Positions 1 through 45,539 of a stretch of DNA of 45,539 nucleotides are shown piece after piece. Position numbers and translations under genes: made by a program. How positions within the stretch are numbered: the first letter of the stretch is position 1; the number at the start of each line of letters is the position of its first letter. Under the pieces are notes generated by a model. It did no database searches and was not told the origin of the DNA. It saw nothing but the letters and a program-made list of their open reading frames with translations. Source of the stretch: Gammaproteobacteria bacterium (GTDB taxonomy: Bacteria > Pseudomonadota > Gammaproteobacteria > GCA-001735895); contig JAAEPH010000122.1 in NCBI GenBank assembly GCA_024232855.1, positions 1 through 45,539 on the forward strand. The letters are read 5' to 3'.

Positions 1-142
1 CGCAAAAATCGCGCAGTATATTGATTTCACAAGGAAATATCCGAAGAAGTCTCGTATCGGTGATTACGAGCGACTGAGGATATATTTCTTGTGGAATCAA
101 TAGACAAGCGAGATTGTGCATATTTATGAATTTTCCGGGTTA
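1..142 (-). repeat. Palindromic mini-element, copy 1 (cut by window edge)
   Basis: Bases 1-142 are a near-exact reverse complement of the element at 4192-4359. Only a few bases differ, for example one in the stretch after CGCAAAAATCG and CAAGCG versus CAATCG. The element ends at CCGGGTTA (135-142), matching the CCGGGCTA end of the other copy. Its other terminus lies before base 1. There is no ORF inside, so it looks like a non-autonomous (MITE-like) element. The transposase family that moved it is not visible here. Confidence 0.85.
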
Positions 143-547
143 ACTTCTCTTAATTATTATTATTTAGATCCTTATAAAAATTAATTATACCCTACTTTGC
201 GGTTGCAGAAAAGCTGGTGATTTCATTGTGCCTTGGTATGCGCAACCTGTGTGCGAAAATAAGCGGGCAGAGCGAGTGCCGGTTCCCTGGCTTCGCCCCC
301 GAACACACATCTACAGCACACAGTAGATGGCCGATTTTTATTTTTGCCCTGGCTGTTCTTAACTGATACGGTCCATCGCTCAAGGACAAAAATAATAGCC
401 TGCCAAAGATGCTTCTATTTAAAACACATTCCGCGTTAGCTTTTCGAGTTTTTTCGCCGAAAACCACACCGCCGGTGACCCGGGGACTAATAGTCTATGG
501 GTCTCGAGACGAAAGTCGACGTAACTGATTGATTTGGAAAAGAGAGT
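143..547. other. Gene-poor stretch, no supported gene
   Basis: I see no recognisable gene here. The only open frame of note (192-467, minus, 91 codons) has an uneven composition and no family resemblance that I can name. A small hairpin lies at 308-329, with CATCTAC and GTAGATG arms around an 8-base loop. Together with the tRNA and integrase relics to its right, this looks like decayed accessory DNA between mini-element copy 1 and mutS. Confidence 0.5.
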
Positions 548-622
548 TGGCTCCCCGGCCCGGGCTCGAACCAGGGACCCATTGATTAACGGCCTTACCT
601 ACTCAACACGCCACAACAGGGA
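548..622 (-). pseudogene. Decayed tRNA-Asn (GTT) relic or attachment-site remnant
   Basis: On the minus strand the 3' half is tRNA-like. GTTAATC holds an Asn anticodon (GTT at 588-590). It is followed by a T arm CCTGG-TTCGAGC-CCGGG, the acceptor strand CCGGGGA, G, and an encoded CCA (548-550). The 5' end TCCCTGT can pair with six of seven acceptor positions. However, the D arm does not fold properly, the anticodon stem is not complementary, and position 33 is not T. A functional tRNA is therefore unlikely. A well-kept 3' half beside an integrase fragment also fits an attR-type remnant left when an element integrated into a tRNA-Asn 3' end. Confidence 0.65.
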
Positions 623-733
623 ATTAACTAAAAATCAATAACTTACGAGTGATGGAGTAGGGTGCCAATGTTGCCATATATTGGCATTTGCTGCCCCTTG
701 GTGGACTAATTTTGGTACTTGTTTCGGTAGAGT

Positions 734-922
734 CTATTTTAATCTACTAAGGTTATCGGTTACAGGAGACCTGTATCGATAAAAAAAAGATTTCGTGCCT
801 GCGGCTCCACAGGATACCCTCAGTCCCCGGTATTCGCCTGTATCAGACAAATCCCTGGAACCGGGCTTCATGGAATCGATTGCTCTAAAGGATAACGGTT
901 TGCTATTCTGCTTTGTAGGCAC
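734..922 (-). pseudogene. Truncated tyrosine integrase, DUF4102 arm-binding N-terminus
   Basis: The 62 codons resemble the N-terminal arm-DNA-binding domain (DUF4102) of P4-type tyrosine recombinases: a RAIDSMKPG stretch, then DTGEYRGLRV, a G-T-K-S-F-F-Y-R-Y-R strand and SPVT. The frame stops there, so the core-binding and catalytic domains (the R-H-R-Y residues) are absent; family members are about 400 residues. The start is GTG at 920-922, with a good ribosome site CAGGAG at 930-935, so this is the true 5' end of a once-complete gene. It lies between the tRNA-Asn relic and arm-site-like repeats, which supports a decayed integrative element. Confidence 0.75.
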
Positions 923-990
923 TGCGATGCTCCTGTTAAGTCTCGCTTTGTCAGAATCGGGTGGTGTTCGTGCATCGCCCGATTCGACTA

Positions 991-1058
991 ATTAGTGTAG
1001 GTTTTTTTATATACACACACCAACAGCATATCAAACCTACACTTTTACCTACACTAAT
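991..1058. repeat. AGTGTAGGT repeats, possible integrase arm sites
   Basis: The motif ATTAGTGTAGGT (991-1002) recurs inverted as ACCTACACTAAT (1047-1058), and a third copy, ACCTACACT, sits at 1035-1043. Three copies in 68 bases, 70-135 bases upstream of the integrase fragment, match where tyrosine recombinases of this type bind their arm sites. Assignment as arm sites is an inference. The region also lies just before mutS, so the repeats may overlap its promoter. Confidence 0.5.
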
Positions 1059-1112
1059 ATTTGCAATTGGGTGAAATTTCTTGAAACTGGATAATACGCG
1101 CTGATTTGTAAA

Positions 1113-3728
1113 ATGCCTGATATTGATCTTAAAAACAATAAGTTATCTAAGGAAAATTCAAGTAAATCCAAAGGCTTAAAAAATACTCACACCCCAATGA
1201 TGCAGCAGTATCTGCGCCTCAAGGCGGAGTATCCCGATACGCTGCTGTTCTATCGCATGGGTGATTTCTACGAGTTGTTTTACGACGATGCGCGCAAGGC
1301 CGCGCGTCTGCTCGACATCACGCTGACCAAACGCGGTCAATCCTCGGGCGAGCCGATCCCGATGTGCGGCGTACCCTACCACGCGGTCGAAAACTACCTG
1401 GGGAAACTGGTGCGCAAGAGTGAATCGGTCGCCATATGCGAGCAGATCGGCGACCCGGCGACGAGCAAGGGCCCGGTCGAGCGCAAAGTGGTGCGCGTGG
1501 TGACACCCGGCACCCTCACCGACGAAGCCTTGTTGCAGGACCGCAGTGAAAACCTGCTGTGCTGCATTTTCCGTCAAAAATCCAGATGGGGGCTCGCCGC
1601 GCTCGAAATCAGCTCGGGCCGTTTCACCCTGAGCGAACTCGACAGCGATGATTTGCTCAACGGCGAGATCGTACGCCTCGATCCCGCCGAAATCCTCTAC
1701 TGCGAAGCGCAGGCGCCGCCGCTCGATTCGGCCTTGCTGCAGCAGGCGCACGCGATGCCGCCCTGGTATTTCGAGCTCGACAGCGCAAATCGCCTGCTGT
1801 GCCGGCAATACCGCGTGCGCGACCTGCAGGGTTTCGGCATCGACGAGGCCAGGCTTGCGATCAACGCCGCCGGCTGCCTGTTGCAGTACGTCAACGACAC
1901 GCTCAAAACCGAGGTTCATCACCTGCAGCCGTTACGCTATGAAACGGTAAGCGACCTGCTGCTGATCGATGCCAACAGTCGGCGCAATCTCGAGCTGACC
2001 CGCTCGATCAACGAGCAATCACCGCAAAACAGCCTGCTCAGCATCATCGATTACTGCAGTACGGCGATGGGGCATCGCGAGTTGACGCGCTGGATGCAGA
2101 AACCCTTGCGCGATCAGGCGCTCGTGCGGCAGCGCCATCATGCGGTCGCATGCCTGCTCGACAACCACGAGTACGAGAATCTCGGCGAATTGCTCGACCA
2201 GATCGGTGACGTCGAAAGAATCCTGGCGCGGGTGGCGCTGCTGTCGGCGAGACCGCGCGACCTGTCGACGCTATCGGCGACGCTGCAACTGCTACCGCAG
2301 CTGCAGCAGCAACTGGCAGACATCGACAGCCCCCTGTTGCAGCAATTGGCGCAACAGGTCGACACCCACCCCGACGTGGTGGCGCTACTCGACGCGGCCG
2401 TGATCGATGAACCACCGCTGCTGATCCGCGATGGCGGCGTCATCAAGACCGGTTTCGATCACGAACTCGATGAATTGCGCGCGCTCTCCGCCAATGCCGA
2501 TCAATTCCTGGTCGACATGGAATCCCGCGAGCAGCAGAAAACCGGGATAAATTCGCTCAAGGTCGCCTACAACCGGGTACACGGCTTTTACATCGAGGTC
2601 AGCAAGGCGCAGTCCGACGCGGTGCCCACCGAGTATTTGCGCCGGCAAACCCTGAAAGCGGTCGAGCGCTATATCACGCCCGAACTCAAGTCCTTCGAAG
2701 ACAAGGTGCTGAGCGCGCGCGAGCGCGCGCTGGCGCGTGAAAAACACCTCTACGAGGCATTGCTGGCGCAGCTCGGCGAAGGCCTGGCGCCGCTGCAACA
2801 ATGCGCATTGGCGCTGGCGCAGCTGGACGTACTCAAATGTTTCGCGCACAGCGCGAATCAACACGACTGGTGCGCGCCGGAACTCACCGGCGCACGCCTG
2901 CTCGACATCGAGGCCGGCAAGCACCCGGTCGTCGAGCGCGCGCTCGATCAACCCTTTGTCGCCAACGACCTTCACCTCGACGAGCACAGCAGCATGCTGC
3001 TGATCACCGGGCCCAACATGGGTGGCAAGTCGACCTATATGCGCCAGACCGCGCTGATCGTGATTCTCGCCTACATGGGCAGTTACGTGCCCGCGCGCAG
3101 GGCAGTGCTCGGGCCGATCGACCAGGTCTTTACCCGCATCGGCGCGAGCGACGACCTCTCCGGCGGGCGCTCGACCTTTATGGTCGAAATGACCGAGGCG
3201 GCCAACATACTGAACAACGCAAGCGCCAACAGCCTGGTGTTGATGGATGAAATCGGCCGCGGCACCAGCACCTTCGACGGGCTCGCGCTGGCCTGGGCCT
3301 GCGCCGACCACCTCGCCCAGAAGACGCGCGCCCTGACGCTCTTCGCGACACACTATTTCGAGCTGACGCAGTTGCCCGAGCAGTTCGCCAATATCAAGAA
3401 CGTACACCTCGACGCAATCGAGCATGGCGACGACATCATCTTCATGCACAGCGTCAAGGCGGGGCCGGCCAACCAGAGCTACGGCTTACAGGTGGCGCGC
3501 CTGGCGGGCATTCCCGCACAGGCAATCGCGCTGGCGCGCCAGAAGCTGCAGTTACTGGAACAGCAATCGATACAATCGCAGCCCGACCTGTTCAGCGAAC
3601 TGCCGCTGCCCGAGCCGTCCGGGGTCAGCGTCCTGCGCAACGAGCTCGATGCGATCGACGTCGACGATTTGACGCCCCGACAGGCGCTCGATCTGATTTA
3701 TCGTTTGAAAAGTCTTGCCAAATCGTGA
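1113..3728 (+). CDS. mutS: DNA mismatch repair protein MutS
   Basis: MutS recognises base mismatches and small loops, then recruits MutL in an ATP-dependent step. The 871-residue product carries the mismatch-contacting F-Y-E within [12 protein letters not shown] near residue 50. It also has the connector, lever and clamp regions, and a C-terminal ABC-type ATPase with Walker [10 protein letters not shown] near residue 633 and Walker [13 protein letters not shown] near 710. Length is close to the usual 850-860. The N-terminus carries an extra Lys/Ser/Asn-rich stretch of about 27 residues before the conserved HTPMMQQYL, encoded in AT-richer DNA than the rest. The start lacks an obvious ribosome site. 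The gene is followed after 82 bases by fdxA, a pairing common in gammaproteobacteria. Confidence 0.97.
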
Positions 3729-3810
3729 AACAGTATTACGATAACCACCTTGAATATTTTGGCCGTCAATTTTGACTCGGTCATATCCAACCCTGTAGCA
3801 GAGGTAAATA

Positions 3811-4134
3811 ATGACATTTGTCGTTCTCGAAAATTGTATCAAGTGCAAGTATACGGATTGCGTAGACGTCTGCCCGGTCGACTGCTTTCACGAGGGTCCT
3901 AATTTCCTTGTTATCGATCCGGAGGAATGTATCGATTGCACCCTGTGCGAACCGGAATGTCCCATCGAAGCGATCGTCTCGGAAGACGACATACCCGACG
4001 GGCAGGAGCACTTTCTCGAGCTGAACGAAGAACTGTCCCGGCAGTGGCCCGTGATAACAGCCAGCAAGCCCTCGCCCGGCGACGCCGACGAATGGGATGG
4101 GGTGGCAGACAAATTGCAATATCTCGAACGCTAG
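3811..4134 (+). CDS. fdxA: Ferredoxin FdxA, 7Fe-8S type
   Basis: This is a small electron carrier of 107 residues. The N-terminal half holds two cysteine clusters: C-x2-C-x4-C-x3-CP at about residues 9-21, and C-x2-C-x2-C-x3-CP at about 40-51. The spacing of the first fits a [3Fe-4S] cluster and the second a [4Fe-4S] cluster, as in the Azotobacter-type FdI/FdxA family. The acidic C-terminal tail is typical. AGAGG seven bases before ATG supports the start. It follows mutS on the same strand, and mini-element copy 2 begins 58 bases after its stop. Its redox partner cannot be told from this window. Confidence 0.95.
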
Positions 4135-4191
4135 CGCAGGCCACCGTAGCCTCGCCTCATTCAGTCATTTTGACTTTTGTCCGGTCGGTCT

Positions 4192-4359
4192 CTAGCCCGG
4201 AAAATTCATAAATATGCACAATCTCGATTGTCTATTGATTCCACAAGAAATATATCCTCAGTCGCTCGTAATCACCGATACGAGACTTCTTCGGATATTT
4301 CCTTGTGAAATCAATATACTGCACGATTTTTGCGCATATTTATGAATTCTCCGGGCTAG
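4192..4359 (+). repeat. Palindromic mini-element, copy 2 (complete, 168 bp)
   Basis: The ends are CTAGCCCGG (from 4192) and CCGGGCTAG (to 4359). The first and last 28 bases or so are inverted repeats with one or two mismatches, both holding ATTCATAAATATGC. The inner halves also pair imperfectly, for example ATTGATTCCACAAG against ATTGATTTCACAAG, so the whole element can fold into a long hairpin. There is no ORF. It is the reverse complement of the copy at 1-142 and lies between fdxA and the GGDEF gene. The structure is that of a MITE. Because flanking bases also extend the palindrome (TCTAG/CTAGA), a target duplication cannot be judged. Confidence 0.88.
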
Positions 4360-4441
4360 AATCGATTCTCGAACGACCAAGGATTTTCATCAGGCCTGCT
4401 CTCAAATTACATGGTTTGAGTAATAAGGGCAATATGGCCGA

Positions 4442-5407
4442 ATGCAAGTACTCTTCATTCTACGCGCTGCAAAGATCAATGATCCCGAGCTTTTATACGA
4501 GGCGTTCCAGCAACAGACTGCGCCCGGCCATGCCGATAAGATCCAGATCGAGGTTTTTAAGCACAGCGACAAGCGCTGGAATCGGTTAGCTCCCAATGGC
4601 GCGCTCGATCAAAACGTCGACGAACAGATACTGACGGTCCTGGACCAACTGTTCAGCGCGCAGGACCAGACTACCTGGTATTACGAAAGCACCCTCCAGG
4701 GCTGGTTTTGCAGCTACAAACCTCTCAGCACCAAGCACTTCGTTTTGCTGGTCAAGTGCAGCGATCCCGACAAGTTAATCGAAGAAGACTACCTGCAGTT
4801 TCTGCTTCACTTTTATTGCCACCAGCTGCAAATGCTGCAGGGAACTTACCGTGACGCCTTGACGGGTCTCTACAACCGGCGCGCCTTTAACGAAAAAATC
4901 CCGCAACTGCTCGACCGCGGCGGCCACTTTCAGCGTCGCGCCATCAATTTCGCGCCGACGGTATACGTCATGCTGGATATCGATCATTTCAAACTGATCA
5001 ATGACAGCAAGGGGCACCTGTTTGGCGATGAAGTGTTGCGGATACTGGCACAGCTGACGAGCGATTCATTCAGGGAAAACGATTTGCTGTTTCGCTATGG
5101 CGGTGAAGAATTTGCGAAGGTTCTGATGGACATCACTCCCGAACAGACGCAACAAACGCTCGAGCGCTTCCGCGAAAAAATCGCCTCCTATGGCTTTCCC
5201 GATGGCGAGCAGGTAACCGTCAGTATCGGCTACACCCGGTTCGACAAAACCCATTCCATGGACGAACTCATCGACCAGGCCGACAGCGCGCTCTACTACT
5301 GCAAGGCCACGACCCGCAACGCGGTGCACAGTTACCAGGACCTGGTCCAAAAGGGGCTGATCTCGATGGCCAGGAGACCGAAGTCGCTGCATATCGAACC
5401 TTCGTAG
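4442..5407 (+). CDS. Diguanylate cyclase (GGDEF), soluble
   Basis: The product is 321 residues. The C-terminal half (about 130-300) is a GGDEF domain: DALTGLYNRRAF opens it, VMLDIDHFKLINDS follows, and the signature is RYGGEEF, a fully acceptable active variant. It should make cyclic di-GMP from two GTP. The N-terminal 130 residues match no domain I can name and show no membrane segment or signal peptide; they may be the sensory part. The first residues (MQVLFILRAAKIN) look unlike a conserved start, so translation might begin a little further in. The gene begins 82 bases after mini-element copy 2 and is convergent with the acyltransferase gene downstream. Confidence 0.88.
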   Translation: MQVLFILRAAKINDPELLYEAFQQQTAPGHADKIQIEVFKHSDKRWNRLAPNGALDQNVDEQILTVLDQLFSAQDQTTWYYESTLQGWFCSYKPLSTKHFVLLVKCSDPDKLIEEDYLQFLLHFYCHQLQMLQGTYRDALTGLYNRRAFNEKIPQLLDRGGHFQRRAINFAPTVYVMLDIDHFKLINDSKGHLFGDEVLRILAQLTSDSFRENDLLFRYGGEEFAKVLMDITPEQTQQTLERFREKIASYGFPDGEQVTVSIGYTRFDKTHSMDELIDQADSALYYCKATTRNAVHSYQDLVQKGLISMARRPKSLHIEPS

Positions 5408-5479
5408 CCATCATCCCGTCCCACATGCTGTCCGGGCACTCGGGGATTCGGTCCGCAGGATTTCCCCGAAGATTCAGGG

Positions 5480-6619
5480 TTAGAGAGACTCGTCGAGGAA
5501 TTTCTTGACGACCGGCGAAAAATGCTCGTCGTCGATCAGAAAGGCATCGTGGCCGTTGACCGAATCAATCTCGACGTAATCAACCGCAGTGCCGGTCGCC
5601 TGCATCAGATCGGCGATTTCTCTCTGCTGCCGGGGCGGAAACAGTATATCGGTAGTCACCCCGACTACCAGCGCGCGCCTGACGTCGAGCTTCGACATGC
5701 CGTCATCGAGCGAATCGCCATGCTCGGCAATGTCGAACCAGTCCATTGTGCGCGACAGGTATAAATAACTGTTAGGGTCGAAGCTGTTGGTAAATTTCTG
5801 CGCGTTGTACTCGAGGTAGTTTTCGATCTCGAACTCGTGCCCGAAGCGTTTTCCACTGAGCTTCTCCGCCGGCAATCGACTACGATCGAACTTCGAGTTC
5901 CACTCGTCGGCGGCACGGTAGGAAACCAGCCCGAGCTTACGCGCCAACGACATGCCCACCAGCGGTTTGCTGTCATCACCATAACGGCCCTGGTTCCAGT
6001 CGGGGTCGCTGCGGATGATTTCACGCTGCAACGAACGCAAGGCAATCGTCAGCGGCAGCGCCCGGGTCGCGGCCGAGATCGAAATGACATAGTTGATTTC
6101 ACCCGGATACTGCATCGCGTAGGCGATCGACGACATGCCGCCCATCGACGAACCAACCGCGGCGTGCAATTTACCGACACCCAGTTCGCGCATCAGGTGA
6201 TAACCGGAGCTGGCGATATCCTCGACGGTAACATCGGGGAAATCGGCGCCGTAGCATTGCCCGGTTTCGGGATTTATCGACCCCGGCCCGGTACTGCCGT
6301 AGCAGCCTCCGAGTGAATTGGCGCAGACCACGAAAAAGCGATCCGTGTCGATCGCCTTGCCGGGTCCAATCATGTACTCCCACCATCCCGGAGAAGGGTC
6401 CAGCGGCGATGACGCGGCATGCGCACTGGGCGACAGGCCGGTAAAAATGATAATTGCGTTATCGGCGGCGGCGGATAACTCGCCCCAGGACTCATAGGCC
6501 AGCGTAACTTCGGGCAGACGTTCGCCGCGCCACATCTTGAAACCGTCGTCGTCCAAACCCAGGTTGACTTGCCGGGTGGCGGTAGTGGCGAAGGTGTAAG
6601 CGTTTTCTTCGTCAGCCAT
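5480..6619 (-). CDS. MetX-family serine/homoserine O-acyltransferase
   Basis: This alpha/beta-hydrolase-fold acyltransferase of 379 residues belongs to the MetX family, which activates homoserine (for methionine) or serine (for cysteine) with an acetyl or succinyl group. It has the family's LSPSAHA and VVCANSLGGCYGSTGP blocks, a nucleophile serine in GSSMGGM near residue 158, and a late Asp and His (SVNGHDAFLIDD). The stretch RALPLTIALRSLQREIIRSD resembles the xanthomonad/Lysobacter serine O-succinyltransferase branch more than classical homoserine acetyltransferases, so the substrate is left open. AAGGAT eight bases before ATG supports the start. It lies 20 bases after nadA and is probably co-transcribed. 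Confidence 0.88.
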   Translation of the reverse strand: MADEENAYTFATTATRQVNLGLDDDGFKMWRGERLPEVTLAYESWGELSAAADNAIIIFTGLSPSAHAASSPLDPSPGWWEYMIGPGKAIDTDRFFVVCANSLGGCYGSTGPGSINPETGQCYGADFPDVTVEDIASSGYHLMRELGVGKLHAAVGSSMGGMSSIAYAMQYPGEINYVISISAATRALPLTIALRSLQREIIRSDPDWNQGRYGDDSKPLVGMSLARKLGLVSYRAADEWNSKFDRSRLPAEKLSGKRFGHEFEIENYLEYNAQKFTNSFDPNSYLYLSRTMDWFDIAEHGDSLDDGMSKLDVRRALVVGVTTDILFPPRQQREIADLMQATGTAVDYVEIDSVNGHDAFLIDDEHFSPVVKKFLDESL

Positions 6620-6639
6620 ATGCCGAATCCTTATTCCGG

Positions 6640-7734
6640 TTAGATATCGAGCATGCGCTTCAAAGCGATCCGTGCGTTATCGGCGACGTCAGCTGCCACC
6701 GAAATCCGGTTCACGATATTACCTTCGACCAGGTTTTCCAGCACCCAGGCCAGATGCTGCGGATCGATGCGGAACATGGTTGAACACATGCAAACCATCG
6801 GCGACATGAATTGCACGATCTTGTTTTCGCTGGCCAGGGTCTGGTGCAGTCGATTGACCAGGTTCAACTCGGTGCCCACGAGCCACTTCGTGCCGGGTTC
6901 GGCGGCGGTTATGGTCTTGATAATATACTCGGTCGAGCCGACAAAGTCGGACATCTGGCAGACTTCGAAACTGGACTCGGGATGCGAAATAACAAAGCCT
7001 TGCGGGTGTTCGCGTTTGAAGTTTTCGATTTGCTCGGGTTTGAACATCTGGTGCACCGAGCAAAATCCCTTCCACAGGATCATCTTTGCATTCCTGATCT
7101 GCTCCGCGGTGAGCCCGCCCATGGGCAGGTCATAATCCCAGATCACCATATCCTCGAGCGGGATACCCATCTTGTAACCGGTATAACGACCGAGGTGCTG
7201 ATCCGGAAAAAACAATACTTTCTCGCGGCGCTCTAACGACCAGTCGAGAATAGCCTGCGCATTGGTCGAAGTGCAGACGATGCCACCGTGCTCGCCGCAA
7301 AACGCCTTCAGGTCCGCCGCCGAGTTGATGTAGGTAACCGGGGTGATGGATTCATCCGCGTCCAGCACCGTGCCCAACTCCCGCCAGGCGCGGCGCACCT
7401 GCTCGAGATCGGCCATGTCGGCCATGGAGCAACCAGCGGACAGATCGGGCAGGATAGAAACCTGTTGCGGCCGAGAAATGATATCGGCGACCTCGGCCAT
7501 GAAATGGACGCCGCAAAAGACGATGTACTCCGCGCTCGAGTCTGCAGCCTGGCGCGAAAGTTTGAGCGAATCGCCGGAAAAATCGGCGTGCTTGAAAATC
7601 TCATCGCGCTGGTAATGGTGGCCGAGAATAACAACCCGATCACCGAGAATTTGCTTCGCGCGGAGAATGCGCTGTTCGCAATCCTGATCGTCCAGTGACG
7701 CATAGGGTTGCAAGTCGATTGCTGTAGCGGCCAT
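6640..7734 (-). CDS. nadA: Quinolinate synthase NadA
   Basis: NadA condenses iminoaspartate with dihydroxyacetone phosphate to quinolinate in de novo NAD synthesis, using an oxygen-sensitive [4Fe-4S] cluster. Conserved marks are VILGHHYQRDEI, FCGVHFMAE, VCTSTNA and a late MCMCSTM; the three cluster cysteines lie in the last three. I place the start at the ATG ending at 7734 (product about 364 residues). The frame extends 13 codons upstream to a GTG, but those residues are not conserved in the family. The partner nadB is not in the window, whereas nadE, the last step of the pathway, lies at 20.3 kb. Confidence 0.94.
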   Translation of the reverse strand: MAATAIDLQPYASLDDQDCEQRILRAKQILGDRVVILGHHYQRDEIFKHADFSGDSLKLSRQAADSSAEYIVFCGVHFMAEVADIISRPQQVSILPDLSAGCSMADMADLEQVRRAWRELGTVLDADESITPVTYINSAADLKAFCGEHGGIVCTSTNAQAILDWSLERREKVLFFPDQHLGRYTGYKMGIPLEDMVIWDYDLPMGGLTAEQIRNAKMILWKGFCSVHQMFKPEQIENFKREHPQGFVISHPESSFEVCQMSDFVGSTEYIIKTITAAEPGTKWLVGTELNLVNRLHQTLASENKIVQFMSPMVCMCSTMFRIDPQHLAWVLENLVEGNIVNRISVAADVADNARIALKRMLDI

Positions 7735-7805
7735 AGTTACTCGTTGTGTCAGACGGATAGAAAATTCTATCACCTGCCGCGGCAGGTGCCAATTGCGCCG
7801 GGAAG

Positions 7806-7834
7806 GCTCCGGTCAGATCCGGGCGAACCGGAGC
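7806..7834 (-). terminator. Stem-loop just past aspS
   Basis: GCTCCGGT (7806-7813) and ACCGGAGC (7827-7834) form a perfect 8-bp stem around 13 bases, directly after the aspS stop and 71 bases before nadA. On the minus strand it is not followed by a clear U-run. It may therefore act as a weak terminator or processing hairpin rather than a strong intrinsic terminator. Confidence 0.4.
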
Positions 7835-7838
7835 TTTG

Positions 7839-9617
7839 CTAACCTTCGGCCTGCGGCTTGCGCAACCGTATCGACAGGTCACGCAACTGCCTTTCGCTTA
7901 CCGCCGCCGGCGCCTGGGTAAGCAGACAGGACGCGGTCTGTGTTTTTGGAAAGGCCATGACATCGCGAATCGAGGTCGCTCCCGCCATCAACATAACCAG
8001 GCGATCGAGGCCGAAGGCGATACCACCGTGCGGCGGGCAGCCGTATTTCAGCGCATTCAGCAGGAATCCGAACTTTTCATCAGCTTCCTGTTCGCAGATA
8101 CCGAGCAGGGTGAAGACGCGCTGTTGCATATCCATCTTGTGAATCCGCACCGAGCCGCCACCGAGTTCGGTGCCGTTCAACACCATGTCGTAGGCGCGTG
8201 ACATCGTCTTGCCTGGATCGGCCTCGAGTTCGTCGGGGTTGTCGGTCGCGGGCGCGGTAAAGGGATGGTGCAGTGCATTCCAGCGGCTCTCACGATCATC
8301 GCGCTCAAACATCGGGAAATCCACCACCCACAGAAAGCGCCAGCCCGCTTCGACCAGGCCGCGGTCATGACCGATCTTGATGCGCAGCGCACCCAGCGAT
8401 TCGTTAACGACGTTCGCCTTGTCGGCGCCAAAGAAAATCAGGTCGCCGGTTTCGGCGCCGCTGCGTTCGAGAATCGCGGTAATCGCATCGTCGGGCAAAA
8501 ACTTGAGGATGGGTGACTGCAGGCCCTCGCGACCCCGGGAGACATCGTTGCACTTGATGTAGGCCAACCCGCGTGCACCGTAATGGCCGACGAAAGCGGT
8601 ATATTCGTCGATCTCCTTACGCGTCAGGTCGTTACCGCCCGGTACTCGCAGCGCCGCAACGCGCCCCTCGGGATCGCACGCGGGACCGGAAAACACCTTG
8701 AATTCGACATCCTCGAGGACATCCGAAATAGTCTGCAACTCGAGCTCGATGCGCAGGTCCGGTTTATCCGAACCATAGCGCTCCATCGCCTCGGCCCAAC
8801 TCATGCGCGGAAACGGATCCTCGACATCGACCGACATCACCTCGGCGAACAGCGCGCGCATCATCGCCTCCATCATTCCCATGATAGCGGCCTCATCCAT
8901 GAACGAGGTTTCGATATCGAGCTGGGTGAACTCGGGCTGGCGGTCGGCGCGTAAATCTTCATCGCGAAAACAACGTACTATCTGGTAGTAGCGATCCATT
9001 CCCGACATCATCAATAACTGCTTGAACAACTGCGGCGACTGCGGCAACGCGAAGAAAGCGCCCGGGTGCGTGCGGCTTGGCACCAGGTAATCGCGGGCGC
9101 CTTCCGGCGTGGCGCGGGTCAGCATCGGCGTCTCGATATCGAGAAATTCATTGCTTTCAAGCCAACTGCGCAGAAAATGCGTTACCCTTGCGCGCAATTG
9201 CATACGGTACTGCATTTCCGGTTTGCGCAGATCGATGTAGCGGTAGCGCAAGCGGTTGTCGTCGTGCACGTCTTCTTCATCGAGCTGAAAAGGCGGGGTT
9301 TCCGAGGCATTTAGTATATCCAGCTTGTGCGCCAGCAACTCCACTTCGCCAGTCGCCATCTCCGGGTTGTGGGTGCCCTCGGGACGTACCCGCAAGCGCC
9401 CTTCAACCTGGATCACGTACTCGTTTCTGAGCGTCTCGGCCTGGGCAAACATGGCGACGTCGTCGGGGTCGAAAACAACCTGCAACAGGCCTTTTTTATC
9501 GCGCAGATCGACAAAGATAACGCCGCCGTGGTCGCGCCTGCGGTTGACCCAACCGCAAACACTGACCTGTTGATCGACCTGCTGTCGATTGAGTTCACCA
9601 CAATAATGCGTCCGCAT
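7839..9617 (-). CDS. aspS: Aspartyl-tRNA synthetase
   Basis: This class II synthetase charges tRNA-Asp. It is 592 residues from the ATG at 9615-9617, matching the usual 590. The frame runs open for another 71 codons upstream, but that part is Pro/Arg-rich and not conserved. The N-terminal OB-fold begins MRTHYCGEL. Class II motif 2 is near [18 protein letters not shown], a bacterial-type GAD insertion follows, and motif 3 is [13 protein letters not shown] near the C-terminus. It sits between an FmdB-like gene and nadA, all on the minus strand. If the window had no other Asn-tRNA route, a non-discriminating role would be possible, but nothing here tests that. Confidence 0.96.
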
Positions 9618-9675
9618 AGCGACTGATCCGAGTAGAGTTAATGGGCAAGGCCCGACGAGAACGCCGGGCTGATTG

Positions 9676-9990
9676 TCAGGCGGCGGCCTCTTTGCCGGCC
9701 TTGTTGTCTTTGCCGCTGGCTTTGGCGGACTCACCGCCCGCCGGCTTGTCGGTCGAAGAGGAGCTGCCGCTGTCGGCGCTATCCCCTTTCGAAAGGTTCT
9801 TCTGATTATTCGATTTGAAATCGGTTTCATACCAGCCCGAGCCGCTGAGGCGAAAGCCCGGCGCCGAAATCATCTTTTTCAATGTGTCCCCGTCACAGGC
9901 GGGACAATCGCGTAACGGCGCTTCGCTGATTTTTTGCAGCGCCTCGAGCGCGTGCCCGCATTGGTTGCATACGTACTCGTAAATTGGCAT
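9676..9990 (-). CDS. FmdB-family zinc ribbon protein
   Basis: This is a small protein of 104 residues from the ATG at 9988-9990. The N-terminal [13 protein letters not shown] and the later CPAC give a C-x2-C...C-x2-C zinc ribbon, and the [14 protein letters not shown] block is typical of the FmdB/putative regulatory protein family. The last 40 or so residues are a low-complexity Ser/Lys/Gly/Ala tail. Genes of this family commonly sit just upstream of aspS, as here (58-base gap), and the function is not established. Confidence 0.9.
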
Positions 9991-10098
9991 GCTTGTCTCC
10001 GTTAAACTATTCCGTCGGCCCGAGCCGACGGAATATCGACTCACTCAAAAAGGCACGGGATTTTATAATAGTATCGACCAATTTCCAACAACCCCGCG

Positions 10099-10884
10099 TC
10101 ATTCCGGCGTATTACCGGTGGCGGGCGGGGCAACGTATCGAAAATAACCAAGGTATTTGGCTTCCTCATCGAAAACCAGCCAGGCGTTGCCGTAACGCCC
10201 CTGGAATTGCACGATCATGATCTCGTCAATGGATTTCTGATTTTGCCCGAGCCAGTGTTCCAGTGCCTCCCGCGATTGCGAAGAATCGAGGCGATCAAAA
10301 TACCCCATCTGCCGCTTTAGCAGCGCCATTTTCAGTTCCGCGCGCCCCCTGTAGAGGTTGATCTGAGCATGCTCGAGCACCTTATCTTCAAGCTTGATGC
10401 GCTGGACCTCGTCGATACCCTCCCGATCAAGCGGGAAATCGGAGTAGACAATCGGAGGTTTTTGGTCGCTAAATCGTTCAAGCTCGCTGGCCGAGGACAA
10501 GGTTCCGCCGTACTGTTCCATGGTAGACGAAAGCACGAATTGATCGATCACGACAATGGCAATCGGCCTTTGACTGTAGGTGGTATAGACACCGTAGGCC
10601 AGCGCGCCGGTCTGGATGGTTACGATCACCAGCAAATCGAACAAAATTTCCCTGCGAGGCTTGCGCAGATCGAATATCAAAAAGGTGATAAACGGGCCGA
10701 GCACCAGGTCCACGGCGCCGACCAGGCGGATTCCCTGCCAACCGCCATCGATCGAGAAATAGGGTTCGGGATACCAGTTGTAGTAGATCTGGTAAGCCAG
10801 GTAGATAAACACGGCGACGCTCATGCTGAGGTGCACCGCGGTTGCTTTCAGTTTGGTAATCAGTAATGGTTTGGTAAATCTCAT
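10099..10884 (-). CDS. TfpX/TfpZ-type type IV pilin accessory protein
   Basis: The product is 261 residues. The N-terminal third has about three membrane segments (about residues 15-33, 50-70 and 80-98) with the family hallmarks WYPEPYFSIDGGWQGIRL and VDLVLGPFITFLIFD, and a R-K-P after the second helix. The remainder is soluble and predicted to be outside the inner membrane. Members of this family (TfpX, TfpZ) assist assembly of particular type IV pilin alleles and usually lie next to the pilin gene. No pilin gene is near here. It is divergent from the methyltransferase at 10915. Confidence 0.8.
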   Translation of the reverse strand: MRFTKPLLITKLKATAVHLSMSVAVFIYLAYQIYYNWYPEPYFSIDGGWQGIRLVGAVDLVLGPFITFLIFDLRKPRREILFDLLVIVTIQTGALAYGVYTTYSQRPIAIVVIDQFVLSSTMEQYGGTLSSASELERFSDQKPPIVYSDFPLDREGIDEVQRIKLEDKVLEHAQINLYRGRAELKMALLKRQMGYFDRLDSSQSREALEHWLGQNQKSIDEIMIVQFQGRYGNAWLVFDEEAKYLGYFRYVAPPATGNTPE

Positions 10885-10914
10885 CGAGACCCCGGACAGC
10901 CCAGTAATTTTTGT

Positions 10915-11706
10915 ATGCTAACAAATATGGATAACAGACAGCAAAATTTCAAGATCGAGACGGCATATAACTCGATTCATATGTGTTACCACGACGGGCG
11001 ACTGGAACTACGCAGCCACGACAGGGCGCTGCAAAGCGTCATCAACCTGGAAAACCGGCATTGCCTCGAACTCGAAAATCTCAAGTACCTGATGTCGGTG
11101 TTGCTGTTTATGCCTGTGCCGCAGCGTGTTCTGATGCTGGGTACGGCCGCCGGGTCGTTATTGCACTTCCTGCGTCACCACTACCCGCAAACCGAGATTA
11201 CCGCGGTCGATATCGATGCCGAGCTGATCGAACGGTTACTGGAAATGAACATCCTGCCAGCGGCAGCGACCGGGCTCGACTACGTTCACGCCGACGCATC
11301 CGAATTCATTGCGCATTGCGAGCAAAGCTATGACCTGGTGCTGGTCGACGTTTTTAACGGTGCACAATCACCGGCATGGCTGCTCGCTAAGGTGATCATC
11401 AATCGACTCTACGAGCTGGTCTCGGACCAGGGCGCCCTCGCCTGTAACCTGCTAATCGACAGTGACCATGATTTCAAACGTTTCTACCGGGATTTCCGTC
11501 AGGTGTTCGCCCAGAGGGCCCTGTGCCTGCCGGTGGCGGGACTGGAAAACAGGGTTATTCATGGTGTCCGCGCCGCCACGGCGGCGAACGATATGTCGGC
11601 AAACCTGCAAAAGGCGTTGGCGCTTTCCAAAAAACTCGGTTTTGATTTGATGCCAATACTGGCCGCGATCTACAACACCAACCCCATCGGCAGGGGCTTG
11701 ATCTGA
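10915..11706 (+). CDS. Spermidine-synthase-like SAM methyltransferase-fold protein
   Basis: The 263 residues carry a Rossmann nucleotide-binding core: VLMLGTAAGSLLHFLRHHYP as motif I near residue 65, then ITAVDIDAELIE as motif II, and YDLVLVDVFNG further on. This layout is shared by spermidine synthases and related proteins, but the N-terminal strand domain of true SpeE is short and its polyamine-site residues are not evident. The actual substrate is unknown. An internal ATG at 10927 (MDNRQQ) is an equally reasonable start. The 30-base gap to the divergent pilin accessory gene must hold both promoters. Confidence 0.7.
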   Translation: MLTNMDNRQQNFKIETAYNSIHMCYHDGRLELRSHDRALQSVINLENRHCLELENLKYLMSVLLFMPVPQRVLMLGTAAGSLLHFLRHHYPQTEITAVDIDAELIERLLEMNILPAAATGLDYVHADASEFIAHCEQSYDLVLVDVFNGAQSPAWLLAKVIINRLYELVSDQGALACNLLIDSDHDFKRFYRDFRQVFAQRALCLPVAGLENRVIHGVRAATAANDMSANLQKALALSKKLGFDLMPILAAIYNTNPIGRGLI

Positions 11707-11731
11707 GTTTCCCCGGAACCAGGCCTTACTG

Positions 11732-12040
11732 TTATTTGCCGCCGCCACGGCATTTCGGTGAATCCGCCACACTGCCGGAGCGCGCCTGCCATTCCCGCGG
11801 CGTCAGGGTGTGCAGCGCGAGCGCATGTATCTGCTGCATTTCCTGTTGCAGTGCACTATTCACCATGCGATGACGCTTGATCAACATCTGGCCATTGAAC
11901 GAATTGCTGACGATCGTGACCTTGAAGTGCAATTCCGAACCCGGCGTCACCTTATGCATGTGACTTTCGTTTTCGACCTGCAGGAAGTCGACGTCGAACT
12001 CGCTGGCGAGCTTCTCTTCGATTGTGGTCTGCATGGACAT
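11732..12040 (-). CDS. bolA: BolA family protein
   Basis: The 102-residue product has the BolA fold, with the block GSELHFKVTIVSNSFNGQMLIKRHRMVN (positions about 37-64) and the conserved late LHTLTPREW. BolA proteins pair with monothiol glutaredoxins in iron-sulfur handling and influence cell shape. The start is the ATG at 12038-12040, with AAAGG just upstream; the longer frame read from 12127 lies inside the kinase gene. It begins 16 bases after the kinase gene stop on the same strand, so the two are probably co-transcribed. It converges with the methyltransferase gene. Confidence 0.93.
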   Translation of the reverse strand: MSMQTTIEEKLASEFDVDFLQVENESHMHKVTPGSELHFKVTIVSNSFNGQMLIKRHRMVNSALQQEMQQIHALALHTLTPREWQARSGSVADSPKCRGGGK

Positions 12041-12056
12041 GGGGCTTACCTTTCGT

Positions 12057-14456
12057 TCAGGTGAGTTTCTGTTGAACTTCCTTGATGGCCTCGGCGACTT
12101 CTTCCATGGTCTGCAGCCGATCGTCAAGTTCGACCGCCATCAACTTCTGTACCAGCAGGCCGATATGCGGGCTCACTTCCTTGCGCACTTCATGCACCGG
12201 TCTTGCCTTGCCTTCCAGATGCTGAAACAACTGTGACATGGGTTCGCCGAGGTAGGGGAGCTTACCGGAAAACATGCAGTAGGCGATGATACCGAGCGCA
12301 TAGATATCACTGCGATGATCCGCTTCCATGCCCTTGGCGCGTTCCGGCGACAGGAAGGCGGGAGTACCGATGATCGAACCGACCTTGGTCAGGGTCGCTT
12401 CGATATTGGACGACGCCGAGGCGATACCAAAATCCACGACCTTCACCAGGCCCTTGCTGTCCATCAGGATATTACTCGGCTTCAGGTCACGATGAATAAC
12501 TTCCTGGTCGTGCGCCGCCGCCATACCGTTGGCCACCTGTAGCAGTATCCTGAGCCCCTTCTCGGCATCAAAGAATTCTTCCTCCTTGAGATACTCGTCG
12601 ATGCCCCGGCTTTCGAAATACTCCATCGATATCGCGCACAGGGTGGCCTCGGAGAGCATGTCGTGAACACGAATGACATTCGGGTGGCTGACTTTTCGTG
12701 AGTACCTGACCTCGCGCAGGAAGCGTTTCATGGACCCTTCCGCGATAGTCAGTTCCGGGTGCATGAATTTTAATACGAGTAGTTCGCCAACCATTTCATC
12801 GGTCGCCAGCATGACCCTGCCCATCGCGCCGCGACCGATTTCGCGGTCTATGCGATAGCGGCCCAGCCACTCGTCGCCCTTCTTGAAATCCTCGACATTC
12901 TTGACCGCCACCCCCGCGACCTCGGTCGTTGTCTGAGAAATTCGCGCCTCAAACATCTGGGTATCTTCAAGCTTGATCAGGCGGGTATCGAAATAGGAAT
13001 CCTGGTCGACATCGAGTTCTGGCAACTTGAACTCCTCGGTCATGCGCGAGATCACTTCACCCGCGGTATCGCGAACAATCGCCTGCAGCGACGGAACCTT
13101 TTGCATCAATTTTTTACGAACGATCTTGGCGTGGCGCTCGGTAGTGAGCTGACCGATAGTTTCAAGCGCCTGCCGCTGCACCAGCGCCTCGGGCATGCGC
13201 AGGCAGGCGAAGGCAATTTCCAGGCCCCTGGTAAAGCCCAGAGCCGCTGCCGCCTTTAGCACCGAGTTCGCCGAATCCGGGCGCTTTTCAATCACCTGCT
13301 TGAGAATGTTCATGGACTCGCGTTTGCCCGACTTGCCGATGGTCTCGATAGCGCTTTCGCGAACTTGCCAGTTTTCATGCAGCGCGTTGTTCCACAGCTG
13401 CTCGAGATCGCCGGGGTCGCTCGCCTGTGCGGCCAGATTTTGCGCCTGCTCGCGAATAAAGTCATTCTTGTGACCGGAGAGGCCTTTGGCTGCCGTATAG
13501 AGTTTATCGTTGCCAAACTTTTGCAGGCACTTCAGCGATTTCTCCTTGCCCCACCATTCCTGTATATCGAGCAATTGCAGGTAGCCTTCCAGTCCATTGG
13601 TGGTGGCATGCCTGACAAAAAGCTGGGTGAAAACTTCGCGGGCTTCGTCCGATTTATCGCAAGTCAACGGCGCCAGCTTCGGCGCCATTTCCTGGTCTGT
13701 GCGGTCATGGATAATCTCGATCGCGAGTTCTCGCCCGACGTCGGACATACCCTCGACGAAGGGTACCAGCACCGCCACGTCGTACTTGACCTTGAGGCCC
13801 TTGAGCGCCTTCAGCGCTTCGATCACCACTGCTTTATTGCTATCGCCGAGGAAACGCGCAATAAGTTGCGCAACCCGGGGCTGTTCCACCTCGGCGAAGT
13901 AACGCAGTAACAATATCTTCAGCGACGGACTCTCAATCGAGGCCGGCTCGACGTGCAAGACATCAATCTCGAGCGGTTGCTCCGACTTGTAAGCCAGTTT
14001 GAGTAATTGCTCGGCATCGCCTTTATCAAGTTTGAGGGCATTGCTGATGATCTGTTCGGGTTTCAACTGCGCGGTCTGGAATTCGAGAATCTCGATAATT
14101 TCCGACCTGGAGCGTTCGGACTCGTGCAGTTTCTTGAACAGTTTACTCGGATTGATCTGCGAGCTTTGCGACAGGATCGAGACAGTGGTGCGGCGAATCT
14201 CGGTGGCATCGTTATCGAGACCCTTTAAAAACAACTCTTCCGTGCTGCCGCCGACGTGTTGCTGGCAGATATCAGTCAGCATGGCCCGGTGCAGGCCGCT
14301 AGTTTGCGGGATCGTCTCGATCAGGTATTCGAGTGATTCCCTGGACGACTGGCGCAATTTTTCGATCAGGGCGACACCCCTGGCGCTTTCCAGATCGTCA
14401 CAATCGAGAAATTGCTTCAGGGTTCGTTTGAAAAAAATTGAGCCGAATACCGCCAT
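12057..14456 (-). CDS. HEAT-repeat protein with C-terminal Ser/Thr kinase
   Basis: The product is about 799 residues from the ATG at 14454-14456. Residues about 1-480 are a chain of helical pairs with HEAT-like spacing. Residues about 525-795 are a Hanks-type kinase: glycine loop IGRGAMGRVML, Lys in VLKFMHPE, catalytic loop HRDLKPSNIL near 654, DFG in VVDFGIAS, an activation segment rich in Ser/Thr, and SPER. All catalytic residues are present. Unlike most bacterial kinases of this class, the catalytic domain is at the C-terminus and no membrane helix is seen, so it should be cytoplasmic with the HEAT array acting as sensor or docking platform. Substrates are unknown. Confidence 0.92.
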   Translation of the reverse strand: MAVFGSIFFKRTLKQFLDCDDLESARGVALIEKLRQSSRESLEYLIETIPQTSGLHRAMLTDICQQHVGGSTEELFLKGLDNDATEIRRTTVSILSQSSQINPSKLFKKLHESERSRSEIIEILEFQTAQLKPEQIISNALKLDKGDAEQLLKLAYKSEQPLEIDVLHVEPASIESPSLKILLLRYFAEVEQPRVAQLIARFLGDSNKAVVIEALKALKGLKVKYDVAVLVPFVEGMSDVGRELAIEIIHDRTDQEMAPKLAPLTCDKSDEAREVFTQLFVRHATTNGLEGYLQLLDIQEWWGKEKSLKCLQKFGNDKLYTAAKGLSGHKNDFIREQAQNLAAQASDPGDLEQLWNNALHENWQVRESAIETIGKSGKRESMNILKQVIEKRPDSANSVLKAAAALGFTRGLEIAFACLRMPEALVQRQALETIGQLTTERHAKIVRKKLMQKVPSLQAIVRDTAGEVISRMTEEFKLPELDVDQDSYFDTRLIKLEDTQMFEARISQTTTEVAGVAVKNVEDFKKGDEWLGRYRIDREIGRGAMGRVMLATDEMVGELLVLKFMHPELTIAEGSMKRFLREVRYSRKVSHPNVIRVHDMLSEATLCAISMEYFESRGIDEYLKEEEFFDAEKGLRILLQVANGMAAAHDQEVIHRDLKPSNILMDSKGLVKVVDFGIASASSNIEATLTKVGSIIGTPAFLSPERAKGMEADHRSDIYALGIIAYCMFSGKLPYLGEPMSQLFQHLEGKARPVHEVRKEVSPHIGLLVQKLMAVELDDRLQTMEEVAEAIKEVQQKLT

Positions 14457-14526
14457 ACACTTATAGTTTGGTTCACGTTCTATGTAACAGCCAGTTTTGT
14501 CAGGCAATTATAGCCGTAAAACATCG

Positions 14527-14552
14527 AAAATAGGCCAACCCATGGCCTATTT
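14527..14552 (-). terminator. Intrinsic terminator of clpB
   Basis: On the minus strand AAATAGGCCA and TGGCCTATTT-type arms form a stem of about 10 bp around a 5- to 6-base loop, ending in a short U-run. It lies 16 bases past the clpB stop and before the kinase gene, as expected for an intrinsic terminator. Confidence 0.65.
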
Positions 14553-14567
14553 ATTGCGTATCGGCTA

Positions 14568-17153
14568 TCAATGCAGGCTTTGCCGCGCAAAACTGAACTG
14601 CCGTGAGTCATCGACATCGACGGCAATCATGTCACCGGGCTCGAATTCTCCCGACAGGATTGACATCGCGATCGGATTCTCGATGGCCTGTTGAATCTCT
14701 CTTTTCAGCGGCCGGGCACCGTAAACCGGGTCGAAACCAAGTTCACCGAGGCTATCCATTGCCGCATCGCTGAATGAAATACCCATGTCGCGATCTTTCA
14801 GGCGCGCACCGAGGCTCACCAGCTGAATCTGCGCAATTGCGCGAATCTGCTGCTGGGTCAGCGGGTGGAATACTACCGTTTCATCGATACGATTGATGAA
14901 CTCGGGCCGGAAATGACGCCCAACCAGTTCCATCACGGCGCGGTTGATTTCATCATAATTCTGGTCACCTGCCAACATCTGAATCTCCGAAGAACCCAGG
15001 TTCGACGTCATCACGATGACGCAGTTGCGAAAATCGACGGTGCGTCCCTGGCCATCGGTCAACCTGCCATCGTCGAGTACCTGCAACAGGATATTGAAGA
15101 CATCGGGGTGCGCTTTCTCGATCTCGTCGAGCAGGATGACCGAATAAGGGCGGCGCCGTACCGCCTCGGTCAGATAGCCGCCCTGCTCATAACCGACATA
15201 GCCCGGGGGTGCACCGATCAGGCGCGCTACGCTATGCTTTTCCATGAACTCCGACATGTCGATTCGAATCATCGCATCCTCGGTATCGAACAGGAAATGC
15301 GTCAGCGCCTTGGTTAACTCGGTCTTGCCGACCCCGGTCGGCCCCAGAAACAGGAAAGACCCGTTCGGACGCGCGGGATCGGACAGGCCGGCGCGTGAAC
15401 GCCGGATGGCATCGGATACGGCTTTTACGGCTTCCTCCTGACCGACCACGCGTTCGCCCAGTTTGATTTCCATTTCGAGCAACTTTTCGCGCTCCGATTC
15501 GAGCATCTTGGAAACCGGAATACCGGTCCAGCGAGAAACTACCGAGGCGATTTCTTCTTCACCGACCTTGTTGATCAACAGCTTCATATCCCCTTCCACG
15601 GTGGCGGCGAGTTCGAGCTGCTTTTCAAGTTCGGGAATACGTCCATACTGCAGTTCCGACATGCGCGTCAGATCACCGGCACGCTGCGCGGTTTCGAAAT
15701 CGAGGCGAGCACGCTCCAGTTCCTCCTTGATATGGGAGGTGCCCTGCAAGGCCGCCTTTTCGGCTTTCCAGATTTCCTCGAGGTCGGAAAATTCGCGTTC
15801 GAGCTTGATGATTTCATCTTTCAGCGATGCGCGCCGTTTCTTGCTCGCCGCATCGCTTTCCTTCTTCAGCGCCTCCTCTTCGATCTTGAGTTGAATCAGG
15901 CGTCTTTCGAGGCGGTCCATGTCTTCCGGCTTGGAGTCGATTTGCATGCGGATGCGGCTGGCGGACTCGTCGATCAGGTCGATCGCCTTGTCCGGTAACT
16001 GCCGGTCGGTGATGTAGCGATAGGAAAGCGTCGCCGCGGCGACGATCGCCGGATCGGTGATGTCGACGCCGTGGTGAAGCTCGTAGCGCTCCTTCAGGCC
16101 GCGCAGGATGGCGATCGTATCCTCGACGCTGGGCTCCTGCACCAGCACCTTCTGGAAGCGCCGCTCGAGCGCCGCATCCTTCTCGATGTACTGGCGATAC
16201 TCGTCCAGCGTGGTGGCGCCGATGCAGTGCAATTCACCGCGCGACAACGCGGGTTTAAGCATGTTTCCGGCATCCATCGCGCCTTCCGCCTTACCGGCGC
16301 CGACCATGGTATGAAGTTCGTCGATAAACAGGATGATCTGTCCTTCCTGTTTGCCCAGGTCGCTCAACACCGCCTTCAGGCGCTCTTCGAATTCGCCGCG
16401 AAACTTGGCGCCGGCGATCAGGGCGCCCATGTCCAGCGACAGCACGCGCTTGTTCTTCAGCCCTTCCGGTACCTCGCTATTGATGATGCGCTGCGCCAGC
16501 CCCTCGACAATCGCGGTCTTACCGACCCCGGGCTCGCCGATCAGGACCGGGTTATTCTTGGTGCGGCGCTGCAACACCTGGATGGCGCGACGAATTTCCT
16601 CGTCACGGCCGATGACCGGGTCGAGTATGCCCTGCTCGGCGCGCTCGGTCAGGTCGATGGTGTATTTTTCCAGCGCCATGCGCTGATCTTCGGCGCCGGC
16701 ATCGTTCACCGGCTGGCCGCCGCGAATGGCATCGACCGCCGCGCTGATGGCCTGCTTGCTGGCGCCGGCTGCCGACAGAGTATCGCTGAGCGCTCCCTTT
16801 TCCCGCATAACAGCGAGCACGAACAGTTCGCTGGAGATGAACTGGTCCTTACGTTCCTGCGCGAGCTTATCGGTGACGTTGAGTAACTTACCGAGCGCGT
16901 TGGAAAGGTGTAGCTCGCCGGCGGTACCCTCGACGCTGGATTGCTTGTCGAGTAGCTCACCGAGTTGCGAGCGCAACAGGTTGATATTAACCCCGGCGTG
17001 GGCAAATAGCGGCCGCACCGAGCCGCCCTGCTGGTCGAGCAGAGCGATCATCAGGTGAACCGGCTCGATAAACTGATGGTCACGACCGACCGCGAGCGAT
17101 TGCGCATCCGCGAAGGCTTCCTGGAATTTACTGGTCAAGCGATCCATACGCAT
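14568..17153 (-). CDS. clpB: ATP-dependent disaggregase ClpB
   Basis: ClpB is a hexameric AAA+ chaperone that, with DnaK, pulls proteins out of aggregates. The 861 residues show the N-domain ([11 protein letters not shown] start), first ATPase with Walker A GEPGVGKT near residue 205, the long middle coiled coil (about 400-530, Lys/Glu/Leu rich), second ATPase with GPTGVGKT near 603, and a C-terminal D2-small domain. Length matches the family (857 in E. coli). I chose the ATG at 17151-17153 over one 15 bases upstream because GAGGA is well spaced before it and the residues match family starts. Confidence 0.97.
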
Positions 17154-17189
17154 TGATACAGTCCTCATAAATATTAAAAATTACGTGGT

Positions 17190-17217
17190 TATGTAAGACC
17201 AAAACGGCCTTTTTCAA
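17190..17217 (-). promoter_or_regulatory. Candidate clpB promoter, heat-shock-like -35
   Basis: Reading the minus strand, TTGAAA (17212-17217) is followed after 16 bases by TACATA (17190-17195), about 35 bases before the clpB start. TTGAAA is the core of sigma-32 -35 elements, and clpB is a classical heat-shock gene, but the CCCCAT-type -10 is not clear. A sigma-70 reading is equally possible. Confidence 0.4.
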
Positions 17218-17234
17218 CCCCGCCTAGGAGTGAA

Positions 17235-17253
17235 TTATCCCGCATATCTCACC
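17235..17253 (+). repeat. Short fragment of the TAGCCCG repeat family
   Basis: TTATCCCGCATATCTCACC matches, with one change, the terminal sequence of the repeat at 33043-33119 read on the other strand. It lies in the clpB-pgeF gap, followed by a GC-rich stretch with repeated GCCGG/ACGG motifs (about 17280-17340), and looks like an eroded end of one element. Confidence 0.5.
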
Positions 17254-17372
17254 GATTTCCTCGGCAATTGCCCGAAGCGTCGGACCGCCGGGACGCCGGA
17301 CCGACGGAGTGCCGCCCACCGGAGCGCCGGCCGCAATATCCATGCAGTCGTACGGCGGACGCTTTCCTGAGG

Positions 17373-17513
17373 AGGTTCTCGCAAAGGCGCAGAGCTGCAG
17401 GGAGCGCAGAGGGATGTTTTGCAGGTTGGGTGCCTGAGTAACTCTGATTCAAATTCCGATAACCTTTTCATTCCTTCGCGCTCTCTGCGATCTCAGCGCC
17501 TCTGCGAGAACCT
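17373..17513 (+). repeat. TTCTCGC hairpin element, copy 1 (141 bp)
   Basis: AGGTTCTCGCAAAGGCGCAG at the left is the imperfect reverse complement of CGCCTCTGCGAGAACCT at the right; the arms extend roughly 40 bases each. The centre holds TTTTGCAGG and ATTCAAATTCC. A second copy in the same orientation lies at 23063-23200. No coding capacity. It fills most of the 400-base gap between clpB and pgeF, and as a strong hairpin it could also end transcription of pgeF. Confidence 0.8.
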
Positions 17514-17560
17514 TTCCTGGGTAGTTCTGCGTCGAAGGACATACCGGTGAGACATGCGAA

Positions 17561-18289
17561 TTAGCTGATCCAGATCAAGCTTGCCATACGACCCGTGACG
17601 GCTTCACGGCGGTAGGAATAAAACAGATCGGCATCGCCATAGCTACAATATGGAGCGCGCGCCACCTGGTCGAAGCCGGCCGTGCGCAGCACCGACTCGG
17701 CCAGGCCAGCGAGATCACATAGCCAGTGTCCCGGACGATTTGCGCTGAAGCAGGATTGCGCGTTCGCAACCCTGTCGATAAAGGCGCCGCGAACTTCATC
17801 GCCGACCTCGAAGCAGGATTGCGAGATACCCGGGCCGATCCACGCCAGCAGATGCCGAGCGGGCGAGTGCAGCGCGGCGATTGTCGCTTCGATCACGCCA
17901 GCCTGCAGGCCGCGCCAACCCGCATGTATCGCGGCGACTTCGCTGCCCGCGCGATTGCAAACCAGGATCGGCAGGCAGTCGGCGGTCATGACGACGGCGA
18001 TCTTGCCGGGTTCGCGAGTGATCGCGGCATCGGCATCGCGATTACTGTCCTGCTCCAGCGTGACGGCATGGACGCCGTGAGTCTGGTTGATCCAGCAGGG
18101 CTCCGACGGCAATGCCAGCGCCCCACGCAGCAGACGCCTGTTTTCCATAACGTCAGCGTCGCGATCGCCCACGTGCAGCCCCAGGTTGAAGGCGTCGAAC
18201 GGGGCAAGGCTAACCCCACCTCGGCGAGTCGTACAACAAGCGTGAATTGTGGAAGGCGCTTGCCAGTTTGGTTGAATCGTCTCAATCAT
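17561..18289 (-). CDS. pgeF: PgeF/YfiH multicopper-type purine nucleoside phosphorylase/peptidoglycan editing factor
   Basis: The 242 residues show the laccase-like DUF152 fold, with zinc/copper-binding residues in INQTHGV, MTADCLPI and IHAGWRG. Members act on purine nucleosides and on misincorporated muropeptide precursors, so the cellular role is usually given as both. It overlaps the end of rluD by eight bases on the same strand (TGA of rluD inside the pgeF start region), a conserved rluD-pgeF pair in gammaproteobacteria. In many relatives clpB follows; here that order is kept, but with the hairpin element inserted between. Confidence 0.93.
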   Translation of the reverse strand: MIETIQPNWQAPSTIHACCTTRRGGVSLAPFDAFNLGLHVGDRDADVMENRRLLRGALALPSEPCWINQTHGVHAVTLEQDSNRDADAAITREPGKIAVVMTADCLPILVCNRAGSEVAAIHAGWRGLQAGVIEATIAALHSPARHLLAWIGPGISQSCFEVGDEVRGAFIDRVANAQSCFSANRPGHWLCDLAGLAESVLRTAGFDQVARAPYCSYGDADLFYSYRREAVTGRMASLIWIS

Positions 18290-19226
18290 ACCGCTTCAAG
18301 GCCTCCAACAGTGTCGCAAAATCATCGGGCAAGGCGGCTTCGAAACTTAGCAGCTCGCGACTGCCGGGATGTTCGAAGCTGAGCCGTTCGGCATGTAGCG
18401 CCTGGCGCCTGAAACCCTGAATGACGTCCGCCAGTGCTTCGTCGACGCCGACCGGAATGCGCTGGCGCCCGCCGTACAGGCTGTCACCGAGCAACGGGTA
18501 ATTGATGTGCGCCATGTGCACGCGAATCTGGTGGGTACGCCCGGTTTCCAGCTGCACCCTGACCAGGCTGTGATGCGCAAACTTGCGCGCCACCTGGAAA
18601 TGCGTTATCGCCGTTTTGCCGCCGCTTTGCACCGACATTTTTTTACGATTCTGCGAATGACGGCCAATGCACGTTTCGATGGTTCTACCCGCGGTCACCA
18701 CGCCCCGGGCTACGGCTATATACTCACGCTTTACACGGCGTGCCTGCAATTGCTCGACCAGCCAGTGGTGGGCACTCAGGTTACGCGCCACCACCATCAC
18801 GCCGGTGGTGTCCTTGTCGAGCCGATGCACTATGCCGGCGCGCGGCAGCTGCTGCAAACGCGGGTCATGCGCCAGCAATCCGTTGACCAGGGTTCCGTCC
18901 TGATGCCCGGCCGCGGGATGAACCACCAGGTCTGTCGGCTTGTTAATGACGAAGATATCCTCATCCTGGTGCAGGATTTCGAACTCGATGGCCTGGGGTT
19001 GATCTGATATGACATCCTGCTCGGGGACGTCGAGGTCGACCAGGTCACCACTGAAAACCTTTTGCCGGGGTTTACAGTATTCACGGTTAATGCAGACGAA
19101 TCCCTGCCGGATCCAACGCTGAATCTTGCTGCGCGAGTAGTCGGGTAACAATTGCTGCAGGGCCTGATCGAGGCGGTTGCCGGCCTGGCTTTTTTCAATG
19201 CGGAAACTTTGCTGAATTAATTTCAT
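18282..19226 (-). CDS. rluD: 23S rRNA pseudouridine synthase RluD
   Basis: RluD converts uridines in helix 69 of 23S rRNA (positions 1911, 1915 and 1917 in E. coli) to pseudouridine. The product is about 314 residues from the ATG at 19224-19226. It has an S4 RNA-binding domain (AGNRLDQALQQLLPDYSRSKIQ), the catalytic Asp in VHRLDKDTTG, and the late GRTHQIRVHM. The frame extends 16 codons upstream into unconserved sequence. It is divergent from bamD, a conserved gammaproteobacterial layout. Confidence 0.95.
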   Translation of the reverse strand: MKLIQQSFRIEKSQAGNRLDQALQQLLPDYSRSKIQRWIRQGFVCINREYCKPRQKVFSGDLVDLDVPEQDVISDQPQAIEFEILHQDEDIFVINKPTDLVVHPAAGHQDGTLVNGLLAHDPRLQQLPRAGIVHRLDKDTTGVMVVARNLSAHHWLVEQLQARRVKREYIAVARGVVTAGRTIETCIGRHSQNRKKMSVQSGGKTAITHFQVARKFAHHSLVRVQLETGRTHQIRVHMAHINYPLLGDSLYGGRQRIPVGVDEALADVIQGFRRQALHAERLSFEHPGSRELLSFEAALPDDFATLLEALKRYD

Positions 19227-19232
19227 GCGCTG

Positions 19233-19261
19233 GTTATACTGCTTGTCCTGTTGTACAGCAA
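19233..19261 (-). promoter_or_regulatory. Candidate rluD promoter
   Basis: On the minus strand TTGCTG (19256-19261), a 17-base spacer and TATAAC (19233-19238) fit sigma-70 consensus well. The -10 ends only seven bases before the rluD ATG, so transcription would begin at or very near the start codon and give a leaderless message. Either that is real, or the match is accidental. Confidence 0.3.
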
Positions 19262-19292
19262 GTGATCCGGACACATCAAACGATTTACTACC

Positions 19293-20039
19293 ATGCGCGT
19301 CATTTCACAACTTACGCTAGCACTCAGCCTGGCATTTTTTCTGTCGGCCTGTGGCCCCAAGGAAGATATCGACCCCACGACTGACTGGAGCGTCGAGGAA
19401 TTTTACCTCGTAGCCCGCGCCGAACTCGACGATGGCAACTACCTCACCGCTATCGAATACTACGAAACGCTGGAGTCGCGATTTCCTTTCGGGAAGTACG
19501 CCACGCAGGCGCAAATCGACGTCGCCTACGCCTATTTCAAGTTTGAGGAGCCGGATTCCGCAATTACCGCGCTCGATCGTTTCATCAAGTTACACCCGCG
19601 CCATCCGGCGGTGGATTATGCCTATTACCTGAAAGGCCTGGTTAATTTCGAACGCGGCGGCACCATTCTCGATATCATCTCGGAGCGCGACCTGTCGGAA
19701 TTCGACAAGGACCTGTTGTTGCGGGCCTACAATGACTTCCAGTTACTGGTGCAGCGCTTTCCCGGCAGCAAGTATGCCACCGATGCGCGCAAGCGCATGA
19801 TTTATCTGCGCAATGAACTGGCGCGCGCCGATTACAACGTCGCCAGCTACTACGCCACTCGCGAAGCCTGGATCGCGGTTGCCGGCAGGACCCGCTTTAT
19901 TCTGGAGAATTACCAGGGCTCGGTCGTTATCAAGTCCACCCTCGAGTTACAGCTCAAGGCCTATCAGGAACTCGGACTCGACGAACTCGCGCGCGACACG
20001 CAGCGAATCATCGACCTGAACTATGGCGACAAGTCCTGA
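19293..20039 (+). CDS. bamD: Outer-membrane assembly lipoprotein BamD
   Basis: BamD is an essential partner of BamA in inserting beta-barrel proteins into the outer membrane. The 248 residues start with a lipoprotein signal ending in LSAC (Cys near residue 20), followed by five TPR-like repeats, with family marks YYETLESRFPFGKYA, YAYYLKGL and RFPGSKYA-DA. Length equals the usual 245. A Glu/Asp-rich N-terminal part follows the lipidated cysteine. It is divergent from rluD. Confidence 0.96.
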   Translation: MRVISQLTLALSLAFFLSACGPKEDIDPTTDWSVEEFYLVARAELDDGNYLTAIEYYETLESRFPFGKYATQAQIDVAYAYFKFEEPDSAITALDRFIKLHPRHPAVDYAYYLKGLVNFERGGTILDIISERDLSEFDKDLLLRAYNDFQLLVQRFPGSKYATDARKRMIYLRNELARADYNVASYYATREAWIAVAGRTRFILENYQGSVVIKSTLELQLKAYQELGLDELARDTQRIIDLNYGDKS

Positions 20040-20060
20040 GCAGCGAGAAGAGGCTGGCCC

Positions 20061-20288
20061 ATGCAGTACAGAAATCTCGGCAGCAGCGATATTCGCGTCA
20101 GTGAGATCTGTCTGGGATCGATGACCTGGGGCACGCAGAATAGCGAGGCCGAGGGTCACGCCCAGATCGACTGTGCCCTCGACCATGGCGTCAATTTTAT
20201 CGATACCGCGGCCAGTGAGCTTGAACTCGGCACCGAAGTGCTCGAAGATATACTCTCTGTTTACCGACGTTACCCGATACCCTTCTGA
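20061..20288 (+). pseudogene. Aldo/keto reductase with large in-frame internal deletion
   Basis: Codons 1-50 match the start of Tas-type aldo/keto reductases (MQYRNLGSSDIRVSEICLG, then MTWG and GVNFIDTA). The remaining 25 codons ([20 protein letters not shown]) match the very C-terminus of the same family. About 270 internal residues, with the catalytic Tyr, Lys and His and the NADPH site, are missing, and the frame is kept. The usual length is about 345. The gene lies 21 bases after bamD and 11 before nadE. No enzyme activity is expected; a short translated remnant may persist because it sits inside an operon. Confidence 0.8.
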
Positions 20289-20299
20289 AAGTTAAAGAC

Positions 20300-21130
20300 A
20301 TGAACCAGGCCGATATCATTGCCGAAATGCAGGTCTTGCCCGAGATCGACGTCGATTTCGAAATTCGACGCCGGCTCGATTTCATCAAGCACCAGATGGA
20401 ACTGAGCGGGCAGAAGACACTGGTGCTGGGGATCAGCGGCGGCATCGATTCCTGCACCTGCGGGCGTCTCGCGCAGCTTGGCGTCGACGAACTGAACCAA
20501 TCGGCCGGCGGGTATCGATTTATCGCGGTACGCCTGCCCTACGCGACCCAGGCAGACGAGGCCGATGCGCAACTATCGATCGATTTCATCCAGCCGAGTC
20601 ATAGTCTAGCGGTCAATGTCCAACCCGGCACCGACGCCATCCACCAGTCGGTGATGCAGGCGCTCGAGTCACGGGGACTCGGCGATATCGACGACGACAA
20701 ACAGGATTTCGCCAAAGGCAACGTCAAGGCGAGGGTACGCATGGTGGCGCAGTATGAAATAGTCGGCCTGCTCGGCGGGCTGGTGCTCGGCACCGACCAT
20801 TCGGCTGAAAACGTCACCGGCTTCTACACCAAGTACGGTGATGGCGCCTGCGACCTGGCGCCGCTGTTCGGGCTCAACAAGCGCCAGGTTCGCCAACTCG
20901 CGGCGCAGCTTGGCGCGCCCGCAGGCATCATCACCAAAACACCGACCGCGGACCTCGAAACGTTGGCGCCGGAGAAAGCCGATGAGGTCGCGCTTGGCCT
21001 GAGCTACGACCAGATCGACGACTACCTCGAAGGCAAGCCCATCGACGCTGATGCGGCCGAGCGCCTGATACACATCTACCTCACCACCGCCCACAAACGC
21101 CAGCCCATCGCCACCATCTACGATCAGTAG
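20300..21130 (+). CDS. nadE: Ammonia-dependent NAD+ synthetase
   Basis: NadE makes NAD+ from deamido-NAD, ATP and ammonia. The 276 residues show the PP-loop [10 protein letters not shown] near residue 44, the [19 protein letters not shown] block, and a Lys-Thr-Pro-Thr-Ala-Asp-Leu motif. There is no N-terminal nitrilase domain, so ammonia rather than glutamine is the donor; the length matches E. coli NadE (275). It probably shares a transcript with bamD and the reductase remnant. The stop is followed by about 250 bases without a gene. Confidence 0.95.
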
Positions 21131-21205
21131 AGCATCGCTTGCCTCTTACTTGATCAGTGGGATGAGAGATCGAAGCCCCGATATCAGAGCTGTGAAAACT
21201 GTTGA

Positions 21206-21291
21206 GGCGTGGGCGTCGGGATTTCTATTGCGGGATTTCGCGCGACAGGGACGTCGTGCTCCCGCAATAGAATTCCCGGCGGCCGCGCCGT
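21206..21291. repeat. Long hairpin after nadE
   Basis: GGGATTTCTATTGCGGGA (21218-21235) and TCCCGCAATAGAATTCCC (21260-21277) pair over 18 bases with one mismatch, and the flanks GGCGTGGGCGTC and GGCCGCGCC extend the stem further. Nadir loop about 24 bases. It lies between the convergent nadE and lipA. No T-run follows, so it is more a repeat-type hairpin than a simple terminator. I see no second copy in this window. Confidence 0.6.
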
Positions 21292-21387
21292 CGAAGGCAA
21301 TACTTCCAGCAGAGGTGCCATCTATTGACAGGGTTACAAACTCGTATCCTCGATGGGGACAGTGCTGTAAGTCCGAGCCCTTAACAG

Positions 21388-22341
21388 TCAGGTTTTGAGG
21401 ACGGATTCGGCCTGCAGGTCGGCGTGGTAGGAGGAGCGTACCATCGGGGCGCTGGCAACCTGGTCGAAGCCGATGGATTCGGCATAGGCGCCGAGTTCGT
21501 CGAACTCCTCGGGGGTAACAAAGCGTTCGACCGCGAGATGATCGAGAGTGGGTTGCAGGTACTGGCCCAGGGTCAGCATGTTGACGTCGTGTGCTCGCAT
21601 ATCACGCAACACCTGCCTGACCTCTTCGAGTTCCTCGCCAAGGCCGAGCATCAAGCCCGATTTCGTCGGCACCCGCGGATGCACCTGCTTGAAACTCTGC
21701 AACAGGTCCAGCGACCATTGATAATCCGATCCCGGGCGGATCTTCTTGTACAGCGACGGCACCGACTCGAGATTATGGTTAAAGACGTCGGGCGGCGAGC
21801 GGGTCATGATCTCAAGCGCGACTTCCATGCGACCGCGAAAATCCGGAGTCAGTATTTCAATCTTGATATCGGGACTGAGCTTGCGTGTTTCCTCTATGCA
21901 TTCGACAAAGTGCCCGGCGCCACCGTCGCGCAAATCGTCGCGATCTACCGAAGTGATGACCACGTAACGCAAATCCATGGCGCTGATCGTGCGCGCCAGG
22001 CTGGCAGGCTCGGAGCTGTCCAGCGCATTCGGCCGACCATGCCCGACATCGCAGAACGGGCAACGCCGCGTACAGATATCGCCCATGATCATAAAGGTCG
22101 CGGTACCCTTGGAGAAGCACTCACCGAGATTGGGACAGGAGGCTTCTTCGCAGACGGTGTAAAGGTTGTTTTCGCGCAGGCGCGCCCTGAGTTGGCGCGC
22201 GTGATCGCCGCTCGGCGCCCTGGCTCGAATCCAGGCCGGCTTGCGCTTCACCGAGGTAGACGGCACCACCTTGATCGGTATGCGCGCAACCTTGTCGGCG
22301 CCCTTAAGCTTGACGCCCTGTACTACTTGATTCTTTTTCAC
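21388..22341 (-). CDS. lipA: Lipoyl synthase
   Basis: LipA is a radical SAM enzyme that inserts two sulfurs into protein-bound octanoyl groups. It has 317 residues. The auxiliary cluster cysteines are in [12 protein letters not shown], and the radical SAM C-x3-C-x2-C is CTRRCPFC near residue 90. The C-terminal RSSYHAD carries the conserved serine ligand of the auxiliary cluster. It overlaps the end of lipB by 38 bases on the same strand, so the two are translated from one message. Confidence 0.96.
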
Positions 22342-22957
22342 CCAGGTTCCCTATTAATATTCCGGCGAGTTCGTGCCCCACCTGTTCTACGGTTCTGTTC
22401 ACTCCCAGATCACGCAACTGGCTAACCGCGAGGCCGCGGTATCCGCAGGGATTGATGCGGGTAAAAGGTTCCAGTTCCATATCGACGTTCAGACTCAAGC
22501 CATGATAGCAACATCCTTTTCGTATGCGCAAACCCAGCGCCGCTATCTTCGCCTGCCCGACGTAGACGCCGGGAGCGCCGTCGCGCGTATGTGCCGCGAT
22601 GCGGTAACCGCGCAGCAGGTCGATTACCGATTTTTCGATTTTCGCGACCAGCCCCTTGACACCCAGGCCCAGGCGGTTCAGATCGAGTAGACAGTAAAGC
22701 ACCAGTTGGCCCGGGCCGTGGTAGGTGATCTGCCCGCCGCGATCGATTTGCAGCACGGGAATATCACCCGCATCGAGCAGGTGTTCGGCACGGCCGTTGA
22801 GACCCTGGGTAAACACCGGGGCATGCTCGGTAATCCAGAGCTGGTCGCGGGTATGCGCGTCGCGAACATGCGTGAAATCCCTCATCGCATCCCAGGTTTC
22901 CCGGTAATCGGATCTTCCCAGGTTCCTGACTGCCACTAGATTTGCCTGAATCGTCAT
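22304..22957 (-). CDS. lipB: Octanoyl-ACP:protein octanoyltransferase LipB
   Basis: LipB transfers octanoyl from acyl carrier protein to lipoyl domains. The product is 217 residues from the ATG at 22955-22957. Marks are [14 protein letters not shown] near the middle, the catalytic Lys in [12 protein letters not shown] and the catalytic Cys in INPCGYRGL. The frame runs 19 codons further upstream without conservation. Its C-terminal coding end overlaps lipA. Hairpin element copy 2 separates it from ybeD. Confidence 0.95.
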
Positions 22958-23062
22958 CGATGCTGCCAGCGAACTATCATAGTGAAATCGGAGTTTACAC
23001 GAGACCGGTCGCATTGGTCGGCAATGCCTGACCTGGATCCGCTAACACAGGACTGATCAATA

Positions 23063-23200
23063 AGGTTCTCGCGGAGGCGCAGAGGCGCTGGGAACGCTGA
23101 GATTATTTTGCAGGATGAGTGTCTGGATATCCAAATTCAACTTCCGCCAGCCCCTTTATCCTTCTGCGCGCTCCGCCTCTCCGCGCCTCCGCGAGAATCT
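23063..23200 (+). repeat. TTCTCGC hairpin element, copy 2 (138 bp)
   Basis: AGGTTCTCGCGGAGGCGCAG at the left pairs with CCGCGCCTCCGCGAGAATCT at the right. The core TTTTGCAGG...ATCCAAATTC matches copy 1 at 17373-17513 in order and orientation, so the two are homologous elements rather than chance hairpins. Arm differences are largely compensatory, which keeps the stem. It fills most of the 263-base gap between ybeD and lipB and probably weakens read-through between them. Confidence 0.8.
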
Positions 23201-23220
23201 CCCTGGCAAGCATAAGCAGG

Positions 23221-23508
23221 CTAGAGCGACATCACCACCTGGTCACAGTCGTACAAATCGCGGTAAATGTCCTCGAGCTGCTGCTGCGTATAAACGGTAA
23301 AGGTCAGGGTCAATGCCAGGTACTTGCCGCTCCGACTGTTGCGTTTACGAACTTCGATATGTTCCGCCTCTGGACAACGCGCCCTGACAAGGCTCAATAC
23401 GATCGATTCGAAATCATCGCGCGGCTTACCGAAAACCTTGAGCGGATATCGGTTGGGGTAGTCCAGGAGGGCCAGCGCGGATTCCGTCGGCCGCTGATCA
23501 TCGGTCAT
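23221..23508 (-). CDS. ybeD: YbeD/DUF493 family protein
   Basis: This small 95-residue protein has the DUF493 ferredoxin-like fold: YPLKVFGKP near the start and a late L-x-L-T-F-T-V strand followed by LEDIYRDL. It is thought to bind small ligands as a regulatory domain, but no firm function is established. The ATG overlaps the dacA stop by one base (TAATG). The dacA-ybeD-lipB-lipA order is classic for gammaproteobacteria. Confidence 0.92.
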   Translation of the reverse strand: MTDDQRPTESALALLDYPNRYPLKVFGKPRDDFESIVLSLVRARCPEAEHIEVRKRNSRSGKYLALTLTFTVYTQQQLEDIYRDLYDCDQVVMSL

Positions 23509-24638
23509 TAGCGAAACATCAGTTTAATGCTGTCCATTGCCCTGTCGATAAGACTCCCCTCGTTGACCGCCTGCATGGCGACGATGGGCTCGCTGAGTAT
23601 CAACTCGTCATCGAGCTTGATATTTACCTGCCCGAGCGCCTGCCCGCGGGTAACCGGTGCGGAAATTTCGCGATCGATTTCCATCGAGGCATCGAGGTCA
23701 CGGTAGCGCCCACGCGGTATGGTGATGAAAATATCCTTACCGACGCCCATGCTGACCTGTTCCCGATCGCCGTACCAGATGCGCGCGGTCTGCAGCACTT
23801 CGTCGGCGCGATACAGTTTGTGGCTATCAAAATAACGAAAACCATAGTTCAACAGCGACTGGCTGCTCTGCGTGCGCGCCTTGTCGGAGGAAGTCCCGAG
23901 CACCACCGATATGAGTCGCATTTCATCGCGTTCGGCCGAAGCCACCAGGCAGAAACCAGCCGCCTCGGTATGCCCGGTCTTGACTCCGTCAACCGAGTCA
24001 TCGCGCCATAACAGGCGGTTACGATTGAACTGGCGAATCTTGTTGAAGGTGTATTCGCGCTCCTTGTAATGGCGATATGATCCCGGGAATTCATCGATGA
24101 CCACTCTTGTCAGAATGGCGATATCGCGCGCGCTGCTATAATGGTTTTCATCCGGCCATCCCGTCGCATTGACGTAATGGGTGTTGGTCATACCGAGTAG
24201 TTTCGCCTGGTGGTTCATATAGCCCGCAAAGGCCGATTCCGAACCGGCTATGTGTTCCGCCAGCGCGACACTGGCATCGTTGCCAGACTGGATGATCAAG
24301 CCCTTGAGCAAGTCTTCCACGGACACCTGCTTGCCGACTTCGACGAACATCTTGGATCCCTTCATGCGCCAGGCCTTCTCGCTGATGGTCACCATTTCAT
24401 CGAGAGATACATCACCATCGGCAATCGCTTTATCGACCAGGTAGGCCGTCATCAGCTTGGTGATACTGGCGGGCTCGACCGCTTCATCCGGGTTTTTCTC
24501 GGCGAGTACACGGTCCGAATCAAAATCGACCAGGAAATAACTGGTGGCGTCGAGCGCCGGCGGATTGGGAATCGGTTTGGCGGCCGACCAGCTTACCGCG
24601 GGAATCAGCAGGGCCAGAAGTAGCGAGATGAGTTTCAT
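23508..24638 (-). CDS. dacA: D-alanyl-D-alanine carboxypeptidase (PBP5/6 type)
   Basis: This enzyme trims the terminal D-Ala from peptidoglycan pentapeptides and so limits cross-linking. The 376-residue product has an N-terminal signal peptide (MKLISLLLALLIPAVSWSA). The catalytic serine motif is SITK, followed by SGN and KTG, all at normal spacing. A C-terminal beta-rich domain and an amphipathic end (IDRAMDSIKLMF) that would attach to the inner membrane complete it. The start is the ATG at 24636-24638; the frame extends 21 codons upstream without a signal sequence. Confidence 0.95.
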   Translation of the reverse strand: MKLISLLLALLIPAVSWSAAKPIPNPPALDATSYFLVDFDSDRVLAEKNPDEAVEPASITKLMTAYLVDKAIADGDVSLDEMVTISEKAWRMKGSKMFVEVGKQVSVEDLLKGLIIQSGNDASVALAEHIAGSESAFAGYMNHQAKLLGMTNTHYVNATGWPDENHYSSARDIAILTRVVIDEFPGSYRHYKEREYTFNKIRQFNRNRLLWRDDSVDGVKTGHTEAAGFCLVASAERDEMRLISVVLGTSSDKARTQSSQSLLNYGFRYFDSHKLYRADEVLQTARIWYGDREQVSMGVGKDIFITIPRGRYRDLDASMEIDREISAPVTRGQALGQVNIKLDDELILSEPIVAMQAVNEGSLIDRAMDSIKLMFR

Positions 24639-24706
24639 ATAGAGGGGTCGGGAGGGGTTTGCAAATGAGACGCGATTGTAGCGATCACGACGATTGCTCA
24701 CAAGGT

Positions 24707-25495
24707 TTATTCGGCATCGTCCTGCACCACGATACGCGCCGTCTGAAATCCCTTGTCGCGTAATCGCGACAGGATTGCATTGGCCTCGTCGACATCAAAC
24801 AACGGCCCGACGCGCACCCGGTAATACAACCCGTTATCGGTCTGCAACCGCGATATTCTCGCGGATGACTCGTTGGCGGCGATCAGGCTCTGCACCAGGT
24901 TGTTGGCATTGAGATGACTCGAGAAAGAGCCCATTTGAATAAACAGCGATACCTCCGGCTCAATATCAACGGGCAGCGGAATGCTGCGCACCGTGCTTGT
25001 CGGCTTGCGTTCGCCCTGCCTGAGCACGCTGATCTTGACATTGGCGGTGCCGGGGCCATCGACACCCAGCTTTTTCGCCGCGGCATAAGACAGGTCGATG
25101 ATACGCCCATCGATAAATGGGCCACGATCGTTGACGCGCACCACCGCCGAACGACCATTATCCAGGTTCCTGACGTGGACATAGACCGGTATCGGCAGGG
25201 TTTTATGCGCCGCGGTCATCGCATGCATATTGTAAACCTCGCCACTGGAAGTCGGGCGTCCGTGAAACTTGGTTCCATACCAGGAGGCGACCCCGCGCTG
25301 AACGAATCCCTCGGCGCTATTGAGCACGTAGTATCGTTTACCGAAGACGACGTAGGATGACGGATTCCCCTGGCTCGACGGTGTCGTCGCCGGTACCCCG
25401 CTCGCCTGTTGGTTGCCACGCTGGCTTATCGGCACACCGAAGGTACAGGCGCCTAGCGTATACAGCAGCAATAACAGGGTAAGCGATCGGCTCAT
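24707..25495 (-). CDS. rlpA: Rare lipoprotein A, septal/lateral lytic transglycosylase
   Basis: The product has 262 residues. The lipoprotein signal ends in LGAC (Cys near 17). A double-psi beta-barrel domain spans about residues 60-150 (GVASWYGTKFHGRPTSSGE, then VRVNDRGPF, with the catalytic Asp). A C-terminal SPOR domain (about 185-260) binds denuded glycan. RlpA cleaves such glycan at division sites in Pseudomonas. It overlaps mltB by four bases (its ATG lies inside the mltB stop region), so the two are coupled. Confidence 0.93.
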   Translation of the reverse strand: MSRSLTLLLLLYTLGACTFGVPISQRGNQQASGVPATTPSSQGNPSSYVVFGKRYYVLNSAEGFVQRGVASWYGTKFHGRPTSSGEVYNMHAMTAAHKTLPIPVYVHVRNLDNGRSAVVRVNDRGPFIDGRIIDLSYAAAKKLGVDGPGTANVKISVLRQGERKPTSTVRSIPLPVDIEPEVSLFIQMGSFSSHLNANNLVQSLIAANESSARISRLQTDNGLYYRVRVGPLFDVDEANAILSRLRDKGFQTARIVVQDDAE

Positions 25496-26487
25496 GTCGT
25501 ATTTTTATACTTATGCCTGATCAGCATGGCGAGCTGGTAGACCGCCATCGCGTAGAGTTCGCTGTGATTGTAGCGCGTGATAACGTAAAAATTATTAAAC
25601 CCGGCCCAGTGCTCGGGATGACTCGACTGCTGCAACTTGATCAGCGCGACCAGGGTCTGATCATCAATATCGAAATCGGAAACCAGCCCCCTCTGTTTCA
25701 AGTCCTGCCACTTGTATATCGGCTTGACGCCCTCCTCGAGCTGGTCTATCGAATTGTCTTCGATGGCCACCAGCGGTCGCGCGACACGCCCGCCGCGCTG
25801 CCAGCCGTGCCTGACGAAATAGTTGGCAACGCTGCCGGCGATATCGGCAATACTGTCGAACAGGTTGATCTGACCGTCGCCATCAAAGTCGACCGCATAG
25901 CTACGATAACTGGAAGATATGAATTGCGGCATGCCCATTGCGCCGGCGTAGGAACCGCGTAATGCGCGCGCCTCGAAGCCCTGCTCCCTGGCGAGCAGCA
26001 GGAACTGCTCCAGTTCGGTGGTAAAAAACTTTGCCCGGCGCGGGTAATCGAAGGCCAGCGTCACCAGGCTATCGAATACCGGGTCCTTGCCGCGATAAAT
26101 CCCATAAAAGGTTTCGACACCGATAATGGCGACGATGATTTCGGCCGGAACCCCTGTTTTCTCGCTCACTTCAGCCAGCAACTGGTGGTGCTTCTGCCAG
26201 AATTCGACACCACGGTTGATGCGCTTGCCCTTGATAAAAATGCGCCGGTACTGGTACCACTCGAGCTCCTTTTCGGCGGGTTTATCCAGCTTCTCGAACA
26301 AATGCGCTTGCTTTTCGACCTGGCCGAACAAGTCCACCAGTTCCTGTTCCTCGTAGCTGGATTCCGCGGCCACACGCTGTACAAAGGCAGCCACGTCGGC
26401 ACGCCCCTGGTAGTCACCGGCGGTAATTTCGAGGGCCGACGCCGCCGGTGCAAGCACAAACCCCAGGATAACAAGAAATTTTTTCAT
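25492..26487 (-). CDS. mltB: Membrane-bound lytic murein transglycosylase B
   Basis: The product has 331 residues and a signal peptide (MKKFLVILGFVLAPAASA). It is an SLT_2-type domain with the catalytic Glu in GVETFYGIYRG near residue 125 and later marks GAMGMPQF and SYRSYAVDFDGDG. It cuts glycan strands to give anhydromuramyl ends. There is no lipobox cysteine, so it may be soluble in the periplasm rather than lipid-anchored like E. coli MltB. The start is the ATG at 26485-26487, overlapping the rodA stop by one base; a TTG sits one codon before it. Confidence 0.94.
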   Translation of the reverse strand: MKKFLVILGFVLAPAASALEITAGDYQGRADVAAFVQRVAAESSYEEQELVDLFGQVEKQAHLFEKLDKPAEKELEWYQYRRIFIKGKRINRGVEFWQKHHQLLAEVSEKTGVPAEIIVAIIGVETFYGIYRGKDPVFDSLVTLAFDYPRRAKFFTTELEQFLLLAREQGFEARALRGSYAGAMGMPQFISSSYRSYAVDFDGDGQINLFDSIADIAGSVANYFVRHGWQRGGRVARPLVAIEDNSIDQLEEGVKPIYKWQDLKQRGLVSDFDIDDQTLVALIKLQQSSHPEHWAGFNNFYVITRYNHSELYAMAVYQLAMLIRHKYKNTT

Positions 26488-27608
26488 CAAACCAGAAATC
26501 GCTTTGCCGATCGTATCGACATGATTAAACCAAACCCCATCATCAGGGTGACCATCGACGTTCCACCGTAACTAATCAACGGTAAGGGTACGCCCACCAC
26601 CGGCAGCATACCCGTAACCATGCCGGTATTTACAAATAAATAGACAAAGAAAGTCAGGCTTAGTGCACCTGCCAGCAGGCGACCGAAATTTTCCGTCGAA
26701 TGCGCGGCTATATACAGTCCACGAAAGATAATAGCGAGGTAAATCAAAAGCAACACAACGCTGCCAAAGAAGCCGAATTCTTCGCCGAACACCGAAAAAA
26801 TGAAATCAGTGGAACGTTCCGGAATAAAGTCCAGTTGCGACTGGGTGCCATTCAGCCATCCCTTACCATAAACACCACCCGAACCGATGGCAATTTTCGA
26901 TTGAATGATGTGGTAGCCCGAACCGAGCGGATCACTTTCCGGGTCCAGCAGGGTCAATATGCGCTTGCGCTGGTAGTCGTGCAGCGCGAACTTCCACAAT
27001 AGCGGCGCCATCAGGGAAAGCAGTATGCCGAGGCTGATCATGACACGCCAGCGCACGCCAGCCAGGAACAACACAAAGAATCCGGCGCTGCCTACCAGGA
27101 TTGCCGTTCCCAGATCGGGTTGGCGCGCAATCAACAACACCGGTATTGCAACCAGTACCGCCGACACCAACAGTTCCTTCAGGCCTACCGGCAGCACCCG
27201 GTTGGCGAGATAGGCGGCGACGACCATGGGCACCGCAAGTTTGAGGATCTCGGAAGGCTGAAAACGGATAAAGCCGAGATTCAGCCAGCGCTGGGCGCCC
27301 TTGCCGACTTCACCGAAAAACATGACCGCAATCAGCAGCGCGACCCCGGCAATGTATAACCAGATCGAAAACTTGCGAATCATGCGCAGCGGGATATTCG
27401 CGATTGCAACCAGCAGTAGCATCGCGACCACGATACGCGTCATCTGCCGCACGACCGCGTCGAGATCAGCGCCGCTGGCGCTGTACAAAACCAGGCTGCC
27501 GAAGCTTGCCAGGATTAGCAGCAGCGACAGCATAACCGGGTCCAGTCGCAACGCATCCATGATGCGCCGGCTATACGAGACCGAATCAGAATCCAGTACC
27601 TGGCTCAT
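26487..27608 (-). CDS. rodA: Rod-shape SEDS glycosyltransferase RodA
   Basis: RodA polymerises lipid II into glycan strands in the elongasome, together with PBP2. The 373 residues form about ten membrane helices. Conserved marks are the GKGAQRWLNLGFIRFQPSE segment, the catalytic Asp region around ARQPDLGTA, and the late LPLISYGGTS. The start overlaps the mrdA stop by four bases, so the two are translationally coupled. Confidence 0.96.
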   Translation of the reverse strand: MSQVLDSDSVSYSRRIMDALRLDPVMLSLLLILASFGSLVLYSASGADLDAVVRQMTRIVVAMLLLVAIANIPLRMIRKFSIWLYIAGVALLIAVMFFGEVGKGAQRWLNLGFIRFQPSEILKLAVPMVVAAYLANRVLPVGLKELLVSAVLVAIPVLLIARQPDLGTAILVGSAGFFVLFLAGVRWRVMISLGILLSLMAPLLWKFALHDYQRKRILTLLDPESDPLGSGYHIIQSKIAIGSGGVYGKGWLNGTQSQLDFIPERSTDFIFSVFGEEFGFFGSVVLLLIYLAIIFRGLYIAAHSTENFGRLLAGALSLTFFVYLFVNTGMVTGMLPVVGVPLPLISYGGTSMVTLMMGFGLIMSIRSAKRFLV

Positions 27609-29455
27609 GATTTCTCCAGCAGGTAGGCATCCATGATACGGCGCGCAATCGGCGCCGCCACCGAGCTACCATGTCCGCCGTTTTCAACGATTACCGCGAC
27701 CGCAATGCGTGGATTTTCGGCGGGAGCATAACTGATGAACAGGGCGTGATCGCGCAGCTTCTCGATGACCTTTTCTTCTTCATATTCCTCGTCCTGGGCG
27801 ACCTCAAACACCTGTGCGGTGCCGGTTTTTCCGGCCACCGTGTACTCTATACCGCGGCCGATGCTGCGATGCGCGGTGCCGCGCAGTCCGTGTACGACAT
27901 TGATCATGGCCTTGTGAACGTGCTCCCAGTTTGCCTCCTTCAACAGTTCGTAACGACCGGCAATGCGGCTGGCGATTTCGATGTGCTCGTACTCCGGTAT
28001 CTTTTCGACCGATTTAACCAGGCGCGGTTGGTAGCGTACGCCCTTCTGCGAGAACGCCGCGGTCGAATTGGCCAGCTGTAACGGTGTCACCAGAAACGCG
28101 CCCTGGCCGATACCGGTGATCAGGGTCTCACCCGGGAACCAGGGCATGCCATCGTGCCCGCGCTTCCACTCGCGCGAAGGCAACAGGCCGCTGCGTTCAC
28201 CCGTACTATCCACACCGGTTTTGGCGCCAAAGCCGAACTTGTCCAAAAACGCCGACATGCGATCGATACCGAGCCGATAGGCGAGGTCATAAAAATAGAC
28301 ATCGCAGGACTGGGTAATCGCGTTGTTCAGGTCCATGTGTCCATGACCTTCCTTCTTCCAGTCCCGATAGCGGCGCGGCTCATTCGGCAACTTGTAGTAG
28401 CCGATGCAAAATTTTTTCTGCTCCTTCCTGGTAACCGCCGATTCGAGGCCGACAAGACCGTAGAATGGTTTGGAGGTGGATCCCGGCGGGTACTGCCCCG
28501 AGAGCGCGCGATTGAACAATGGCCGCCGCGATGAATCGAGCAGCGCACTGTAGTTAGCGAAGCTGATGCCGTTGACGAACAGGTTGGGATCGAACACCGG
28601 CATCGAAACCAGCGCCAGTATTTCACCATTGTTGGGATTGATCGCGACCGCCGCGCCCGTGTACTCGGCGAAGGCCTCCTCGGCAACCTTCTGCAAGCCG
28701 GAGTCGATCGTCAAATGCAGGTTGTTACCCTGCAACGGCGGCGTTTCACTGAGTACCCGCAGGGTGCGGCCCCTGGCATTGACTTCCACCTGCTGCAGAC
28801 CGACCTCGCCGTGCAATTCATTCTCATAGAATTTTTCCAGCCCGAGCTTGCCGATATGGGTAGTGCCGGCGTAATCCACCTCGCTCACCTTCCTCAGGTC
28901 TTTCTCATCGATGCGACCGACATAACCGAGTGCGTGTATGGCATGCGCGCCATGGGGATAGTTGCGCGTCAGGCGCGCATTGATTTCAACGCCTTCGAAT
29001 TGGTGCAGGTTAACCGCCATCCTGGCGACTTCCTCGTCATTCAGATTGAGGCGCAAGGGAATGCTTTCGAAGGGTCGACGACGAGCCAGGGACTGCTGGA
29101 AACGCTTCAGGTCCTGGTCGCTATAGTCCACGTATTGCTTCAACTGCCGCAGGGTGGACTCCAGGTCGGGAACCTGCTCGCGCACGATTTCGAGCCGGTA
29201 GGCAGGCAGGTTGTCCGCCATGACGACACCGTGACGGTCGTAGATCAATCCACGCGTCGGTGGCAAGGCCTTGATGCGAACCCGGTTGCTGTCCGAGAGC
29301 GTCGAAAAATGCTCATGCTCGACTATCTGTAGCACATACAGTCGACCCAGCACAACACTAAGCAGGAGAACCGAAAATACCGCCGCCAGCACCAGGCGGC
29401 GGCGAATTAGTCGGTTCTCAAGGTAGTCGTCTTTTAACTGCTCTCGCTTCAACAT
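27605..29455 (-). CDS. mrdA: Penicillin-binding protein 2 (elongation transpeptidase)
   Basis: PBP2 is the class B transpeptidase of lateral wall growth. The product is 616 residues from the ATG at 29453-29455. There is a cytoplasmic head, a membrane helix at about 23-43, the pedestal domain, and a transpeptidase domain with PPGSTSKPF as the active-site SxxK, SCDVYFYDLAY and KTGTAQ. The frame runs eight codons further to a GTG at 29479 with AAGGAT between them, so either start is possible. It heads the minus-strand run mrdA-rodA-mltB-rlpA-dacA. Confidence 0.96.
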   Translation of the reverse strand: MLKREQLKDDYLENRLIRRRLVLAAVFSVLLLSVVLGRLYVLQIVEHEHFSTLSDSNRVRIKALPPTRGLIYDRHGVVMADNLPAYRLEIVREQVPDLESTLRQLKQYVDYSDQDLKRFQQSLARRRPFESIPLRLNLNDEEVARMAVNLHQFEGVEINARLTRNYPHGAHAIHALGYVGRIDEKDLRKVSEVDYAGTTHIGKLGLEKFYENELHGEVGLQQVEVNARGRTLRVLSETPPLQGNNLHLTIDSGLQKVAEEAFAEYTGAAVAINPNNGEILALVSMPVFDPNLFVNGISFANYSALLDSSRRPLFNRALSGQYPPGSTSKPFYGLVGLESAVTRKEQKKFCIGYYKLPNEPRRYRDWKKEGHGHMDLNNAITQSCDVYFYDLAYRLGIDRMSAFLDKFGFGAKTGVDSTGERSGLLPSREWKRGHDGMPWFPGETLITGIGQGAFLVTPLQLANSTAAFSQKGVRYQPRLVKSVEKIPEYEHIEIASRIAGRYELLKEANWEHVHKAMINVVHGLRGTAHRSIGRGIEYTVAGKTGTAQVFEVAQDEEYEEEKVIEKLRDHALFISYAPAENPRIAVAVIVENGGHGSSVAAPIARRIMDAYLLEKS

Positions 29456-29566
29456 GGAAACGGATTTATCCTTTGGCACAGCGGATGGATGGCGGATGAG
29501 CGGACAATAGCAGAAAATTACCTAAAAAAGTGCCGATTTTAAGTAAAGAAGTTTCAATATGGCGTT

Positions 29567-29593
29567 AAAAACCGATATCATGCACGCGGTTTT
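29567..29593. terminator. Weak AT-rich hairpin between mrdA and hppA
   Basis: AAAAACCG (29567-29574) and CGGTTTTT (29586-29593) form an 8-bp stem ending in T-rich sequence in the divergent gap. It may be an attenuator in the hppA leader. Only three G-C pairs support it, so it may be chance. Confidence 0.25.
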
Positions 29594-29659
29594 TTATAGC
29601 CCCATAACTTACAGGGGCAGTAATTCCTGGAAACACTCTCACACTAACGGGGAAACACG

Positions 29660-31666
29660 ATGGAGCTTAGTAACCTATTGCCGCCGATTTTCGGCGCCTT
29701 CGGACTGTACGCGGCAGCCTATGTCTACAAGCAGGTCAAGAAACACCCGGAAGGCGAAGGCAAGGTCGTTGAAATCGGCAACCAGATTCACCTGGGCGCC
29801 ATGGTATTCATGAAGCGCGAATACAAGATGCTGGCCATTTTTGCCGCCGTCCTGCTGGTTTTGCTGTACTACTATCTTGGTGCCGGAACCGCTTTTTGCT
29901 TCCTCATGGGTGCACTCGCCTCCGGTAGCGCCGGCTACATCGGCATGAACACCGCTACTCGCGCCAACGTCAGGACGACCACCGCCGCGCACAACGAAGG
30001 GGCCGCGGCCGCCTTGACGGTAGCCTTCTTCGGCGGCTCGATCATGGGGCTTGCCGTTGCCTCCCTAGGCCTGCTCGGGCTGGGTATAGTCTACTTCCTG
30101 TTTTCCGGTGACCCCGAATCGCTGCACGCCATCCATGGATTCGCCATGGGCGCCTCGGTGGTAGCGCTGTTCTCGCGTGTCGGCGGCGGCATCTTCACCA
30201 AGAGCGCCGACGTTGGCGCCGACCTGGTCGGCAAGATCGAGGCCGGGATTCCCGAGGACGATCCCCGTAATCCGGGTGTTATCGCCGACAACGTCGGCGA
30301 CAATGTCGGCGACGTCGCCGGCATGGGATCCGATATCTTCGAATCCTACTGCGGCTCGATGATCGCATCGATCGCCATCGCATCGACCATGGCGGTCGCC
30401 ACAACCGAGGCAATGGGCGGTCGCGACGCAATGATGTCACTGCCGCTGGCACTGGCATCGCTGGGCCTGATGTGTTCCATCGGCGGCATACTGATCGTCA
30501 AGAAAAACTCCGAAAAGTCGCCCGAGAAAGCACTGCGCATGGGCACCATGGGGGCATCGGTACTGTTCATCGCGCTGGCCTTTTTACTGATTGCAATGTT
30601 TGGACTCGATAACGGTATCTGGGTCGCGGTTCTCGCCGGGGCCATCGGCGGCATTATCATCGGCCTGATCACCGAGTACTACACTGCCGGCAAGCCGGTA
30701 GAACACATCGCCAAGGCCGGTGAAACCGGTGCGGCCACGGTCATGATCAGCGGTCTCGCCATCGGCATGCAGTCGGTTGCGATTCCAATCTTCACCATCT
30801 GCGGCATCATCTGGGTCGCCAGTGAATTCGCCGGCCTCTACGGTGTCGGCATCGCCGCCGTCGGCATGCTCGCCACGGTCGGCATCACCATGGCCATCGA
30901 TGCTTACGGCCCGGTCGCCGACAACGCCGGCGGTATCGCCGAAATGGCGGGTCTCGGCGAAGATACCCGCAAGATCACCGATTCGCTCGATGAACTCGGC
31001 AACACCACGGCCGCTATCGGTAAGGGCTTTGCGATCGGCGCTGCGGCACTGGCGGCGCTTGCCATCATCACCGCCTACATCGAAACCGTTTCCGTCAACA
31101 TCGAAGATTTCGAGCTGTTGCTGAATGACCCCGAGGTGTTAATCGGGCTCTTTATCGGCGGCGTCATCCCCTTCGTCATCGCGGCGATCACGATGACCGC
31201 AGTCGGCGACGCCGCCTTTGAAATGATCAAGGAAATTCGTCGCCAGTTCCGTGAAATCGACGGACTGCTGGAAGGCAAGGCCGAACCCGATACCGCGCAA
31301 TGCGTCGATATTGCCACCACCGCGGCATTGAAAAAGATGATCGTACCGGGCGTGATTGCCGTCAGCGCTCCGCCGCTGGTGGGCTTTGTGCTCGGTGCGG
31401 AAGCGCTGGGTGGAATGCTCTCGGGTGCGTTGCTGGGCTGCGTACTGATGGCGTTGATGATGGCCAACGCCGGCGGCGCCTGGGATAACGCCAAGAAGTT
31501 CGTCGAAAAGGGTAATCTTGGCGGCAAGGGCACCGACACCCACGCGGCAACCGTGGTTGGCGATACCGTCGGCGACCCCTTCAAGGACACCTCGGGCCCG
31601 TCGATGAACATTCTCATCAACGTCATGGCGATCTGCAGCCTGGTTATCGCCCCGCTACTGACCTAG
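29660..31666 (+). CDS. hppA: Membrane ion-pumping pyrophosphatase HppA
   Basis: This protein couples hydrolysis of pyrophosphate to pumping H+ (or Na+) across the inner membrane. The 668 residues form about 16 membrane helices. The substrate site [19 protein letters not shown] near residue 182 and the [11 protein letters not shown] motif right after it are complete, as is the late [15 protein letters not shown]. The alanine pair in [14 protein letters not shown] near 445 is the form linked to K+-dependent enzymes (K+-independent ones carry Lys there). Ion choice cannot be settled by eye. GGGGAAA lies before the ATG. pfp and ppa follow. Confidence 0.96.
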
Positions 31667-31683
31667 AATGCTGCCGCGTCGCG

Positions 31684-31713
31684 GCGGTACGGTCGCAATA
31701 ACGACCGCACCGC
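31684..31713 (+). other. Stem-loop between hppA and pfp
   Basis: GCGGT-A-CGGTCG and CGACCG-C-ACCGC pair over 11 bp with one mismatch around CAATAA. It begins 17 bases after the hppA stop. No T-run follows, so it more likely shields or processes the hppA message, or only partly stops transcription into pfp. Confidence 0.5.
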
Positions 31714-31767
31714 CCGTGACCCGGTTCAAGGTAATTCCCCTGAATCGAATCGGTTAAATACAGAATC

Positions 31768-33024
31768 ATGAGCCTCAAAAACGCTTTTTACGCACAGTCC
31801 GGCGGCGTCACGTCGGTTATCAACGCAAGCGCCTGCGGCGTCATCGAAACCTGCCGTAAAAACGCTGATCGTATCGGCAACGTGTTTGCCGGCCGCAACG
31901 GCATCATCGGCGCATTAACCGAAGAGTTGATCGACACCTCGCGCGAATCGGATGCGGACATCGCCGCGCTGATGAAGACGCCCTCGGGCGCCTTCGGTTC
32001 ATGCCGATTCAAACTCAAGAGTCTCGAGGAAAACCGGCGCGAGTACGAGCGCCTGATCGAGGTTTTCAAGGCGCACGATATCGGTTACTTCTTCTACAAC
32101 GGCGGCGGTGACTCGGCCGATACCTGCTACAAAGTATCGCAGTTATCCGAAACCATGGGGTTTCCGGTGCAGGCGATACATATTCCCAAGACCGTGGATA
32201 ACGATCTGCCCGTCACCGATGTGTGCCCCGGCTTCAGCTCGGTCGCCAAGTACATAGCCGTATCCGCGCTGGAAGCATCGTTTGACGTCAGCTCGATGGC
32301 GAGGACGTCGACCAAGGTGTTTATTCTCGAAGTCATGGGCCGTCACGCCGGATGGATAGCGGCCGCGGGCGGGTTGATCGAAGACTACGGAATTCCGGTA
32401 CTGCTGCTGTTTCCCGAGGTCGACTTCGATCACGATCGCTTTATCGGCGCGCTTAAGGCCAGGGTCGATGAATTCGGTTATTGCACGGTCGTGGTTTCCG
32501 AGGGCGCACGCAACGCGGACGGCAGCTTTCTCGCCGAACAGGGCACCCGCGATGCCTTCGGCCACGCGCAACTGGGTGGCGTCGCCCCGGTCGTCGCCAA
32601 TATGGTGAAACAGGCCCTGGGATACAAGTTCCACTGGGCGGTGGCCGACTACCTGCAACGCGCCGCGCGCCACATCGCTTCGGCAACCGATGTCGAACAA
32701 GCCTATGCGCTGGGTAAAAGCAGCGTCGAAATGGCGCTCGCCGGGAAAAATGCGATCATGCCGACCATCGACAGGCTGTCCAATAACCCGTACCGCTGGG
32801 AAATCGGTAGTACCGATCTGGCAAACGTCGCCAACGTCGAGAAAACCATGCCGCTTGATTTTATCAGCGCCGACGGTCTCGGCATTACCGACAAGTGTCG
32901 CGACTATCTCTACCCGCTGATCCAGGGCGAGGCCTATCCCGATTACGACGAACGCGGCATGCCGCGCTACGTCGTGCTGAAAAATGAGCTGGCCGATAAA
33001 AAACTGGGCGATTTCGAGCTCTAA
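31768..33024 (+). CDS. pfp: Pyrophosphate-dependent 6-phosphofructokinase
   Basis: The enzyme phosphorylates fructose 6-phosphate with pyrophosphate instead of ATP, and works in both glycolytic and gluconeogenic directions. The 418 residues carry NGGGDSADT near residue 111 (Asp in place of the Gly that binds ATP in ordinary enzymes) and PKTVDNDLP near 140 (the Lys that marks PPi use). EVMGRHAGWIAA near 190 is the substrate-binding block. It follows hppA by 101 bases on the same strand, an order also reported for methanotrophs, and probably relies on it for the PPi balance. Confidence 0.93.
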   Translation: MSLKNAFYAQSGGVTSVINASACGVIETCRKNADRIGNVFAGRNGIIGALTEELIDTSRESDADIAALMKTPSGAFGSCRFKLKSLEENRREYERLIEVFKAHDIGYFFYNGGGDSADTCYKVSQLSETMGFPVQAIHIPKTVDNDLPVTDVCPGFSSVAKYIAVSALEASFDVSSMARTSTKVFILEVMGRHAGWIAAAGGLIEDYGIPVLLLFPEVDFDHDRFIGALKARVDEFGYCTVVVSEGARNADGSFLAEQGTRDAFGHAQLGGVAPVVANMVKQALGYKFHWAVADYLQRAARHIASATDVEQAYALGKSSVEMALAGKNAIMPTIDRLSNNPYRWEIGSTDLANVANVEKTMPLDFISADGLGITDKCRDYLYPLIQGEAYPDYDERGMPRYVVLKNELADKKLGDFEL

Positions 33025-33042
33025 TCGGGAAAATTGAAGCGC

Positions 33043-33119
33043 TAGCCCGCCTGAAGAAAATCCCTTGTGGATTCAAAGAACAAGCGAAGGCCCGCCATCC
33101 TGGTGAGATATGCGGGCTA
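33043..33119 (-). repeat. Short member of the TAGCCCG palindrome family (77 bp)
   Basis: It begins TAGCCCGC and ends GCGGGCTA. The inner CTTGTGGATTCAAAGAACAAGCG closely resembles CTTGTGGAATCAATAGACAAGCG of the copy at 1-142 (positions about 89-111), so it is a diverged, shorter relative. It sits in the 192-base gap between pfp and ppa and has no ORF. Confidence 0.7.
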
Positions 33120-33216
33120 ATAGCAAGGATTGAAATTTGCCGGATGCGCCCCTGACGCCTGTTCAGGCAGCGCCAGTCAGTTATAATCGCGACCCGTTTA
33201 GCGAATTGGTAACATC

Positions 33217-33753
33217 ATGATTTTAGACCGGGTCAGCACAGGCAAGAACGTCCCCAACGACATCAATGTCATCATTGAAATTCCATCGCACAGCGACCCC
33301 ATCAAGTACGAGGTCGACAAGGAAACCGGTGCGATGTTCGTCGACCGCTTCATGGGAACCTCGATGCACTATCCCTGCAACTATGGATATATCCCGAAGA
33401 CCCTGTCTGAAGATGGAGACCCGGCTGACGTACTGGTGGTGACGCCGATCCCGGTCATCACCGGCTCGGTCATTCGTGTCAGGCCGCTCGGAATGTTGTG
33501 CATGACCGATGAAGCCGGCAAGGATGCGAAAATCATCGCGGTGCCGATCGACAAGCTGTCGAGCCTCTATACGCACATGAGAAGCGTGCGCGACCTGCCA
33601 AGATCGCTACTCGATTCGATCTCGCATTTCTTCGACCACTACAAGGATCTCGAGCCCGGCAAATGGGTCAATATCGACGGCTGGGTCGATGTCGAGGACG
33701 CCAAGCAGGAAATCCTCGACTCCATCGAGCGTTACGAAGCCGAATCAAACTAG
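33217..33753 (+). CDS. ppa: Soluble inorganic pyrophosphatase (family I)
   Basis: This enzyme hydrolyses cytoplasmic pyrophosphate to phosphate, driving biosynthesis. The 178 residues match the usual 175. The metal-binding Asp cluster is in [11 protein letters not shown], a second in [15 protein letters not shown], and [16 protein letters not shown] holds the substrate site. It competes with HppA and Pfp for PPi, so its presence beside them suggests the cell controls how PPi is spent. The gap before it holds the short palindrome. Confidence 0.96.
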
Positions 33754-33776
33754 TGGTCGAATTATCTGGGAGAAGG

Positions 33777-34454
33777 TTAGTCGCGGGCGATGCGCATTAC
33801 GCGCTCGGGGGCGCCGATTTCGGTAACGGTGCGCAGTTCCGCGAAGTCGATATGGCAGATGCAGTTACGACCGGATTGCTTAGCCTCATGCAGAAACTTG
33901 TCTACCGAATCCACGAAATCGACGAAATCGATGACGCTGGTTTTCATATAGACGCTGGCGCCCATGCTGACGGTCACGTTGATCTCATCAGATTCCAGCG
34001 CCACCGCGGTGGCGGCAATTTCCTCGCGGATTCGATCGGCAACCTTGATGGCAAGATTGAGGTGAGTATCCGGAAAGATGATCGCAAAAACCTCGCCGCC
34101 ATAGCGACACACAACATCGGTGGTTCGCACTTCGCTACGGCAGATTTCAGCCAGTTGTTTGAGAACGAGGTTACCCGCCTCGAGGCCATGGTCTTCGTTT
34201 ATGCTCTTGAAATGGTCGACGTCGACGAGCACCAGGCTGGTGGGCGTGCCGCCGCGCTTGGAGCGATCCAGCTCGGTCTGCAATACCGCCTTGAAATGCC
34301 GGAAATTAAACAGGCCGGTTAACGCGTCGGTCGCTACCAGGTCGGACAATTCGCTGACCTGGGCGCGCAACTTTTCTATTTCGTCCAGCCATTCGCAACC
34401 GCTTTCACCGAGCGGACATTCGGGTCCGTTATCGTTTTCTTTACGCTTTGGCAT
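33777..34454 (-). CDS. GGDEF protein with altered signature (GGEVF)
   Basis: The 225-residue soluble protein has a short N-terminal coiled-coil (about 22-40), then a GGDEF domain (DALTGLFNFRHFKA, LVDVDHFKSINEDHG). The signature reads RYGGEVF: the residue after the Asp/Glu is Val instead of Glu. That Glu helps hold the metal and GTP, so cyclase activity may be reduced or lost; a GTP- or c-di-GMP-binding role remains possible. Its ATG overlaps the stop of the HxlR regulator by one base (TAATG), so the two are expressed together. It is convergent with ppa. Confidence 0.85.
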   Translation of the reverse strand: MPKRKENDNGPECPLGESGCEWLDEIEKLRAQVSELSDLVATDALTGLFNFRHFKAVLQTELDRSKRGGTPTSLVLVDVDHFKSINEDHGLEAGNLVLKQLAEICRSEVRTTDVVCRYGGEVFAIIFPDTHLNLAIKVADRIREEIAATAVALESDEINVTVSMGASVYMKTSVIDFVDFVDSVDKFLHEAKQSGRNCICHIDFAELRTVTEIGAPERVMRIARD

Positions 34455-34945
34455 TAACTATCCAGTTCTTCAATTCTCTCGCGCGCCTCGGGCGTGGCCC
34501 CCGGCCCGGCGCTGATCATTATATCGCGAGGGCGCAAAACTTCACCACGGGCCGAATACACCTGTACCGGTGAAATCGGCTGGCCGCGCTCCCGATCGAG
34601 AAAAATCACGGGTTCATTGTTTTCTCCAAACACCCATTTGTCACCCCACTGGGTTAACGCCACCAGCAAGGGCATCATATCCTTGCCCTTTCGAGTCAGA
34701 ATATACTCGTGCCGTTTGGCGCCCTCCTTGACGGGTACGCGGTCGAGGATCTGGTTCGCGCAAAGTTTTTTCAGCCGCGCCGTTAGAATGTTTCGAGCAA
34801 TGCCGAGACGCCCCTGAAACTCCTCGAACCTGCGGGTGCCGAGAAACGCTTCACGAATAATAAGAATAGACCATCCTTCCCCGATGATGTCGAGAATATG
34901 GCCGACCGATCGCCTGAGCGGGTCAAATTTCTCCGGTTTCAACAT
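34454..34945 (-). CDS. HxlR-family transcriptional regulator
   Basis: The 163-residue protein has a winged-helix HxlR core at about 8-100 (GEGWSILIIREAFLGTRRFEEF, then LGIARNILTARLKKL, and Y-I-L-T-R-K-G). Members often sense thiol or carbonyl stress through cysteines. Here only one Cys (in KKLCANQIL) is seen in the core, so redox sensing by a disulfide is not obvious. A tail of about 60 residues follows. It is translationally coupled to the GGEVF protein. Confidence 0.9.
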   Translation of the reverse strand: MLKPEKFDPLRRSVGHILDIIGEGWSILIIREAFLGTRRFEEFQGRLGIARNILTARLKKLCANQILDRVPVKEGAKRHEYILTRKGKDMMPLLVALTQWGDKWVFGENNEPVIFLDRERGQPISPVQVYSARGEVLRPRDIMISAGPGATPEARERIEELDS

Positions 34946-35077
34946 TTCGAGATTCGGGTAGTTAGCGGGTTAACGGGTATCGCTATCGCTATCGCGGTTT
35001 CGACTGCCGCTTCCAGCAGCCAGCCATGGAATAATAAGTTTTGCTTCGAAACTTTTTAACTCATCCCATGCCCGGGG

Positions 35078-35521
35078 TCAACTATTGTCGTCCGATTCCA
35101 GCGCTCCCGCGTTTCCGGATTGAAAGCGCGGCAAACCATCATTGATCTCATAGTAGCTGGCCGCTTCCGATACAAAGACATGTCCTATTGTTTTCAGATC
35201 CCGGCTATCGTCGAGCGAACCGGCGGCTACCGATATTCGCTGGCGACCATCGCGCGCGTCCCAGAACAGGCTAGCGCCACATTGATTGCAGAACCCGCGC
35301 CAGGTATCCGGCGATGCATCATGATACCACTGCAGGGTATGCTCGCTGACCAGGGTCAGGGCGGACCGCCGCAACGCGGTATAAGCAGCAACATGCCCAT
35401 GAGTGCGACGGCAATTTTCACAATGGCAACAGATGACATCGCGGTACTTGCCATCAATGCGATAACGAACTCCACCACACAAACATCCACCACTCAGCGT
35501 TGTGGTCTTGTCATCAGTCAT
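35078..35521 (-). CDS. GFA/CENP-V-family zinc protein
   Basis: The 147 residues hold the GFA zinc-binding set: GGCLCGGVRY, CCHCENCRRTHG and FCNQCGASLFW, all cysteines intact. The family is named after glutathione-dependent formaldehyde-activating enzyme, but most members have no proven reaction, so a general zinc enzyme is all that can be claimed. Its start overlaps the end of the HAD phosphatase by eight bases, on the same strand. Confidence 0.88.
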   Translation of the reverse strand: MTDDKTTTLSGGCLCGGVRYRIDGKYRDVICCHCENCRRTHGHVAAYTALRRSALTLVSEHTLQWYHDASPDTWRGFCNQCGASLFWDARDGRQRISVAAGSLDDSRDLKTIGHVFVSEAASYYEINDGLPRFQSGNAGALESDDNS

Positions 35522-36194
35522 CCGACACCTCGCTTATGGGCATGATTTCATCGAAGGAAAGGATCGCCCTGAAATGATTGATCTCGCGCCGTGGCGCCTG
35601 CGAATCCGGTTGGTAAATCGCCAGCAGCTGTTCGATACCATACTCGCGCGCGGACTCGAGCGCATGCAGATTATCGTCGATTAAAAGGGTCCTGGCCGCC
35701 GTGAAAGGGTGGCGTTTATGCACCTCGTGCCAGCACTGTGGGTCTTCCTTGGGCAGGGAAAACTCGTGTACGGTAATGAGCCGATCGAATTTGTGCGCCA
35801 GTTGCGTCCTCTCCATTTTCAGGGAAAGGCTATCGTGGTGGGCATTGGTCACCAGTACGATATCCTTGTTCGCGGCCCGCAGCGCATCGAGGAAATCAAT
35901 GCAATATGGTCGAATCGCAACCTTGTGGCTGACTTCATGCTTTAATTCGACCACGTCGATTTGCAGTATTTCACTCCAGTAGTCGGTCGAATACCAGTTC
36001 AGGCTTCCCTGAATGCTGCGGGTTTGGGTAACGATGTACTGTTTTGCGGAGAGCGGTTCCAGGCCCTTGAGCTCGGCGTAGCGCATGGGCAGGTGTTCCT
36101 GCCAGAAGTAATTGTCGAAATGCAGGTCGAGCAGGGTACCGTCCATATCGAGCAGTACGGTTTCGATCCGTTCCCATTCGATCACTGGCGCCAT
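35514..36194 (-). CDS. yrfG: HAD-family phosphatase, YrfG-like (GMP/IMP nucleotidase)
   Basis: The 226 residues show the HAD motifs: DMDGTLLDL near 15 with the Asp nucleophile and Asp acid, LVTNAHHDS as motif II, a Lys in KEDPQCW as motif III, and LLIDDNLHALE as motif IV. FDNYFWQEHLP is typical of YrfG, whose E. coli member dephosphorylates GMP and IMP. It is followed, with overlap, by the GFA gene and lies 35 bases after the PP2C-FGE gene. Confidence 0.88.
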   Translation of the reverse strand: MAPVIEWERIETVLLDMDGTLLDLHFDNYFWQEHLPMRYAELKGLEPLSAKQYIVTQTRSIQGSLNWYSTDYWSEILQIDVVELKHEVSHKVAIRPYCIDFLDALRAANKDIVLVTNAHHDSLSLKMERTQLAHKFDRLITVHEFSLPKEDPQCWHEVHKRHPFTAARTLLIDDNLHALESAREYGIEQLLAIYQPDSQAPRREINHFRAILSFDEIMPISEVSDD

Positions 36195-36229
36195 CCTGAT
36201 ATATTCAATCCGGGGGGCAGCGCCTGTTA

Positions 36230-38056
36230 CTACAAATCACGCGCAACGCGGAATCCGACGTTGTACTGACCCTTGTTGCTCTTGAACTTTTCGCGATGCT
36301 CGACGCGCATCGAACTGGCCGGGCTACGGTAGGCGCCACCGCGCACGACACGCACCTTGCAGTCCCCACCTTCCCATACCGAACCGTCATCGGGTGCATC
36401 CTTGTAATTTCGGTGATAACAATCGTGAGTCCATTCGAAGACGTTACCGGCCGTGTCATAAAGGCCAAACGGATTTGCTTTATAGGTTCCCACCTTGGCC
36501 GTTTTGCTGGTGTTGTAATCGCTCTTGCAGTCGAAACAGTGCGCGTTACTAACCCCCGCCTTGGCACCCCACCAGAAAGAGGTAGTGGTACCCCCGCGCG
36601 CCGCATACTCCCATTCTGCCTCGGACAGCAGGCGGTAACGCTTTCCGGTTTGCTTGCTGAGCCAGCGGGTATAAGCGAAGGCATCGTCCCAGGAGACATC
36701 GACTACGGGATAGGTCTTGCGATCCAGGCCATCACTTTTCGGTTTTTTGCGCTTGGCTGCCTTGGCAAAACGATAGTATTCATCGAAGGTGACCTCGTAA
36801 ACGGAAACCATGAAGGAGCCGATGTTAACTTCGTGCCGGGGAACTTCATCGGGCCCGACGATCGCCGTGGCGCCGCCCATGCGGAAGGTTCCCGCGGGCA
36901 GTGTTATCATGACCGGGCCTTTACCGCCCGACTTGAGCTTGTCCCGGAAAGTGTCTCTCTTATCGACGACCACCGGCTCGGGTTCGACGACCGGTTCAGG
37001 CTCGGGCGCCGGTTCAGGCTCGGGCGCCGGCTCGGGTCCGGGTTCGGGCTGTAACCCGGCCTCGATCAACTGCGTGGTGGAATCTACCAGGTCACTGCCT
37101 TTTTCCACGGCGTCGTCGATAAATCCCTGCTTCCATGCAAAAAATCCGCCGCCTCCCAACAGGCCGATGATGACCAGCACTATCAGCCATTTGAACGAGC
37201 GAGGCTCGCTGGGCTCATCGGGGACTTCTACGTCGGCAACCCGGGGCGCGGGTTCCGGTGGAGCCTCCGTCGAAGCCTGGTCACCGCGCATTTCGCGCTC
37301 CCTGATATCGACGACTATAAGGGTGGTATTGTCCTGGTTGATTTTGTTGGCGTCTTCGACCGCCTTCAAGAGCGCGTAAACGCACTCCTTGGCCGTCGCC
37401 GACCACGATGAATACTGGATAATCGCACCCGCACCGAGGGTGTCCAGCCCATCGCTGGCGATAATCACGCGGTCACCCGGCCTGACTTTTACCGGTGTTT
37501 CGGAAACATCGATGCTGCTGATTTCTTCGCCGGTCATCGCGCTCATCAACATGCTGCGTGACATGCCCGGCTGTTCCTCGATCTCCATACCCTGCTCTTT
37601 CATCATGTCGAGGTAGGAGCCGTAGCTGTGATCGGCATTCTGTTTGATCAGTTCACGATCGCGTATCAGGTAGAGATGACTGTCGCCGACACTGACCCAG
37701 AAAAGCTTGTTGTCCTCAAGGTAACCGGTGACCATGGTACAGCCCATACCACGTAACGCCGGGGTTTCCTTGACGGACGCCCGGATCTGGTCATTCGAGC
37801 GGTTTAGCGCGTCGGTGAGAACATCGGCAACATTCTTGGTTGGAAAGCTTCCCTGGAAGGTCTTATTGAAAGTCGCAACTACCATGTTACTGGCGACATT
37901 ACCCGCGGCATGACCACCCATGCCATCGGCCATGATAATCAGCGCACAAAGATCACCGCCATCCGACTCGCCCAGCTGGTTGACCATGTAAGCGTCTTCC
38001 TGATAGTCACGTGCACCATCAATCTGATCGCTTGCTATGTCAAATTCGATTTTCAT
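36230..38056 (-). CDS. PP2C phosphatase fused through a TM helix to an FGE-like domain
   Basis: The 608-residue protein has three parts. Residues about 1-255 are a PP2C Ser/Thr phosphatase with metal-binding DYQEDAY, MADGMGGHAAG, VGDSHLYLI, ASDGLDTL and a late DNTT. Residues about 289-309 are one membrane helix, placing the N-terminal part in the cytoplasm. A Pro/Glu repeat linker (about 335-365) leads to a formylglycine-generating-enzyme-like domain (about 375-607; LPAGTFRMGG, WEYAARGG, GNVFEWTHD, GFRVARDL), which would be periplasmic. The Cys pair of true FGE near the C-terminus is replaced (SSMRVEHR), so it likely binds rather than oxidises. It may oppose the kinase at 12057-14456. Confidence 0.9.
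   Translation of the reverse strand: MKIEFDIASDQIDGARDYQEDAYMVNQLGESDGGDLCALIIMADGMGGHAAGNVASNMVVATFNKTFQGSFPTKNVADVLTDALNRSNDQIRASVKETPALRGMGCTMVTGYLEDNKLFWVSVGDSHLYLIRDRELIKQNADHSYGSYLDMMKEQGMEIEEQPGMSRSMLMSAMTGEEISSIDVSETPVKVRPGDRVIIASDGLDTLGAGAIIQYSSWSATAKECVYALLKAVEDANKINQDNTTLIVVDIREREMRGDQASTEAPPEPAPRVADVEVPDEPSEPRSFKWLIVLVIIGLLGGGGFFAWKQGFIDDAVEKGSDLVDSTTQLIEAGLQPEPGPEPAPEPEPAPEPEPVVEPEPVVVDKRDTFRDKLKSGGKGPVMITLPAGTFRMGGATAIVGPDEVPRHEVNIGSFMVSVYEVTFDEYYRFAKAAKRKKPKSDGLDRKTYPVVDVSWDDAFAYTRWLSKQTGKRYRLLSEAEWEYAARGGTTTSFWWGAKAGVSNAHCFDCKSDYNTSKTAKVGTYKANPFGLYDTAGNVFEWTHDCYHRNYKDAPDDGSVWEGGDCKVRVVRGGAYRSPASSMRVEHREKFKSNKGQYNVGFRVARDL
36975..37046 (-). repeat. 18-bp tandem repeat encoding a Pro-Glu linker
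   Basis: Four 18-base units (36975, 36993, 37011, 37029) related to GGTTCAGGCTCGGGCGCC lie in frame in the PP2C-FGE gene. Each gives six residues of the EPEPAP type on the minus strand. The two middle units are identical. Such units change number easily, so linker length may vary between strains. Confidence 0.8.
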
Positions 38057-38159
38057 TTACCTGTTTTTTGAGAATCGCGCATTCAAGGAACTATAGCAGC
38101 ATAGTTAAATTTAATTCTAGTTTATCGGGCATAAGCCTATAAAAACACTAAAAAATAAA

Positions 38160-38510
38160 TTACGACGTAGGTTTATTGGCTACGCCGTGAAAATGGCCGA
38201 TATTCCGTTTGCTTAAGCAGACGCAGCGGTAGAAAAGATTATTGTTTACTTCCGCCCATTGCCTGTACTCCCAGTCGCGACATTTTTCCCGCTCTGCCGC
38301 GATCAGCGACCCCCAATCCACGCATTTTGCCTCAGAATAAGGTGATATTGAATGATTATGCGATGAAAAAATGTTGCTGGTGATCCCGACAAGGCGCATA
38401 TCCCGCAATTGCAGGCCGATTTCCTCGATCACTTCGCGATGCGCGGCCTGCCACGGCACAAAGTTCTGAATTCGAACTCTATGGTATATTGCGGGTCTAC
38501 TGTGGATCAA
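38160..38510 (-). pseudogene. Nudix hydrolase remnant, 5' truncated
   Basis: Part of a Nudix box is clear (QAAHREVIEEIGL), followed by the typical LRDMRLVGITSNIFS and a degraded tail (EKCRDWEYRQWAE). The residues before it are not Nudix: the first half of the box (G-x5-E) and the preceding beta-strands are missing, and the frame opens with a TTG inside the promoter region of arsS. Intact relatives are about 140 residues. Two reading-frame changes in the strand after SSHNH may also be present. Not expected to be active. Confidence 0.7.
38479..38490 (+). promoter_or_regulatory. Candidate arsS promoter, extended -10
   Basis: TGGTATATT (to 38490) is an extended -10 (TGnTATAAT-like), about 40 bases before the arsS ATG. 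No good -35 is seen. It lies where the truncated Nudix gene ends, so the deletion may have created or exposed it. A GGA is five bases before the ATG. Confidence 0.35.
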
Positions 38511-38529
38511 TCACAAACGCTGGACAACT

Positions 38530-39495
38530 ATGCGCGACACCTGGCACTTACTAAAAACGACCGATTTCCCGGCAATCACCCGCAATGCCCTGGAGATATT
38601 ACAGGTAAATCTCGGCTACCTCTGCAATCAGTCCTGCCTGCATTGCCACGTCAATGCCGGTCCAACACGCAAGGAACTGATGGATAACGAAAACATCCAG
38701 CACATACTCGAGGTTCTCGAACAACCGTCGGTACGTACACTGGATCTGACCGGCGGCGCACCGGAAATGAACCCTATGTTCCGCAATCTGGTTGTCGCCG
38801 CCCGCGCGCTCGACATCAATGTCATTGATCGCTGCAACCTGACCATACTGCTGGAGCCCGGTTTCGAAAACACCGCAGAATTTCTTGCCGAAAACGAGGT
38901 TCTGATCGTAGCCTCGCTACCCTGCTACCTGGAGGACAACGTCGATGGACAGCGCGGCAAGGGCGTTTACCAGAAAAGCGTGCAAGCCCTGCAAATGCTG
39001 AATCGACTCGGCTATGGCAAAGCGAACAGTAATCTCAGCCTAACTCTGGTCTACAACCCGACCGGCCCCTATCTGCCACCGCCCCAGGATACGCTGCAAC
39101 TGGATTACAAGACCTTTCTTGCGGAAAAATTCGATATCGAATTCAATCAACTCTTCACCATTACCAATATGCCGATTGCCCGCTTCGGCAGCACCCTGCT
39201 TTCGAAGGGCGAGTTTGAAAGCTATATGACCCTACTGAAGGATTCCTTCAGCGCGGCCAACATGAACGGCCTGATGTGCATCAATCAGATCAGCATCGAC
39301 TGGCAGGGCTATGTCTACGACTGCGATTTCAACCAGATGCTGAACATGAATATACTCGACCCGCAAAGTTTCCGGAAACTGCACATCAGCGATGCCCTCA
39401 AAACCAAAATGGTTGACATTCCCATCCGCATTGCCGATCACTGTTACGGCTGTACCGCGGGCCAGGGCAGCAGTTGCGGCGGAGCCCTTGCCTAA
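38530..39495 (+). CDS. arsS: Arsenosugar biosynthesis radical SAM protein ArsS
   Basis: ArsS joins the deoxyadenosyl group of SAM to methylated arsenic, making the precursor of arsenosugars. The 321 residues have the radical SAM motif CNQSCLHC (C-x3-C-x2-C) near residue 33, DLTGGAPEM as the GGE-like block, and the C-terminal CYGCTAGQGSSCGG characteristic of this branch (DUF3641). Two glycosyltransferases of the families named for arsenosugar synthesis follow. arsM, which would supply the methylated arsenic, is not in the window. Confidence 0.92.
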   Translation: MRDTWHLLKTTDFPAITRNALEILQVNLGYLCNQSCLHCHVNAGPTRKELMDNENIQHILEVLEQPSVRTLDLTGGAPEMNPMFRNLVVAARALDINVIDRCNLTILLEPGFENTAEFLAENEVLIVASLPCYLEDNVDGQRGKGVYQKSVQALQMLNRLGYGKANSNLSLTLVYNPTGPYLPPPQDTLQLDYKTFLAEKFDIEFNQLFTITNMPIARFGSTLLSKGEFESYMTLLKDSFSAANMNGLMCINQISIDWQGYVYDCDFNQMLNMNILDPQSFRKLHISDALKTKMVDIPIRIADHCYGCTAGQGSSCGGALA

Positions 39496-39758
39496 CCTGC
39501 ATATTGCACCAGTCGGTCTCGGGCCTGAATATATCTATCTGAGCAATTGGAGGAAATTGATAATTTCAAAGGCAAAAATACAGTTTGTTACCGGCCCGAG
39601 CCCTGTCCCGGCCCTGACTTGCCCAGATAGGCCTGAACTTGATCTTCGTCGCTCCCGGCGATTTTATCAATCCAGACCGGCGTTCAGCCGCATCTGGTCT
39701 TCGCCGGTGTGCCGTATCACAGATGCCGGGATACTGTCATGCGGGAAACCGATGCAAT

Positions 39759-40451
39759 ATGCAGGCTAAGCAGCCACAACTCAGCATCATCATCCCGGTT
39801 CTGAACGAAGCGGGCTGCCTCGATCAAAGCCTGGCCAGGCTGTTCGCGCTCCCCTGGGTGGCAAACCATTGCGAGGTCATCGTCTGCGATGGGGGCAGTC
39901 GCGACGACAGCCTTGCAATCGCCGCCGGCTATCGCTGTCGAATCCTGCAAAGTGACGCGGGCCGCGCTCTGCAAATGAACAGGGGCGCCGCCGCCGCACT
40001 CGGCCGACAGTTGCTGTTCCTGCATGCCGACAGCGCTTTGCCGACAGACCTGGACGAGAAATTTCCGTTTGCCGCGAGCTGGGGGTTTTTCCGAATGCGC
40101 CTGAATGATGATGCCCCGGTTTTCCGCACGATCGAATCGGCGATCAATCTACGCAGCCGCTTCACGCGGGTCGCCGGGGGAGACCAGTGCCTGTTTTTCG
40201 AACGCAGTTTCTTCGAATCCCTGGGCGCATATCCGGGAATACCACTGATGGAGGATATCGCGATCTGCAAATCGGCGCGCCGCTTGACCAAGCCCATTAT
40301 CATCGAATCACCAATCCGCAGTTCCAGTCGACGCTGGCACAACAACGGGGTTTTCAAAACCATCCTACTGATGTGGTCGCTGCGCATGGCTTACTGGCTC
40401 GGCGTCAATCCCGCCAGGTTGCACCGAATTTATTATCCCCAGGGGGGATAA
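39759..40451 (+). CDS. Arsenosugar-type glycosyltransferase (GT2, TIGR04283)
   Basis: The 230-residue GT-A family 2 protein starts LSIIIPVLNEAG; VIVCDGGSRDDS holds the nucleotide-binding Asp, LLFLHADS the D-x-D-like motif, and MEDIAICK the acid region. A helix near the C-terminus (TILLMWSLRMAYWLG) may contact the membrane. The frame is open 40 codons upstream, but the conserved part begins at this ATG, as in 220- to 230-residue relatives. The 263 bases between arsS and here hold no gene I can support. It is followed four bases later by the DUF2064 gene. Confidence 0.85.
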   Translation: MQAKQPQLSIIIPVLNEAGCLDQSLARLFALPWVANHCEVIVCDGGSRDDSLAIAAGYRCRILQSDAGRALQMNRGAAAALGRQLLFLHADSALPTDLDEKFPFAASWGFFRMRLNDDAPVFRTIESAINLRSRFTRVAGGDQCLFFERSFFESLGAYPGIPLMEDIAICKSARRLTKPIIIESPIRSSSRRWHNNGVFKTILLMWSLRMAYWLGVNPARLHRIYYPQGG

Positions 40452-40455
40452 CATC

Positions 40456-41055
40456 ATGATTGCGGTCGGCATCTTCGCCAAGCCCCCTTACCCCGGATCG
40501 GTCAAAACGCGTTTAATACCGGATATCGGTGCCGCCAAGGCCGCCAGTGTCTACCGCTATTGCCTCGAGTATACGCTCGAGGTAGTCAGGCAATCGGGGC
40601 TTGAATACCAGCTTTTTCTCAGCGAAGCCTGCGACGATGCACTGTTCCAGCAGGAAGAGCACAGCCTGCAAAAAGGCGACGACCTCGGTCAGCGCATGTA
40701 TCACGCATTACAGGAATTGCTCAACAAGGCTTCCGATGGCGCACTGATAATAGGGACAGACTGTCTTGACCTCACCCCCATGCACCTGCAAGACGCGGCC
40801 CGTTCACTGGCGGACCACGAGCTGGTGTTGATACCGGCCATCGATGGCGGCTATGCGCTGATTGGCTGTACCGATATCGAGCCCGGCTTGTTTAGAGATC
40901 TGCGCTGGAGCACCGACAAGGTATATCGACAGACCCTCGCCAATGCAGAAAGACTGAACTTTCGAGTCAGATCGCTTGAATCCGTGCGCGATATTGATAC
41001 GCTGCAGGACCTCGAACACTATCCAGAGCTACTCGCCCTGATCGCTTCAAGTTAA
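40456..41055 (+). CDS. Arsenosugar-type glycosyltransferase (DUF2064, TIGR04282)
   Basis: The 199-residue protein has the nucleotidyl/glycosyl-transferase fold of the DUF2064 family: IFAKPPYPGSVKTRL at the start, LIIGTDCLDLTP with the metal-binding Asp, PAIDGGYALIG, and WSTDKVYRQT. Members accompany the TIGR04283 protein in arsenosugar loci and in loci for other glycosylated small molecules. Only four bases separate it from the gene before, and 14 from pyrD after, so they form one operon. Confidence 0.88.
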   Translation: MIAVGIFAKPPYPGSVKTRLIPDIGAAKAASVYRYCLEYTLEVVRQSGLEYQLFLSEACDDALFQQEEHSLQKGDDLGQRMYHALQELLNKASDGALIIGTDCLDLTPMHLQDAARSLADHELVLIPAIDGGYALIGCTDIEPGLFRDLRWSTDKVYRQTLANAERLNFRVRSLESVRDIDTLQDLEHYPELLALIASS

Positions 41056-41069
41056 GAAACCTCTGATCA

Positions 41070-42065
41070 ATGCTTTATTCGCTGGTAAAACCCGTCCTTT
41101 TTTCGCTCGACCCGGAACTGGCGCACGACGTCAGCCTGGATATGCTGCAGCTGTTTCACCGACTGCTACCCAACCGGCGAATCGACAAACCGGTCCGGAT
41201 CATGGGCCTCGATTTCCCTAACCCGGTTGGTCTCGCGGCAGGGCTGGACAAAAATGCAGACTATCTCGACGGCCTCGGCAAACTCGGCTTCGGCTTTATC
41301 GAGGTGGGCAGCGTCACCCCGAAAGCCCAGCCCGGCAATCCGCAACCACGTATATTTCGGCTGGTGCGAAAGCAAAGCCTGATCAACCGCATGGGATTCA
41401 ACAACGACGGCGTCGACCACCTGCTGCAAAACGTTGGTGAGCGCAAACGTGACTTTGTCGTCGGTATCAATATAGGCAAAAACCTGGCGACACCGGTAGA
41501 CCAGGCTTTATCGGACTACTGCCTGGGTTTTGAAAAAGTCTATCGCCAGGCCGATTATATCGCCATCAACATATCCTCACCCAATACCCCCGGCTTGCGC
41601 GACCTGCAAAACGAAGCGGCGCTCGACGCGCTGCTGTCCGCCGTCAGCCAGTTACGCCTGAAACTCGAGGACCAGCATCAGTTTCGCAGACCCCTGGCAC
41701 TGAAGCTGTCACCGGACCTGGCCGCGGAGGCGATTCCGGCTGTCGCCGCGCTACTGCGCAAGTATTCAGTCGACGGCCTGATAGTAACCAACACTACGAT
41801 TTCACGTGATGGCGTGCAGGGCCAGCCGTTCGCGGATGAAAGCGGTGGCCTGAGCGGGCTCGCCCTGCGCGACAAGTCGCGCCAGGTGTTGAGCGATTTT
41901 CAGCGCGAGCTGGTTGACGACATTCCGATAATTTCAGTCGGGGGTATCGATTCGGCCGAGGAAGCGCGACTGCGTTTTGAGCTTGGCGCAAAGTTGGTGC
42001 AACTATACACAGGCCTGATTTACCGTGGTCCGGGCCTGGTCAGCGCCATTGCCCGGGCGCTGTAA
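41070..42065 (+). CDS. pyrD: Dihydroorotate dehydrogenase (quinone)
   Basis: PyrD oxidises dihydroorotate to orotate in pyrimidine synthesis and passes electrons to quinone. The 331 residues are of class 2: an N-terminal amphipathic part (SLVKPVLFSLDPELAHDVSL) for membrane contact, then FPNPVGLAAGLDKN, the INRMGFNN block, the catalytic Ser within ISSPNTPGLR, and a late SVGGIDS for FMN phosphate. It is last in the arsenosugar-type transcript and convergent, with a five-base gap, with the DUF2797 gene. Confidence 0.96.
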   Translation: MLYSLVKPVLFSLDPELAHDVSLDMLQLFHRLLPNRRIDKPVRIMGLDFPNPVGLAAGLDKNADYLDGLGKLGFGFIEVGSVTPKAQPGNPQPRIFRLVRKQSLINRMGFNNDGVDHLLQNVGERKRDFVVGINIGKNLATPVDQALSDYCLGFEKVYRQADYIAINISSPNTPGLRDLQNEAALDALLSAVSQLRLKLEDQHQFRRPLALKLSPDLAAEAIPAVAALLRKYSVDGLIVTNTTISRDGVQGQPFADESGGLSGLALRDKSRQVLSDFQRELVDDIPIISVGGIDSAEEARLRFELGAKLVQLYTGLIYRGPGLVSAIARAL

Positions 42066-42070
42066 GCGTA

Positions 42071-42886
42071 TTAACCGCACTCCAGGCTGACGAGGTAACC
42101 GCCGTATTTACGGATATTGATGACGCCGCTATCGAGAATCAGGTATTGACCCTTGATGGCATCGAGTCGACCTTCAACCAACGGCGCTTTATCCAGGTTA
42201 AAGCTGCTAATCCTGTCGGGATAGCGCAGTGCCGGGTAGTCCAGGCTGAGCACGCCCTCTGGCCGCGCAATTTCTTCCGCGTCGTCGACCAGTTGCGCGT
42301 CGAGCCCGGGCCTTACCAGTGGCCACAGCGTCTCGTAAACCTGGAACAGATCGACTTCATCGACCTGGTTTTTCAGCATATTGCGCCAGTTGGTGCGATC
42401 GCTGACATGTTGCTTGAATGCCTGCTCGATCAGACCGGCATGGTAGCGCCTGGTAACCCGCAGGATGGGTATCGCCTGGATGGCGCCCTGGTCAATCCAG
42501 CGCGTTGGCAGCTGGCTCTCCCGGGTTATGCCGACTTTCACGCCCGAGGTGTTCGACAGGTAAATGACGTGCGGGCGCATGCAGTTCGAAAGCCCCCATT
42601 CCGGTTCGCGACAGGTGCCGAGGTGAAAATGACAGTTTTCAGGAGCCACAATGCAGCGATCGCATTGCGCGAGTCTGGTGAAGCAGGGATAGCAATAACC
42701 CTGGCTGAAGCTTTTCCTGGTGATACGACCACAGTGCACACATTCGATTTGCCGCAGGTATTCTATCCTGATGCGCTGGCCGAGGTAATCACTCAAGACC
42801 AGCCGTTGACCACCCAGTTCGAGGCTATAGCTGACCGGACTGCCGGCCTCGGCGTACATCTTGTGCAGGTTACCCTGTCGCTTCAC
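42071..42886 (-). CDS. DUF2797 protein with cysteine clusters
   Basis: The 271-residue protein belongs to the DUF2797 family. The middle (about 48-95) holds zinc-type cysteines (CVHCGR, GYCYPCF, CDRC, ENCHFHLGTC). The next part, VIYLSNTSGVKVGITRE and RWIDQGA, is like a GIY-YIG nuclease fold, with a basic residue following. The function is unknown. The start is GTG at 42884-42886, three bases after the tpm stop, with AGG upstream, so translation is coupled. Confidence 0.88.
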   Translation of the reverse strand: MKRQGNLHKMYAEAGSPVSYSLELGGQRLVLSDYLGQRIRIEYLRQIECVHCGRITRKSFSQGYCYPCFTRLAQCDRCIVAPENCHFHLGTCREPEWGLSNCMRPHVIYLSNTSGVKVGITRESQLPTRWIDQGAIQAIPILRVTRRYHAGLIEQAFKQHVSDRTNWRNMLKNQVDEVDLFQVYETLWPLVRPGLDAQLVDDAEEIARPEGVLSLDYPALRYPDRISSFNLDKAPLVEGRLDAIKGQYLILDSGVINIRKYGGYLVSLECG

Positions 42887-42889
42887 CGC

Positions 42890-43546
42890 TTACCTGACCA
42901 GGCTGAAAACCGATTCGTTGAGCGCGGTCAATCCGACTTTTCGCCAGCGTGGACCATGGTCGATAATGTCGCGGACCTTCAGTAATCGGATCGTAAACGC
43001 ATCTCTATAGCGTTGCAGGACTTCGTCCGTCGGTACCGAAAAAGGAGGACCGCGCATTTCCATCTGATCATATTCGAGGGTGATCAACAGCATGTTACAG
43101 CTTGCCGTCATAATTGACAGCATGTGATCGTAGTATCGTGGTCGATCGTCATGCTCCAGCGCAATGAGCGCGGCACGGTCATAAACCAGTTCACAGCCAT
43201 CCAGGTCATCTTTACGCAAATCAAAAAAGTCACCCTGCAACAGGCAGATATTTTCAGACCTGTAAGCGGTAAAGCGATCGCTGTCGGCGCGTTCAAATGC
43301 GATCGAGTTTTCTTCGAAAAACGCCTCTATCGCAATTTGTGACAACTCGATCCCGATTACCTGGTACCCCTGCTGCGCGATCCAGCACATATCCTGCGCC
43401 TTCCCACAAAACGGCACGAATACCGAACTATCAGGCGGCGGCGCGAGTTGCGCAAAACGGGTTTGTAAATGGCGATTGACGCTGGCTTCGTGAAAACCGA
43501 TGCGATTTTCTTTCCAGCGGTCCAGCCAGTGTTGATGATCGACCAT
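42890..43546 (-). CDS. tpm: Thiopurine S-methyltransferase family protein
   Basis: The 218 residues match the TPMT family: WLDRWKENRIGFHEASVN at the start, VFVPFCGKAQDMCWIAQQG as the SAM-binding motif I, and VIGIELSQIAIEAFF next. YDRAALIAL and LLITLEYDQ follow. Bacterial members methylate selenium and tellurium compounds and thiopurines; the natural substrate here is not shown. It begins 35 bases after the gene for the large GGDEF-like protein and is coupled to the DUF2797 gene. Confidence 0.93.
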   Translation of the reverse strand: MVDHQHWLDRWKENRIGFHEASVNRHLQTRFAQLAPPPDSSVFVPFCGKAQDMCWIAQQGYQVIGIELSQIAIEAFFEENSIAFERADSDRFTAYRSENICLLQGDFFDLRKDDLDGCELVYDRAALIALEHDDRPRYYDHMLSIMTASCNMLLITLEYDQMEMRGPPFSVPTDEVLQRYRDAFTIRLLKVRDIIDHGPRWRKVGLTALNESVFSLVR

Positions 43547-43581
43547 GGAGGGGCGGCGAAGCAGCGGATCAGGTTGGCGCG

Positions 43582-45411
43582 TCAGAGCCGGACTTTAACG
43601 CAGTTACGGCCGTTTTTCTTGGCCACGAACAGGGCCATGTCGGCACGCTTGATCATCGAACCGTAATCGCCGGTATCGTCGGTGATCGAGGCCACACCGA
43701 TACTCAGTGTCACGCTTTTCTCTCCATAAGCCGTTTTGTAACGCGCTTTTTCAACAAACTGGCGGATCATTTCGGCGAACTTTTCAGCGGCGTTCATATC
43801 GACCCGGGGCATGAGCACGCTCAGGCCATTCTGGCCGTAACGGCCGAGTATGTCTTTTTCCTTGCCGGTCTTGGAGAATATATATTTGACGATTGTAGCA
43901 AACACCTTGTAAGCGACCTGGTCACCATTCTTTTCGCGTAATTTGGACAGACCATCCACCTCGATGATCAAAACCGACAGCGGCTCGCCATCGACCGCGG
44001 CGCTACGATAGCGGTCGATGGAAACTTTCTCCGCGTTTTCACGACTCATCAGGATGATGGTTTTCTTCACGCTTTCCTGTTCTCGCTTGAACTGGGTGAC
44101 GACATCTTTCGGCACCATCGTCTGATCGGATTCGTATAAGCTATGGTCCGTCATCTCCATATCATTGTATTCAGACGATGCAACCGGGTTGGTAGAGTTC
44201 GTGCCCGAAACCGGCGTCGAGGTTGATGCCGAGGTTCGCACCGACTCGAGTCTTTGCCTGGGTCGAATCACCGTATCCGTTGCGGCCTGACTGGAGGCAA
44301 GCTGCCTGGCGTGCGAGGAACGCTTGAAAATCAACATTGCCTGCCTGGCAATACTGACGCTGGAAATCATATCCAGCTGGTCAAAAGGCTCGGTTTCACG
44401 CCTCAAACTAATGATGCCCATCATCTTGGAATCGTTGAAAATCGGAATATCGAGTCGATAGGAAGTAAAGCGTTGTTTTTTCTTACCCAGGAATCCGTTT
44501 ACCGCCTCGTGTTCGGCACTCACCGTGGCCTGGCGCGTCTGGAAGAGCTTACCCAGCAATTCTTCAGACCACAGGGTAGCGTCATCATTTTCAAACAATT
44601 CGCCTTCGACCTCGTCTGCAACCGGTTTCGGCCCCTGGCCATCGAGCGACGTGAGGATGTAAGAATCGAACTCGATGACCGGTTGCAGGTGTTTTTTCAG
44701 CAGCGTGATCAATTCCTTGAAGTCGAGAATTCCGCTCAACGCCATATCGAGATCGATCAGGGTAAAAGCCCACATCTCCTGGCGCTTCGTCATACTGTCG
44801 CTGACTTCGATTTGCAGAAACAGCATTCGCCGGGAACGCTCGGTCTGGTAGCCGATGTAAGCACCGAGAACAACCGCCGAAGCCAGCAGAATCGACACCA
44901 GTACAATCCAGAAGCTGGAAACATCAGTAACATACATGACGCCCACGAACGCCATCGCAAGTAGCAAATTCATGACAAGGGTGACAACCATGCTTAATGG
45001 TCTAAGGCTCCCGAGCCAGGCCACCAGCAACACGAACTCGATGACATGGTAGGCACTGTATTTCTGCAGAAACACCGCGCCAATCACGGTACCCATGGCA
45101 AGCAGACCATTGCCGATGAAACGCATCTGAAGAGACTGATTTTCCTCCGAGAAACGGCACACCAGCAGATTGATCAGCGCCACGCCTGCCGCCAACAGGT
45201 AACCATACATCGGGATTGGGACATCACGGCCAAAGGCGCGAAATTCAAGGTATGCGTAGGCCAGACACAGCAGGAACAATACGGTAAAAGCCGGCACGCT
45301 CGAGTCGCGCCCACTGTGTTGTTGCAAATCGCGGTACTTCGCTTCGCTGCTCGCATTCTGAAATTGAATGCGTGACGACTGTTTGTACCTGCTGATCAGG
45401 TCTTCCAACAC
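43582..45411 (-). CDS. Membrane protein with GAF-like and degenerate GGDEF domains
   Basis: The 609-residue protein starts at GTG (45409-45411) with AGGG seven bases upstream. About six membrane helices span residues 40-190. A coiled link leads to a GAF-like domain (about 210-370). A low-complexity Ser/Thr/Asn linker follows (about 375-435), and then a GGDEF-type fold (about 450-608; opens VSIDRYRSAA, ends KKNGRNCVK). The signature place reads RYGQNGLSVLMP, so the GG[DE]EF residues are gone and cyclase activity is not expected; it could be a receiver or an effector-binding domain. The 128 bases before it to the window end hold only a small palindrome (CAGATTCAAATCTG). Confidence 0.85.
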   Translation of the reverse strand: MLEDLISRYKQSSRIQFQNASSEAKYRDLQQHSGRDSSVPAFTVLFLLCLAYAYLEFRAFGRDVPIPMYGYLLAAGVALINLLVCRFSEENQSLQMRFIGNGLLAMGTVIGAVFLQKYSAYHVIEFVLLVAWLGSLRPLSMVVTLVMNLLLAMAFVGVMYVTDVSSFWIVLVSILLASAVVLGAYIGYQTERSRRMLFLQIEVSDSMTKRQEMWAFTLIDLDMALSGILDFKELITLLKKHLQPVIEFDSYILTSLDGQGPKPVADEVEGELFENDDATLWSEELLGKLFQTRQATVSAEHEAVNGFLGKKKQRFTSYRLDIPIFNDSKMMGIISLRRETEPFDQLDMISSVSIARQAMLIFKRSSHARQLASSQAATDTVIRPRQRLESVRTSASTSTPVSGTNSTNPVASSEYNDMEMTDHSLYESDQTMVPKDVVTQFKREQESVKKTIILMSRENAEKVSIDRYRSAAVDGEPLSVLIIEVDGLSKLREKNGDQVAYKVFATIVKYIFSKTGKEKDILGRYGQNGLSVLMPRVDMNAAEKFAEMIRQFVEKARYKTAYGEKSVTLSIGVASITDDTGDYGSMIKRADMALFVAKKNGRNCVKVRL

Positions 45412-45539
45412 ACTTGTTACCCTGTTGTATGGCTATGTAAGGTATTCAGATTCAAATCTGAGAATCCACTATGTAATCCAGCGATCATTGCCTCGACGCC
45501 GGGAATCACTGTTGATTTGTTTATCTATAGACTATTTTC

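Follow-up and report, generated by a model that had tools for sequence, protein, structure and literature searches.

Outer sensor domains are a familiar feature of bacterial Ser/Thr kinases, and the phosphatases are usually treated as their unregulated partners. The FGE fold, for its part, can be an enzyme even without the FGE cysteine pair, as in PvdO and EgtB/SenA. In TvpA and Mtd, the FGE-type CLec fold serves binding (PMC5006420). Among phosphatases, PstP of M. tuberculosis has a single transmembrane (TM) segment after the PP2C domain and an outer part beyond it (PMC12088040); the protein considered here likewise has a single predicted TM helix after its PP2C domain. The same survey of bacterial PP2C architectures includes cNMP-binding and kinase fusions of PP2C domains, and its main text carries no FGE fusion (PMC12088040). 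Our literature searches found no published account of a PP2C-FGE architecture, and to this extent, that no known role was found for it, the initial annotation's description of an undescribed signalling protein stands.

The window, that is, the whole stretch of DNA analysed, comprises the 45,539 nucleotides of contig JAAEPH010000122.1 from a gammaproteobacterial genome (GCA_024232855.1). The features at issue are as follows:

36230..38056, minus strand: PP2C-TM-linker-FGE protein of 608 aa, a single intact open reading frame
37301..38056, minus strand: predicted cytosolic PP2C domain, residues 1-252 (Pfam and NCBIfam matches, PstP alignment)
37199..37300, minus strand: variable juxtamembrane linker, residues 253-286 (ortholog column identity)
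37130..37195, minus strand: predicted single TM helix, residues ~288-309, with basic residues on the PP2C side (hydropathy from sequence)
36959..37129, minus strand: predicted outer acidic linker with Pro/Glu repeats, residues 310-366 (ortholog comparison)
36233..36958, minus strand: FGE-like domain, residues 367-608, with four conserved Cys at 507, 510, 546 and 566 (Pfam, model, Cys conservation)
36293..36343, minus strand: degenerate FGE active-site motif, RGGAYRSPASSMRVEHR (sequence and ortholog comparison)
35514..36194, minus strand: HAD-family hydrolase, the next gene downstream after a 35 bp gap, listed as a neighbour

The frame at 36230-38056 (minus strand) starts with ATG and has no internal stop. 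Its predicted topology would be of the receptor type, with one hydrophobic helix, located by hydropathy, separating the PP2C and FGE domains and basic residues on the PP2C side. A DSSP helix at residues 289-309 falls in the same place, within a low-confidence region of the full-length AlphaFold model, which was poor (pLDDT 67) and was left out of the fold search. The proposal of a phosphatase linked to an FGE-like domain by way of a TM helix is upheld. The outer linker, with its PEPEP stretch at residues ~334-362, varies in both length and sequence among orthologs. The FGE-like domain is predicted to lie on the periplasmic side. In the alignment, every PP2C-FGE or CNB-FGE sequence retains the four cysteines, as do ~90% of other relatives, which would be expected for disulfides outside the cytosol; the FGE/CLec-type outer domain is thus probably disulfide-bridged.

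Our scan of species genomes yielded 127 relatives, of which 80 were retained. Thirty-one full-length, intact relatives from independent assemblies align end to end with the window protein at 61-82% identity, and most are syntenic with it, which rules out an assembly error, a frameshift or a chimera as the source of the fusion; the initial annotation had named a frameshift or assembly error as grounds for refutation. One further ortholog (L009) carries an internal stop. Mean column identity in the ortholog alignment is 90% in the PP2C domain, the best-conserved portion of the protein, versus 57% in the juxtamembrane linker. Estimates of dN/dS (Nei-Gojobori) between the window protein and divergent orthologs are ~0.02-0.06 in the PP2C part and ~0.06-0.11 in the FGE part, synonymous sites being close to saturation or past it, and purifying selection acts on all domains.

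In relatives, the gene order on one side of the phosphatase gene runs through an ArsS-like radical SAM gene, a glycosyltransferase, DUF2064 and PyrD, and on the other through HAD, GFA, HxlR, GGDEF, a pyrophosphatase, PFK and an H+-PPase. HAD, GFA and HxlR were not found around the gene in the most diverged relatives, the HAD hydrolase being unmatched at this place in L023-L028, L038 and L040, and in other families the neighbours are MoaA/MobA/MoeA and an HrpA-type helicase. The neighbourhood, mostly housekeeping genes and stable only within a family, names no partner. Several smaller features of these surroundings may be recorded. A short NUDIX-domain frame of 116 aa with a TTG start (window 38160-38510, minus strand) lies just upstream of the phosphatase gene, and a membrane H+-pyrophosphatase, a phosphofructokinase-family protein and a soluble pyrophosphatase stand in a row at window 29660-33753, which suggests a pyrophosphate-based metabolism. 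The Olavius algarvensis Gamma 3 symbiont (L029) has one relative, and its ArsS-like gene was matched as two pieces ~1.5 kb apart (L029:6852-9362), as if interrupted by an insertion.

The architecture is less exotic than the initial annotation had supposed in calling it unusual. Counting PP2C and FGE matches within one open frame of ~610-730 aa, with three candidates scored per genome, it is present in at least 38 of 369 evenly drawn gammaproteobacterial genomes, spread over 16 families. A sample of 398 genomes from across the phylum gave no full-length match besides the window's own, and within this sample no full-length PP2C-FGE protein was found outside Gammaproteobacteria.

The phosphatase half matches PP2C_2 (Pfam; E 3.2e-10, above the Pfam cut-off), PP2C (E 1.4e-7) and PstP (E 6.7e-23), and reaches 130 bits against the NCBIfam Stp1/IreP-type PP2C model, under its equivalog cut-off of 230. 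R16, E20, D21, D44/G45, D125, D202/G203 and D242/N243 show no variation across 31 aligned sequences, and they include the phosphate-binding Arg and metal-binding Asp residues (R16, D44, D125, D202 and D242; the PstP alignment begins at residue 37). Because the catalytic residues are invariant over these 31 sequences, phosphatase activity of the domain is likely. The fold and the metal- and phosphate-binding residues are thus common to this protein and to Stp1/PstP-type phosphatases, but the window protein belongs to a separate branch and has an FGE-like outer domain: in the PP2C tree, the PP2C-FGE phosphatases group far from this genome's two other PP2C proteins and from PstP, and they form a distinct, long-branched PP2C subfamily, with QYSSWS as a conserved motif. 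Regulation of a T6SS by a PppA-type phosphatase was also considered and rejected, as the marker TssC/VipB (PF05943) was not found in the window's genome, which is 97% complete. With regard to kinases, a protein of 816 aa in which HEAT repeats precede a C-terminal Ser/Thr kinase domain is encoded 22 kb away (window 12057-14507, minus strand), a possible but unproven partner; in family f112, the PP2C-FGE gene has a Ser/Thr kinase gene of 440 aa nearby (L135:11730-13052).

The outer half is recognised by Pfam as FGE-sulfatase (E 1.4e-53, residues 381-606). The structural modelling that had been proposed was carried out on this domain, and a model from 51 sequences reached a mean pLDDT of 94.9, its best matches in a fold search being PvdO (Z 34.3), TvpA (Z 30.6) and S. 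coelicolor FGE (Z 29.8); the domain accordingly has the FGE fold. In place of the RGGSxxCxxxxC motif with its cysteine pair, the window protein has RGGAYRSPASSM, with both catalytic cysteines gone; S578 and M583 occupy their places (positions after human FGE). The motif is free of Cys in 32 of 33 PP2C-FGE representatives, L120 retaining one, which bears out the loss of the cysteine pair that had first been noticed. A true FGE, tethered to the phosphatase and maturing this genome's sulfatases, is therefore very improbable and largely refuted. We found no other FGE-domain protein in this genome, which has nine sulfatase matches, several of them bearing a CxPxR-type motif. Yet both catalytic cysteines are missing and the genome also encodes a radical-SAM sulfatase maturase over its cut-off (TIGR03942), which would fill the role, so that sulfatase maturation does not require the PP2C-FGE protein.

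From the cysteine loss, the initial annotation had gone on to conclude that the outer domain is probably a binding module. The loss itself stands, but alone it does not prove a pure binding module, because PvdO, a named enzyme, is also without the pair, as its printed alignment confirms. Perhaps, then, the outer domain is itself catalytic in the manner of PvdO or EgtB, with an oxidation chemistry that does not depend on the Cys pair, the PP2C domain merely sharing its chain or reporting on it. PvdO, named as an enzyme in NCBIfam, is indeed the closest solved structure (39% identity over aligned residues), and together with EgtB/SenA it provides a precedent for enzymes without the pair. Against the PvdO equivalog, however, the domain scores 161 bits where the cut-off is 500, no gene for an obvious substrate was found nearby, and a module that also ends kinases and CNB-coiled coil proteins fits a generic outer role better; we regard an active enzyme as quite unlikely. 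PvdO (5hha) and TvpA (2y3c) thus share the FGE/CLec fold with the window protein, and PvdO shares the absent cysteines, but PvdO is a stand-alone siderophore enzyme and TvpA a retroelement-diversified binding protein, and neither has a cytosolic phosphatase.

Hanks kinases ending in an FGE-like domain occur in the same class (L146, L147, L149, L151, L152 and L153), so the kinase counterpart that the initial annotation had invoked does exist; in L146, a Pkinase domain, PEGA repeats and FGE are combined and a PP2C gene adjoins. These kinases and the PP2C-FGE proteins both have an N-terminal phospho-signalling domain and a C-terminal FGE-like domain of the four-Cys type, but the former carry a kinase rather than a phosphatase, and their FGE domains are more distant and fall outside the PP2C-FGE clade. 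Proteins of 1300-2000 aa with two cNMP-binding domains, rhodanese, a long coiled coil, a TM segment and FGE form a second group (L123, L124, L126 and L128), which has the TM segment, the Pro-rich linker and the closest FGE domain in common with the PP2C-FGE proteins, whereas the cytosolic part consists of cNMP-binding domains, rhodanese and coiled coil, and PP2C is usually absent. Of the 33 PP2C-FGE rows in the FGE tree, 32 cluster together (SH-aLRT 89), L102 being an exception on a long branch; this cluster joins the CNB-rhodanese type (SH-aLRT 92), and the kinase-FGE rows lie elsewhere; the trees come from quick searches and their supports are moderate (82-94).

One protein unites all of these parts. 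L121 (1736 aa) carries, in one chain, 2xCNB, rhodanese, PP2C, coiled coil, TM and FGE, and a relative, L122, has a stop ahead of the FGE part (L122:3056-8590), reflecting either a broken gene or a sequencing error. In the PP2C tree, the PP2C domains of L121 and L122 are sister to the PP2C-FGE group. In PP2C-FGE genomes there are also soluble proteins of ~800-900 aa that combine CNB, rhodanese and coiled coil (L171, L172 and L176), and these branch as the sister group of the L121/L122 N-terminus (support 94). The PP2C-FGE proteins and the CNB-rhodanese fusions share a common ancestry.

The sister CNB-rhodanese-FGE proteins, scaffold-like with their very long coiled coils, raise the alternative of a structural role for the FGE-like domain, which would anchor the phosphatase at a cell site (peptidoglycan, the outer membrane or a protein complex), with no ligand-gated signal. 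FGE-like PorK/GldK (Z 27.8) is a structural ring component, and at a threshold of 90% the FGE alignment contains no residue specific to the PP2C-FGE clade, so that the alignment does not point to a dedicated binding site. Sensing nevertheless fits as well, given the kinases that carry this outer module and the use of the CLec-type fold in binding, and we consider a plain anchor unlikely.

A further clue comes from co-occurrence. A CNB-rhodanese protein is present in 38 of 38 PP2C-FGE genomes versus 170 of 369 overall (hypergeometric 1e-14, phylogeny ignored), the stand-alone gene being widespread. The long CNB-FGE fusion, in contrast, is found in 29 genomes, classed by open-frame length with ten checked directly, and in 0 of the 38 PP2C-FGE genomes (phylogeny again ignored). 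This suggests, but does not prove, that the PP2C-FGE family is linked to cyclic-nucleotide or redox input. In the window's genome, the sole CNB-rhodanese protein found is a stand-alone form of 352 aa, and the coiled-coil version closest to the L121 fusion was not found there. At the level of the family the link is thus suggestive; it is weaker for this genome, in which a CNB-rhodanese protein would partner the PP2C-FGE protein. The 352-aa gene lies ~2 kb from a cluster of CHASE2-kinase, PP2C, FHA and CHASE2-nucleotide-cyclase genes. At G000:C97 (L161:6942-16483), CNB-rhodanese, GAF-HD-GYP, CHASE2-kinase, PP2C, FHA and CHASE2-nucleotide cyclase genes stand together as a compact kinase/phosphatase/cyclic-nucleotide cluster.

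Taken as a whole, the reading that we favour, and hold to be moderately probable, is that of a membrane-anchored PP2C with a predicted outer FGE-like binding domain, tuned or positioned by a ligand and perhaps working in the cytosol with a CNB-rhodanese partner. The N-terminal PP2C, with its catalytic residues intact, would dephosphorylate at least one cytosolic or membrane-proximal phosphoprotein, a substrate presumably phosphorylated by certain Hanks-type kinases of the genome. The TM helix and the flexible, acidic Pro/Glu linker would put the catalytically degenerate FGE/CLec-type domain in the periplasm, where it may bind an envelope or external ligand and so position or tune the phosphatase; binding of a ligand, and the gating of the phosphatase by it that the initial annotation had put forward, are inferences. 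To judge from the fused relatives, the cytosolic side may also work with a protein of two cNMP-binding domains and rhodanese. It is tempting to speculate about a gammaproteobacterial envelope signalling system in which the TM PP2C senses an outside ligand by way of its degenerate FGE domain and, by way of a CNB-CNB-rhodanese partner, also the cyclic-nucleotide or redox state, the partner being part of the same chain in one lineage and a separate protein in others; this is a tentative and rather doubtful extension.

In sum, the window encodes a conserved membrane PP2C, undescribed in the literature searched, whose predicted outer domain is FGE-like; among receptor-type Ser/Thr signalling proteins it would be the phosphatase counterpart of the receptor kinases with such an outer domain. 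An outer domain on a widespread phosphatase family would turn dephosphorylation into a sensed step, and the fused relatives point to a testable partner, the CNB-rhodanese proteins.
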